Below, piece by piece: positions 1-64,000 of a stretch of DNA of 64,000 nucleotides. The stretch is from contig JANDJZ010000111.1 in NCBI GenBank assembly GCA_027943245.1, positions 1 through 64,000 of the forward strand, in the 5' to 3' direction. Within the stretch, counting starts at the first letter, position 1; each line of letters starts with the position of its first letter. A program made the translations under genes and the position numbers. The notes under the pieces are model-generated. The model saw only the letters and a program-made list of their open reading frames with translations, did not search any database and was not told where the DNA came from. Source of the DNA: Acanthamoeba sp. SK_2022b (taxonomy: Eukaryota; Discosea; Longamoebia; Acanthamoebidae).

Positions 1-88
1 CTAACCCTAACCCTAACCCTACCCCTAACCCTAACCCTAATTTGTTAACCCTAAGCCCTAACCCATTTATAAGCCCTAACCTGAAAAG
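1..88. repeat. Terminal telomere repeats (CCCTAA)n, degenerate inward
   Basis: The window opens with CCCTAA hexamers in the orientation expected at a left chromosome end. The first 40 bases are nearly perfect, with one variant unit. After that come broken copies spaced by AT-rich bases up to about position 88. This marks the physical or near-physical chromosome end. Confidence 0.93.
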
Positions 89-841
89 TCATGTTATACA
101 TATGGTTAGACTCGCCTCGATGTGCTGAGCACGACGCACTTTATGGCGCATTGTATAAATGGTTTGTTGCAGAGTTAGCTCAATTTTTAGTTACGGTGCA
201 ATCACCCAGTATGGGTCCAAATTTTAAAAGTTGTGTTTTACATACTATCTGATAGCTCTTACTGAGCTGAATACAACGCACTTAACCACGCGCAAAACGG
301 AGACACGGATGCAGAGTTATCGCGTTTCCAAAATTGGCAATGTGACTTGCGAAAATTTCTAAGTCCGTTGGCCTCACCAGTCAAATCAGCTCTCTTGTAC
401 TATGAGTGAGTAACCTCAAAACACTTGTATACCCCATTAACCCCCCCAAAAACACGTTTCCCGCTGTCCGTTTTGCTCTAGCTATTTTTGTTAGCCCACA
501 ATTGAATTTACAACCCTTTTCGCCTCATACAAAATTTTGTGAGTCCTCTCTGCATACAATGTCTCATCTTCTATGACCGACTTGTATATCAAACTGATGC
601 CTGAATTATGTTCTATCACAGAAAATTTAGTTCATTGTATACCGATACGTAATACCAGAGATCAATAAAATTCTTGACAATATTAAATCGATAATAAATA
701 TTGTTAATTGTCTATCTCCGGTACTTGGATAGATCATGAATTTTCAATAGGTGCAACAGATAGAGCGTAAGTTATAGTATATTTACAATACTTAACATTT
801 GGTGTAAAAAAAAGAGGTAAAGCAGGAGACCCACCGGTATA
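89..841. other. AT-rich subtelomeric spacer, no gene seen
   Basis: This stretch is clearly richer in A and T than the chromosome body and has no open frame worth calling. It still contains ordinary CpG dinucleotides, unlike the next unit. It lies between the terminal telomere tract and an interstitial telomere block, so it may be a remnant of an insertion or of an older chromosome end. Confidence 0.6.
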
Positions 842-860
842 CCCCTAACCCTAACCCTAA
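842..860. repeat. Interstitial telomere repeat block
   Basis: Three consecutive CCCTAA units, in the same orientation as the terminal tract, directly precede the recombinase-bearing unit. A second block lies at its other end (4752-4764). Confidence 0.9.
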
Positions 861-874
861 ACAAAAGTCTTCTT

Positions 875-1141
875 TTATTTTTTTCCAAGTCTAGCCAATG
901 ACTTGTGTGGCCTCTTGCATATCTTAGGTTGCAAATGAAGTTCATGAAGAGGGGCTGCTCGAGACTTGGTCTTGAAAGGCTTGAAGGGCAAGGACTTGGC
1001 CAAGGGCAGGGGGCTGGCAGGTGCTCGTCGATAGACCGTTGTAGATGGCTCTGGCACTTGGACTGTTGCTGGCTTGTTGACTGGCATGGCAGGCATGGAT
1101 GGCCAGAGTGCTTTATAGTGGTAGTGGATGTAGTTGGCCAT
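875..1141 (-). CDS. Possible small basic protein of the subtelomeric element
   Basis: An 88-codon frame runs divergently from the recombinase gene. The C-terminal third is rich in Lys, Arg and Pro; the N-terminal part is Pro/Ala-rich with several internal Met codons. No domain is recognised. A TATATAAA sequence lies at 1168-1175, only about 27 bp upstream of the first ATG, so a downstream ATG near 1099 may be the real start. The frame could be a chance opening in a CpG-poor region. It is listed because it ends close to the telomere-block boundary and is free of stops. Confidence 0.3.
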   Translation of the reverse strand: MANYIHYHYKALWPSMPAMPVNKPATVQVPEPSTTVYRRAPASPLPLAKSLPFKPFKTKSRAAPLHELHLQPKICKRPHKSLARLGKK

Positions 1142-1235
1142 AGTGTGGTTCGAGTGGAGTGTAGCTGTATATAAATGACTGGCAGGGTTGCTGCAGTTTT
1201 ATACCTGGGCCAGAGTCATGTATCCATTGACTTTT

Positions 1236-1375
1236 CATCCTGTTCCACTGTTGTGTACTGTGCTGTACTGTCCAACAGTGTAATCCCTTGGAATTTCATC
1301 CTGTTCCACTGCTGTGTACTGTGCTGTACCATACAACAGTGTAATCCCTTGGAATTGCATCCTGTTCCCCTGTCC
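1236..1375. repeat. 61-bp tandem repeat, about 2.3 copies
   Basis: Near-identical units begin around 1236, 1297 and 1358 (offset 61 bp). Each contains a TGTGTACTGTGCTGTAC-like core and an ATCCCTTGGAAT-like core. The array lies about 230-370 bp upstream of the recombinase start codon. Confidence 0.8.
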
Positions 1376-1408
1376 TCCTGGTGACTTGAACAACCAGGAG
1401 TGAATGCC

Positions 1409-1486
1409 ATTGGTAACACAGAGGGAGTTGATGTCATTGGTTGCATAATGGGAGTTGCAGTCATTGGTCAGCTGTGTGAATAAATA
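1409..1486 (+). promoter_or_regulatory. Promoter-like block: three evenly spaced ATTGG boxes and a TATA-like site
   Basis: Inverted CCAAT boxes (ATTGG) lie at 1409-1413, 1436-1440 and 1463-1467, exactly 27 bp apart. They are followed by AATAAATA at 1479-1486, about 116 bp before the recombinase ATG at 1602. The arrangement looks like a working upstream region for that gene. This is based on sequence only. Confidence 0.55.
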
Positions 1487-1601
1487 GCCAGCACCCAGCA
1501 GCACAATTTCATCATTACACTACTCCCTGCTACTTCACCAACTACTCTCACCACAATCATCATCAACCCATCAAGAGCTACTGCCTGCCTGCCTGCCTGC
1601 C

Positions 1602-2239
1602 ATGGAGAATCCCAACAAGACTGAGCTTTCAAGTGCCAAGCAAGCAGACCAGGCCTATGTTGCCAAGCTTCAAGAGTTCAGGGATGCTGGAGTGCTCTAT
1701 GGTAAACCTCCCTTAACCCTTCTGCTAGAATCCTTTTTGTTTTTTTTTTTACAATACACTTACCTTTAATTTTCTCTTGCAGAGTTGGAGGATATCAAGG
1801 ACAGCCCCAGAAAGCCTCGTTTTTATGGCTTGACTGGAAAGGAACTGCTGAGTGTGCCTCATGTGCAAGCATGGCTGGATGACAAGAACTCTCTTGCTCT
1901 GAGCATGGCCAGACCAGAGGTACCACCACCACCACCACCACCACCACCCACTCTTGCTTGGTTGGCTTACCTGCATATATTCTTGTTGTTGTTGTTGTTG
2001 TTGTTGGTGATGATGATGCTGGTGGCCATATAAATCAGGTTGTTGCTCAAATTGAGAGGAACCTCAAGGACCCTCATGCACCCCAGCTAGTTAATATCAG
2101 GGATGCCAAGAAGGCTCTCAAGGATATGTCTTCAGCTCTTGGCAACTTCTTTGGATTCTGGAAGAAGTTTAAAGGTATAACTACAACTTCATATGTACTG
2201 GTTTTTATTTAGTGAATGCTGCCACATAAATTGACATGT

Positions 2240-2278
<39 letters not shown>

Positions 2279-3473
2279 GATCTTTCTCTGGTGCAGATCT
2301 TCCTCCCTCCATTGCCCTGCTCCAGGATCCTGAGAGGGTAAAGGAGTGGATCACCTGGCTGGAGGCCTATTATGGTCCAGGTTCAACAGTCAGGAACAAG
2401 TGCTGGCTGGTCAAGGGCTTTGTCAAGTTCCTCAGGACTGAGCTCAAGGAGGCCACCAACAAGGAGCTCACCAACCTCATTGTTTGCAAGAAGCTATTGG
2501 GGAGAGCAGCTAACAGGCACAAGCTCCAAGCAGCAAAGAATAGAGTGCTGCTAGCAGATGAGAAGCACATGACTGCCAATGGTAAAACAATACCCCTTCT
2601 CTCACATGCATACACAGTATCCATGTATATGCTAGACTCTGACTTTACATTCTCTCTCTGTGTGTATGTGTGTATATATATATATCTATACACCTGGTCT
2701 TAATAGGCAAGTTCTTTACCAAAGAGGAGGGAGTGGCATTCTTCTCATGGCTCCTCAAGGAATGGGCAGCCCATGTTGACCTCTTCTGTAAAATCAGAAC
2801 TCCAGCTGAGATAAGCCAGCTCCCTGGCAAGTCAAGGAAGCTCAGGAGGAGGAGAGCCCTGCTTCTCCAGAGGTGTCTCATGGGCATGATGCTTTACCTT
2901 GGTGGTGGTCTGAGAAAGCAGGTCTTTGTGAACCTCTATGTGGACCACCTCAAGTGGGATGAGGAGGAGATGGTCATGCAGGTTGGTGATGAAAAGGTCA
3001 CCAGGGTCAATACAGACCACCTGCCTCTGCCTCCCCAACTCTTTACCTACATAGAGTTCTTCAAGCAGAGGGTGAGGCCTTTCCTCTGCAAAGACCCTGC
3101 TCAGCCTCCCTTGGCTCTCTGGCTCAGCTCTGGTGGCATGCCTCTCAGCACCACCACATTTGCTCTCCAGCTCAATGCCCTGGTCAAGGAGTTCAACCCT
3201 GAGCTCACCACCACAGCCATAGACTTCAGGAGGATGACTTGCACTGACATCTTTGCTGGTGCTCCTCCTCCTCCTCCTCCTCCACCACCACCACCACCAC
3301 CACCACACACTCACATATAATTATACCCATGACAGAGAGAATTCCTATGGAGGAAGGTGAGACTCTGGAGCACTTCCACAACCGGTTCAGTGACTACCTG
3401 GGAGTGTCAGTCAAAATCATGAAGAGTGTCTATAACAGGTGTCAAGTTGTACCCTCTTTTGCACTTCCCTCTA

Positions 3474-3509
<36 letters not shown>

Positions 3510-4038
3510 TCACTCTTTTTTGACATAACCACCATGCAGGCATGATCTTCACAAGAAGCACAAGGGCACTCTCAAGGCAGCCAATTCTGGCAAGGTGGCT
3601 GAGGCTGATGGCAAGGTCATGGCTGAGGTGGAGAGGAAGATGGCTTCAGCTCTTGAGCCAGAGGCCAAGGTCCAGAGAGTCAACATGAAGAAACGCCAGG
3701 CCAGAGTCACTGCTGACGACAGTCAGTGGGAGGCCATCTCTGGCCACAAGAGAAGACAGCAGAAGAGGAGGAAGAAGGAGGAAGAAGAGGAAGCAGAGGA
3801 AGCAGAGGAAGAAGAGGAAGAGGAGGTAGAAGAGGAAGAGGAGGAAGATGAGGTAGAAGAGGTCTATGGTGAAGTGGAAGAGATACAGCAGATCAGAGTT
3901 GGCGAGGCTGGACAGCTGGAAGTCCTGGTCAAGTGGGCTGGCTACTCAGCTGACTTTAACAGCTGGGAGCCTTTTGACCAGATGGGAAATGCCCTTGAAT
4001 GTGTTGAGGCTTTCCTACTCCAGGCGAATCTGTTCTGA
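1602..4038 (+). CDS. Tyrosine-recombinase-like protein with C-terminal chromodomain
   Basis: Seven exons join in frame: 1602-1701, 1783-1919, 2039-2174, 2297-2581, 2707-3258, 3336-3438 and 3540-4038. They give 603 residues with no break. The C-terminal half of the recombinase region has the spaced hallmarks of tyrosine recombinases: an Arg in GGGLRKQ (about residue 289), an FRRMT box (about 394-395) resembling the second catalytic Arg, and LGVSVKIMKSVYNR with a candidate nucleophile Tyr near residue 436. A basic segment and a long Glu tract follow. The last 60 residues resemble a chromodomain (LVKWAGYS, then WEPFDQM). The family usually cuts and rejoins DNA through a 3'-phosphotyrosine; the chromodomain may steer the protein to methylated histone H3. 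The expected third-box His/Trp is not obvious. A Crypton-like assignment is inference; it could also be a domesticated recombinase. Confidence 0.75.
2235..2276. repeat. (TG)n microsatellite in a recombinase intron
   Basis: A TG dinucleotide run lies in the intron 2175-2296. Other introns of the same gene carry CCA, TTG, CTC and CT/CA runs, so short tandem repeats fill most of its introns. Confidence 0.85.
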
Positions 4039-4751
4039 ACACTTGACAACACAAAAAACCACCAGGTATTCTTTAACAGAAAGCAACAACAACAACAACA
4101 AATACAGTTTGTTTTTGCCATCTTATCTTGCTATGTTTTTTCAAGGGTTGTTTGTTTAGAGATGATATCTTTTACTTTGGTTGTTGTTGTTGTTGTTGTT
4201 GTTGTTGGTGTGTTTGTGTGTGTATGTGTTACTGATTTTGAGTTTATAGGGAGCATAGCACCACACACACACAGACACACAAGACACACATATGCCAAAC
4301 ACATACGTTACAAAGGTAAAAAATACGACTTGTAAATTGTCTTTCACTGCAGAATCACCTCTGAACCTGGGCAAACTACATATCATCCTGTAGCCTGTAA
4401 TATTCCCAGTCAGATGCACTCCTCTAATAATTGCCTTATTACCACATTGCAAAGCTCGCGGAAGATTGTATATGGACACTATCAGCTACGCAAACATTGT
4501 TTTCAATATTTCTCCTCAATGGCTGAGTTTCTGAAGCTCTACATAGGCTCATTTTGAAGAGCTCATGCTCTACTACAAGTATGTATTTGTTTAGTGTTGA
4601 GCAACAATCCCGCAACCGTAAAATATAATTATTTCTGTTGAATTTTTTGAACAATTCTGCCAAAAATATACCAACTTTGCCAAAAAAGCCTAGTAACCAT
4701 ATCAACATGTTGGCAAACATGTCAGACAACTACTATTGCGTGCTGTAGCCT
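4039..4751. other. AT-rich 3' part of the subtelomeric element
   Basis: After the recombinase stop there is a (CAA)n run near 4087, a (GTT)n run at about 4180-4206, and GT/CA-rich sequence to 4285. AT-rich sequence then runs to the telomere block. A 96-codon minus-strand frame (4439-4729) has a hydrophobic start but no recognisable domain, and I do not call it. Polyadenylation signals for the recombinase probably lie here. Confidence 0.55.
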
Positions 4752-4764
4752 AAACCCTAACCCT
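4752..4764. repeat. Second interstitial telomere repeat block
   Basis: TAAACCCTAACCC, two telomere units in the same orientation as the chromosome end, closes the recombinase-bearing unit on its centromere side. Confidence 0.8.
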
Positions 4765-5990
4765 CTATATTACTTCTTTCTGCCCAGACCTGGTCCAGGC
4801 ACATATAATTGTTGTAGATGCACAAACCTTCTGCCCAGCATTGGTCTGAGTTTTGTTGTTTCGCCCATTGCCATAAGCCCTTGCATTTCCCCAGTTGGGC
4901 TGTTGCATGTAGATGTGTAAGCACCTCCATTGCCATCTCTGTTGCATCATTGCCATGTAGGAACTTGCACTTCATCTCCACTGTGTTGGTAAGCCACCTG
5001 ACCAGGTTGGAAATGTGTGTCACCTTGTTCCAGATCATGTTGTCATGCTGTCTTCTGTCACTATCCTCATCACACACCCACGCCAGTGGTCTCTTTCACT
5101 TTCTTGTTGGGTTGGGCTGCAGTCCCAGTGTGTGCAATCTCTCCTCCTTGGCATAGAAGATCACATGGATGTTGCTTTGATTTCGTTTTGCCTGTTCTTG
5201 GTCATTCAGCCCAGGTCTGGCTGCACTGCCATCCACTGGTCCTTGTTGTATACTGGATGCTGCATCTGTTGCCTCAGAATTGTTATGCCTTTGTTGAGAT
5301 GGGAATGGGATGGGTTGATGTGCACCTTGCACTCCTGCTTCAAGTTTGTCTCATTGTTTCAGCTTGCTTGTTGTGTGTGTTGGCAGTGGGGCAACTTGGT
5401 TGGATTGTTGGTGTGGTGGTGCTGTGGTGACAACCAAGGGAGGAGGCCTTTGTTGCACAGGGCAAGCCAACACTGCCTGATGGCTGAGATTGCTGTGAGT
5501 TGCTGCTGCTGCTGTTGTGGAGGCAGTGCCATGACAATGACTTGCATGGCCCAGAGAGGTGATGGTGTCACTGCTCTTGTGGCCACCAATGCAGCCAGAT
5601 GGTGCTGCTGTAGTTGATGGTACTGCTGTAGAGCAAGCACAGCACTTCTACCCATGCCATGGCTACTGCCACCACCACCACTGCCACTGCCACTGCTGCT
5701 TGGGTTGCTTGCTGGTGCTGGTAGAATTTGCACTGGGTGGTGTGACCCAGTCAGGGCTGTAGCTGCTGTCATTGCTAATCTGTGTGTTGTGGGCTGTCCT
5801 GCTGTGACTGGTCGGGCAATCTCTGCTGGTGAAGACAATGATGCTGGCACTGTTGTAGATGAAAGATCATGTGAGTGTGACATGTCTTTGGGTAGAGACT
5901 GGAGCTTCTTGTTGGGGGGGGTTGTTTGCTTGAGGTGTGGGCTTGGAGTGACACTGACCATTGCTCCACTGAAACACCAAATTGCATCAT
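4765..5990 (-). pseudogene. Possible decayed minus-strand gene, Gln/Ser/Thr-rich
   Basis: Minus-strand pieces at about 5961-5359, 5332-5096 and 5077-4757 read like consecutive parts of one protein. The first is a Ser/Thr/Pro-rich and Gln-rich region, the last a Trp- and Cys-containing region ending just inside the telomere block. The last two pieces are in different frames with only about 18 bp between them, too little for an intron, so at least one frameshift is needed. No family is recognised. CpG is nearly absent. Both the existence and the limits of this gene are uncertain. Confidence 0.3.
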
Positions 5991-6149
5991 AGCTGTTGGT
6001 TTTGGTGTGCAGATTGTTTCTCCAATTTAGTAAAACTGCTTACCTTTTACATGCCCTTGCTGTTACTGTTGTCAAATTATTTGTGGCTGCTGGGTGACAT
6101 TTATTCTTCCCCTGCCCCTGTCTGGGCAGAAATATATCATCTTTAATAC

Positions 6150-6563
6150 TTACTTAGCTGTGATGAGTTCCACTACTGCTTGTGCTGGGACAAGAGAAGT
6201 ATGGCTCCCACCTTCCTGCAGTGCCATGAGCTCATCTGACTGGATGATGTGGCAGGCAACTTCCACTGGTTGGAGTATGACATTGCCCAATGCAATGCCA
6301 TAGCACATGTCGAGGCAGTGCAATGAGAAGGAGGCTGTGGCCAATAAAAAAAGAAGCAAAAACTTGAGTGCATGCTTGAGGTCAGCAAGCTCCAATCCCT
6401 CTGCAATCAAGTTGGTGAGGATGGAGTTTGGCAGATTTTCAATGGTGGCATCAGCCAGCTGTGTGGAGTGCAAGCAGAGGCTCTTGACCTCACACATGAC
6501 CTCACAGACCTCACAGATGATGCCACTAATTTGATGGATCAAATTGCCAGTGTGGCTGAGCAA
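6150..6563 (-). pseudogene. Possible exon or gene remnant, helical, Cys/Leu-rich
   Basis: A 137-codon minus-strand opening reads as a long, probably helical protein with regularly spaced Leu, Ile and Val and a hydrophobic run of about 15 residues. It looks more protein-like than a chance frame, but the ends do not show a clear gene structure and no family is recognised. It may belong with the flanking minus-strand pieces at 6678-7040 and 4765-5990 as one decayed gene. Confidence 0.3.
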
Positions 6564-6677
6564 TCTGATATGAATCCAATGTTTACAGTGTGTCGCCCCC
6601 TGTTGCAGCCTTGTTGCAGTGCTTACTTGGATACTAAATCTCTCATATCAGTGGGTCACACCAATGCTGCCACCCCT

Positions 6678-7040
6678 TCAAGCTTGATTGGTGGCAAGCA
6701 TCCAGGTGGCAGACCATAGGCTTGCAGCAAAGCAGTCTGCCACACAACTGCCACCCTCTTGTTTGCTGGACCTCCTTGCCTGTGCACCATCATCATATAT
6801 CATTTGCTCCACAGTGGCAGCTTGACCTCCAGTGTCAAGTCTCTCCCTAGTGAAGGAACATCTAGTGCCAACAATGAGGAGAACAAGTATGTACCAGCTT
6901 GCACTGACAGCGCCACCTTGCTTACTTTGCCATTGCTTCCCTGTAGGCTCCTTGTTGCACACAAGTGGGAGCTTCTTGCATGTGAATATGACAGTGATGT
7001 TCTGGAAAGCATCTTTGACTTCCAGCAAGGAATCTGCCAT
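6678..7040 (-). pseudogene. Possible exon or gene remnant, minus strand
   Basis: A 120-codon opening begins with a plausible mixed segment (residues 1-40 with paired Cys and Lys) and becomes less convincing after a hydrophobic stretch. An overlapping opening in a second minus-strand frame (7123-6800) is equally long, so the true frame is unclear. Not recognised. Confidence 0.22.
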
Positions 7041-7414
7041 GCAAGAGCTGGTGCCCTTCCTCCAGGTGCCATGACCATTTCTGGTACAAGGCCATCCCTC
7101 TCCTGTGTTCCCATCCTAACCAAAATGTTGCTGTGCAGAACATGCCTCTGCCTTCACTGCCTTTACAGGTGACCATGCCACAGCCTGATGCACCCACCCC
7201 AACCCAAAGTGGTAATTAAAATACTTATTTTATTTTTACTGGCAGGGGTGGTGTTGGTCATTCCCTCCACACCCACATGCCTCCACTTTGTGCTGCCACA
7301 CCCAACCACCTACCCCAACCAAGCACCACATGTGTACATGGCGCTTTTGGTGACAGGTCAAGGCCTTGATCTAACCTCACTGCATGACTCTCTCTCTCTC
7401 TCTCTCTCTGAATC

Positions 7415-7663
7415 ATGGCCCACACACTTTTCACATCAGGTGGAGCACAAGCAAAGGCCATTGCACTGGCCAAGTTCTCAACAGTCTGCAAGCAGAACCT
7501 GCTTGTGGGTGGACACAATGCACTCAATGGCCACCTCAGGGAGTTCTTCGACCACAAGATCACCAAGAAGGTGGGCCAGTTTGATGAGGAGATGCTCTAT
7601 GTAGACATGTCTGAGAAGGAGCTCATCAGCGTCATTCAAGAGGACCTGACCAAGATCAACTGA
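7415..7663 (+). CDS. Unknown protein, C-terminal exon
   Basis: A clean 82-codon stretch ends at a TGA at 7661-7663. A CAG acceptor at 7438-7440 suggests the real exon starts at 7441 and that earlier exons lie upstream, but I could not join any with confidence. The C-terminal part is acidic (DEEMLYVDMSEKELISVIQE) with predicted helices. It is the last coding-like item of the CpG-poor subtelomeric zone and sits at its inner edge. No family is recognised. Confidence 0.4.
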   Translation: MAHTLFTSGGAQAKAIALAKFSTVCKQNLLVGGHNALNGHLREFFDHKITKKVGQFDEEMLYVDMSEKELISVIQEDLTKIN

Positions 7664-7679
7664 GTCCACGAAGATAACT

Positions 7680-7812
7680 TCTCAGGCGGGGTGGGGAGAG
7701 GCAGGGAGAAGGCGGGGAGAGGTGGGGTGGGGAGAAGGTGGGGAGAGGCGAGGCGTGGAGAAGCCGAGGAGAGGCGGGGCGGGTAGAAAGTGGGAAGAGG
7801 CAGGGTGGGTAG
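7680..7812. repeat. G-rich minisatellite (GGCGGGGTGGGGAGA-like)
   Basis: Imperfect repeats of GGGGAGAGGC and GGTGGGGAGAAGG run through this stretch on the plus strand. G-runs of three or more recur, so G-quadruplex formation is possible. The array marks the switch from the CpG-poor subtelomere to CpG-rich chromosome. Confidence 0.75.
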
Positions 7813-7850
7813 AATGCGTGCACCGAACCACCATGCTCATGGCCCCGCCG

Positions 7851-8162
7851 CCCGCCACGCCGCCCACCACGCCGACCACCACGCCGACCACCACGCCAAC
7901 AACACCGACCGCTACACCGCATCAAAGACCACGCTTACCGCTGCCACCGCCCTCACCGCCATGCCGACGACCACACCAACGACGGCCATGCCAACCACGC
8001 TGCTGACGACCACGCTGCTGACGACCACGCTGATGACGACCACGCTGACGACGACCACTCCACCGACCACCACACTGCCGACGACCACTCCGACGACGAC
8101 CACACCACCGACGACCACATCTTCAACGACAGCAAGGAACTTGACATCCTGCAGAGACAGTG
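7851..8162 (+). repeat. CCACGCYGACGA-type tandem repeats with a His/Asp-rich frame
   Basis: Tandem units built from GACCACGCTGAC cover most of this region. In one plus frame the 3' half reads as His/Asp/Ala repeats (DHAADDHAADDHADDDH) and then leaves the repeat as IFNDSKELDILQRQ before a TGA at about 8160. An AATAAA follows about 20 bp later. Another frame gives a Thr-rich product and runs to 8284. The His/Asp frame does not continue through the 5' part of the array without a shift, so I record it as a repeat with possible coding use. Confidence 0.45.
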
Positions 8163-8597
8163 AGCTGAACAACGTTGTGAACAATAAATGTGTGAGTCTC
8201 GTGAGCGGGATCCATCAGGTTGTGGAGATGAGAAGGCGGCGTTGTTGGGCTACTACGCTGCTCTCGTCCCCTTGGCGAGGCTAGCAAAGGTAAAACCGCG
8301 GTCTCTACTACTACGCCGCTCAGTTTCTCAATTAACGTGGTCTACGTGGCTAAGCATTAGCGCACTCCATTGGCCAACCAGAGATCTGCCGCCTACTACT
8401 AATTTATCTTTTTAGAGATGAAGCGAAAATTTGCTGAGAAATGGTATACTCCCCACGCATATCTCAGCGAAACCTTGCAGAAAATGGCGCAACGACCTTT
8501 TTAAAGCCGCAGAGGGTGCCTCTGGCGGCCACAATCATCAACACAACTTGCTACGACACTCCCAACTGCCACGGCCGCATAGCATCCCAACACGCAA
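8163..8597. promoter_or_regulatory. Upstream region of the CBS gene, no gene seen
   Basis: About 430 bp separate the repeat array from the CBS-protein start codon. The sequence is mixed GC, with no coding-like frame. It should hold the promoter and leader of the CBS gene; I could not pick out a definite TATA box. Confidence 0.4.
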
Positions 8598-9755
8598 ATG
8601 GAGACCGCCACCGTGAGAGACGTCCTTAGCCACCAACAGCTTCCTGCCCAGATACACGTAGTCACTAAGTCGGCCACTGTGAAGGAGGTCCTTGACACGC
8701 TCTACCGCCACCACATCCTTGCCGCGCCTGTCATTGATTTCGAGTCCAAATGCGAAGGTCTGGTCGACGTTCTCGACGTGTTGTCGTTCCTGCTCCAGGT
8801 CGCTTCGGAGCCTTTCGAATCACGCGTGTCGCCCCCCTCGACCAACCTTCACCACGACGACATGGACATGCTCGTCCAGCGCAGCGAACGCTTCAACGCC
8901 GCCAATGTTGCCTCAGAGGCACGTACTCCTCCCCCTCCCACCGCCTCTGCGGCAGCGTTGTATTATAGAGCTCTAATATGTGTTTACACTCTTATTCCTT
9001 GTCATGGTGTGTCACTCTACCACTCCACAGGCGAATCTGTCCACACGAAACCCGTTCCTTCCCTGCACTCTGGGCGCACCACTGATCGAAGTCCTGCGCA
9101 ACTTCGCGCGCGGGGTGCATCGAGTGCCCGTGGTCGACTCTGAGGACCCTACCCGTATCGTGGCCATGCTGACTCAAACCGACGCCAACCGCTTCCTCGC
9201 CACCGACCCTGAGAAGTACCTCGGCAAGGAACGCGCCCACGCCTCCATCAGCGACCTCGGCCTCGTGAGTGGAGCCGACAAGGTCGTCTCCGTATCCAGC
9301 GACACCAAGGCCATCGACGCCTTCATTACCATGCACTCCAAGGGTGCGTTTTGTCCCCACCGCTCCCCACCTCCCCTGCGAGTAGCGAGTACTGACCTAC
9401 TACTGATATGTGTGGTTGTGGGTCAGGTCTAAGCGCAGTGGCGGTGGTGGATAGCGAGGGCGCGTTCCAGGGCTGTCTTAGCGCGACCGACCTGAAGCTT
9501 ATAAGAGACTATAGGTTCCAGGCTCTCCTGCTCCCCGTCATCCAGTTCCTCGAACACGTGCGAACGGAGGAGGGCCACCAGTGCAAGAGCTTCCGCGTGT
9601 GGTGCATTCCCACTACGCCGCTGCAAACAGTAGTCAAGAAGCTGGCCGAGGGACGCGTCCACAGGGTCTTCGTCGTCGAGCCCACCACGATGAAGCCGCA
9701 AGGCGTTGTCTCGCTCACCGACATTGCTCGCATCGTCACTTCAAAGGCGCCGTGA
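8598..9755 (+). CDS. Four-CBS-motif protein (AMPK-gamma/SNF4-like size)
   Basis: Three exons (8598-8918, 9031-9343, 9427-9755) give 320 residues. CBS motifs are visible as repeated 'hypothetical hinge then LVD/LTD' endings: GLVDVLDVLSFL near residue 60, AMLTQTDANRFL near 155, CLSATDLKLIRD near 230 and GVVSLTDIARIV near the C-terminus. That makes four motifs, or two Bateman modules, the layout of the nucleotide-sensing gamma subunit of AMP-activated kinase and of plant CBSX-type proteins. The length matches yeast SNF4 (about 320). CBS pairs bind AMP, ATP or other adenosyl ligands. The first intron fits only with a GC donor (GAG/GCACGT), which keeps the frame. Which subfamily it belongs to is not settled by eye. 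Confidence 0.85.
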
Positions 9756-9873
9756 TTTTCTCTTCTCACTCACTCACACTCTTTCTCTCCTCTTCGCCGC
9801 TTCATCTTGTACCTACTGTCGTCGTCATACAACCACCACACATTCTCGAACCTTCCTGTTAGTCTCTTGGTCG

Positions 9874-9874
<1 letters not shown>

Positions 9875-9928
<54 letters not shown>
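9875..9928. repeat. (CA)n microsatellite, about 27 units
   Basis: A perfect CA run lies in the short gap between the CBS gene and the TDP1 fragment. A second perfect CA run (11375-11433) lies at the other end of the TDP1 fragment. Confidence 0.97.
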
Positions 9929-9930
<2 letters not shown>

Positions 9931-9990
9931 GAACCAGACAGCGGCGGTACAAGCGAATTTTAAAATAACCCCTTGTTGCAGCTCAAGTGT

Positions 9991-11360
9991 TCACACGCCT
10001 CTTGTTAGGCCGTGTGTGTCGGGTTCGGGATGGGGGACATCCCAGATCCAGGGCTCGTCGTGCGGCCCGTAGCGCTCAAGCGGCTCGATACGGTAGGGCA
10101 GCGGAACCACCACTGTGGCTACCACCCGGCCAAAAAAAAAAAGATGAGCGGCCAGGACGCTGTGACACGGGAAAGAGGTGGACGAGGAGGAATTACCGGG
10201 GGCGGGAGTGGATGGCGCAGGCCCGGCCACGAAGGACCGGTTATTGAAGTGCGAGGGAATGAACAGAACCCCTATCTCGAAGTTGCGGATCATCAGCTGT
10301 GTGTTGCTCTTCTGCAAAGCTCCCCACGCGGCTTTGGACATGTTGGCGCTGGTCAGGCAAATCCTGAGGGGGGAAGCGCGGGTTGAGGTGTGGGTGGGCT
10401 ATCGGCTCATGTTCCTGGACTCCAGGACGAAGACGCTGGGAAAGATGCGAGGACAGGTACCAGGCCAAACGAGAGTCGCGGTGTCGCGTGAAACACTTGA
10501 TGTGGGGCGTGACCCGGCTTCGGCCCTCCTGCATGGCCTTGTACTGCCGGAACAGGGGCGTCATGAACTCCTTCCTGTTGCTGGCTCCAAAGCAAAGAGA
10601 GCCTGGTTTTACCACCGGCACAGTGATTCAGTGATGCATCGTCGTCGACCAAAGGTAAGTCGACCTAGGCGCAGAGCAGCGCGCTCTGTAGAGGCGGTGG
10701 CGTCGTACCCCCAGCGGCGTAGCCATCGATGGAACTCCGCACGTACTCCGCTGTTGGCCACACGAGCTCCACATCCGCCCTCTTCGTATGCTGCCATTGA
10801 GGAGAGAATAGAGAGACGCATCACTGATGAGCCTTGCTCGCTTCAAGGCGCAGAGGCGCGGAGACCTACTTCCCCGTCACTCGAGGCCATGAGACTCTGA
10901 CCAAACTCCTCTTCCACCCAGTTGGCGGATAGGGAGCCGACCGAGGAGAACTGGCAGGCCACTGACGACTGCCTCTCCACGTCGGCCTGCATGCGGACCT
11001 TCGATAAAAGGCTCCGCATGCGCATGTGGCCATACCTGTTCAGGGTCGCTCCTGCGCCAGAGCGTCGTGAACGCGAGAGCGTAGTGAGCCGCGACGAAGC
11101 TCTACTGCGGTACCACATGATGGCGAGGAGGGAGATGCGGAGATGATCTGCTGAGACAAGGGGAGGAGCATACGCGAGTGATAACCCGGCACGCTCGTGA
11201 CGAGGGCTACGCGTACGGCGGAAAAGTCGTATTGACGAATGAGGGAGGGCTGGAATTGGAGCTGCCGTTCGTTGCCCATGTGGGTGAAGTAATTCACCAG
11301 CGTGTTCTCGAAGTCCTTTGCCAGCTCTGCCGCTTCACCACCCATTGACGAGTTGCTTCC
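9991..11360 (-). pseudogene. TDP1: Tyrosyl-DNA phosphodiesterase 1, 5'-truncated
   Basis: The enzyme hydrolyses 3'-phosphotyrosyl bonds left by trapped topoisomerase I and cleans other blocked 3' ends in the nucleus and mitochondria. It needs two HKD half-sites. Here the C-terminal half is clear across several exons: a PGYHS region (near 11180), GHMRMRSLL, ACQFSSVGSL, LVWPTAEYVR, the second HKD as PHIKCF (near 10520), SANMSKAAWGAL, IRNFEIGVLFIPSHF and the closing PWIWDVPH before the stop at 9991. The first exon seen starts after an AG acceptor at 11361 whose intron is a TG/CA repeat. Upstream of that repeat lies the VWA8 gene, so the N-terminal domain with the first HKD is missing. Either the gene is broken or the assembly is misjoined at the repeat. 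The visible exons show no stop codons, which favours the second view. Confidence 0.85.
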
Positions 11361-11370
11361 CTGCATTATT

Positions 11371-11374
<4 letters not shown>

Positions 11375-11433
<59 letters not shown>
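11375..11433. repeat. (CA)n microsatellite at a suspect junction
   Basis: This perfect CA run of about 59 bp separates two divergent genes, TDP1 and VWA8, that both lack their 5' halves exactly here. Confidence 0.97.
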
Positions 11434-11435
<2 letters not shown>

Positions 11436-11461
11436 TCACCCATAAGAGGACACAACATCTC

Positions 11462-14400
11462 ATGCCAAATTGGCGTTCCTATGTGCGTAAAGGGAACAAG
11501 CTCTATCTGTCCTCGCAGCGGCCACAGCGCCCTGCGTCCCTGACGTTGTGCGATGCCCTCGCGCTGGCAGCCGCCTCCGGCGACCACGCCGAACCCGGCA
11601 GCGGGCGGGAGGTGCTGGTGCTCTACCAGAAGGAGGGCCGCCTGCTGCTCTTCGTGGACTTGCGGGACTCGAGCGTGCACCGGTACTTCATGCCTCACCA
11701 CTTCAAGCTCCACCGGGTCTTCCTGCCGAGCCCCGACGTCGTCATCGTCGAGGACGCCGGCAAGCGTGACCACCTGTTGTTCATCGGCCGCTGGCCGCTC
11801 GCCCCATCCGCCGGCGCCTCCACCGCCCAGCGATGGGCTTCGCTCCTGCGCTCGCCGCTGGAGGCGCCCCACCACACGCCACGGCCGGCCGCTGCGGTCC
11901 CCGGGCTCCCCACCGCCCCGTCGAGCTTCCCCACCCAATACGCGTTCATGTCGACCGACGCCCAGCCCGCCGCCACGTTCCTGTCGTCCGCCGACCCGCA
12001 TCGCGCGGTGCCGTCCTACGCCGACCTGGTCGCCCCCTCGGCCTCGGCGTCGCTTCTGCTGGCCCGCGGCGACGTCGGCGGAGGCGCCGGCCTCGCCATC
12101 CACTCTCTGCCTCGACCGGGCGCCGCCGACGCCGTGATTGGGGGCGGGGAGGAGTCGGCCGCCGCCGCCGCATCAGAGGTTGTCGTCAACGAGCGCGCCC
12201 TCTACCTGCGCCGCTCCCGTCAACTGCTCACGCTCGCCCGCAGGCGCTCGCTCAAAGGTAAGGCCTTAGGCTCGTTGAGGTGAGGGACGACCGCGCCGTC
12301 TGATCGGTCGCCACGCAGGCGCGGGCATGGGTGAGCCCGACGACGGCGTGCTGGAGGTGCTCAGCCTCGACTCCAGGACCGTGCGCAGCATCCCGCTGTC
12401 GCACGCGCACCTCCTGGGCATCGACACCAAGCAGAAGGACGACCTCCGCTTCAAGAAGCGCTTGTCCAGGCCCGACCACCCGATGGCCCGCGTACGACCA
12501 CCTTCAACCTCCCCCCCCCAATGCTCCATCACGCCGAGAGGTCTTGCTTCAACAATATACGTCGACTGCAGTTCCGTGGTTCGACGAACGAGGTGCTGAG
12601 CCTGTGCGAGCTGGAGAGCGGCGAGGTGGCCCTCCTGTGGGAGGACGGCACCGTCGCAGTGCTCGAAGTCGACACGCCGGCCATCGAGGACAGCCTGCAG
12701 CGGTACTGTTCCCCCCTTCCAACACAAACTCCACGCTGCCTGAGTTGCATCGCACTCACTTCGATATGAACGATGTGTGTTGTTGTGTTGTTGTGTGTTG
12801 TGTGTTGTGTGTGTCGGCGCGAAAGATGGAAGTCGATCGTGGGGCTGTCGCAGGCAGCGGTCAACGAGGACGGCTCGTCGTCCCTGGAGATCGAGTACGA
12901 GCACAACGGAAAGGAGGCCGAGGGCCCCAAGCACGGCAAGATCGATCCCGAGAACACGCCCCACTTTGGCGGGAACACGTGGGCCGGAGGCTCCGGCGGA
13001 CGCGACACGGCCGGGCTCGGCGGCAAGGGAGGTCCGTGTGCCGTCACCCGCCATCATCACAAATGGCAGAGAGTTCACTCCATTTTGGGGGGGGGGGCAC
13101 ACAGGCGCGTATCGTTCGGACAGCGGCCACCAAGTGCACCAGCTCACGGAAGCCGAGAAGGAGTCGGTCTCGGCCGAAGTCAAGGCGGCTGCCAAGGAAA
13201 TGGCCAAGGTGTGCCCATCACTCTCCCCCCGCGCGCCTTCTCTCCCTCTCAGACTAGCTCACGTCCTCTCTTTCTATCTCTCTCTTTTTCATGGGCTTGG
13301 ACGATCCGCTCTCATCACTAGAAAGCGCTGGAGAAGAAGCTGCGAGAGATCGACATGACCGAAGGCGACCTGCAGCTCTACTCCAACTACCTCCAGGCCG
13401 TCTCGCAGCAGGTTTGTGGGGGGGGGGCCGCTTCGCGTCGTGTTGCGTTGCTCCTGGCACACAGGGCACTTTTCATACGGCTCGTGTGCAGGTGAGCCAG
13501 TTGCGGGTGATCCTCGCGGCGGTGGACGCCAAGGCCAAGGAGCGCCAGTGGCTCAAGCTCAAGACCTCGGGCGACCTCGACGACATGTACGCGCGCGGTG
13601 TCAGACACAGCACAGCTGAACCCCCCCCCACTCACTTGGCACTGGATTGGGCGCAGGCGACTGGTGGAGGGGATCACGGGGGAGAAGACCATCTACAAGC
13701 ACCGGGGCGAGCACGACCCCACCCCCGGCGGCCCACAGGAGAAGCCCAAGCGCCTGGTCTTTGCATTCGACGTGTCGGCCTCCATGTACCGCTTCAACCA
13801 GGCCGATCGGTACAACAACAAACGCAACACGCAACGCACACAAGGGAGTTTATTCATTGATGAGCTCGCTGCGCGCGGTTAGTCGCTTGGAACGGATGCT
13901 GGAGACGGTGGTGATGATCATGGAGTCGTTCAAGGGCTTCGAGCACAAATATTCCTACGCCATTGTCGGACATGCCGGTACGGCACATGTGCACGCACAC
14001 ACTTTGGTTTGCAAACAACCGTGATGACCCGCCGCTTCTCAGGTGATGGGCCGGACATCCCCTTTGTCGAGTTTGGTAAGCCGCCGAAGAACGAGAACGA
14101 GGCGCTCAAGGTGCTGCGCAGAATGCACGCCCACACCGAGTACTGCCCCAGCGGCGACTCCACCGTCGAGGTGTGTTAGGAGTGACCCCCCCCTCTGCCT
14201 TCCCCATTTTACTGACCTGTGTGGGGCGATGCTCGCTTCAAGGCCCTCGAGGTGGCGATCGATCGGGTGCTCGCCGAAGAGGGCGATGACTACTTCGTCT
14301 TCCTTCTCTCCGACGCCAACTTGGGCCGGTGCCTTGCCCCCCCCCCCCACTCGTCTGTGTGCGTGGTGCTGATGCCTCGAGGCCTGCGCCAGGTACGGGA

Positions 14401-14603
14401 TACCGCCGAAGGAGATCGGTAAGCTGATCACGGGAGCGACCGAGAAGAAGGTGAACAGCTACGTCATCTTCATCGCGTCCTTCCACGACGAGGCCGACCG
14501 GTGGCGACGCGACCTCCCGGTGGGCCGCAGCTACCTCTGCCTCGACACCGCCAAGCTGCCGTACATCATGAAGCAGATCTTCACCACCAACCTCATGCCC
14601 TAG
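11462..14603 (+). CDS. VWA8: von Willebrand factor A domain-containing protein 8, C-terminal part
   Basis: Twelve exons (from 11462-12257 to 14393-14603) join in perfect frame to 755 residues. The conserved VWA8 linker is present (PKHGKIDPENTPH, GGNTWAGG, GGRDTAGLGGKGG), then a helical segment, then the VWA domain. The MIDAS-like motif is DVSASMYRF (FDVSAS in place of DxSxS), followed by VGHAGDG and LSDANLGRYGI. VWA8 is normally a mitochondrial AAA+ protein of about 1,900 residues with dynein-like ATPase modules ahead of the VWA domain. Those roughly 1,100 residues are absent. The first exon stays open upstream into the CA repeat, and an AG lies at 11449-11450, so 11462 is probably an internal Met and not the true start. 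See the TDP1 entry: the same repeat truncates both genes. Confidence 0.88.
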
Positions 14604-14736
14604 AGCTGAGGGCCATCACCGAATATCTTTTTAGCCTCCTACAATAAAGCAAATAATCATTTCAAATATATATATGAAAAGAAATAAAAAGAAATAAATA
14701 TGTACAGTCCATTATATTTATCAGTTGATAAAGACC

Positions 14737-17121
14737 TCACTCGAAGGGCACGTTGGCGGAGAAGTCCCAGATCTTGATCGACTTGTCGAGCGAGCCGGAG
14801 ACCAGTACGTCGTCGGTGAAGTGGAGGGATCGGGCCGAGGCGTTGTGGCCCCTGAGCGTCACCACCTCGGCCAGCTCGGACAGGTCCCACACCTTGATCG
14901 TGAAGTCGTAGCTCCCCGAACACAGCTTCCTGTCGTCGTACTGCAGACATCGCACTCGCTTCGAGTGCTCGCCGAGCGTCCACTGTACCACAGAGCAGAA
15001 CGCACAGAGCGTGAGAGTGCGAGAGAGAGAAAAAAGAGAGGAATGAGGTGATTAGTCGAGCGCCGGTTTGCAGTAACGGGAACGCTCTCTGGCGCTTGTA
15101 GGTTCGTACGTAGGGGTAGGACGTGTTGCGAAGGTCCCACATCTTGATCGTGTTGTCCATCGACCCGCTCACCAGCTTCACGTCGTCGAACTGGAGGCCC
15201 GTCACCCAACTGTCGTGTCCCTGCAGTTCCCTGCGGAAATGGCGCGTCGACAATCATCATGAGCTGGACGTGCCGGCTCCCCCTGTGTTTATGAAGCAAC
15301 CACTCTCGGTAGAGGAGAGGCGCACGTGATGGGCTTGTAGGTCTTGGTGTCCCATAGCATGATGGCCTTGAAGCTTCCGCTCACGATCATCCTGTCATCG
15401 AACTTGAGGCAGCATATGCACGTGGAGTGACCCCGCAGGGTGGCCCTCTCCCTGCCCGTGGCCATGTCCCACACTGAGAGCGGTTAACAGCCACACAGAG
15501 CGTGGGGTGAGTGCGTGAGACCCGCTCTCATAATGGCGCCAGCACGACGTATGCTGGGGCCTACCTTTGACGGTCTTGTCGTATGAGCCCGACACGAGCA
15601 CGCCGTCGCTCCCGAATTGCAGCGTGCGCACAGCGCGCGAGTGGCCTGAGGAGACATATTTCCATGCACGGGCGCACGGGGAGTGAGCGACGCATTGTGT
15701 GGGCTTGTACAAAGCAAGAGTGAGAGTCCAAATTATACCAACGAACGTGTGATTGCATCGGGCCTGCTCGATGTCCCACTTCTTGATACTGTGATCGTCC
15801 GAGCCACTCACCTGCGAAGCGAGAAAGCCAGGGTGTCACGCGCGGTGAGAGAGAGAAAGTGTTTGTCGCGATCGGTGGTGGGATGAGCTGAGCGAGGAAG
15901 GAGTACCAGGGAGTTGCCGCTGAACTGCAGGCAATACACTCGATGCGAGTGGCCCGCCAGCACCTTTGTGGGCACGTGCTTCTTGGCTTTGAGCGAGAAT
16001 CCCTGAGCGATCACACGAGCGCACACACCAGAAGAAGAGTGAGTCTACCGGTTCGGAGGGTCCATTTGACCGCTCTATCTCTGCACCTCGTTGTCTCCGC
16101 CGGTGGGTTCGTGTTCCTCATCGAGGTCGACGTTGTTTTCGTCTATCGCTTCGGCATCGCCTATCCACTGCGCTTTGACCAGGTCCCACACCTGCCCCGT
16201 CCAGAGTCCATCGTCCAGTTAGCCCTCGACGCGAGGAAGAGAGGGAGCGACAGGGGGCAAGCTGCGCACACGCACGCACCCGGATTTTGTGGTCGTAGGA
16301 GCCCGAGGCGATCGTGAGGCCGTCGGTCTGCACGCAGGTGATCTCGGCAGGGCAGGCGATGGTCGTGGTGCTGCATCGGCCGCGCCACCAGTTGCGTTCG
16401 ACCAGGCTCCTCCATCGGTAGACCCAGCCCCACTGCAGCTGAACACAAACACAAACACGAAACACAGACCACCGCGCAACCCAAGTGAGTCCTCCCGCCG
16501 CCGCCTGGTGGTCGACGTCACAACGACGGAGAGGCAAGGCTAGACGCAAGGGATAGCTGCACCTTTCGGCGGCACGACTTCACGCCCTCGTCGGGATTGC
16601 GGCCGGCCTCGGTCTCTCTGAGGATGGACTCGCCCCACCTGAGCAAGCACAAGCGCTAGGGGCCCGTTGGTCGTGAGTGGCGTGTGGTACAACAACTTGG
16701 CTGGAAGAAGGGGAGATGTGAGTGGTGGTTACCCGCCAGAGGTGGTCGTCGAGGGCAAAGCCCCGAAAGGACTTGGACACGAGCGATACGCTCGTAAGCA
16801 GGTCCTTGGGTTGGATGTACGACAGGGCCTGGCACCCACCAGGGGAGCACGTGTGGTAAGGGACTGTGGAGCGGTGGAAAGCAAGGAAGCCATGAAGGGG
16901 GGAGGGTACGATCAGAAGCACTTCGTGCGGCAGCACCGCAAAGGCACCCAGCTGGGAGGGCTCTGCAGCGCGGAGATAGAACACCAAAGAAGAGAGTTTC
17001 AAATGGAACGCCAGTTGAGCTACAAACAACAGCTACTCGTGGAATGGCAAGGAAAAATGGAAAGACTGCGAAAAGTGTAAGCGAGGGGGGGGGGAGGTTG
17101 CTGGCTCGCACCTTCCTCCAT
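14737..17121 (-). CDS. F-box/WD40-repeat protein (FBXW7/CDC4-type layout)
   Basis: A tiny first exon (ATG at 17119-17121, ten bases) joins through a GT-AG intron to the F-box exon, giving [11 protein letters not shown] and then LPHEVLLI. The F-box continues after a short intron ([20 protein letters not shown]). Seven or so WD40 blades follow, each with GH and a WD-like end: [71 protein letters not shown] and [12 protein letters not shown]. The protein ends about 8 residues after the last blade. F-box/WD40 proteins are substrate receptors of SCF ubiquitin ligases: the F-box binds Skp1 and the propeller binds phosphodegrons. Introns are short and fall mostly between blades. The substrate is unknown. 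It converges with VWA8, with about 130 bp between stops. Confidence 0.88.
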
Positions 17122-17816
17122 CGGGTCTCGGGCGTCTGTACGGAACAGCGAAGCGGGGAGAGCCGAGGTCGAGGTGGCCATCGTTTCTCTCATCCCCTGT
17201 CAATGTCAACACGTGTTTCTGGCAACTCTGGCTCGTTGGTTGAATGCTAGGTGGATGTTGTGGGTGCTTGGCCGGGACGGCTGTGGTATGGCCACACACA
17301 GAGTGTGGAGCTTTGAGCTACGGCAATGGCCTCGACTCGAAGAAAAAGAGCTCACAAAACGCAAGAGCCACGCTGTTGGCCAGCTCAAGGAGAGGAGAGG
17401 AAAGGAAAGGAGAGAGACCTGATCCGAAGAAGTTTGCAGAGGCAGAGAGAAGTGGCGAGCAAAGGCGGAGAAGGAAAATGGGAGAAGGAGCGGATGGGGG
17501 CAGTGTTGTGAAGGAGCTGAGTAAATTTGAAAACTCACGGTACGTGCCGTCCAGGGATCGCAACACACGATCCCTGCCACCTATCTTCCAAGATGTGGCC
17601 CGAGGTCGCCCTCTCGAGCACGAGGCTGCCAGCCGTGCTGTGTGCAGCAGCGAGCCTTGCCTGCTCTCTTCACGCACCTCCGCCGAAATTTCGGCTAGAG
17701 GCCCACCCCAAGCTCCGCCCCAATCCTGGTCACGGCTTCGAGTCCCGCCCTTTCCCTCTTCTTTGTGTGGACAGAGTTGCAAAGTGTTTGTATAAACGTG
17801 TGGCATAACTACGGCG
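17122..17816. other. Intergenic region between F-box gene start and TCTP stop
   Basis: About 700 bp without a convincing gene. It holds purine-rich stretches (AGGAGAGGAAAGG near 17390-17430). It probably contains the F-box promoter and the TCTP 3' end. Long openings on both strands here look like chance frames in GC-rich sequence. Confidence 0.5.
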
Positions 17817-18648
17817 TTAGGCACGCTCTTGCACGGGGTGTTCGAGGCTCTTGCCGAAGCCGGGGTGCTGGAGGGAGAGGCCGTCCTTGAAGAAGTAGAA
17901 TCGAGGCGTGGGCGTGGCCTCGTCCGACCGGTAGAAGCCAAAGGCGATGGCGGCCTCGGAATCCATCGACTCACCCATGTAGAAGCTGTACTCGTCAAAG
18001 TTCTTCAACATCTTCATGACGAAGGGCTCCGCTGCCTTCATGAAGGGCGCTACGCGCTCTGATCGATCGACACACGCACATAAGCAAGAGGTGAGAAGCA
18101 CGACCGCACGCGCATGCAAGTGTGTCGATCATAGCGCGCAGCGCCCTTCATGAAGGCAGCGGAGCCCTTCGTCTCACCTGGGTTGGTCTTCCTGAGGTAG
18201 CCCTTGACCTTGTTCATGTAGGCCTTGATGTACTTGACGAAGTCGGACTTGGCGAAGGAGGTCTCCACGAGGCGGTGCGAATAGACGACGTTGATGACCG
18301 TCTCCGCCGCGTCCGCCAGCTGCTCGGCGTCGCCGCCGCCAAAGGCGTCACCACAGCCCACGTCGACGTCGACCGCACCGCCGGCCGTCACCAGCTTGCC
18401 CTCGACCTCGTACACGATGTCGTCGACGACCGTGAAGGGGTAGCAGACCGAGAACATCTCATCTCCGGTGAACACGTCTGCGTACGACCATGTAACCATA
18501 TGATTCATTGATTGAACAAACAAGAACGAACTTGAGAAAAATCATTCAATCCATCAATTCATGAATTGCAAGCGATGCAAAATTCAACTTAAATTGAAAT
18601 CTCAAAAGTGCGGATACCCTTGTAGATGTAGGTCTTCTGCGACTTCAT
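17817..18648 (-). CDS. TPT1: Translationally controlled tumour protein (TCTP)
   Basis: Exons 18648-18618, 18477-18178 and 18058-17817 encode the protein. TCTP1-type signatures are visible: DVFTGDEMFS near the N-terminus, YEVEGKLV, the second signature region with VVYSHRLVETSFAK and FVKYIKAYMNKVKGYL, and the C-terminal FYMGESMD and RFYFFKDGL. The usual family length is about 170; this one is a little longer, with a C-terminal tail after FFKDGL. TCTP is an abundant cytosolic Ca2+-binding, growth-linked protein that acts in TOR signalling, translation and stress. The second intron is odd: just inside its 5' end it carries an exact inverted copy of the first 34 bases or so around the start of exon 3 (see findings). 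Confidence 0.92.
18018..18173. repeat. 34-bp perfect inverted repeat across a TCTP intron
   Basis: Bases 18018-18051 and 18140-18173 are exact reverse complements. Sequence just inside them (about 18052-18077 and 18116-18139) is also complementary apart from a few bases. In the pre-mRNA one arm lies in the start of the intron and the other in the start of exon 3, so the 3' splice site falls inside the potential stem. Confidence 0.92.
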
Positions 18649-18805
18649 TGTTGCTGGTCGGGCTGATGAGGGGCAAAAAAGAAAAAGAACCCAAAAACAG
18701 GAAAATAGAGAAAAAAACGGTGTGCCGGGGAAGGCAAAAGGAGTACAAGAGAGAGTAGGAGAAGAGCTGTGGGTTTCACCAACGGTGTCTCACGTGCAAA
18801 GGGGT

Positions 18806-19632
18806 TTACTTGTTTATTCTGTACGCGCGAATGTGCAGCGCAGAGTTGTAACGCACTTGAGTGATCGGCTCAAGGCCCTGGAAGAAGAAGGATGGTAATA
18901 TACCATGGTCACGAGGTGAGTTGCCAGCTTCAGGTTCAAAGCGCGTCCGCGTTGCGAAGGAAGCAGCGATGCATGAGGGGTGTAGGTACCGGTTTGAGTG
19001 GCTCGTACTCGTCGATTAGAGTGACTGTGGTGGTGGACGGCGCAAGGGCCAGTGTTCCATTGCTCTGCTCGACCAGACTCCTGGCCAAGTCGCAAGCCTG
19101 AAAAAGGTACAGATGAGTTCGACCAGCACTGTAGCCTGACCACCCACAGCACCCACTTGAGTGGCGATGATGGGCAGCCATGCAAGATACCTTCTCCATC
19201 GCGGCACTGAGGGCATGAATGACCACTTCTGTCTCGCTGTGTGCGTGGACAAGGTGAACCAGGTAAGTAGGGTAGAGAGTGAGAGGGTGGCGCGAGGTCA
19301 AAGAGGCGTGTCGTTACCCTTCGTGCAGGAGCCGAAGAGCACGCTTCTGCATGGCCACGAAGCTGGAGGACCGAGACACGTAGATGTCGTTCTTACGCGT
19401 GTGGGGTCGCTGCGGCACCCGCTTCACAAATCGATCTGCCAGCGATAGCGACATAAGAGGCCGAACTATGCCGACCAGCGAATCAGAATAGGCGCAAGCG
19501 CATACATAAATAAGGATCCACCGGCACTTGGCTTTCGTAGTCGTCTTCATCCCCCCCTTCTTCCGGCTCGTCGAACGCGATTTTCTCCTCCGGCGTAGGG
19601 CGGGCTACTTCCTCCGTCTTCTCGTGCTCCAT
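18806..19632 (-). CDS. POP7: Ribonuclease P/MRP subunit p20
   Basis: Five short exons read in order: an acidic N-terminus (MEHEKTEEVARPTPEEK), then RVPQRPHTRKNDIYVSR, VHAHSETEVVIHALSAAMEK, ACDLARSLVEQSNGTLAL, TVTLIDEYEPLKP and finally LEPITQVRYNSALHIRAYR. This is the Alba-fold pattern of POP7/Rpp20, which pairs with Rpp25/Pop6 and binds the RNA of RNase P and RNase MRP for tRNA 5' processing and rRNA processing. Length (about 150-160) fits the family. Start ATG at 19630-19632 faces the exonuclease gene across a 164-bp shared promoter gap. Confidence 0.87.
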
Positions 19633-19796
19633 CTTGCGTTTCGTTTTGTGTTTGCGATTTTCTTTTTCTTTTTCTTTATGGAAACGAAAAAACAGCTGCC
19701 ATAAAAACAAACGGCCGATTTGCTAGATCAAATCGAAAGGCGTGCCACCATCGGCGGGTGGATTGATAGATAGGCAACATCTTTGGGGGGGCTGGC

Positions 19797-21049
19797 ATGG
19801 AGAACGAGTATGTGGTGGTTGGGCAACACCAGCAGCAAATGGTGCCTCTACAGCATCACCAACAGGTGCTGAACCATCACGAATTCGACTACTTGGTTGT
19901 AATCGACTTCGAGGCCACTTGCGACGAAGGGGAGCAGCCCAAGGTCACACGCGAGAACCAGGAAATTATCGAGTTCCCGTGGGTCGTCATCGACCTCGTC
20001 AATCAGCAAGTGATTGACAAGCGGCAAATTTACGTGCGGCCTGAATGGACTTCACAGCTCACGCCCTTCTGCGTCAAGCTGACCGGCATCACGGATGATA
20101 AGCTCAGGGAGGCCCCTCTCCTCCACGAGGCCATGGCCCAGGTGCCTTCTTCTCCCCTTATACGCGTATATCTCGGTTTTTTGTTCGCTTAAGTTATTCT
20201 TCGATTGCATTTCATTTGGCCTTTAGAGATGCAGCGCAAGTTCGCGTGCACGTTTGGGGGGCTGACCCGACGTTGTATATGTCGCACTAACCGATCGGCT
20301 CCACTCAGTTTGATCGTTACGTGGATGACTGCTTCGCGAGACGTGGCAAAACCTTCTGTATCCTCACCGACGGCGACTGGGACCTCAAGATGTGCCTCCT
20401 CCAGGAGACGCGCAAGAAGGACATCGCCCGCGCTCCCCACTACATGACTTACTTCGTGCGTTTGCCCTGCCGTCTTCCCCCCTTCGAGTGTCGCCCCATC
20501 GCACTCTGACGCCGTGTCGTGTGGGGGTGCTTGTGCGGGTGGACCACCACGTCCAGGATGTGAAAGAGGAGTTCCTCAAGGTGTTCCCGCAGCCCTCGCA
20601 CTACAAGCCGTCCCTCATGACCATGCTGCGCCGTATGTGGCCTTTCCTCTCCACGCCTCTCTCTCTCTCTCTCTCTCTCTCTGCGTGTGCGTGCGTGCGT
20701 GCGGAGCTGTCTCGTGCCTCATCTTTATCGTTCCAGACCTGAACCTGGTGATGGAAGGACGCCACCACTCGGGCCTCTACGATTGCGTCAACATCAGGTA
20801 ACCTGCCCCCGCCCAAATTGAAGAAACCTGCCCCCGCCTCGGCGCTTTTTCATCTTATTCTTATTTTAATACTGAAACGGCTCTCTCCCCCGCGATCTCG
20901 CAGTAACATCGTGCTGGAGCTGATTCGCCACGGGCACTACTTTGGCCAGCCCCAGATCATTCCGCCCGATTATGACCCCTCCACCGGTAACCCCATCACC
21001 GCATCACCGCCATCCTCCCACTGTCGCGCGCGTGCGAGTAGCTCACTTA

Positions 21050-21108
<59 letters not shown>

Positions 21109-22285
21109 CATCAGATCCGGCATTTGCTCGCGACTTCAACCGCAGCGGTCCGCCCATATTTTTGCGTCTGGCTGAAGGTAGGCGTCGGTTGCCCCTCCCC
21201 GCAACCCTCGGGTCCAACTGACCAACCACCCGTGCGTGCGTGTGCGCGGTGGTACAGGGAGTGAGGAGGAGACAAAGGTCATCGTCATGCGAGGACTGCC
21301 CTGGAGCGCCACCGATGCGGACGTGGCCATGTTCTTCTCCGGCCTGGACATCGTCCCCGGCGGCATCCACCTCATTCACGACCACACCGGCCGACCCTCT
21401 GGTACGACCTCTTCCCCCCGTTTGTCAAACGTGTGCATACGTGCACATGTCCTCTTCCACTCCTCCCGCTCACGCTCCGATGTCTGCCCTCCCTTTGAAA
21501 ACAGGCGTGGCTTATGTGGAGTTCAGCTCCGCGGAGGAGGTCAACAACGCTCTGCAGCGCCACAACGGCTTCATCGGCTCCCGCTACATCGAGGTGCCCT
21601 CCCCCCTCTCCTCCTCTCTTGTCTTCTCGCACCGGTGGCGCTTGTGCAGCGCCGAGAGATGGGAAGGCGAGAGAGAGAGAGAGAGAGAGAGAGAAGGCTG
21701 ACCCCGCAGCTCCACTTCACGCGCAGGTCTACCCCAGCGATGCCAACAGCTTGACCGCCATCCTGGCCTCGCAGGCGGCCAAGACCGCTCACCAGTCGGA
21801 GGAGATCAGGCCCGGTACGCTTCCGTTTGATCTGGTCGCTGCTGCGTTGGAAGCCGAGGGAGAGGCAAGCCTGCCAGCCGGCCAGCTCTGGGCTGACCGT
21901 GGTCGGGGCGTGGCGTCGTTCCAGGGGACTGGTACTGCATCAACTGCGGCGACCACCAGTTCGCGTCGAGGATCGTGTGCCGCAAGTGCTCCACCCCGCG
22001 CCCCGTGGAGGACGGCGAGAACAGCCTCGGCGGCGGCGGCGGCGGCGGCGGTTACGTCGACGTCACCAACGGCGGCCTGGTCGTGGTGGACGACGGCAGC
22101 GGCGGCGGCGAGGCCGAGGACAACGGCGGCGAGGCCGAGGAGGGCGAAGGGGGGGCGAGGACACACGCGCGTGGCCCCCAATACCCGCAGCACGTCGACG
22201 GCGGCGCGCCCCAGCATTTCAGGGAGCGGGGCGGCCGAAAGGGGTTCAGACAGCAGCAGCAGCAGCAGCAGCAGCAACAGCAGAT

Positions 22286-22316
<31 letters not shown>

Positions 22317-22534
22317 CAGCAGCAGCAGCTCGGCCAGATGCCCAACCACTACTACGCGGCCAGCAATCCCAACTACTACAGCTACTACCAGCAGCTGCTC
22401 AGCGGGATGGGCGTGCGGCCAGGCGACTGGCTCTGCGCCTCGTGCAACGAGCTCAACTTCGCCTCGAGGAGGGTAAGCCCGTTGTCCCCCGTCACCTTCC
22501 CGCCTTTTGCTCACAACCGCTCACCCCTTCTCCC

Positions 22535-22569
<35 letters not shown>

Positions 22570-23300
22570 CCCCCCCTCGTGCAGGTGTGTCGGAAATGCA
22601 ACTTCAATCCGTCGCTCTACTTTGCCCAGTTCCCCGTACACCACAGGTAACGAGAGCCTGACCTGCCACTCCCGCCTCTGCTCTGGCCCAGTTTGGTTAG
22701 CGGCTAGGCCTATAGACTCACGCCCCCCCCCCCAAAACGTCTGCAGGGCGCACGACTGGCGCTGTCCCACGTGTGCCGACATCAACTTTGGGTCGCGCAC
22801 GGTGTGTCGCAAGTGCGGCACTGCGCAGTCGATGGCCTTTGCCGCCGCCCCCACCGGACGCGGCAAGCCCTCTGGCCGAGGTCGGCTCCCCCAATCCCAG
22901 CCCGCTCACGCTCACAACCCCACCACTCTCCCGCGCTCACTCTCTTTTGCTCTCATCTCGCAAACACACCAAAACAGGATACGGCGGCAGAGGAATGCGA
23001 GGGGGGCGGGGAAGAGGGGGAGCGCAGTTCGGGCCAGGCGATGGCGCCGGCGTGGTGCCGTCGAGCTTCCGGCCAGGGGACTGGTTCTGCGACCAGTGCA
23101 AGGACCACAACTTCGCGTCGAGGAAGGTGTGCAGGAAGTGTGGCGCCGAGCGAGGAGAGGACGTCATCACGGGCGAGGAGGGCGTGGTGCTCGTGGACGG
23201 CATGGTCGACCCCTCGGCCCACGGCATGATGATGCCGCCCCCCGCGGACATTGACGGCTCGCTCGAGGCCGAACAGCGGGGCGTCTACGGCGGCTGGTAA
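19797..23300 (+). CDS. ERI1-like DEDDh exonuclease fused to RRM and four RanBP2 zinc fingers
   Basis: Exons join in frame from ATG 19797 to TAA 23298-23300. After a Gln-rich start, the exonuclease shows VIDFEATCDE (Exo I), DGDWDLKMCL (Exo II) and HHSGLYDCVNIS (Exo III with His and Asp), as in the ERI1/3'hExo family, which trims histone mRNA ends, 5.8S rRNA and small RNAs. An intron at a shared codon then leads into an RRM (VIVMRGLPWSATDADV, GVAYVEFSSAEEV) of the hnRNP F/H type. Four RanBP2-type fingers follow: GDWYCINCGDHQFASR, GDWLCASCNELNFASR, HDWRCPTCADINFGSR and GDWFCDQCKDHNFASR, each with a downstream VCRKC. Gly- and Gln-rich linkers lie between, and an RGG-like patch precedes the last finger. 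The C-terminus is Asp/Glu-rich. I know no standard family with this order. Confidence 0.85.
21051..21105. repeat. (CA)n microsatellite in an exonuclease intron
   Basis: A perfect CA run lies inside the intron just before the exon that leads into the RRM. The reading frame is preserved across it (codon split G/AT), so no assembly break is evident here, unlike at 11375-11433. Confidence 0.95.
22251..22335 (+). repeat. (CAG)n repeat coding for a Gln/His-rich linker
   Basis: CAG units with CAA and CAT interruptions encode a polyglutamine stretch between the first and second zinc fingers of the exonuclease fusion protein. Confidence 0.9.
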
Positions 23301-23640
23301 GTGGCCCCCACGTGTTGGGGCAAAAGAGCTGTAGAGAGAGAGAGAGAGACGAGAGGACAAAGGGAGAGGAGGAGGAAGATGGAGGAGAGAGTGGGAGGGA
23401 GACGCGTGGTTGTTGATGATGAGCGGTGAGCGGAAGAAGGCGAGCGGAACAGAGCGAAAAACTGTGGAGCAGCTGAAAGAGGCCGATGCCTGACAAAACG
23501 TGATGATGATGGATGAGGGCTCTGTGGGATAGGATGGAATCGATTTGGCGATCGAACACAACACCAACAATGCGACGTGGGATTTAACCAACCGACCCCG
23601 CCTCCCTGTTTTGATTGCGCGTTATTGGGCGGGCCGACAG
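23301..23640. other. Convergent intergenic region with GA-rich tract
   Basis: About 340 bp between the stop codons of the exonuclease fusion and TELO2. It contains a (GA)n run near 23333-23350 and otherwise nothing gene-like; it should hold both 3' untranslated ends. Confidence 0.6.
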
Positions 23641-26600
23641 TCACTGGCCGAGCAGGTTTGCCGGGTCGTTGAGCTGCTGCCTCGTCACTTGCTCGGCCAC
23701 CTTCCTGAGCTCGAGCAGGCTTGCCGACGCCAGCGCTCTGCACCGAGAGAGAGGCCACGCAGAGAATGAGAAGTTTAGCCCCCCCCTCCCCAAGCTCCGA
23801 AGGCTCCCCTCCCACACCCATGGGTTGGGGAGGGCGTAGTGCCTGGAGTGCTCGTCGGGGTCGTCGCGGTAGACCGAGACCAACCAGGCCTGCACCTCGT
23901 TGAAGTCGTCGAGGAAGTCGGACACGAGAAGGCTCGCCGGCACGAGGGCGACGGTGCGCGCGGCGGCCAGGAGAGCGGCCCTCCGCACGTTGGCCTCGCG
24001 ATGATACCGCACCGCCCACACAAAATCCACCAGCGCGCGCACCTGTCAGGTGTCGATTAGCGCTGAGGTAGGGCGGAGGTAGGGCGGAGGAGCCTGCGTG
24101 CCATCCGGTAGAGGGAGGAAGGGGTTGCCGCGCTGCCCATGCACTCGATGAACACGGACAGGGCGTGGAGGAGCTTGCTGAGCACGATGCTGTCCTCCCC
24201 GAGCAGGTTGAACGTGTTGTCAGAGCTGCCGACCCACGCGAACACAGCCCATACACGCTCGCTTAGTACTAGACTAAACTTGCTGCCGAGCCAAACGGGA
24301 GAGGGAGGCCGAACCTGTCGTAGCCCCGCATGAGAGGATAGAAGAAGAGCCCGTGCACGCCCACAAAACGATTGGCCTTGCCTGGAGGAGCAAAACCATG
24401 AAGCAAAGTGCGCGCGTTACTCCCTGGCCAAAAGGGCGGTGGGGCATCGGTGGACCATCATCGCGGAGCTCACCTGATTGGGCCAACGTCGGGCCCTTCC
24501 TGCTGCCTAGCCTCTTGGTCTCCCTGCCGAGGGGTCTGCTGTGGGCCACCACCATCGCCGCCGGCTGGGCGCCCTCTGTGTCGCCGGCCGACCCCGCTTG
24601 ACTGGGCAGGTGCGGCAGCCTCTCATCCTCGTCGTGGGCAAGACTGTGGGCCAGTGAGCCCTCGACCGCCGCATGAACGCAAAGCACGAGGCACGCGCCA
24701 CCTACCTTCGGGCGTCTCGGTCAATGTACAGGGAGGCGAAGCGAGCGGGGGAGAGACCGCCGCGCAGGTCGATGTCCTTGGTCTCGCGGAGGAGCGGCTG
24801 TCCCTGAGGAGGAGGAGGGGCCGCGCCTGCTCTCGGCCCGGTTAGGCGAGGAAGAGAGGAGAAGAGAGGGGCAGCCGCACTCGGGAGCGATGGAGCGGCG
24901 GCCTGGGAGAGCGGGTGGGAGGCAGAGGGAGCGAACATCGGCTCGAGGGAGGAGTCGGCCAGCTCCTTGGCGGCCTCCGCCATGACCACCAGCATGTCGG
25001 TCCTGCGCGGGCCAAGGTTCAGACGTGACCCGAGGCCCTTCCTCCCTGCGACAGCTCGGTGTCGCGGGGGGAGCCACACCGAGCGAAATGGAGGAGGACG
25101 CACCGCTGCTGAATGGAGTAGTTCTGGGCGTAGAACTGCTCGGTGAGGTAGCGCACGAGCCGGGGGGTCTCCTCGTCGCTGGCCAGCAGAGCGATCATCG
25201 CCTGGTCGCCCACACGGCAGATCAAGAAGGTGAGAAAGAGAGGGAGAGAGAGAGGGAGAGGGAGAGGGAGAGGGAGAGGGAGAGGGAGAGGGAGAGGGAG
25301 AGGGAGAGCGGGAGAGAGGCTCCCCCTCCACGTGCAGAGAGGGTTATGGCGCACTTGGAAGCGCATCTCGCCAAAGCCCTCGATCTCGTACTGGTTGTGC
25401 AGGTGCAGCAGCGTGCGCATCAGGTCGAGCGAGACGTCGTGGAGGTCGCCTTTAGGTGATGAGGCGAGAGAGAGTGTGTGTGTGGGTGGGTGTGGGTCAG
25501 TTGGACCACACCACATATGGGGGGGAGGAGAGAGAGTCTCTGGGGCAGCCATCCCACCTCGCGCGTCTGTGCGGATCAGGCCTTCGGCCGCCTTGAGCGC
25601 GCCCTCCAAGCGATCCGGCTCCTCCTTTGACCGAAGCCCTGCCCGCACGCAGCCAAGCCCGTCAAGTGTGAGAGTGAGGCCTCGCGAGGGGAGGGGAGTG
25701 GGGGGTGGGCAGGCTCACCCGCCAGCACGTCACGGAGGTAGACCGGTATCTTGACTTGGCTCAGGTCGCTCTCGTCGTCTTCGAGGTCGTAGGCTTGGAG
25801 CTCGTCCTCGCTGTCGCTCACGCCCTCCTCGCTATCCTCCAGCCGCAGATCGGAGTCGTCGATGTCGCCGTCTCGGGCTCCCGCCTGCGCCTCCTCGTCT
25901 TCCTCCTCTTCTGTGGCGAGAAACAGAGCGTCGGGGTCGTCCTCCACCTGTGTGTCGCGGTGTAAGTCGCATACGGTGGAAGCAGGGAACGCGCTGTTGC
26001 CTTACCTTCTTCCTCCTCCGCCGTCGCTTCTTCTTTCCTGTCGACGGCTCACCGATGACCACTGCGTCGCTCGGCGCGCTGTCGGCCGCGGAGGCGATCG
26101 AGTCGTTCGGTTGTGCCTCCTCGCTCTCCTCCTCCTCCTCCTCGCCCTCATCGTCGGACAAGGGCTGGTACTCAAACTCAAGCGGCTTCTCAGCGTCGGG
26201 GTCGAGAATTCGCGAGAACCGTTCCGCCACGATCATGCCGAACCTGAGGCGGCGCGCAGGGAGAGAGAGAGAGAGTCAGTCAGTCAGTCAGTCGGTCGGT
26301 CAGTCAACTCTTCTCCCGACCCACTCCTTTAGCCAACGAGGCTGCTGTGAGGCTTGGAACGCACCTCCGCGTGCGGCCGACCGGATAGGCGATGTAGTTT
26401 TGCACGCCGCCCACCAGCCCGATCAGCAGACCGTCTGCGCCGCGAGGGAGTTCATCTCAGGCCAGCCAACGTGTTGCGTGCCGATGGAACGGAAAGAGGG
26501 GGGAGAGGGGAGAGGGGAGAGGGAGCTGGAGACGTGTACCAGTGCCGGTCAGGTCCTCCTTGGTCAGGTAGCCCAATCCGTAGGTGATGGCCCTGAAGAG

Positions 26601-28392
26601 GTACCTGTGCTGCTCGTACGACGAATGTCGTATGAAGCCCTTCTCGCCCCACACGCCGACCACCTTCACAAGCGCGTCGAGCAGAGGTCGCTGGCCCGCA
26701 GCGGCTCCGCCCATCTCGTCGTCGCCATCCATGGTGGTGGCCTTCTCCTTCGCCTTGCCGGTCGGCGAGTTCGGGCCGAGCCGGGCCAGGAAGTCGATCA
26801 ACACGCGGAGGACAGCGGGCGGGTAGACCTTCACGAGCAGCAGCTTGTGAAGGAACAGATACGAGAGCGCGTGGTCGTTACGTTTCCCACCGGATCGCTC
26901 GCTCCTTGTCTCGGTCGCGTGCCTAGAGACGGGCTCGCCAAAGAGCTCGAACAGGACCTGCGCACGCAGCTGGTAGAGGGGCGTCGAAGCGCTCTCGCTC
27001 CTCCTCTGGAGCCGGGCGGTGGAGACGAAGTCGCGGGAGAAGTGCTTCGTGTGGTCGAGTCGCAGCAGGAGGGCATGGACGAAGCTCTCCACGGCGTTCT
27101 GAGGGATGGCACGAACGATGGACCCAAAGCGTGCCTTCCACTCGCTGCCAACCGCCGCACATGTCACCAATTGAGCTCTGTGCGCAATGAGACAGGGGCC
27201 AGTGGCAGAAGGGTGCATACCTTTCATGAAGATGGGCGAGGATGGAGGGGAGTAGGGCTTCCATCATGGCCGCGCCTCGCCCGACAAGACTCAGCTTGCC
27301 AAAGAGTTGGCCCAGCAACGCCAGCAGGACTCCTTCGTTCACCTATCGCCACCAGGACAGCCCAGGAGGGCACAGCGTGAGCCGAGTCGACGCACCAAAG
27401 CTTGGTCCTCGTCGATCTCCATACCTTGTGGTGGAGGGCGCTCAGCGCCTGCGCGGTGACGAGCCTCGTGAAGTGGCTGTGGTGTGAATGGGTCGTGTGG
27501 GCATAAACCGGTCGTTAGATCTCGTGAAGCGCGCGAGCATGAGCCAGAGCAAACACCAAGAGAGAAGAGGGCGGCCGCACTGTTCGCGGAGCGCGTGAGG
27601 GATATCGCCAGCAGCCTCTCGATAGACGGCGCTAATGCGGTCGGGAAGCGAACAGAGAATGCTCAGCACTTTCGTCCATAGAGCGTCCTGCCCTCCGACG
27701 ACGTGTGCCCTGCAGAAGATACGACGGTGATGGTGATGAAGAGGCCAAACGTTTGTAAGAGAAGCGCTCGCATACCCTTCGTGTCGCGCAAAGTGGCTGA
27801 ACAGCCGCGAGATGCCACCGTCGGCGGTGAGCATCATTTCCAAGAGCTCAGCCACGGTCTTGACTATGAAGTCCCTTTCGTCTTTGGCTGTGCTCTGCTC
27901 TTTCTCGTCGCCCGCAGGCTCTGCCGCGGCCGGTGGCGGTGGCCGATGGCGGACCTCCATCACGATGGGGAGGTTCTTAGAGCGCATTCCTTCGTTCCAG
28001 CCGTTGGTCGAATGCGCAGTGCCTGCCTCACGCGATGCATCGCCAACGCGTCCGAACTCGGTGAGCGCCAGGGCGAGAGCAAGGAAGGCCTCCACCGGCG
28101 GCACTTCAGGCGACGTGAAGAAGGAATCAAAGATGCGCGACCTCTCGTCTCGCGTGAAGCACAGGATCCAGTTGGGCAGCACAGACTGGAGCAGGAAGTG
28201 CGTCCAGTTGGTGTATTGCTCCGTGAAGAAGGCGCGCTTGTCTTCGCTGCCCCAAGCGTTTGCCGCTTGTGCAAAGGCTCCCTGCGCAATGCGCGTAAGC
28301 GCATCTCTCACCTCCCCTGGGCTGCGTGCAGCGGTGATAAGGGTCTTGGCATCTGCCACCAGATCTTTAATCTGCTCAGATGCCGTCTGCAT
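23641..28392 (-). CDS. TELO2: Telomere length regulation protein TEL2 homologue
   Basis: TEL2 works with TTI1 and TTI2 (TTT complex) and HSP90 to mature PIK-related kinases such as TOR, ATM and ATR. The conserved TEL2 core is easy to see: SQVKIPVYLRDVLAG, RLEGALKAAEGLIRTD, DVSLDLMRTLLHLHNQYE, LVRYLTEQFYAQNYSIQQR and MLVVMAEAAKELA. The N-terminal half is a long alpha-solenoid-like series of exons. An acidic Ser/Glu/Asp linker with a Lys/Arg-rich patch (KKKRRRRRKK) precedes the core; such acidic phospho-linkers bind R2TP in animals. I chose the ATG at 28390-28392 (MQTASEQIKDL). The frame stays open further up, so an earlier exon is possible. The gene has many short introns, one with a GGGAGA hexamer array. 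Its stop is at 23641-23643. It starts only 100 bp after the RFX-gene stop. Confidence 0.87.
25250..25308. repeat. (GGGAGA)n hexamer array in a TELO2 intron
   Basis: About ten tandem GGGAGA units lie on the plus strand inside an intron of TELO2. The G-runs are regularly spaced and could form G-quadruplexes in DNA; the transcript carries the C-rich strand. Confidence 0.9.
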
Positions 28393-28491
28393 CTTGAGCT
28401 GAACCAGATTCGATCTTTGGTGGGCCGGCTGTTGCACGAATGCTGCAGTACAGACTGTGTCGACATAAATAATAACGCTGGCCCAGGTCGT

Positions 28492-28610
28492 CTACTCGCC
28501 CTGGTACTTGGTGTCCTCAGAAGAAAGCTGATCCCAGGGGAAGTAATCCAGTGGTGGTGGCGGCGCATGCGGTTGCTGCAGTTGGAGATGCTGCTGTTGC
28601 TCGTGCTGCT

Positions 28611-28644
<34 letters not shown>

Positions 28645-31600
28645 GCCGTAGAAGAGCTGTTCGCCAGAAGGTGCACCACCGCTGGAGTGGAGCCCGCGCG
28701 AGCCTGAAATAGGGGGTGGTGGCCCGCTACGCGACACCGGAAGCGTGGGCGAGAGCGAGGGCGGAGTCGGGACCGAGGGCATGCTGTCGCCAGCGTCGCC
28801 GCCCACGTACTGCTGGTAGCGTTGGGGGTGAGTGGGCAGAGGGTTCGAGTGGTAGAGCCGGCCACCTCCCCGCTGCCTGCCAAAGGAAAGGCCCGTGAGC
28901 GAGTCCTCCTCGGAGCCCGCCGGTCCCAGCAGGCTGTCGCCGGGGGAGTAGAGCATTGGCGGCGACGAGCGGTGCTGCGGGTAGTGGGCGTAATCCTGGG
29001 GCCGCACCCGCTGAGGCACGGGAGCGATCGGCGCGTGCATGGGCTGCGGCACGCCCTGTGGGGGCGAGTAGGGCGGCTGGACGAAGCCGGGCGCGGGCGG
29101 GAGAGAGTAGGGGTGGTCGGCCGGCGGCGGCGTGTAGGGGCCGCCGCTGGCAGAGGTGGGCATCGGGGCGGAGGAGCGCGAAGCAGAGAAACGAGACCGC
29201 GAGGTGGGGTAGGACGACGAGTGCGAGTACGACGACTCGCCGGCGTAGCTGGAGAGGCTCGGGCTGGAGTGAGAGCGGGGAATGGAGGAAGGGGGCGGGG
29301 GCTGTTGGGGCGGCGGTATGAGGTAACGAGAGGCGTGCGCCTCCTCCATCACCTCCTCCTGGTAGCAGGCGGGGCACGAGTGCGGCCCATACTCAGGCGG
29401 ATGGGGGTGGTGGTGGTGGTGGTGATGGTGCGGCGGGGGATAGGTGTAGTGCGGAGGCGGGGGAGGAGGCTGGTGGTGAGGCTGGTGGTGAGAGTGGGGC
29501 GGATAGAAGTAGTAGGGCGTGTGCTGGTGCTGGTAGTGGTGAGGATGCGGGTGCGGGTGCGGGTGCTGCCTCGGGAGGTGGTGTTGCTGCTGGTAGGAAC
29601 GCGGCGGGGGCGGCTGCTGCGGGGGGTAGTAGGAGAGCTGGTCGGCCGGCAGCAGGGAGGAGGGGGCCGGCACGGGAGGAGAGGGCAGGTACTGACGCGG
29701 CGCGGACAGGCGCATCTCGGTGTCGGCCTCGCCGCTACCGGTGAGCTGTGGCGAGGGCATGGAAGACGACGGCGGAGTCGAGGCCGAAGGGCTGCGAGCG
29801 GCATTGGCCTTGGCGCCGACGCGCTGCCTCAGGATGGACGACAAGAAGACGCGCCTGGTAAGCTCGGGCGAGGATGAGGTCACCGATGATGGGCCGGTCG
29901 GCGACGCCGCCGAGCCACCCGCCCCGGACGGCGCGTTGGGCGACGGCGCGGGGAAGGCGGAGGATGTCGTCGAGGTCGACGTCGACAGCGAAGGGTCGGA
30001 GGGCAGAGAGACGGGCCTGCCCAACATGGGGAGGAGGGTGAGATCGATGTCCCCCTTGTCGTCGACCAGCGTGGAGAGGGCCGCGATGGGCAGGCCCTTC
30101 TCGCCGAGCAACAGATTGCGTATCTGTTCCCCGATGTCGTCGCTGTCTGCTTGGTCGCTCGTCGCGGCCGTGCTGGTGGTGCTGGTGGTGGTTGTTGGGT
30201 CGCCCTCGTTGCTGCGTCGCCCTTTTCGGTCCTTGCCGCCTCTTGGTCGCTCGCCGCTCGCTGCCTTTCGCTTCTTGCCCTGGCCCTCGCTCACCCAGGT
30301 CAGGTTGGGCTCCTCCTCGCCCCCGCCAGGCCAGCCGGATCGCCCGCCACCGCCACTAAAGGCACCGCCACCGCCACCGCCACCTTCCGGTCCAGTGGAG
30401 TCGGGCGGCGCAGACGATGCGGCGTGCGAATCCACTTGACCGGCGGCAGCAAAGCGGCTAGGGTGGTAATGACGGAAGACGATGTTGGGCTTTGGTGCAA
30501 CCCGCTGAACGTCTCCCTCGCGGCTCTCGGCGCTGACGGGCGGGTTATCGCCTGTCTGGCGCTGGAGCTGCGCGTAATGCTAGAATGGCCAAGTGCGACA
30601 CAGGGAAACCGCTGTGGGTTAGTGACAGCAGAGAGGAGTAGCTGGCGTCGCCAAGAGACAGAGGGCGACAACACACGCGGCAGCGCAACACCAGCCGCCG
30701 AGCTAAATATTAAGGCCCCAGAAAGGGAAAAAAGATCGTCTCGAGGAGAAGATGTTGGGGCTGGCAGTGGCTAAAAATATGACCCAATGGTGAAGGCAGG
30801 AAGGGGCGTAGACTGGGATACTGGCATCCAGTGGCCAGCGCTCCAGGTCATCATAAAAAGATGTATATATGAAAAAATAAAGCAGTGACGGTGGCCATGA
30901 CAGGTTGGCGCAGTGTGGCGCGTGGCAGTGGGCGAAGAAGATGAGGGATGAGGCGTACCTGTTTTGCACTTCCCCGTGGACCTTTTCTCATGTCCTTGAT
31001 GCCAGGAAAGGCACGCTTCACCAGCTTGCCAAAGAAGGTGGGCGTGAAGGTGATGTCGCCTGTGGATGGACGCCGTAGATGTGGGCCCGGTAGTGACGAA
31101 TGCAGAGAAAGAGAGTGAGGGAGAGAGAGAGTCAAGATAGGGGAGAAGGAAAGAAGAGAAAAAGTGAGAAGGAGCGAGAAGGCGACTGACTCGCAACGCC
31201 GCGCCACACTGCCTGAGAAGTACACCCGGCTGAGACAGAGGAGAGAAGGGCGGAACAAAACCGGACGACACCGTTGAGCGCGCAACGGCTTCCCACACGC
31301 GCCGCCTTGGGCCGGAGAGAAATAATACGCTATTCTCGGGAGTGAGGCCAAACAAAGGTGGCGCCACGCGTGAAGTGACCGTTACGGCAATGTCGCAAAG
31401 TGGTTCGCAGGTGGAACAGTGCCTGTGTGGAAAATCGAAGAAAAAGGAAGCACGGCCTCCGATTTGGACGCGCGTAACGGCATGCCTGGGATAGCAGCGC
31501 GCCAGCAACAAAAAGCGCGGCAGCGATTGCGTGCTGGCCAGATCCAACGGTGCCGGAGCGGAGTGACACCCCGGAGTATTGGTGGGGGGGGGGGCTTCGA

Positions 31601-33371
31601 GAGGCAGAGCAGAGACAACAAACCGGCTTATTTTTCGCCACCACTCTGCACCGTCATATTTTTACCCTCCCCGCTGGCTGCCGCACACGAATGAAAAGAT
31701 GTGGCGTGGCCCGTGAGCGAAAACACTCGGCGGGGCGGTCACTGCTGGGCGACCGCGCTGGGAAAGGGAAAAATTTCCAGTGCGGCGTGGCCGAAGAAGA
31801 TGCGGCCTGCCAGCCGAAACGGGAACATCACCACCAAGACGGAAAAAGAAGGCGGACAGGCAGGCCGGCGAGAAGGCGGGAAGGAAGAAGGAAGGGGGTA
31901 CTGAACTGAACGTGGCGCACTCGTCGAGGTAATCCTGGTAGACGTCAGACTTCTGGATCGACTCTCCGGGCTTCCCGAGTACGGCGTAGCAGTGGAGCAG
32001 CCTAAAATACACACCAACGCGCGAAGCGAGTGTTAGCGCGGCAGCTGCCTTACCGTGGGCGCTGCCCGGCCACGGCCAAGCCACCACCTGGTCGTCGACC
32101 CGGGGATTGGTATGTTTTTTTCCCCTTCCCGGTGATGCGTCTTCTTTTTCAGTTCGTGGTGGTTAGCAAAGCTCCAACGGGACCCGTTCAAAAGACAGAC
32201 GGTGGTGTTTCCCGATAAAGGTCAGCTGGGTGTGTGATCGTCTGACCCTCATCTAGATCAAACAAAAATAAATATATCCATATTGCTCTCGACAGTTCAT
32301 CAAGCTAGTCCATAGTGTTGTCGGGGAGGGGAAAAGGTTGGAAAAGAGGGTTTCAAGATTCAGATTCGTTCGACTAAGTCGTCTATAGATTCTGTTGGCG
32401 CTTCTTTGCGAAGGTGGTCGGTGGTGACGGAGGAGGAGAAGGGATAGGGGGAAGCAAGTGGTTGGTACGCTAGAGGGGCCTCGGCAACGCGCGCAGAAGC
32501 GTAGCCAGCAACGTTGTACAACGACACGGCAGTGTGATAGAGAAGTACGCTGGGGAAGCTAGTTATTCTCTTCCTCTCGATCCGGGCGCAAAAGTCGCTG
32601 GACTTGTTGGCCGACCGCGCCTGACAACAAGAGGCCGCGGTGTGCACGACAAACATACACACACACTCACTGCCGTTGGTCGCCACCAACGGTGGCACTG
32701 CCCAACAACTGCTCCACACTTGCTCTCGGGCAAAGGAGCAGTGCGGCTTGTGTATGGCCAGTAAAAATGGGCCCAGGCAAAGTGGGGTGGCGTTGACTGA
32801 ACAGCCAACCCTTCGCCCACTTAGCCGCCAGTTAGCTATTTTTGAACTAGTTGTGGGTTGGCCGCAACCTCGGCGGCCACCTCCACCACGGTGGCGGCTG
32901 CCGAGATGCCGGTGGCGGTGGCCGCCATCCTTCATCTAGGACATGTGCGGCGGGTAGAGTAATATTTGCTCGACATCCCGAGGGGGATGCTGCCGTGTTT
33001 AGCGAGAGAGATGTACAAATACGGTGGTGGTGGCGGAAACAGATTACGAACGTGTTGATGCCCCGGCTGCATGGAAGGTCATGAACAACCGGGAGTCATC
33101 AACACGTTCTCTCGCACTCTCTCGAGGGGCGCGAAAACGCGGGGGATTGAGGATGGGAGCAGGGTCGGTGCTAAAGATTGGGCGGAGGCTCATACCACTC
33201 GATGACGCGGCTCTGCTCCTTCTTCCTCTCCTGCTCGTCAGATGCAGCATTGCCGCCACTCGTGGTGGGCGTAGTGGTCGTTTGTCCCTCATCTGCTGCG
33301 CCGCCAGCGATGTTCATGTCGTCTCCTGCTTCGTCCTCACTCTCCACGTCCTCTTCGTCACTGAATTCCAT
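28492..33371 (-). CDS. RFX-type DNA-binding domain protein with long low-complexity C-terminus
   Basis: Four exons (33371-33196, 32001-31907, 31059-30959, 30579-28492) join in frame to 819 residues. After an acidic start (MEFSDEEDVESEDEAGDD), the RFX winged-helix domain spans three exons: EWLLHCYAVLG, SDVYQDYLDEC, FGKLVKRAFPGIKDMRKGPR, then HYAQLQRQTGDN. This matches the RFX pattern WL..Y, Y..Y...C, FGKL(I/V)R..FP, R.G.RG, HY, which recognises X-box DNA. The remaining 600 or so residues are Ser/Pro/Gly/His/Tyr-rich with poly-His, poly-Pro and a polyGln run near the end (28605-28645). No RFX dimerisation domain was seen. The first intron is 1.2 kb, long for this genome. In GPRG the usual Thr of GTRG is replaced by Pro. 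An ARID2/RSC9-like relative is another possibility. Confidence 0.82.
32002..33195 (-). other. Long first intron of the RFX gene
   Basis: This 1,194-bp intron is roughly ten times the usual length here. Its donor (GAGTG/gtatga) and acceptor (tattttag/GCTG) restore a conserved Trp codon, so the join is well supported. The inside is less GC-rich, with no coding-like frame that I trust. It may hide an alternative promoter or a non-coding RNA, but nothing specific is visible. Confidence 0.6.
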
Positions 33372-34154
33372 TGTGACGGCGCGCGCTCTCAACAACCAGA
33401 GGCCCTCAGCTGGGTGCTCACTCCACCGGGTGCGTAGGCGCAGAGGGCAGTTCTCGACCTGCAGCAAAAACAGCCACCAAGCCCGATGGAGCTACTCCCG
33501 CCATAACAAAATCGGAAATATCTGCCAAACAGCTGGGGTGAGCTGCTGCGCTTCACGCCAACCGAGGTCATCTTGGCGGATTTTTGCCGGATTGGATCCC
33601 TTCCCGCCCAACGAGCCTAACGGCTATTATGGAGAAGAGAGCACCGGCGTGGCCTACCTCGTCAACAACGGCATTGCCAGTGCGGGGTGTGGTTTGGTGG
33701 TACTTTTGCGATATCTCGCCTTGCTGGCAGCTCACCGCGGCTGCAAAGTCACTGTGAGTCCCACCTCCAGCGGCACACCGCCGCGATGGTGGTTGTGCTC
33801 TCCTCATCGACGCGTCGGGTGTCGCGCTTGTGCGCCACGGCTTTACAATACACGAATGAGCAACGTTGACAGCCGCGTTTCGTTTGTGCTGGCTAACCGT
33901 TGCGGCCAATGGCCAAGCCGGTGTGGGATTTCGTATGCTCGGTGTGGAGAGGGTCACAACGGCCAGTTTACTCAACTGGTGCACCGAGTTGCCATTCTGC
34001 AAGCTGTTGCGAGGTTGGTTCAGCACCTGGCGTGCACCCGTTGTGCGGAGGTGGCGCCACGTCAGCGCTGCGTTTTCCTTTCTTTTCCTTTCTCTGACGG
34101 GCGAAGAAACCAAGACTAGCCCAACAAAAAACGGATGCCACAACCGCAACCGAA
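33372..34154. other. Divergent promoter region between RFX gene and first Shk kinase
   Basis: About 780 bp separate the two start codons. I see no convincing gene. It must hold both promoters. It is longer than the other divergent gaps of the window (164 bp at 19633-19796 and 283 bp at 39040-39322). Confidence 0.5.
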
Positions 34155-35540
34155 ATGCACAGCCCACATCATACGCGTTGGCTATCCAACCCTAATGCTG
34201 TGCACACAGTCGATGATAAGGTGTCGTCACGAGAGAGCAGCATCGACGAGGAGGATGAAAATTTGCTCAATTCTTCTCGCGAGAAGGTGGCCAAAATGAA
34301 GGAATTTCACGACATTGATCCCGAAGATCTGCACTTGTTAAGATTGATTTCCGATGGCAGCAACGCGTTTGCAGATGTGTGGGAAGCTTCCTGTCACATG
34401 AAGGTGCCCCCCCCCCTCCTTTGAGCAGGGCGCGTGCATTCTGTGTAGAAACAGCAAGGTTTATTTATTTGTTGTCCTTTGCGCACGACAGCCTGTTGCT
34501 GTCAAGATCCCCAAGGATTTGGCTAAGTATGACGTGCACTCGTGGCGACAAGAGATGGAAATAATGAGGTATAGTCACCGCCTCGCCCCTCCTTCCGTTG
34601 AACGTGAAGAACACCAAGGTGCGAAGTGGCTGTTGTGCTGGTGCTTACCTTACGCCTCGCCCGGCAGTCGCAACTGGCATCCTAACATCGCCCTGTACAT
34701 GGGAACTTGCCTCAAAGAGGAGGTGTTCATGATCGGTACGTTCAATCGAACCCGCCTTGCCCCCCTCTCCCGTGTGTCGAGGCACCGCTTGTCTCACATA
34801 TCCTGCGGTAGTGATGGAGCTCCTGCACAGCGACTTGTACAAGCTCCTGCATCACTCGTCGGTGGAGCTCTCTTTCTACACGCGAATGAAGATGTGCAAG
34901 GATATCGCCCTCGGCAGTACTCTTTCCCTCCTCCGCACCATCTCCACAGCGCCCCCCCCCCTCTGTGTCTGACCTCCACCTCTTCACCAGTGAATTGGCT
35001 GCACAAGATCGAGCCCGCTGTAGTGCACAGGGACTTGAAGACTCCCAATCTCCTCGTGGAGAAGCTGGGCACCGAGTACAGGGTCAAAGTAGCAGGTGTG
35101 TGTTGCACAACTCTCTTCTTTCGTTTGTTCGTTTGTTCGATCGTTTGCTGCTCTTTCTTTGCTCTGACAACAGCGACTCGGGACGACAGACTTTGGTATC
35201 TCCATGGTGCAAACTGAGGTCAAGACAGCGGTGGAGACCGAATGCGGGAAGCCTATCCTGGGCACCATCCTAACCACTGCGCCCGAGGTGCCCCTCCAGT
35301 TCCACCATCCGTCGCTCTCCTCTTTCCCCGCTGTCTTATGGATCTCTGCGATATGTCTAACCCTCTTTATCTTTCCTGTCGTCTCCGTTGCGGCAGATCA
35401 TGGACGGCTCGGGCAGCTATAGCTGGAGGACTGATGTGTATTCGTTTGGGTTAGTCATGTGGTACGGCCCTTCCCCTCTTCAAAGAGCTCACCCGAATCG
35501 TTTGTCGGCTCGTAATTATTGTTGTTCATTTCTTTTCGCT

Positions 35541-35611
<71 letters not shown>

Positions 35612-37455
35612 AGGGAGGTGGCGACACGGCAGCGATTGTTTGCCTCCTACCTGGAGAAGGGCTCGGTGTCCCAGTTTGTGCACGCCATTTGCAAGGAGCA
35701 CAAGCGACCACGCATTCCAGAAGATATTCTGCCGGACCTGCGTGTGCTCATCGAGAAGTGCTGGCATTCCAACCCCAACGTACGGTGTCTTGTTTGCTTT
35801 TGCACTTGCTTGGGCCAACTGACGGCCAACCGCCCGTTCGATCCTTCTTGTCCGTTAGATACGACCCGATTTTGCAAAGATCATCGAGGAGCTGGACCAA
35901 ATCATCGTGAAGAGCGCCATACGCGATGCACACGGACGCTCGTTTTGGATCAAACACTTTTTGAAGCGGGTATGGTCGCCCCCGCCCACCCCCTCTGACG
36001 CTGCGCTTGGTCATGGCTTTCCTCAACGCGAACTTGGGGGGGGGTCATGTCCGTGCACAAAAAACAGGACCACGTCCCATGGACGGAGTTCGCCTCGGCG
36101 TTCTATGACTTCTTGCGTTTGCCCGTTCCCACTGACCCCGACCCCGAGTTTGAGAGCGGTGCCCCCGCCCCTCCTATCTACCTGGCTTCCTCGCAACCGC
36201 GGCCGCGCTCATTTTCGAGTGGTTGTGGGGGCGGGCGACACAGGCATGGTGAAGTACCTCTACCTCGACACCGAGTACCTCGACGAGGAAGAAGAGGCGC
36301 ACAGCGCCAGCGCGAGCAAGAAAGACAGACAGAAGCACAAGAACAAGAAGCACCCGATCAACGATGACGTCATCAAGCTGCGCTGTCTGAGGACGCTCTT
36401 AGGTGCGGGTCCCAGCCCCTCCCCTCCCCATCCGTGGCTCACCGCTTCGACTCACGCCGCCCGCACGTCCGGCTTACAGTCCAAAAGGGCTACACCAAGC
36501 TCCGCTCCTCGGTGGCCTACACGCAGGACATCGTGGCCATGGAGCGATTCGGAGAGATCCTGGATTGGTTCGGGCCCATCGTGTACCGGCGACGCGGTTC
36601 CCCCTCCTGCTTCATCCTCGACGAGGTGCCTGGCTCTCCCATCCTCCTCCTCCTCCTCTTTCAACAAACTCTTTGCTGGGAGGATTCGCTGAGCCCCCCC
36701 CCTCTCTTCCACCCCACCCCCTCCACCCCCCACGGGAGCAGATGAAGAGCCTGCTGGAGAAGCAGTGGTTCTTTGGCGATGTCAGCGCGCAGGAGGCGCA
36801 GAGCCTTCTCGGCAAAGGTGCTCCCCAATCCTCTATTTCCGATCGCGGCGCCTGACCCCGTGCGCATGTGGCTCGCGGCGCAGAGCGGGGCTGTTTTTTG
36901 GTGCGGTTCACGTCGAACCCGCAGTTTCCGGGCTGCTTCACCGTTTCACGAATCTCGCACGCGGGGCAGCCCTCCCACATCCGGATCATCAAGAAGGACA
37001 ATCGCGTTTCTGTCGCTGATGACAAGTACTCCCCCCCCACCACCACCACATCGATCTCCTCTCCGCGGCCACAACTCAGCTCACTGTGTTGTTGCCGACG
37101 TTCGAATCGACAGGGACTTTGACTCGCTCACTCAACTCATCGAGCAGCTCGGCCCAGTGCTCCGTCTCGACAAGCCCTGTCCCATGGTAGGCCGCACTTG
37201 TCTGTTTGTTGATCTCTACCCGCTCACCAACCACCTGTGCGCAATGCGTTATTGCCAGCCCTCCAAGTATCGCGTGATCTTTAAGAATGACCAGGAAGAC
37301 GACAGCGACACCTCTTCTCAGGTGCTCCCCTCCCCTTTGCGGTTGCTCAGCTCCCTCCCCTTCTCTTCTCAATCGCTCTCTTATCTCCGCAGGGCACGAG
37401 CGACGCGAGCGATTCAGAGGAGGAGGGAGAACCGCGTGTATCCCAAGCCCCATAG
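34155..37455 (+). CDS. SH2-domain-containing protein kinase (Shk family), copy 1
   Basis: Shk kinases of amoebozoans join a kinase domain to a C-terminal SH2 domain and are predicted dual-specificity signalling kinases. Visible in order are an N-terminal acidic region, the kinase start LLRLISDGSNAFADVWEA, the ATP Lys in PVAVKIPKD, HPNIALYMG, the catalytic loop VVHRDLKTPNLLVEK, DFGIS (split by an intron), APE before IMDGSGSYSWRTDVYSFG, and CW near the end. A linker with a Shk-like WTEFASAFYDFL segment follows, then the SH2 domain: WFFGDVSAQEAQSLL, CFLVRFTSNPQFPGCFTVS (FLVRF with the phosphotyrosine Arg) and HIRI. The C-terminus is acidic. The Gly-rich loop is degenerate: only the first Gly of GxGxxG is clear. 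A TG microsatellite (35544-35609) sits in an intron. Confidence 0.87.
35544..35609. repeat. (TG)n microsatellite in a Shk kinase intron
   Basis: A perfect TG run of about 33 units lies between the exons ending VYSFGLVMW and beginning EVATRQRLF. The kinase reads through in frame. Confidence 0.95.
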
Positions 37456-37737
37456 CTGTTGTAATCATAGGCCATTGCCCACCCCTCCGTTCCATCTTTC
37501 AGAAGACTGTCCCGGCAAGTGCGTTGGAGTTTATTGCTCCATACAAACACATCCTCCATACAAACGCAAGTCAATGGGGGAGAGCCTCATGCTTACAATG
37601 CAACCGTCAAACAACGGACCCCGCCAGCTGTAGTGGCAGCATGACTGGATTCCCTCCCATCGCACGCTCACTTACTCATTCTCTCTTTCTCTGTCCCTCC
37701 CTCCCTCCCTCCCTCTCAGCGTTGTCGCTATTGAGCC

Positions 37738-39039
<1,302 letters not shown>

Positions 39040-39322
39040 CCTCTCCTCTCGTTGGCTATTAAAAGCGTTCTTGCCCCGACCTGGTTGATTGTTAGAATCC
39101 TTGCCGGCCCGCACCTCCTTCACTCCTCGATCAAGGATTTGCTTTTGGTCCTTTTCGCTTCACTCCAGAGAAGGCCCTGGATAGTGCGAGAGTATTTGAG
39201 GCGGTGGCCCAACTAACTGTGTAATAAAAAATCATTAATTAATTACTGTTCCAAGCGTATTACGACATGAAAAGGAAATGTAAGAGAAAAACAGAGAAAA
39301 AGATACCTTCCCTTGGAGACCG

Positions 39323-39559
39323 TTGTTGCGCAGGATCAGTCACGCACGAAGGACGAAGGGGCTGGGCAAGCACGCAGGGCGAACGATGGAAGATAGGATG
39401 CGCACTTCAAATGGTGGCGCGGGGGAGGTGCTGATTGATTGGAAGAAGGGCAGCGCGGACGGATCGGAGAGCGCGAGCAGCGAAGAGACAGCTTCTACGG
39501 GCATTGGGGCGAGTAGTGATGACGTCGGCCGCAGTGTGGCGGGAGATTACGAAGAAAAG

Positions 39560-39591
<32 letters not shown>

Positions 39592-42500
39592 AGAGGAGGA
39601 GGAAGGCGAAAGCGAAGGCGATTCCGATGAGGACTACGAGGATGAAACAGAAACGCCGCAAGGAAGCGTCAATTCGGAGGAAGTGGGGCTCTTCAGCAGC
39701 GGCGGCTCATCTTCGACTTCCGTTAAGAAGCGAAAAAACGTGGAGGCCGAGACCCCAGCACCGGCGCACAACACGTTGCCCGTCGCTGCGACATCCGTAC
39801 CGGCGCCGGCGCAACCTCAGCACCAGCAAAAGAGGCCGCGGACGCAGTCACACCAGCCCAGACCAACTCCGCCCGAGGTTGTAGAGGAGGGCGAGGAGTC
39901 ACTGCCGTTGGGCGCGTCGGGGAAGGAGATAGACAATCGGGAGGTGCGCCTCATCCGCCAGCTCGGGCGAGGCCAGTACGGCACCGTGTTCGAGGGCGAG
40001 TGCCGCGCCAAGCGAGTAGCAGTCAAAGTCTTCGAGGGTACAACCCTTACCCCGTATTATATTATTTACATTTTTATTTATTTGTATTATAATTAGGTAA
40101 TAATCGCCGGTTAGCATTTGTAAAAGAACGAATAGGTGCTCGTAGGCTCTTATTATTAATAATGACCGATTTCGGGAGTAAATGAAGGCCTGCGCCTGCG
40201 GCCATTCCACTGCACAATTAAAGCATTTCAACGCAGGTCAAGTCCTTTGCTGACTTAACACAACATACATGCTCATGTTCACGCAACAGGGCAGCGCAGG
40301 TTCGACAGGAAAAAGTGGGAGGCCTACCTTGACGAAATTCAAATCATGGCGTACGTTGAGCTGAGCCGACAGTGCTCTCGTCCTCCCTCTCTGGTGAGCG
40401 CGGGCCACTCACCTCCGCCATGGCATGCGCGGTGATCCCCGTCGCTGCAGTGCAAATACACACCCCAACATCGCGCTGATCATGGGGGCCTGCACGACGA
40501 GCAAGGACTGTAAGATCGTGATTGAGCTTCTCGACGGCGACCTCGAAACACTTCTGCTCCACAGGTGCCTCCTCCCCCCCCCCCAACGAGAAGCGGTTTG
40601 GCGCCACAGGCTGCCGGGACAGGTGAGCTCATCGCTGATGTTTTTCCGGTGGTGGTGGCAGCGAGGAGGGCAAGCGCCTGAATCTGTACCAGCGCCTGCT
40701 GATGGCCAAGGACGCCGCTCTCGGGCTCAATTGGCTGCACAAGTCGGTTCCGGCCATCATCCACAGCGACCTCAAATTGGAGAACTTGATGGTGCGCACC
40801 ATCAAGTTAACGGCATCACGCGAGAGCCTGTCTGCTGTCTGCACTCCTCTCTGATCCATCGCTAACCGCTCCTTGACCGCCTCGCACACCGTGCAGTACA
40901 AGAGGACAGAGGGGTCCTATCTCATCAAGGTGGCCGACTTTGGGTTCTCCCTCAAGCTGGACACGGCCAAGGGCGACCAGTCGTCGCTCCTCTCCTCCTT
41001 CAAGGGCGGGACTCCTCACACACTGGCCCCGGAGGTGCGTCTGCTCGTTCGCTGTATCGCATTCCCGCTTTTGCTGCGGTGCTCAGCCTGCGAGTGTCCC
41101 TGTGTATCGATGCTCGCCCTCGTGCAGATCATGTTGCGTCAGCCGTTCAACCAAAGAGCCGACGTCTACAGCTTCGGCATGGTGCTTTGGGGCATCTACA
41201 CCTGCAAGCAGCTCTACCCCCACCACCAGTACGAGTCATTCCCCTCCATCCTCTTCACAAACAAGCACGTGTTATGGCGAACGAGCCACTCAACCGGCGT
41301 CCTCTCTCTCTCTCCCCCCCCCCTCTCTTCCACACTCAAAGCGACATCGCCACGTTCACGCGAGCTATCGTGGGCGGCGAGCGGCCTCCCATTCCCGATG
41401 ACTGTCTGCCGTCACTGCGCGAGCTGATGCAGGACTGCTGGCAGGGCGACCCCGAGCGACGGTATTCCTTCAATCTTTGGGGAGGGGGGGGGGGTGAAGG
41501 GACGATCGACCGCGACCGCCAACGCTCACACGCGTGCTTTGCTGTGGCTGCCACGCGCCAGACCCGGGTTCGATGAGATCAACGAGCGACTGGACGTTAT
41601 TCTCGTGCACGCCGCCATTTCCGACCGGCACGGCCAGTTCTTTTGGATACGCTACTTCCTCAAAGAGGCAATCTCCCCCCCCCCTCCACGCCCCGCGCCA
41701 AAACGAGCTTCGCGGAAGGCGCCGCCTTCAGCAATCTCGCGCGCTCACATGCAATGCGTCGTGCAGCATACGGTGCCGTGGGACACGTTCATAGCGGCCT
41801 TTTGCGCGTACCTGAAGGTCCCGCTCCCCGCGCAGACCGAGGAAGCCCAGCTCAAGCTCCAATGCATGAAAGCCCTCTTTGGTACTCCCCTCCCTCCCAG
41901 GCCACCGGTGCCCTAGACTACCCCCCCCCCCTCACACGCCACATTCCGGGGGGCTATAGCTGTGGGTGACATTGAGGGTCGAGTGGATGTAAATATCAAG
42001 AAGTTCGGCGATGTCCTCGACTGGTTCGGTCCGATGGTGCGTCCAGCATGCTGCCTCGCTGTTGTTCGGTCGGCCGGCCGCCCTGGTGGCGCCTTTTGTC
42101 GCTCACACGTCCATGGTCGGCGCCACACCGCAACAGGTGCCGGAGGGTCAGCAGCAGGGGTACACCATTTTGGACACAATCAAGGATCGGCTCGAGAAGG
42201 AGTGGTTCCACGGCGACGTCAGTCGGTTCGTGTGCCCCTCCGCTCCGCTCCAGCTCCGCCTGCGTGCGTGCGTGCGATTTTGTGTGAAGTGGAGAGAAGG
42301 TGACGTCTCCTGATTCCTCTCGCCCGCCGTCGCCTTCGTTTCGTCCGACGGAACAAACAGGGAAGAAGCGCAGAGGCGTTTGCACGACAAGGAGCAGGGC
42401 GCCTTCCTCGTCCGCTTCAACAGCAATATTCCCGGCGCGTTCACGTTGGACAAGGTTCGCATCTGTCTACCCCTCCCCCGATGCCCGTAGGCTAGTCGGC

Positions 42501-42978
42501 AGTCGGCGTGACGGTTTTGCTCACATCAAACAACAACACACACAACGCACTTGCTCTTCTATTTTCCACAGCTTACGCCGCAGCGAACAATCGTGTCGGC
42601 GCGCATCATCCAGCACAAGAAGGGTGGCTTCTATCCCGAAAACGATCCCAAGAGCTCCTTCCCGGACCTTACCACCTTTGTCGACGAGGCACGTCGCCTT
42701 TTCCTCCTTTCTCTATTGGTGGTCTCCGCTAATAACGGTTGTCGTTGGCCTGTGCACAGTTGTGGGAACGAATGGGGCTCACCGTGCCGTGCCCTGGCTC
42801 CCGGTTCCAGTCCCTCTTCACGTACGACCACACGGCGGAAGCCCCAACGCCCATTCCTGTGGCGCTGTTCTGAGCCCTGACGTGTGTGTGTGCCCCCCCC
42901 TCGAATTCTTGCAGGGACCAGCCCAAGAACGTGGGCTACGGGACCTCCTTTGTCACCTTCATGCCCCACGGGGTCTGA
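39323..42978 (+). CDS. SH2-domain-containing protein kinase (Shk family), copy 2
   Basis: The layout is as in copy 1 but with a long disordered N-terminus: Ser-rich, then a run of about 17 acidic residues, then Pro/Gln-rich. The kinase begins IRQLGRGQYGTVFEGE with a complete Gly-rich loop; the ATP Lys lies in RVAVKVFEG. The catalytic loop is IIHSDLKLENL, so the usual HRD Arg is Ser (a non-RD kinase). VADFGFSL, a split APE, RADVYSFGMVLWG and DCWQGDPERRP complete the kinase domain. A linker (VPWDTFIAAFCAYLKVPL) leads to the SH2: WFHGDVSREEAQRRL, AFLVRFNSNIPGAFTL. An intron after the VAVK exon is about 250 bp. Sequence differs a lot from copy 1, so this is an old duplication or two independent family members. 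If the first ATG is not used, others follow within 30 codons. Confidence 0.87.
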
Positions 42979-43256
42979 CTTGGCAGCCTTCCTCTCGCTC
43001 TCCTCTCTCACCCCAATGTGCCACTCTTTGGTACGCACCTTTGCGCAAAGGCCCTCAGAAAAAGGCCAGCCCGCTTTTGTGTCCCAGTTTTGATACTACA
43101 CAGCTCCGAAGAGCTTCTTCGGTCAGCGCGTTGTGAACGTGGGGACGTCTCCGCACCTGTGGTTTTTGGTTCGCCGTCGACAAAAAAGCCCTTGAACAGA
43201 CAGGGCTGACCGCTGGTCTGGGAGAGAGTTGCCGCCGCGTCGCCAGCTCGAGGAAG

Positions 43257-46200
43257 ATGATGGAGGAACAGGTGATGGTGACGACGACCATGTCGCAGGA
43301 GCAGTGGGACCACATCGTTCGGTCTTTGGAGGAGCTGAAGAAGTACAAGGCCGCCCAGGCCAACTCCTCTTCCGACTTCCCCTCATCTTCGTCAATAACT
43401 TCATCCGCCAGTAAGCGTGCCAAGCGCAAGAAGAAGAAACAAGCCGCAGCCGCCTCTGCTGAAGTGGAGGTGAGACCATCTCCCAGTCCTTCATCAGTTC
43501 CAGTTCCAGTGAAGCAAGCCGCCAAGCCGCCAGCCCCTTCGCCTATCCAAGCTCAGCGGGATCAGCGCAAGGCGGTAGGGACCGAAGCCGTCGCACCGCT
43601 CACCCCTGCTCCGGCCTTCGTGGCCCCAGTCGTGACGAAGCCATCCCCCTCTCCCACTCCCAAGCCCGTCCCCGCTGCAGTTGCTCCCAAGAAGGAGCAA
43701 ATCGTCAAGAAGAGGCAGCCCAAGAAGACTGTTCGTTCCAAGGTCGAAACCGAGAGATTCATCGATGTGGAGACCTGGAATCTTGCACTACCCCTCTGGT
43801 TGCTTGTAGGGCTCGCGGTACGTTAGTGTGTTCCCCTTTGGCATGTACTTGAAACCCACATCCTTCCAACTCTTCAGGCGTGGCTAGTTTACAGCAACGG
43901 TCTCTCTGGAGCCTTGGTCTTCAACGACGTGGCCGCCATTGTCAAGGTCGGTTGCTCCTGCGCCGGTCATATACGTTATTCCACGCAGCTTACTGATTCC
44001 CTTTACAGAACGCCGACCTCCACCCCGAGACTCCGATCGGAGAGCTGTTCGTCCACGACACGCTTGGCAACCTGATCAACGGCACAGGCGATCAGGTGTG
44101 CCGGGCTGTTCGCCAGGAGTGCACCCTTCACTAACTGACTTAGCTTCTCCAGTTCTACCGCCCGCTTACAGTTTTGACATTCCGATTGAACTACTACCTG
44201 CATGCCCTTAGTCCCACTGGTTACCACATCGTCAATGTAGCCTTGCACGTAGTCGTGTGCCTATTGGTACGCTACAAGCCAACCCATGTGCTAGAGAACA
44301 GAGTGCTTTGTGTTCTCATTTTCGCTCTTTTCCATCTTTAGGTGTACGCGCTGGCCAAGGTCGTGTTCAACGGCGAGAGGGGTCTGGCTGCCCTGAGCGC
44401 TGCCTTCTTTGCTGTCCACCCCATTCATACGGATGCAGTCGTGTCGGTGCGTATCCCATGACACTACTTTAAAAGTGTGCTTGATCTGATCGGGATACTG
44501 GCCAGGTGGTGGGAAGGTCAGAAGCGCTGTGCGCAATCTTTTATTTATTATCGTTCCTCGCCTACCATCGCGCTGCCACCTCGAACGGAACGAACCTGGG
44601 CTTCCTGGCCCTGTCCGTACTTTCCTTCGTTTTCTCCTCCTTGTCCAAGGAAATGGGCGTCACTGTCCTCGCTGTCAATGCGCTATGGGATCTACTTCGC
44701 AACTGCCACTTCCTCGACCTCTTGGCTCAACGTCATGCAGACTCAGATAGGTGCAGTCCCATGCCCTATCACCGCCCCATTCCATGGCTCACCCAGACAC
44801 CGCATCAGACGTCCGCTATGGAGCCACTTCCTGTTCAGACTAAGTGTGCTGATTGCCTGCTTCACCTTCTTCATGCTCCACCGAGCGTTCTTCGTTGGCG
44901 GCTTTGAGGGTTAGTACCTTCCGGGACTCTTTGCCGTTCACTCTTGCTGACGTCCCTCCGATACCAATAGGAATGGCCTTGAATATGACCTACAATCCCC
45001 TGGTGGACACAAGCGACGTCACGACGCGCTGGTTGTCTACGTTCTACCTCCACTTCAGGTATTTGCAATGCAGCAGCCATGAATATGGGTAGCGCCTCAT
45101 CTAATCAGAGCCTCGACAGATCTCTCTACCTGCTGTTCGTGCCCACAACGCTGTCGTTCGACTATTCTTTCAACTGCATACCTCTTGTCGAGTCCTTCGA
45201 CGACCTGCGCAACCTGTGGTCTCTCCTCACCTACTGTGGTCTCGCCTATGTCCTCGCGTGGAGCGTATGGCAGTGGCCCCACAATCTCTTCACCTCTCAG
45301 TCGAGATCTAATTCCGAGGAGAACAACGATGACAACAGCAGCGAGCTTATGGTGATGTCTCTTGGTCTGCTCGTGATTCCCTTCTTTTTCACGTCTGGTA
45401 CGCTGATGATTGAGAGCGCTCTCTACGTGCCATCGATTGGGTTCTGCCTCCTGCTGGCCTACTTCCTTCACCGCGGCCACAAGAGCCAGCTCTACTCGGC
45501 CAAGGTGTTCGTGTGCCTCTGTCTCGCCATTATCCTCTTTTTCTCGGCCACCACCTACCTGCGCAATCCCGTTTGGGACAGTGAAGCGGCCCTCTACCAG
45601 AGGTACTTTGTCATCATGAGATCCTGCTTGGTTGGAGGTAATTGACGCTTCGCCTGTAGTGGAATGGAATCGTGTCCCACGAGCGTGCAGGTTCTCCGCA
45701 ACAACGCTCTTCAACACGAGAAGGCTGGACATGCTGCCCAAGCTGCCGAGCTGTTCCAGCGAGGTATGTCCAGCGTCTTTCAACCCGCTTCGCTATAAAT
45801 TAACGATATGACCGTACTGGCAGCCCTTGAGTTGGACCCACTGGATATCACTAGCTTGGCGCGACTCGGGAAGCAAGCCTTCATCAACAGCAATCTCTCC
45901 TTGGCTCTGGATTACTATGGATCCATAGCCAACCGGCTTCCCAAGCCTTATCACGAGTATGCCTATCTTGACATTGGCCTAATCTACCACAAAGGAGGTA
46001 CAATCGAAGGCGTCCGCCCACTCTTGCTGGCAGATAAATCACCCGGTAGGTGGCCGTGGTTCCAGGTGTGAAGCAAAAGGCCTTGGATTTCCTCGAGTAT
46101 GCAGTCAAGCTCTACAACGATCCCAGCAACACGCTGAAACACTCCAACCCCGAATACGCCGGTGAGGCGGAGAACGCCTTGGCAATCCTGCTGGTGGAGA

Positions 46201-46542
46201 ATAACCACACCACGCTCGGTTATCAGTTCTTCGAGAAGGCGCATGCCTACAAACCTCTTTATTGTGGCTACCTCAACAACCGCGGTGTCGGTATGGTGCC
46301 TGGCTTTCTCGCGCAGCTGCATGCCCCGATCTGACCTTCTTCGCCTTACAGCCCTACACAAGATGAAGAGGTCCGCGGATGCTCTGACGTCGCTCCGCAA
46401 GGCGGTTGAGACCAAGCGACCGGGCGAAGGAGACAGAAGCTGCCTCATGCTGCGCGCTAACCTCGACCTTCTGGCCCGCTACATGGCCAACACTACCACG
46501 CCCGTTCCTTCGCTCTCCCTTTTCAGCCGCGTTGTGCCCTAA
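43257..46542 (+). CDS. TMTC-type transmembrane O-mannosyltransferase with TPR repeats
   Basis: TMTC proteins are ER multi-pass GT-C enzymes that O-mannosylate cadherin-like domains. The N-terminus here is a cytosolic Lys/Pro/Ala-rich stretch of about 170 residues. Then come many transmembrane helices and family motifs: FNDVAAIVKNADLHPETPIG, YRPLTVLTFRLNYYLH, GYHIVNVALHVVVC, AFFAVHPIHTDAVVSVVGR and SSLSKEMGVTVLAV. The DUF1736-type region follows, then RSLYLLFVPTTLSFDYS and ERALYVPS-like SALYVPSIGF, and a C-terminal half of TPR-like repeats (ALELDPLDITSLARLGKQAF, GYLNNRGVALHKMKRSADAL). In animals the first motif usually has an Asp-Asp pair; here it is Asn-Asp, worth checking for activity. The next gene starts only about 65 bp downstream. 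Confidence 0.85.
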
Positions 46543-46607
46543 ACCCGCAACTCCGGCCAACAAATTCTTTGGCCGTCGTGAACAAGAGAAGAAGACGGAG
46601 GGTCCTT

Positions 46608-47712
46608 ATGAGCGCTGCGGTGTTGGTTCTCCTGCTCTTGGTTGCAAACGCGCCGCACTGGGGTGCGGACGCGATACAGCTCGACATTCACTTGAAGCTT
46701 GATGCCGCTACAAATGAGTTGGTGTTGAAGTTGGGACGCGAGATCACACGGCTGGCACCCCACAATCAAGTCGATTTTGACACCCACGCGGAGCCCCATG
46801 TGACTCTCTACTTGGCCGACTTCCCCACGGCCCACCTCTTCGATTTAATCGAGACAGTTGAGCAAGCCGCACCGCTCTTCCATCGCTGCCCCGTGACGCT
46901 TAACAACACTGTAGTGTCGGGTGTGTACCCACTGGTGTCCCTGTTCCCTTCATTTATGCTTTTGATTGTTTGAGCTATTTGTTTATTTATTTTTTGGTTT
47001 TTTATTCTTCGCGGCAGGTTCGTACATGTTGTGGAATGCCGACATGACGCCGTGCCTGCAGAACCTCTCAGACACTGCGGTCTTGGTACACCTCCCGCTC
47101 GCCGCTGGTGTTCATGTGCGCCAGTCACTCATGGGTGACTGCTCTGCGCTCCGCACAGACCGCCTATAAGCTACGGAACGTATCGGCCCCGGTGCCTGAG
47201 TGGGTGCTGAAGGTACCGTGGCGAGCCTATCTCGGCGTTGATCAATGACGTGTGTCGATTGACCAAGAACGCGTGCATCACCTCCAGCTTCCCGACCCTC
47301 CCCGCTCGGAGATGATTCGCCTCTTCCAGCAATACGGCTCGCCCGGCGTCTTTGCCTTCTTTCAACCGCAGTGCCTCTCCTACCTCGCTCATCGCTAGCT
47401 CCTCCTCCGCAAGCGGCTCATTGTTGTCGTGGTGTGTCCTGCCTGCGTGGCACAGCGTGACTCTGGCATACGATACGGTGGACGATCTGCACAGCGTCTT
47501 GGCCGCGATGCCAATCCCACAGGGCGTCAAGTTCGAAGCCAAGGTCACACAGGGCTTGCCACTAATACCACTTAATGTTGGTCCTCCAGCACCACCACCA
47601 CTGACTCGTTCTTCTTTCTCTTCTGTTCAAATAGGAGGGCGCGATGGGTCCGGTGGGCGTGGGTGGGACTGTGTTGCGGGGTCGTCAGCTGCTGGCCTTC
47701 CCCCTCCAGTGA
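46608..47712 (+). CDS. Secreted or ER-lumenal 2H phosphoesterase (2'-5' RNA ligase superfamily)
   Basis: I chose the ATG at 46608-46610 because a hydrophobic signal peptide begins directly after it (SAAVLVLLLLVANAP). Two His-x-Thr motifs, the catalytic pair of the 2H superfamily, are visible: PHVTLYLADF and, across an intron, FFQPHVTLAYDTVD. The C-terminus has the family-like ending MGPVGVGGTVLRG. Introns were placed at 47215-47286, between CCGCA and CGTG (about 47374-47451) and after GAAGCCAAG (about 47543-47632), all in frame. 2H enzymes act on 2',3'-cyclic or 2'-5' phosphodiester bonds, but some act on other substrates. Export to the secretory pathway is unusual for an RNA-type 2H enzyme. 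The predicted length is about 220. Confidence 0.72.
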
Positions 47713-48161
47713 CCAAAATACATAATCGGTCTATAGCCTCGGGAGTCGAGAAGGCCTTATAGCGGGCACGCCGCCCTGAACAACCGTGACGGTTGCTAAC
47801 ACCCGGTATCTGTCTCCGTTTCCATCGCATGAGTTTTTTGAGTAGCCTTTTTTGGTAAGGCATCCCTCAACCGGCGAAACACGTTGAGCGAGAGAGAGAG
47901 AGTGAGAGAAAGCCGTTTTTTCCTCCCTGCCCTACGCTACCATCTCCGTTCAGGCAGGGGAGGAGAGTCTCGCATACCGGCCCTCTCATCTACGAACAAG
48001 AAGTGGATGAACCAGCCCCCAATCGCTACACACTTTTACATCAATCGAATTTGTAGTCCATGTACCCCCCCCCCTGTTCCCTTCTTATAACCAGCAGCTG
48101 TCTCACCTAAGTCCCCCCCCCCTTCGGTATTTCGTCCTTGTCCTTGTGCAACAAGAGCACC
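47713..48161. other. Intergenic region, no gene seen
   Basis: About 450 bp between the 2H gene and the RasGAP gene, both on the plus strand. It holds a short GA run near 47890 and C-rich runs near 48065 and 48112. No RNA gene or coding frame is evident. Confidence 0.5.
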
Positions 48162-51100
48162 ATGTTCGTAAGTCATGCGCGACACCAAAAGGGCAAACGG
48201 GAGGGGCCGCTTGTGACCCGGCCCAAGGCAGAAGGCACCGTCACATTTCAGACCTTGCCAGCCTCACCGCAATTCTCGGGCACGGCGCCGTCCCCTCCAA
48301 CCTTACAGAAGCCCAGAAGGTCCGACCCTCCTCCAAGCGCCAGCATCGCTATTGAGCACTCGTGCGGTGCTAAACACCAGTGTCTGCACACCAGTGGTTC
48401 CATCGTCGAATCGCCCGGCACTTCGCCCACCAGCTCGTGCTCGACCTCCCCCAACATCTCTCCGCGCAGCAACGGCAACGGAAGCGGAAACGAAAGCGGA
48501 GGCAGTGGGACAGGTAGCGGGATTGTGCACGCCAACAGCATATCTACGACGAACCGCGACAATAAGATCCTGCGCAACAGTGTCAATCTGAGCAACATCA
48601 ACTTCATCACCACCAACCACAGCCCCACCAACACCACAATCATGACATCTGACGTCTCTAGCAACAGCCTCGCCAACTTCATCGCGCCGCGCACGGACGA
48701 GGACGAGGCGTTCCGCTACCAGACGGTTGAGTTCATTAGGAAGATCTTGGCCGAGAAGCCGTGGCTGCAGTCGTTCATGCTCGATCACTACGCCGGGCAG
48801 AACGAGCAGGCGCGCAAGTCCTTCTGTCGGTCCATCTTGACCGTGTACCCCAAGCCCAAGGACGCCCTACCCCTCATCCGCCAGGCCATCACCGCCGAAG
48901 TATCTGTCACCGGTACGGTCTCCTCTCCCATGTTTTGGTCTATGGTTCCTACAAAGGCTCACGCATCACACGAATCACAGAGGACGCCAGTTTGCTGATG
49001 CGGGAGGGTAGCATCATGGTTGACCTGCTGCGAATCTACTTCCTCGCGGTGGGCAGAGCGCAGGTGGCTGCGCTCGGTCCGCTGATCAAGGAACTTGTCC
49101 GTAATCATGTGTCAATGGAAGTGGACCCCGCCCTGCTGGGCCATGACAAGGAGAAGATGCTGGAGCAGAACCGGCTCAACCTCACCTCCATGACGCAGAA
49201 GTTTCTCGATAAGGTCAACACCGCCATGATGTCCTGCTCGAGGTAACCACCTTCCACTCCATGGTGTGTTGGTGTGCTTGTTCGAAGTCTCACATGCGTT
49301 AACATAGGCCACAGAAGGAGATGCTACGCCACCTCTACAAGCAAGTGAAGCAGTCAATCCCAGGAAGTCAGGTAAGCGTTTCATGGTCTTTGTCCATGGA
49401 CGCGTCTGTCAGATCTGATGTTGATCCCGTTGCACAACAGTTCAAAGCCCTGGGCAGTCTGGTCTATCTGCGCATATTCTGTCCGGCGATCGTGTCGCCC
49501 CACTCCTTCGACCTCATCAAGCAGCCGGCCTCGAAGGAAGTGCGGCGGAACCTCTTGCTGATCGCCAAGCTGATACAGGGCCTCGCCAACGAGGTACGCT
49601 GCCCCCTCCAGTTATCTCGTCGAATATCTCGGTGATTGAGCCGAACGGGCAACTTGCAGGCCGAGTTTGAGAAGGAGCCGTACATGACTCCATTCAACAC
49701 GTTTGTGGCGGAGACCATCGAAACGATGCACACCCGTTATCTGGCCTGGATCGTACGACCATACACACATGCCCCCACACAAGCGGCACACAGACGCGCG
49801 CACTCACTTTCGTAAAACAGGATACTACCCCGACAGCGAAAGAGGGGAAACAGAAGGAAAAGAAGGAGACGTCGTGGGACTATAAACAGGACGTGAGGAA
49901 CTCGCCAGGTAATGGCACTGTCCCTACCTACCCCCTCCCCAACATCACCGCGGAAAGCGTTGTGTGCAGCTGATGCACGGATCACGGGGAATGTGGAATT
50001 GATGCTTCCTGGTTTCAGAAACGCTGAGCCTGCTGGCCTCGATGGGCGAGTTGCTTCCATTGGCGCAGGAGAAGTTCGCCTCTTCGCCAGAGTTCTTCCG
50101 CACTATTCAGACCATGCAGCTGCTGTACGCGCAGTGCAAACACATCTTCCCTTCGTTCGACGGGCAGGTGATGGACAGCTATGCCGATGGACGCTCCAAG
50201 TGCCTCTCCCCTCCTCCCCTCTCCATTCCTGCCACCAACACAAGGGAACAACTGTAGACTCACCTTTCCTGTTACGCCTTACGCCTCCGAACAGGAGCGT
50301 GGATTCGTTGGATACGAGCACAGAGTTGGTTACCAAGACTAAACGGGTTAGTGAGCTCCCCCCGATCGTCATTCTGCCTTCGACTTATCGCCTCTGACCC
50401 CCGCCCCCCCTTCTGCCTCCATCTCTTCTCTAGACCGGCAGTTGCGAAAACGCAGTGTCCCTGTGTCCACAGCGACCGTCCAAACGGCGATCGATGCTGA
50501 TCCTCACTAGTGGCGCCTCCGAACAGAGTACTCTCTTTCGCGCCAGCCCACTGCAAACTATCCGGGCTGATCAGTGGCGTATGCGTGCCTCGACGTGACC
50601 TGAACAGAGCCCTTGGTCTCATGGGAGGTGGACGACGTGTGCTCGTGGCTTTTAGGGCAGAAGCTGGAGCCCACACGCAAACTGGTACCCATTTTTGAGT
50701 CTCGAACTTCTCTTCTCTGTCTCTCTCTCTGTGTGCGTCTAACGTGATGGGCGACACAGGCGTACATCACGAACTTCCGCAGGAACAAGGTCGACGGCAA
50801 GTTGTTGCTGCAGCACTCTGAGGAGACGCTGCATCAACTGGGGATAAACGATGCTAACGATCGACACGTCATCTCGCACAGTCTTCGACAGCAGCTTTGT
50901 TTGACCTGCCTCACCAAGAGTACTGTCCCCCTCCCTACGGCCAACTCCGACCGAGTCTCAAGGCTGAGCGCTTGCGTGCAGACATGGACGATTGGACGAC
51001 AAAGCACGTCGGCCAGTGGTTGGAGCTCATAGGACTGAGCGCCTACCGGGGGCTCTTTGCCGCTCGTAATGTATAGAAGCACTAGCCCAGCCACTGGCAC

Positions 51101-51682
51101 ATGCCCTGGCGATTACTCACAACACGCACACACACAAAACAAACACAGATACAAGGAGCTGACCTGGCGCAACTCACAGAGGAGTCGCTAGAAGAGATGG
51201 GCCTGAAGCCAGCACATAGGGCCACGCTTCTCCTACACATCGTCGAACGGCGCTTGCCCGTAGACGATAGGCTCCAAAGTACGCCTCACTCCCTCTCCCT
51301 CATTCCACTTGCTGTGGGTTACCAGGTGGCCGTCTGACCTATGCTTGCTGCACATCAGCCAACATGCGCTTATGGGAGCTGGCAAGCGTGTGCGACTGGC
51401 TGCAGTTGTCGGGTCTGGAGAGATATCAACCTGCCTTTGTGGCATACAAGATTTTTGGCTCTGCCCTCATGCGCGTCACGGGTACCTCAGCACCTTTCTC
51501 TCTTCACATTTCTATTCCTGAACCTCCGGTGCTGTGGCAATCAACGCACAGATGACGAGCTCAAGGCAATAGGCGTGGAGAACAAGGCACACAGGAAGAC
51601 CATACGCAGCAAGGTCAAGAAATCCAAGAAGGAGAGCAGGAAGACCGGGTCGTTTTTGAAACTAGGCTCGGGGAAGAAATGA
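48162..51682 (+). CDS. RasGAP with three C-terminal SAM domains
   Basis: The protein starts at the ATG 48162-48164 with about 190 residues of Ser/Asn/Thr-rich disorder. The RasGAP domain follows: a helical lead-in (PWLQSFMLDHYAGQNEQA), a candidate arginine finger in LLMREGSIMVDLLRIYFLA, then MLRHLYKQV and the FLR-type motif LGSLVYLRIFCPAIVSPHSF, with LLLIAKLIQGLANE. Past a linker come three SAM domains: WEVDDVCSWLL...LHQLGI (near 50620-50900), HVGQWLELIGLSAYRGLF...LEEMGL (near 50990-51250) and VCDWLQLSGLERYQPAF...LKAIGV (near 51390-51600). The C-terminus is Lys/Ser-rich. RasGAPs speed GTP hydrolysis by Ras; SAM repeats commonly polymerise or recruit partners. Three in tandem on a RasGAP is uncommon. 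The arginine-finger assignment is by position only. Confidence 0.85.
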
Positions 51683-52364
51683 ACGTTGTTGCTACTTGTT
51701 CCACTGCCTTACACCTCGCAGGACGCCCCGGTAATGGCCGAGGCAAGGTTCGAACCGTCGCTCGTTCGTGACGCTGAGATGGCGGCAGACTGGCAGAATT
51801 TCTGGCGAATTGCCGATTTGGGACAACGTAGTTGAGCAGGTGGTGTGTGGGGCGTAGCTCGTACCCGCGATCGTTCCCACGAGGCGAGGGCTATCTTACA
51901 ATGGGGAATGGGGGCACGGTGCTCCTAACTCCCAAACTCCTGGCTATGGTCCGAGCAGGAAGGGCGGCGGAAAGCTGCGGGCATGTCGGTATCAAATGAT
52001 GTATCTCGCCCACAATCCACTATTGTACCCTTTTACTGACCATCGTACATGCGACGCAACCGACACCACCTCCACGCCACCATTCCAAGTCCAACTACCA
52101 AGTCGCTACAAGCCACAAACCAAGGGCCACACACCACTCACACCAAACCCAGGGGAGAGAGTAGCACGACTCACCAAACAAAGCAGTCACCACCTGCCGA
52201 AAACCAGAGGTTTGTTCGGTCGCAAAGCTTTCTCGGACCCTGCCATCGCCATTGGGCTCAGTGGTGCGATCATTGCTCACGCGCTTTGTGTGATTGCTAT
52301 GTGGTGGCAGCTCAGCCATATCCAAACAAGAGCAAGAAGAGCAAGGAGCATCGCATCAGTCAGC
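51683..52364. other. Intergenic region, possible 5' extension of the next gene
   Basis: About 680 bp between the RasGAP stop and the first Met I accept for the acidic protein. The frame of that protein stays open upstream to 51996 and includes a hydrophobic run near 52230-52310, so extra coding sequence or a signal-anchor exon cannot be excluded. A GGTTCGAACC core near 51750 resembles a tRNA T-loop but its arms do not pair. Confidence 0.4.
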
Positions 52365-53137
52365 ATGACCACCCTTATCGCCTCCAACAACCGCAGCAGC
52401 CTGGACTCGAGCGCCGCCGGCCAGATGACCTACCTGTCTCAGACCTCGCACCGCAAGCGCGCATTTGAGGAAAAGAGAAAGTTGGTCCTCTCTATCTCCC
52501 TCCTGCCCACCTTGGGTACCACCTCCACATTCAGCTGTTGCTAAGAGAAGCGCTGGCGGCTCATCGTGCGATCGCGCAGGGCGAGTAGCGAGGGAGATGA
52601 GCGCCCCTAGGTTCGTGCGGGAGCAGGAGGAGGCGTTGCGGGATCTGCAGACCGAAGCCGAGATCGCAGAGGAGGAGGCCCGCAAGCTCGAGGAGCAGAT
52701 CCAACGCATGGAGGAAGATCTCGACGATGACAGTGACGACGAAGATGAGGAGGACGAAGAAGACGAGGAATGTGAAGAGGAGGGAAGCGGTGAGGATAGC
52801 GACTACTGTGAAAGTGAAAATGAACTTACTGACAGCGAGGAGGATGTCGAAGAGGAAGAGGTGGCACAAGAGAAGAAGGACGAAAGGGAGAACAGGAGCT
52901 CCGAGGAGACGCGTGTCTCCGTGATGAGGAGGACTCGGGCTAACAGCTTCATCAAAGACGTGCTGGTACGTGGCGTCGTCGCGCCTCACCCCCGTATAGA
53001 TGAAGCGAGAGTTGAAGAAGCATGACCTAACCGGCCAATCTTTCCACTTTGCAGAGGAGCAGGGGGCCCCAGCGAGCGAGGACCGAGTCGACCCAGTGCT
53101 GAGCAGAAGCAACCTGCAGAGTCTACCGGACCGGTAG
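52365..53137 (+). CDS. Unknown acidic coiled-coil protein
   Basis: Exons 52365-52480, 52548-52965 and 53000-53137 join in frame to 223 residues. No family is recognised. A Ser/Asn-rich start is followed by a predicted coiled coil (FVREQEEALRDLQTEAEIA, then EEEARKLEEQIQRMEEDL), then an extended Asp/Glu tract with several SD and SE sites that suit casein kinase 2, and a short basic/polar tail. The first acceptor (AAGAG/AAGCG) was chosen because only it keeps the long frame. If that intron is wrong, the ATG near 52597 (MSAPRFVREQ) is an alternative start. Acidic tails of this type occur in histone chaperones and nucleolar proteins, but nothing specific points to that role. Confidence 0.6.
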
Positions 53138-53448
53138 TGCTGGCGCCCAAGTCGATAGCGACAGGAAGTGCAGACTGCACGACATGTACATAGAACAAAA
53201 CAACATGCACAAACATGCCCACATCCATATATGTCCTCTCCCCACTCTTCCGTTTTTTTAATGAACGGGGTGCTGGGTACAAGGGCGTGACGGTCAGCGA
53301 AGCAAGTGACCTGCGAGGCACGGCACCAGCTGTGAGAAAATGTGTTGCTCACGGGAAAGGAGGTGAAGGAGATAAAGACAGGGAGGAGGGATAAACCACC
53401 TAGGACATGATGGAGCAGAGAGCATCACTGCCCCATCCGCGCGCTTCC
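53138..53448. other. Convergent intergenic region
   Basis: About 310 bp between the stops of the acidic protein and the aldolase. No coding or RNA feature is seen; it should contain both 3' ends. Confidence 0.55.
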
Positions 53449-55010
53449 CTACAGCTGCATGCCGAGCTGGTGGAGGTCCCTCCCGGTGCGTTCGAGGACC
53501 GAGACCAGGACCTGCTCCCTCTCGTCTGAGAGCGAACGCAGTGGCCTACGCGGCACTCCGCCGCGGTACACCTTTGACAGGTCCAGCGCACGCTTCATGC
53601 CCGGCGTTCCAAACTCTGCTCTCATTACACACCCGACGCGCCGACAAGCATGGCCGTCAGCAGCGGGGGGGGGGGCAGATAGGGCCAGGGGCAAGTTACC
53701 GGCGGTGATCTTCTGGTTGAGCTCGACGACGGCCTGCTGCACCTTCTGGCACCTGTGGAGGAAGTGGGGCTGGCTCTCGGCGGCGTGGTAGTCCTGGTAG
53801 AGCCGACTCAGCACGTGGGGGATAATGTTGGCCAGCGCCATCACGCCGCCATCGGCTCCGACGGTGAGCGCGGGGAAGAAGTAACTGCCCGACCCGGCCA
53901 GCACCGAAAACGGCTTGCCCTTGCTCTCCAGCGGGATCTGTGCTCAGCTCGAGCAAGCGCCCGATCGCTCAGCAATCTACCACGCTGGACGATGCGTCGA
54001 GGGGGAGAGACCTTGACTTTCTGGACGATCTCGGTGAGCTGGACGATGTTGCCGGAGGTGTCCTTGATGCCCACGATGTTGGGAATCTCCGCCAGCTCGC
54101 GGATGAGGGGCAGGGTGAAGGCCACGCCGCCAGCCATCGGCGGCACGTTGTACAGAATGATCGGCATGCCGCCCACTCGCTTCGCCACCTGCGGAACCCA
54201 GACAGGTCAGACAGCTTCTGGACCATTAATGGTGCGCCCGAGTCAAGGTGTACCTCGGTGTAGTGATGCTGGAGATTGTTTTGCATCGTGTTGGTGTAGT
54301 AGTACTGAGGATATGAGGAAGCGTATAATTAGCAACAGCACTAACGACTTCAACTAACCGCCTACTTGGAGGCGACACATAATAAAGAGGAAAGAGGGAG
54401 GGAGCACGCACAGGGGTCACGAGCATGGCTGCGTCATAGCCGAGATCCTTGGCGGCGTTGGTGAGCTCGATGGTCTCCCTGGTGCTCACGCAACCGGTAC
54501 CGGCAATCAAGCGCAGCTTGTGGCCGGTCTCCTGAGCAGAAGGGCGGTCCAACGTGAGCGCGAATGCGGAAGCAGCTTCGATCCGTTCGGCAGAGGTGAG
54601 AAACGGGAACTCTCCGTTCGAGCCCAGCACCACCAAACCCGAGAGCCCATTCTGGTGACCCCCTCACACTGTCAGGTTCAGCGACAGCAGAGCAGCGGAA
54701 TATGTGGGGGCAGTACCTCCTTGCGGGCGTAGCGCTGTACGTTGTGAGCGAGTGCGGCGTGGTCCACGTCCTCGGTACCCACCACGAACGGAGTGGTAAT
54801 GGGCGGGAACACACCCCGGAACAGCGGCTGCTGTGCTCCCGCGGCGCTGCTCAGCCCCCTCTACACATCGCCATTGATGAGAGATTTCCTCAATCTATCC
54901 GGGAGCGTGAGCTGGATTTGCTCATTTGGAGCAGAAGGGAAGCGTGGTACCACAGCAGCGAGAGTGCTTCTACGAAGAGAAGTGTTGGCGAGGCGGTGAG
55001 ACGGCTTCAT
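53449..55010 (-). CDS. HOGA1: Mitochondrial 4-hydroxy-2-oxoglutarate aldolase-like protein (DapA/NAL superfamily)
   Basis: The first exon (ATG at 55008-55010) encodes an Arg/Ser/Ala-rich leader typical of a mitochondrial presequence (MKPSHRLANTSLRRSTLAAV). It splices in phase to RGLSSAAGAQQP and then FRGVFPPITTPF. Family motifs follow in order: GLVVLGSNGEFPFLTSAER, LRLIAGTGCVSTRETIEL, DAAMLVTPYYYTNTM, ILYNVPPMAGG, IVGIKDTSGNIVQL (Schiff-base Lys) and GVMALANIIPHV, ending FGTPGMKRALDL and GRDLHQLGMQL. The GSNGEFPFLTS box is closer to HOGA1 than to bacterial dihydrodipicolinate synthase. The enzyme cleaves 4-hydroxy-2-oxoglutarate to glyoxylate and pyruvate in hydroxyproline breakdown. The short introns agree with the frames. 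Confidence 0.85.
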
Positions 55011-55078
55011 TCCCAAGGTCAGAGATTTCACACACAAAAAAAATTAGAATAATGATATTTGCTTTGCGTTCTGGTTCG

Positions 55079-57413
55079 TTAAGGTGTCTTCTTGTAGTTG
55101 CCGCCTGCCTGGACGCGCTCGTCGTCGAGAATCTCCTTGACCTTGGTGGCCTTCCACAGCGCATGGAACTTGGAGTAGTTGAGCTTGCTCTTGAGCCAAC
55201 CGAACACGAGTCGGTCGAGGTTGGGCACCTCCCGTTGGCCGCCCGCGGCTGTCCGTTGGGCCTTGAGCACGTCGTCCTTGATCTGGAACAGCAGCCCCTT
55301 GTACTTGGCGTCCACGTTCTTGATGGCATTGGCATAGGCCCTCCGCCCACTGGCCGACGACTCATCAAAGCACTCTTCGGGCAGCTGTACAACAGCAGCC
55401 CCTTGTACTTGGCGTCCACGTTCTTGATGGCATTGGCATAGGCCCTCCGCCCACTGGCCGACGACTCATCAAAGCACTCTTCGGGCAGCTGTACATGACG
55501 TTAGGCTGCAGCGTTGGAACAGGAAGTGGAGAGAGGAGGAAAGACAAGTACTTCGTTTACGAATTGCTGCACAAGGCGGGAGATCTCGTGAATGAGGTCC
55601 TTGGTCTTATCCTTGAGCTCCGCGAGGAAGGCGTGGATAGGCAGAGGCAGCACGTCGAGCACGTCGTCGATCGTTCCGTCGAAATATCTCTCGATGGCGA
55701 TGTTACGGTTCGAGAGCAGGTTTCCTGCGTTCATCAACGGTGAGTCTACAGACGTTTATGATGATCATGGGACCTTGCTTGCGCACCAGTGATAAGCAGG
55801 TGCTTATCAGAGTAGAACCGGTTCTTCATCTTCGCAACCGGCAGCCCATTCCAATATACAACGAATCCCTCGGGCGTCTGTTCAGCCGTAAAGTGGCACA
55901 CGTCAGTACAGGAGGCATTTCCCTGCCTCGAGAGAACGAGAGTTCGTACCTCTCCGTAGAGATCGGTCCGCTTGGCCTCCTTCTCGATCCACTCGTTGGC
56001 CTGCTTCAGGCTCTGGACGCCGATCGAGGCAAAGTCGTAGTATCGCGGCCTCGAAATCGAAGGACCCAGCTGCGTGGCGCGAAAGACGGGGAAGAGTTGA
56101 GCGGAAAGACGTGTTCACGACATGCGACACACGAGACATGAGCGACTCACCTGCAGAGCGATGACATCGAGTTGTTCCCTGGTCATCAGTTCACCAGAGT
56201 GTCTGTGACGCGCTCCGATGAGGTAAAGTTTGTCCTGTGGGCACCAGGAGCGATTTAGACGTCGAGCCAAGGCAAGTTCAACCACGCCACAACGGGGACG
56301 CTGGTCACCTGCTTGTACTTATTTACAACTTGGTTCTGCTCGCAGCAGAGCTCAAACAGGTAGGTCCAGCCCTGATCGAAGACCTTGAACAGCCTGACAC
56401 AGGTGAGACGTGAACGATCAAGCAAGAGCGAGAGGGAAGGGTACTCCTGGAGCGCATCGTAGTCACCCTGTGCACGGTCGCCGAGGAAGAGGCCCCAGAA
56501 GAGCGTCTCGAACTTGACCGCCGGGGTCACCATCCCAAGCGTGGAGATACGCCAGCCCTGAGACAAATGTAAAAGCAAAGTGTGAGTGTGAACAGAGAGA
56601 GAGAGAGAGAGAGAAGTGCTGCCGTACGTGATAGTGTTGTGGCTTTCGGATGAGGCCGCGCGCATGCTTGGTATCTTCTTCCTCGCCCTGCTGCTGCTGA
56701 CGCTGACCGTCGTTCGTGGCCTGCAGGACGCGCGGCAGGACCTTCTTGAACCTTCGCGCCCTCTTTTCGATGAGGCTGGCCTTTCCCAGCCCTTGGAGGC
56801 CTGTCTCGGTCTCGCCTTGCGTGACTCCCTCGCTTTCCTCGGCCTCCTCCTCGTCGGGAACGAGCAAAGATTCGCTTCTGGCTCGCTCCAGCTCCAGTGC
56901 AGTCTCATAGACGGCGTCAAGCGTCGCGGGCGAGCTCCACCAGAATTGGATGCACGTCCCGTCGGCCTTCTCGGCCATCCCGAACGAGGCGCAGTTGGCG
57001 TCGAACACCTTGGGGTTGGCAACTGGACACTCGGCCTCTTGTTGGTTGAAGAATTTCTCGAATGGACGGCCAACGATGATCCAGCCGTGGTCGATCCCTT
57101 CTTCAATGCTGGCTGTTCTTCGCTCAAAGATTATGCCTCGCGCCTCTTTAACCTCCTCGTTCCAGGTCTCGGTGAGGCACATCTCGTACTTGAATTGATA
57201 GAAAATAGAACCCTCCGTGAAGACATTGACACCATAGAGGGTGAAGAAATGTTCCATAAGGTCCGTGTCTGTCCATTGTTTCTTCTCCTGATCTCCCTCA
57301 TCCCTGCAAGGCTTGTTCGCGAGCCACAAACCGGCCGGAAATTGACGGTTGAGATACGCACGGAGAGGTGAAGATGATGAGCTTACGCTACTATCAACCA
57401 AACTGGCTTCCAT
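55079..57413 (-). CDS. ATP-dependent RNA ligase (Rnl1-like)
   Basis: The start is ATG 57411-57413. Nucleotidyltransferase motifs appear in order: ARGIIFE upstream, VGRPFEKFFNQQE, motif I as AEKADGTCI (KxDG, adenylated Lys), a low-complexity insert of about 100 residues (Glu- and Gln-rich) that is not typical, FKVFDQGWTYLFELC (motif III), TPEGFVVY (motif IV) and LPVAKMKNRFYS (motif V, KxKNRFY). A helical C-terminal domain ends GGNYKKTP. Such ligases seal RNA nicks or breaks through an AMP intermediate and are known in phages, some viruses, bacteria and scattered protists, so acquisition by transfer is possible. The order of motifs is complete, so the enzyme is probably active. The last intron ends in a tandem-duplicated 3' splice site (see repeat 55287-55494); only use of the downstream copy keeps the frame. 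Confidence 0.83.
55287..55494. repeat. 104-bp perfect tandem duplication over a 3' splice site
   Basis: Bases 55287-55390 and 55391-55494 are identical direct copies. On the transcribed (minus) strand each copy contains the acceptor TGTACAG and the first part of the ligase exon that begins CTGCCCGAAGAGTGC. Since 104 is not a multiple of three, using the upstream copy shifts the frame. Confidence 0.95.
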
Positions 57414-57660
57414 TTCACGGCTATGTATTTCATGGCCACATCTTGCTTGGTCTCTCTTCCGTGGTCCGTGAAAACATTCGTGGAATTAACAAGATATCTT
57501 CTGAGTTTTTTGGTAAGTGAAGATGAAAAAGAATTGTAAGGAGAGGAAGAAAAACCATGAGCAGTGTTAAGGCCCCATGCTACAGTTTTTAAATTTCCCA
57601 CATTGGGCCAATTGTGTGCTGTGATGTTTGATATGTTGTCCCAAGTGATGGCCTCTGTCA
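57414..57660. promoter_or_regulatory. Upstream region of the RNA ligase gene
   Basis: About 250 bp between the ligase start and the CpG-free island. Some CpG is still present. A 92-codon minus-strand frame starting at 57661 overlaps the ligase start out of frame and is not called. This stretch should hold the ligase promoter. Confidence 0.4.
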
Positions 57661-59100
57661 CACATCACTTGTGACAAGGAAGGGAAAAAGGTTGAGAAAG
57701 GTTTATTGATCTGTGAGCAGCTGGATGGTGTGGTGGCTCAGTGCCCTGCTGGACAGGGTGGGGAGGCTCAGTGAGCAGCTGGATGGGGAGAGGAGAGATG
57801 AGGCAAGGAGGCATGATGAGCCACTTGATGGTGTGAGGAGCTCAGTGAGTGGCTGGATGGTGTGTGGAGGTGTGGTGAGCAGTTTGATGGCTCACTGAGC
57901 AGCTGGATGGGGTGAGGATGCATGGTGAGCAGCTGGACAGTGCAAAGAGGCTCAGTGCATGTTTGTGCCATTTCTGGAGCTGTTGTGCCTGTGCCTTGTG
58001 TGTTCTTGATGCCTGATGCTTCTTGTCCTTGATCTGTCATGCTCCTCTGCTTCCCAGGCTTGCGCCTGTAGGTCTGGATATCTTTTTGCTCATCATAAGG
58101 GTTGAGGGGAATATCTTAAGATACTGGCCCATAAGATAGAGGTAAGGATGTCACTTCTTAACAAACCAATGTGTCTACATTGTGTAATTGTTGGCCATTC
58201 ACAGAGACTGGATATCTTTTTTCATCATACCTTTTAATCACAAACCACAGCCAACCATAAGATAGAAACAACAAATGTCATCCTCCAGAAGGGAACTGAG
58301 CATGATGGTCACCAAAGGCATCACATCTCATTGACTCAGTTTCTGTAGACAGCACCTGTCTGGGAAGGTGTCATGCTAATTTGACTGTTGAAAACTGTAG
58401 ACATTTTGAGAAGGGGTCTTATTTTCCTGAACGTTGTCAGGAGAAGATATCATAGAACAAAGTGCAAAGTTATAAATTATGGACCTATAGTTACAATGCA
58501 TTCAGTACCATACACCTCCATATCCTCATCACTGACTTGCTTATTGGGACTGAGAAGATGTTTGAGGTAGTTCAAACACATTAGCCCATTGTCCAAGCTC
58601 AGCAGCAGTCAATAGAGGCCTGGGAACAGTTGTCTTGTAGGTCATGACTAGGTCAGCTATGGGAAGGATGAGTATGATGCTTCTGTTTAGGATATCATTG
58701 ATGCTACACCTTTCATCACAACACTGAATTACAGTCAGCATCCCTGAAGAAGTCAAAAACATGTAGAACTGAATGACCTTGCACATCAGTTTTGATACCA
58801 AATATCATCCTGAAAACCTGGTGCTCATGAAAAAGTACTATCATGGAACTGAAGGAGCTGTTCCTCCTGGTTCTGTGGTTGCATGTGATTTTCCATTTGA
58901 CCAAAGAGCAGGTTACAAGATATCTTTACTTTGATCTTGTAATTTGTAACATGTTCCTGTTTTTTGGTTTGTTGACAGGGCTATTACTTTTTTTCACACT
59001 CCATTGGGTTGAGGGTGGTGATAGTGGTGGAAAGTGTGCTTGCCTCACTGTAATGTGTGTAATGTGTTGAGAGGATGCTGAATGAGAAAGGTAAGAAAAC
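57661..59100. mobile_element. CpG-free, AT-richer island with decayed openings; probable inserted element
   Basis: Composition changes sharply: only two CpG dinucleotides by my count between 57661 and 59100, against dense CpG on both sides. The island starts with a minisatellite, then holds two diverged copies of a GGATATCTTTTT...CATAAGATAGA segment (near 58073 and 58206), and later short openings on both strands (minus 58541-58801, minus 58716-58904, plus 58843-59070). None is recognisable. A decayed, formerly methylated transposon or other foreign insert is my reading. Ends and class are unknown. Confidence 0.5.
57713..57945. repeat. GAGCAGCTGGATGG minisatellite
   Basis: Imperfect units of GTGAGCAGCTGGATGG with GTGTGGTGGCTCA-type spacers recur about eight to ten times. 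The array forms the left part of the CpG-free island. Confidence 0.8.
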
Positions 59101-59200
59101 CAGCGAGTGTACACATCATGCTTGGTCCACAGTACTGGTTTACTGGCAATGCCAAGCATTTGGTATTGTACAAGGGGAGGGGTTATCAACCATCAAGGAA

Positions 59201-59564
59201 TCAAGGAAGGTCAGAGAGGCTCTTCTTCGCAGGAAGGGCACCAGGCGCGTAAACCACCTTCTTACCGCCCTCGCTCTTCTTGAACTGAAAGAGAGAAGCA
59301 AGATGAAAAAAATTCCTCTTCCACGAGAAAGAGCTGCGAACAAAAGCGGTACCTTGCCGTCATGGGCGGTGTGGCCGCCACCGCTGTTGCCGTTGGCCTT
59401 CCAGCCAGCCTTCTCGACCACGACCGTGGGCTTGGGCGGGGGAGCACGCACGGTCTGGGCAGCTGCTTGTTGCTGTGTGTTGTGCGCCTGGTGAGAGAGG
59501 TGGTGAATGCGAAGACGGAACGTGGCGCCCAAGGTACCTCGAATTTGCCAGCGAGAGAAGCCAT
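59201..59564 (-). CDS. Small unknown protein, 81 residues
   Basis: Three exons join in phase: MASLAGKFE (from ATG 59562-59564), AHNTQQQAAAQTVRAPPPKP to GGGHTAHDGK, and FKKSEGGKKVVYAPGALPAK ending SLSDLP. Each intron has a clean GT...AG. The middle is Ala/Gln/Pro-rich, the end Lys-rich. No family is recognised. Frame agreement across two introns makes it a real gene in my view. Earlier 5' exons near 59610-59680 are possible, because another open frame there also ends at a GT. It lies just outside the CpG-free island. Confidence 0.6.
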
Positions 59565-59918
59565 CAGGGGACTGGGGCGTGGGATGTGAAACTGAACTCT
59601 TGTTGGTGGCCCACAATGTTGACGCGTTTACCTTCATTTTGTGGCTGAGTGCACGCTGCCTCCTTAACCTCGGATTTGCACGTCAGCATGACCAGGCGGC
59701 CTTGGCATTCTTTCTGTGGTCTCTACGCGAGAAAAGCACCGAGAAGGAAAGACGAAGCGAAGGTAGCTGTAGTGGGCCGGCAGAGGCCATACTTTTTTTT
59801 AAAGCTCAAGTAGATAGCTAGATCCCTTGCAAGATCGTGTGGCCGAGACTTCTCGCCCGAACAAGTATCTGGAAGATAAAAGAAATTGTCAACGAAATTA
59901 GCTCTGCAAACTGCACAA
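59565..59918. promoter_or_regulatory. Divergent promoter region between small gene and RhoGEF
   Basis: About 350 bp between the two start codons, with ordinary CpG content. It may include leader exons of the small gene. No definite TATA box was picked out. Confidence 0.4.
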
Positions 59919-62900
59919 ATGAGGCTCGCCAGTCCTCGGGACAGACACAAACAAGACGGAGAGAAGGAGGAAGGGAGGACAAGCAGAGGAAGATCTCGGG
60001 CAAACACGATCGCTACAGCACCATCTGACAACAGCATGAAGAATCGAAACGTAGCGGGCAGCCACATGGGCGGTGTGCTCGTTATGCCGCCCCTTCAGCC
60101 GGGCAGCGTGGTGCTGCGTCCTGTTGTCGTGCCCGCACCGTCTGTAGCCGCTCTACGTCGCCGCAGCATGGACCCTCACCAACCCCACCCCGCAACCCCG
60201 CTCCCGCACAAACCCGTGCCCCCTCCGCCTCTGACGCCTCCTTCATCAGCCGTCCCCTCGGCTTCTAGCGAGATCATCGACAGGGCTGCGCAGGCAATGG
60301 TGCTCTATTCCTTCCTTTCCTTCATCTGTTCGCGCACTTGTTTGCTCAAGGCTCTTTGGTATCGCCCGTGTTGCTTCGCCTCCCTTGCAACAGCAGGCGC
60401 CGCCGAATCGTTGGGACGGCAGCATCAGCGTTGATCGGGGGCGAGTAGTGCCGCCTCCGCGTACACCCTCCTTTGGCAAGGGCTCCAGCATTCTACCGCG
60501 TAATAGGCCTCTGCCAACGATTCCCGAAGAGGTACTAGTAGTACTTGTGTTTACCGCTTCTCGGTCTTCTTCTTACTTCCTGTCTTGCACGCTATTCTCC
60601 TGTTGGGCGGCACAGATGAGACCCAAGCTAGATGCCTCTCCGTCTTTGCCAGCGATGAGCACGCGTACGCCGTCGGTGCAGAACTTCGCACAGGTGATGA
60701 TGGTCTCTTCGCCCGCCCTGCCCACGTCCGTCAAGCCCGATTCGCCGATCGCTCAGCGCAAGATCAGCGAACAGAGCCAGCCTCAGCCTGCCAGTGCGTC
60801 CTATTTCCTCCTCCTCCCCCTCTACCCCGCAAGGCCGCAGCTGGCCACTCTCTCATCTCCTGCGTAGTGAGTAAGATGTCGTTGCGGCAAGTCGCCGCAG
60901 AAGAGATTCTGAGCAGCGAACAGACGTATGTCGATCAGATACAGCTTTGCATCGAGGTGCCTCCTCCTTCTTTGCTTTCTTGTCGCTTGGCACAACGCTC
61001 ATGAACGGAGCCTGTGTGCCGCGAGCGTACAGAACTACAAGAAGCCCATTCAATCGAGCAAAATATTGGACGAGAAAGTATTGCGTGACCTCTTCTCTAA
61101 CGTCGAGACGATATACGGTACTTTGACCTCCCTTCGCACAGCGCTGACACAGCCTGCGCCATGCGGGGCTCACGCGTACCCATTTGAATCAGCGCTGCAC
61201 GTGGAGTTCCTGGCCGAGCTCAAAACACGAATGCGACGGTGGACGTCACCGACGGAGAAGAATAGCATCGGTGATGTCATGACTCGACTGGTGCGGACGT
61301 CCTTAAGAGACGATGTGTTCGAGGACTAACCCTGTGCTATGCCTGAGCTCTCAACAGATTCCATACTTGAAGATCTATCAAGAGTACATCAACAACTACG
61401 AGAACTCCATCAAAGTGCTCAACAAGCTGCTGGAGAAGAATTCCAAGTTTGAGCAGTTGCTCAACGTAAGTCTTCTGACGATGTGGTCTGTTATACCTTG
61501 TCTAACATTCAAATGATGTCGTGTACTGTTGGTCTAGTGCCTGGGTTCCGGGTCGTTCGTGGGCAAGCTCGGCCTAGATCTGCTGCGAGGAGTACCTGTG
61601 CAAAGGATCACACGCTACGTACTTCTGATCAAGGTATGCCACATTTACTTGGGAGAAAGCAAGAGAGGACTCTGACGTGATCTAATCGTCAACTTGATTA
61701 CTTGCCTGCAGCAACTGCTTAAATACACGCCCGAAGATCACGTTGACTACGAGCAGCTCAGCGACTCCTATGACAAGATGTATGCTCTGGCCGAGTACAT
61801 CAACGAAAAGAAGAGAGAGGTGCGATGGTCACTCCGTTTCTTGACGTGCCTTTTCACAACCATGAATGACCGCTGCTTTGTTCATCAGAGCGAATCTCGT
61901 ACTCGACTCATGCACATAGCCCACCACCTGAGCGGTAACTTGGATGTACGTCTCCTCAGGCCCTCGTGAACCTCGCGCGCCCAGACATTACTGCGAGAGA
62001 AGGGCCTCCTCACCTCTGTTCTTCCTCAACAGCAATTGAGGGAATCGGACAGTTCACCGCAGATCGCACGTGAACACAAGTGGAAGACCGAGAGCAAAAC
62101 CAAGACTTGCGACTACTGTGGCCAGATGGCGATGGGCTCTCATTTGAGATGTAAACACGATAGTACGCTCTCCACTTCACCGTGTTTGTAGGTCATGCCC
62201 ATTAATCTCCTCTCCTCTCCTCTCCTTCAAATGCACAGGCTGTAAATACCGAGTGCACGAAGAATGCAAAGGCAAAGCGCCAGTGCACTGCTCGGACAGA
62301 ACTGTATCCCCCATCTCTTACCTGTGATAGACATTTGCTCGGTATGCTCACGGGTTCCCTTCACGTTATCGCATTTTAGAAAGTAAGCTTGGTGAAGCAC
62401 AACCGCTACCTGATCGAGGAAGCTGAGTTCATGCACAAGATGACGCCTCTGGATCACCCCGACTCGCGTGCGAAGCTACGCCCCGCGGTACGAGCCATGG
62501 ACTGACTAGAGCGTAGTTTTCATTTGTTAACCCGATATCTGTAACCCGTATGTAGCTCGTTTTGGTGGTGAACGACGGGTTGGTGATTGTACACAAGTCG
62601 GAGCATAGCGACAAGTACACCCTCTTGGCCTTCGTGCGATGGTTCAAAAAGTCGACTAGCGAGCATGCGATACTCAACGAGAACGGTACCCTCCGCCACA
62701 AATTGTATCGTGCCCTACTCACAACAGCTCCCATGGTGGTTTCCTGTACGCAGTGACTGAGTCTGCGTTCTCTGTCACGGACCCGCGGTCGCGCATGGTT
62801 CACACCTTCTCTACCGATTCGAAGGAAAAGAAGGAGCATACCATTGAGCTCGTCCGATCGCTGATGAACAAGTGGCACACGGGCATCCTCGAGAAGCAAC

Positions 62901-64000
62901 GGTACGCAGAGGACTCTTTCCGGTCTTGTCAACCGAGCTCATAACCAAACGTCGGGCAGGGAAACGGAGGAGGTGAAGGAACAGTTCAAGGGCCTGACCT
63001 TCAAGATCCTCTTCACCGTACCGGTTCGCTCCTCCACCGAGAAGGAGTTCATTGTACGTCCCCCAAATCTTTCCTAATTGAATTGTTCTTGAAGGTGGGA
63101 TACACGATCAATTCACCTCATCGTCTGTGCACAGGCATACGTAGTTGAACTCCGAATGGAGAGTGGATCGGCCACTCTCATCAAGAGATATCGTCAATTC
63201 CTCTCCCTGCATAAGAAGGTGCCAGCGTTTGCTTACGGCCTCTCTCCTGGATCACCATTTATTGATCATTGCTATCTTTTCGTGCAGCTCAAAACGTTGT
63301 ACAAGAACGTACCTAAGTTTCCGGGCAAGAAGTATGTCGGCAACACTGCGCCCAAGTTTGTGCAAAAGCGGTATCGTATTTCTTTCTCTCTCTCCATGCG
63401 TTACTATAATGTGTTCCCACTCCACTCATGCTGACTTCATGGCGTACAGATGTCGACAGCTTGAAGAATACCTCAACAAGATCATCACCTTTCCTGGTAC
63501 GGCCTTTGGATGCACACTCTCGTAACTTGGGAACCCCAACTGTTTTCTGTGCAATCTTGACCTATGACTGGGGGATAGGCGCATTCGACGTGGAGGAAGT
63601 GCGGACGTTCCTAATGACCACCATTTCTTCCAAGGGCGAAGATGAAAAGGCTCTCATCAACCGAGGTACCACATCCCCGCAGCATGCGCATATACCACAT
63701 GGTTTAACACTCCCCAATCCAAATAACTATCCAATCAACCACAGGTTGGAGCAAGGACAAGGACAAGATCGAGGAGATCTCTCGACAGCGAAGCAATACC
63801 GTGTCCTCGTACCTGGAGACGGTGAGGCTGAGCACCTATCCCACCCGAGCCAGCGTCTACAGCTATGAACCATCCCACGACGAAGCCGAGGAACAGAGCG
63901 GCGAGCGGACGCCGGAGGACATCTCCTCTTCCACCACCGACCTCTCCGACCCGCTCACGCATTCCAGCGGGCGCATCACGACCGTCAACCAGCCTCTGGG
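59919..64000 (+). CDS. RhoGEF with DH, C1, PH and PX domains (3' end outside window)
   Basis: I start at the ATG 59919-59921 in the longest frame. About 280 residues of Pro/Ser-rich disorder come first. The DH domain follows: MSLRQVAAEEILSSEQTYVD, then VQRITRYVLLIKQLLKYTP (the conserved DH helix). Next is a C1-type zinc finger (HKWKTESKTKTCDYCGQMA, HLRCKHDRCKYRVHEECKG), then a PH domain over exons from VSLVKHNRYLIEEAEF to VRSLMNKWHTGILEK. A PX domain follows (FKILFTVPVRSSTEKEFIAY, LIKRYRQFLSLHKKLK, then FPGKKYVGN and a C-terminal LEEYLNKI). Acidic Ser-rich sequence is still coding at the window end, so the gene is incomplete. DH domains load Rho/Rac with GTP; PX domains bind phosphoinositides at endosomes or plasma membrane. 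Confidence 0.85.

Follow-up and report, generated by a model that had tools for sequence, protein, structure and literature searches.

Here, we report that many chromosome ends of Acanthamoeba sp. SK_2022b bear repeated copies of mobile element-like units, and that an element near the start of the window (the whole stretch analysed, 64,000 nucleotides from position 1 of contig JANDJZ010000111.1, assembly GCA_027943245.1) is one copy within this multi-family set. With slightly better than even confidence, we read the set as a terminal, chromosome-end-attaching family of mobile elements encoding a tyrosine recombinase (YR) and a chromodomain.

Contig C94 begins at window base 1 with a terminal telomere array of CCCTAA repeats with one imperfect unit (1 to 40), followed by a 5'-truncated clade-3 family member, 3' part only (41 to 841; last bases CACCGGTATA). 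C688:6640-7140, which forms the 3' part of a unit with YR and chromodomain matches of its own, is 95% identical to window positions 359 to 859. A telomere stub (842 to 860; two A's shared with the element) forms the 5' boundary of a clade-1 copy (861 to 4748; exact 3' end TTGCGTGCTGTAG) and adjoins the truncated family member, not plain telomere. A second stub, CCTAAACCCTAACCC (4749 to 4763; last C shared with the chromosome), links the element's 3' end to an inner chromosomal flank (4763 to 6764) that is 99% identical to C110:101584-103586. All of these features except the flank were assigned to the + strand, and the window holds five exact occurrences of CCCTAACCCTAA versus none in 100 shuffles. 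The first-pass annotation had described a unit bounded by telomere repeats in the same orientation; both stubs are present and so oriented, but the element extends from 859/861 to 4748, and the earlier end at 4751 was not upheld. The copy in C763 is 98.7% identical to window 859 to 4759, outside which the two share telomere and simple repeats only (window 1 to 7000 against 5.5 kb of C763); if the upstream module of C763 is part of the element, the window copy is 5'-truncated relative to it.

The element carries a seven-exon gene (1602 to 4038, + strand; exons 1602-1701, 1783-1919, 2039-2174, 2297-2581, 2707-3258, 3336-3438, and 3540-4038), and the claim that its exons join into one unbroken protein held: all introns are GT..AG, the joined frame is stop-free over 603 amino acids, and spliced protein-to-DNA alignment with the 603-aa protein recovered the same borders. 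Seven-exon alignments were without stops in six of eight loci. The gene is intact, and its product has a C-terminal chromodomain, as had been proposed (residues 549 to 596; 3871 to 4014, + strand; PDB chromodomains and PF00385, E value 1.2e-7, 32 bits, above the 25.1 cut-off), together with a putative, divergent YR domain. The YR-like/chromodomain gene appears to be under purifying selection (between clades, dN/dS of 0.12 to 0.13 for the YR and 0.14 to 0.19 for the chromodomain); within clade 2, comparisons with C466 gave 0.54 to 0.58, and 0.69 to 0.73 for the YR.

The YR call is made from sequence: the profile matches are below threshold but agree with one another, and R-K-R-Y is conserved. 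In the YR-like catalytic region (exons 5 and 6; 2707 to 3438, + strand), supported by PF00589 and XerC matches and by conservation, R289 (codon 2913-2915), K316 (2994-2996), R394 (3228-3230), and Y436 (3431-3433) occur in the Arg-Lys-Arg-Tyr order of YRs; we take these to be the catalytic positions from what is established for YRs and from the PF00589 alignment range. The first three are invariant in all seven rows of alignment A1, and Y436 in all six rows reaching it. R289, R394, and Y436 sit at the residues first given for the recombinase boxes; this part stood, but the PF00589 match to the 603-aa protein (E value 0.0011, 19.2 bits) falls under its 27.1-bit cut-off. Some copies have lost residues (Q at 289 in C439; W in C376 and Q in C371 at 394), family F has S at the usual His of HxxR and the others have I or L, and Val precedes the Tyr in place of His or Trp. 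PF00589 was the top Pfam match, below cut-off, in five of eight relatives or exons scanned and was matched in one of the seven A1 rows; XerC was the top NCBIfam match in two of six (E values 7e-4 and 0.017), and no YR match reached its curated cut-off. A profile comparison with eight YRs outscored 100 of 100 column shuffles and, taken alone, is weak (probability 1.2%, E value 0.043, 51 columns). Among the best 60 of 69 rows of a PDB search with the alignment profile, chromodomains and no YR were found, the sole non-chromodomain being one polyhedrin row (E value 0.087), and no integrase was found in PHROGs. The proposed check for a tyrosine-recombinase fold gave two poor models (pLDDT 49.6 and 53.9); Foldseek matched neither at an E value of ≤0.001, and the absence of a YR from its matches is no evidence against one. 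DUF3435, the family name of the Starship captain recombinase, was not among the Pfam matches.

A first protein search with residues 1 to 500 found nothing; an alignment-based search returned seven relatives, two of them named A. castellanii Neff. Our results suggest that ACA1_307780 and ACA1_278600, catalogued only as chromodomain proteins, are parts of recombinases. With one exon as query, viral contigs gave seven pattern matches and no relative, and phages gave no match; viral and phage origins were rejected.

Family matches were listed in 25 contigs (a lower bound; 73 of 116 candidates were scored). In each, they lie no more than about 11 kb from a contig end, which in 20 of the contigs consists of a telomere array. 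The element is telomere-associated, in agreement with the first-pass annotation, and multicopy (at least 25 contigs), and the suggested check for copies elsewhere without telomere context returned matches near contig ends in all 25. Units are chained head to tail with their introns kept. Within each family, copies keep one orientation, apart from fragments that lie inverted in C522 and C713. The genes of families E and F point towards the telomere or contig end. Among 14 clade-2 copies whose outer end is readable, 12 are broken there, no two at the same point, and each break abuts a telomere array or stub; outer ends without telomere repeats occur in C423 and C713 (clade 2) and C313 (clade 1). 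No convincing terminal inverted or long direct repeats were found within single elements.

On the inner (3') side, the end motif is kept at 30 junctions from six families, a count that is not a blind test, the motifs having been read off alignments beforehand. The same terminal base meets 13 different flanks in 13 clade-2 copies, and the end motif is kept against different flanks in five clade-1 copies, which have the 3' terminal base of the window element in common. Across the 30 scored junctions, the telomeric stub measures 0 to 20 nt; by our own sorting, 12 of the 30 flanks, including 9 of the 13 in clade 2, are non-telomeric. The base directly after the element end is C in 28 and CC follows in 27 of the 30, and CC occurs in 9 of the 12 non-telomeric flanks (P = 2e-9 with the frequency of CC taken as 0.061). 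The exact 3' end is missing in C423, C537, the second D copy in C371, and the C522 pieces. C110 has an element-free homologue of the window junction region and C371 has one of the C15 region; in both, sequence continues past the junction. The window chromosome was cut at 4763, because C110 runs on outward beyond the matching point. Both copies are thus joined to the interior of a broken chromosome, with 15 to 18 nt of telomere repeat in between. Insertion into telomeric DNA, as initially proposed, is not what these junctions indicate: copies are joined by one fixed end via 0 to 20 nt, often to non-telomeric flanks, and in the window and C15 the target is broken chromosome interior.

A reverse transcriptase (RT) partner was sought with RVT_1 (PF00078): the genome has 76 matches, and every one lies more than about 11 kb from any copy; none of 20 RT-bearing contigs with matches near the left end, the end examined, begins with telomere. 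No RT-like open reading frame (ORF) was seen by eye in nine loci (first 150 aa, up to nine ORFs each), and no RNase H was found with the YR here. No hammerhead ribozyme was found at the Rfam gathering threshold in five sources or in Rfam E-value scans of two 3' regions, and folding of 3' ends gave no RNA structure (z-scores, −0.22 and +1.26). A telomerase RNA-binding domain is encoded.

The sequences show copies whose defined inner (3') end meets an eroded or broken chromosome end, either directly or across at most about three telomere repeats; their outer end faces the chromosome tip and is usually 5'-truncated, with telomere repeats as its direct cap. Further copies sit outside older ones and yield head-to-tail mosaics. 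In the reading that we favour, the element's own YR may recognise the 3' end and perform or prepare the joining, for which a G-rich ...GGG-3' end is the probable target, host telomerase may supply seed repeats and recap the outer end, and the chromodomain may keep the recombinase at heterochromatic ends. Both mobility and the role of the YR are what we infer from these arrangements. More tentatively, and with less than even confidence, we propose an RT-less element whose own chromodomain-bearing YR attaches its fixed end where a chromosome end is broken or critically short, i.e., a chromosome-healing terminal transposon alongside telomerase, distinct from retrotransposon-based ends. A YR crossover that depends on homology would not account for the non-telomeric 3' flanks. 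The opposite gene direction in families E and F, the copies without an exact 3' end, the outer ends of C423, C713, and C313, an internal stub of 46 bp in C466, and the within-clade-2 dN/dS also stand against the favoured reading, and an empty-to-filled event is not among the direct observations.

The odds of the explanations overlap, and they are not mutually exclusive. Terminal reverse transcription in trans, as in Terminons or HeT-A, is unlikely but has a real chance: a host RT, possibly telomerase after a few repeats, would copy element RNA from its 3' end onto a 3' overhang, with early stops giving 5' truncations. Fixed 3' ends, variable telomere-capped 5' ends, short seeds, and head-to-tail arrays match the Terminon pattern, as set out in PMC6431247, and a telomerase domain is encoded; the RT and ribozyme searches, the kept introns, and the opposite gene polarity of family E argue against it, and it leaves a selected YR without a role. 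Passive spread, modelled on yeast Y' elements, is improbable; chromosome ends would undergo break-induced replication and exchange with one another at telomere stubs, and the gene would travel as a passenger. Such spread fits units separated by stubs, the 97% identity of window 1 to 858 to C537:296-1153 above a different inner element, and the same short clade-3 remnant beneath the arrays of C371 and C688. It does not fit purifying selection on the YR, unexpected of a passenger, or the 13 clade-2 flanks, which point to an enzyme-defined end because one terminal base meets them all.

A Crypton-like YR might instead insert a circle between telomere repeats, after which the end would erode in the ordinary way and be healed by telomerase, and to this we give a low probability. 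Three outermost units share the 5' edge TGTCTAAATATGG beside telomere, many 3' ends carry telomeric stubs, and the internal C466 stub is 46 bp long, but stubs at the 30 junctions reach at most about 20 nt, against mostly hundreds of nt in terminal arrays, and the window and C15 targets are broken non-telomeric DNA. Repeat-induced chimeric contig ends are very improbable. Neff subtelomeres are reported to be prone to misassembly (PMC12210455), and some contigs have round sizes (C376, 10000; C712, 15000; C110, 105000); against this, one exact junction base recurs in 13 contigs with 13 different flanks, and among five inner flanks searched, those of C209, C534, and C763 have no second full copy, that of the window has one (C110), and that of C15 has one (C371) plus weaker ones.

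No YR-chromodomain telomere element was found in titles or abstracts of the open-access literature with limited search terms. TATE elements of trypanosomatids had been named as a loose parallel, and this is apt: they encode a YR and lie in telomeric hexamers (site GGG^TTA; PMC6681497), and the element|CCCTAA junctions here (11 of 30, 6 nt or more) have the same phase on the G strand. TATE is regarded as a YR retrotransposon carrying RT and RNase H, neither of which was found in the present elements. Telomere-inserting nimaviruses of crustaceans also have a YR associated with telomere-repeat specificity; they differ as large viral genomes inside repeats, their YRs typically have a C2H2 domain, and the available text mentions no chromodomain for them (PMC10871703). 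Cryptons share a YR gene without RT and have an R-H-R-Y tetrad and short terminal direct repeats (4-6-bp, both termini; PMC3212892); here, the His position is I, L, or S, a chromodomain and end attachment are present, and some copies have telomere repeats on either side, with many 3' flanks non-telomeric. Like those of the present family, Crypton YR genes can contain introns. Chromoviruses, which have chromodomain integrases with chromodomain targeting reportedly described by Gao in 2008, likewise place a C-terminal chromodomain on a recombination enzyme, there a DDE integrase with RT, here a YR.

Acanthamoeba subtelomeres are variable and mobile-element-rich (PMC12210455), and the element family may help explain this. 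If the favoured reading is true, element junctions would record, in a natural and datable form, how chromosomes broke and were healed. HeT-A is a terminal transposon that uses RT, and to our knowledge, the terminal transposons known to build or extend chromosome ends (HeT-A, Terminons) all do so; a telomerase-bearing amoeba whose element family has that anatomy but encodes a recombinase and a chromatin reader would then offer a second route to element-built ends. In architecture, the family resembles Terminons/Athena of bdelloid rotifers, whose 3' end attached at chromosome ends, telomere-capped 5' truncation, and head-to-tail arrays (PMC6431247) are all present here. Those are Penelope-like elements, and the RVT_1 scan to about 11 kb leaves some room for a giant element with a Penelope-type RT far upstream of the truncations; in place of a nearby RT or hammerhead ribozyme, the Acanthamoeba elements carry a putative YR and a chromodomain.

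The seven GT-AG exons of the window's element (861 to 4748) join without a stop into a 603-amino-acid protein, and spliced protein-to-DNA alignment recovered identical borders, bearing out the intact gene proposed in the first-pass annotation. The same seven exons aligned free of stops at six of eight aligned loci (the window and contigs C763, C610, C15, C534, and C688 of the same assembly); the gene of C466 has one stop, and that of C488 is 5′ truncated. Introns in the aligned copies argue against a spliced mRNA intermediate. The dN/dS ratios (NG86, acidic linker left out) were 0.146 for window-C15 (tyrosine recombinase [YR], 0.123; chromodomain, 0.176), 0.183 for window-C610 (0.127; 0.194), 0.153 for C610-C15 (0.122; 0.144), and 0.151 for C15-C688, values that are rough because between-clade synonymous divergence exceeds 1. 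Pairs with the stop-bearing C466 gave 0.575 and 0.541 (YR, 0.685 and 0.731). From the low between-clade values (0.146 to 0.183), we infer that selection keeps the protein between clades. Upstream of the clade-3 YR gene in C688, an opposite-strand open reading frame (ORF; 1502 to 2074, minus strand) resembles, by eye, a second chromodomain protein.

The C-terminal chromodomain, also claimed at first pass, was confirmed by PF00385 (E, 1.2e−7). The YR assignment is weaker but consistent. R289, K316, R394, and Y436 stand in YR order and are retained in relatives at ~27% identity; R289, R394, and Y436 lie where the first-pass annotation placed them. Other residues replace the HxxR His as well as the His/Trp ahead of the Tyr. 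PF00589 was the best Pfam match in 5/8 relatives or exons (E, 0.0011 to 0.11, each under the cut-off) and matched one of seven rows of the protein alignment of the window product and its relatives; XerC models were the best NCBIfam match in 2/6 scanned. Profile comparison against eight YRs scored 20.25 (best of 100 column shuffles, 16.08; reversed alignment, 15.46), with poor figures of its own (probability, 1.2%; E, 0.043; 51 columns). An alignment-profile search of PDB gave chromodomains and no YR among the 60 matches listed of 69, a PHROGs profile search found no integrase, and two AlphaFold models, both poor, gave no significant fold match. Elsewhere in the genome, PF00589 matches adjoin RVT_1 matches in C646, C433, and C818, probably DIRS-like elements, and strong phage-integrase matches in C309, C311, C312, and C730 suggest bacterial contigs within the assembly.

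Searching the 45-Mb genome itself found at least 98 element-matching stretches on at least 25 contigs, counts that are lower bounds (73 of 116 first-look candidates scored). On all 25 listed contigs, matches lie no more than ~11 kb from a contig end, which by itself is only mildly informative at a mean contig size of 40 kb; the end-location argument therefore rests on terminal telomere arrays, present at that end in 20/25 (C94 [the window's contig], C763, C313, C209, C534, C15, C688, C466, C488, C205, C423, C713, C537, C478, C786, C224, C1077, C143, C371, and C522) and absent from C610, C712, C110, C439, and C376. Two gene-less clade-1 3′-region fragments (C404 and C556) lie 3 to 6 kb away from contig ends, and the surrounding 1 kb retrieved for each contains no telomere repeat. 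Relatives of the protein in Acanthamoeba castellanii Neff suggest that the host is an Acanthamoeba. Two or more units are chained in C313, C610, C688, C786, C537, and the window. The sizes of C376, C712, C110, and C404 are round (10000, 15000, 105000, and 52500), which might reflect trimming of their ends.

The inner (3′) end is fixed. Clade 1, which includes the window copy, ends in GCGTGCTGTAG in 5/5 copies (window, C763, C209, C610, and C313), and clade 2 in GGCTTAAATCAG in 13 copies, each against a different flank, one copy having GGCTTAGATCAG; C423, C537, and the pieces in C522 are without the clade-2 end. Four further families have end motifs of their own, giving 30 junctions, a count that was not blind, as motifs were taken from alignments beforehand, and that includes five clade-3 junctions, perhaps not independent, sharing CCCCTAACCCTAA. 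The next base is C in 28/30 and CC follows in 27/30. Telomeric stubs (short CCCTAA pieces) reach at most about 20 nt at these junctions; sorted by eye, 18/30 were telomeric and 12/30 were not, 9 of the 12 starting with CC. An internal stub of 46 bp in C466, outside this set, is separated from the terminal array by an outer unit of ~2 kb. Directly inside the terminal arrays of C688 (485 to 528) and C371 (479 to 544, telomere on the left), ~25 nt of clade-3 3′ end plus stub form an extremely 5′-truncated copy.

Outer (5′) ends vary. Twelve clade-2 copies break at 12 distinct points (near 193, 750, 1766, 2044, 2550, 2888, 3470, 4020, 4334, 4370, 4517, and 4600 in C15 coordinates), every one at a telomere array or stub; the outer ends in C713 and C423 lie away from telomere repeats, and the C376 copy is cut by the contig end. 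In clade 1, 4/5 copies abut telomere repeats (counting the C763 upstream module as element), and the one in C313 borders a clade-2 copy at the latter's 3′ end. At least seven copies of the C763 module are among the matches listed, none of them more than 0.8 kb from a contig end. A complete element probably also has a defined outer end, since C260, C959, and C522 pass from telomere array to one common TGTCTAAATATGG edge; the copies in C358, C697, C763, and C15 begin elsewhere. In the end region C522:40000-47163, the stretch 403 to 2214 (telomere on the left) combines this edge with a C610-type 3′ end, has no YR or chromodomain match, and represents a single gene-less derivative or a pair of truncated units in a chain; inverted clade-2 fragments lie deeper in.

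Insertion into telomeric DNA, as first proposed, was not supported: the window and C15 copies are joined to broken chromosome interior, with stubs of such short length. The window's inner flank, starting at 4763, matches C110:101584-103586 at 99% identity, and C110 continues outward ~540 bp beyond the junction point before its own clade-2 copy; the window chromosome is cut at CTCTATATT, and CCTAAACCCTAACC(C) connects it with the 3′ end of the clade-1 copy. The inner flank of C15 likewise matches C371:25540-26540 (95% identity), a stretch that lies 52 kb from the C371 telomere and is unbroken where C15 carries CCCTAACCCTAACCCTA plus the clade-2 3′ end; because this flank has weaker matches on further contigs, C371 may be a paralogue. 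C371 and C376 have a third end region in common, where a 3′-truncated family D copy is joined. On the simplest reading, copies would be added to telomere-less ends carrying at most about three fresh repeats. Elsewhere in the window, ORF pieces at 8598 to 9755 resemble CBS-domain repeats by eye, and a 104-bp unit distant from the element (55287 to 55495, two perfect head-to-tail copies) is possibly a recent within-gene duplication.

An enzyme is needed because one fixed end meets different flanks. We would assign the joining step to the element's own YR, as the sole recombination enzyme recognised in the family, with telomerase (the genome encodes its RNA-binding domain) as the putative source of seed repeats and caps. 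The chromodomain would tether the protein to heterochromatic chromosome ends; Gao reportedly described chromodomain targeting for retrotransposon integrases in 2008. For the anatomy, a reverse transcriptase (RT) acting in trans is at least as good an explanation, but it leaves the selection on the YR unaccounted for; near the copies, no RT match was found. The gene reads toward the telomere or contig end in families E and F and likewise in a distant copy in C712, so attachment polarity is not set by gene polarity, and an mRNA-based route sits awkwardly with such outward-reading genes.

A 2025 paper on Acanthamoeba Neff/C3 describes chromosome ends enriched in mobile elements; no such element is named in the part available, and the main text uses "recombinase" and "chromodomain" zero times (PMC12210455). 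Acanthamoeba castellanii is among the genomes with YR elements in the part available of a survey that mentions Dirs1-like ones in this species (PMC4157794). As far as the available parts of the published descriptions go, Terminons resemble the element in anatomy (PMC6431247). Having no RT, no hammerhead, and no His of the R-H-R-Y set, it is filed neither with them nor with YR elements such as Cryptons (PMC3212892) and TATE (PMC6681497), which are closest to it by enzyme.
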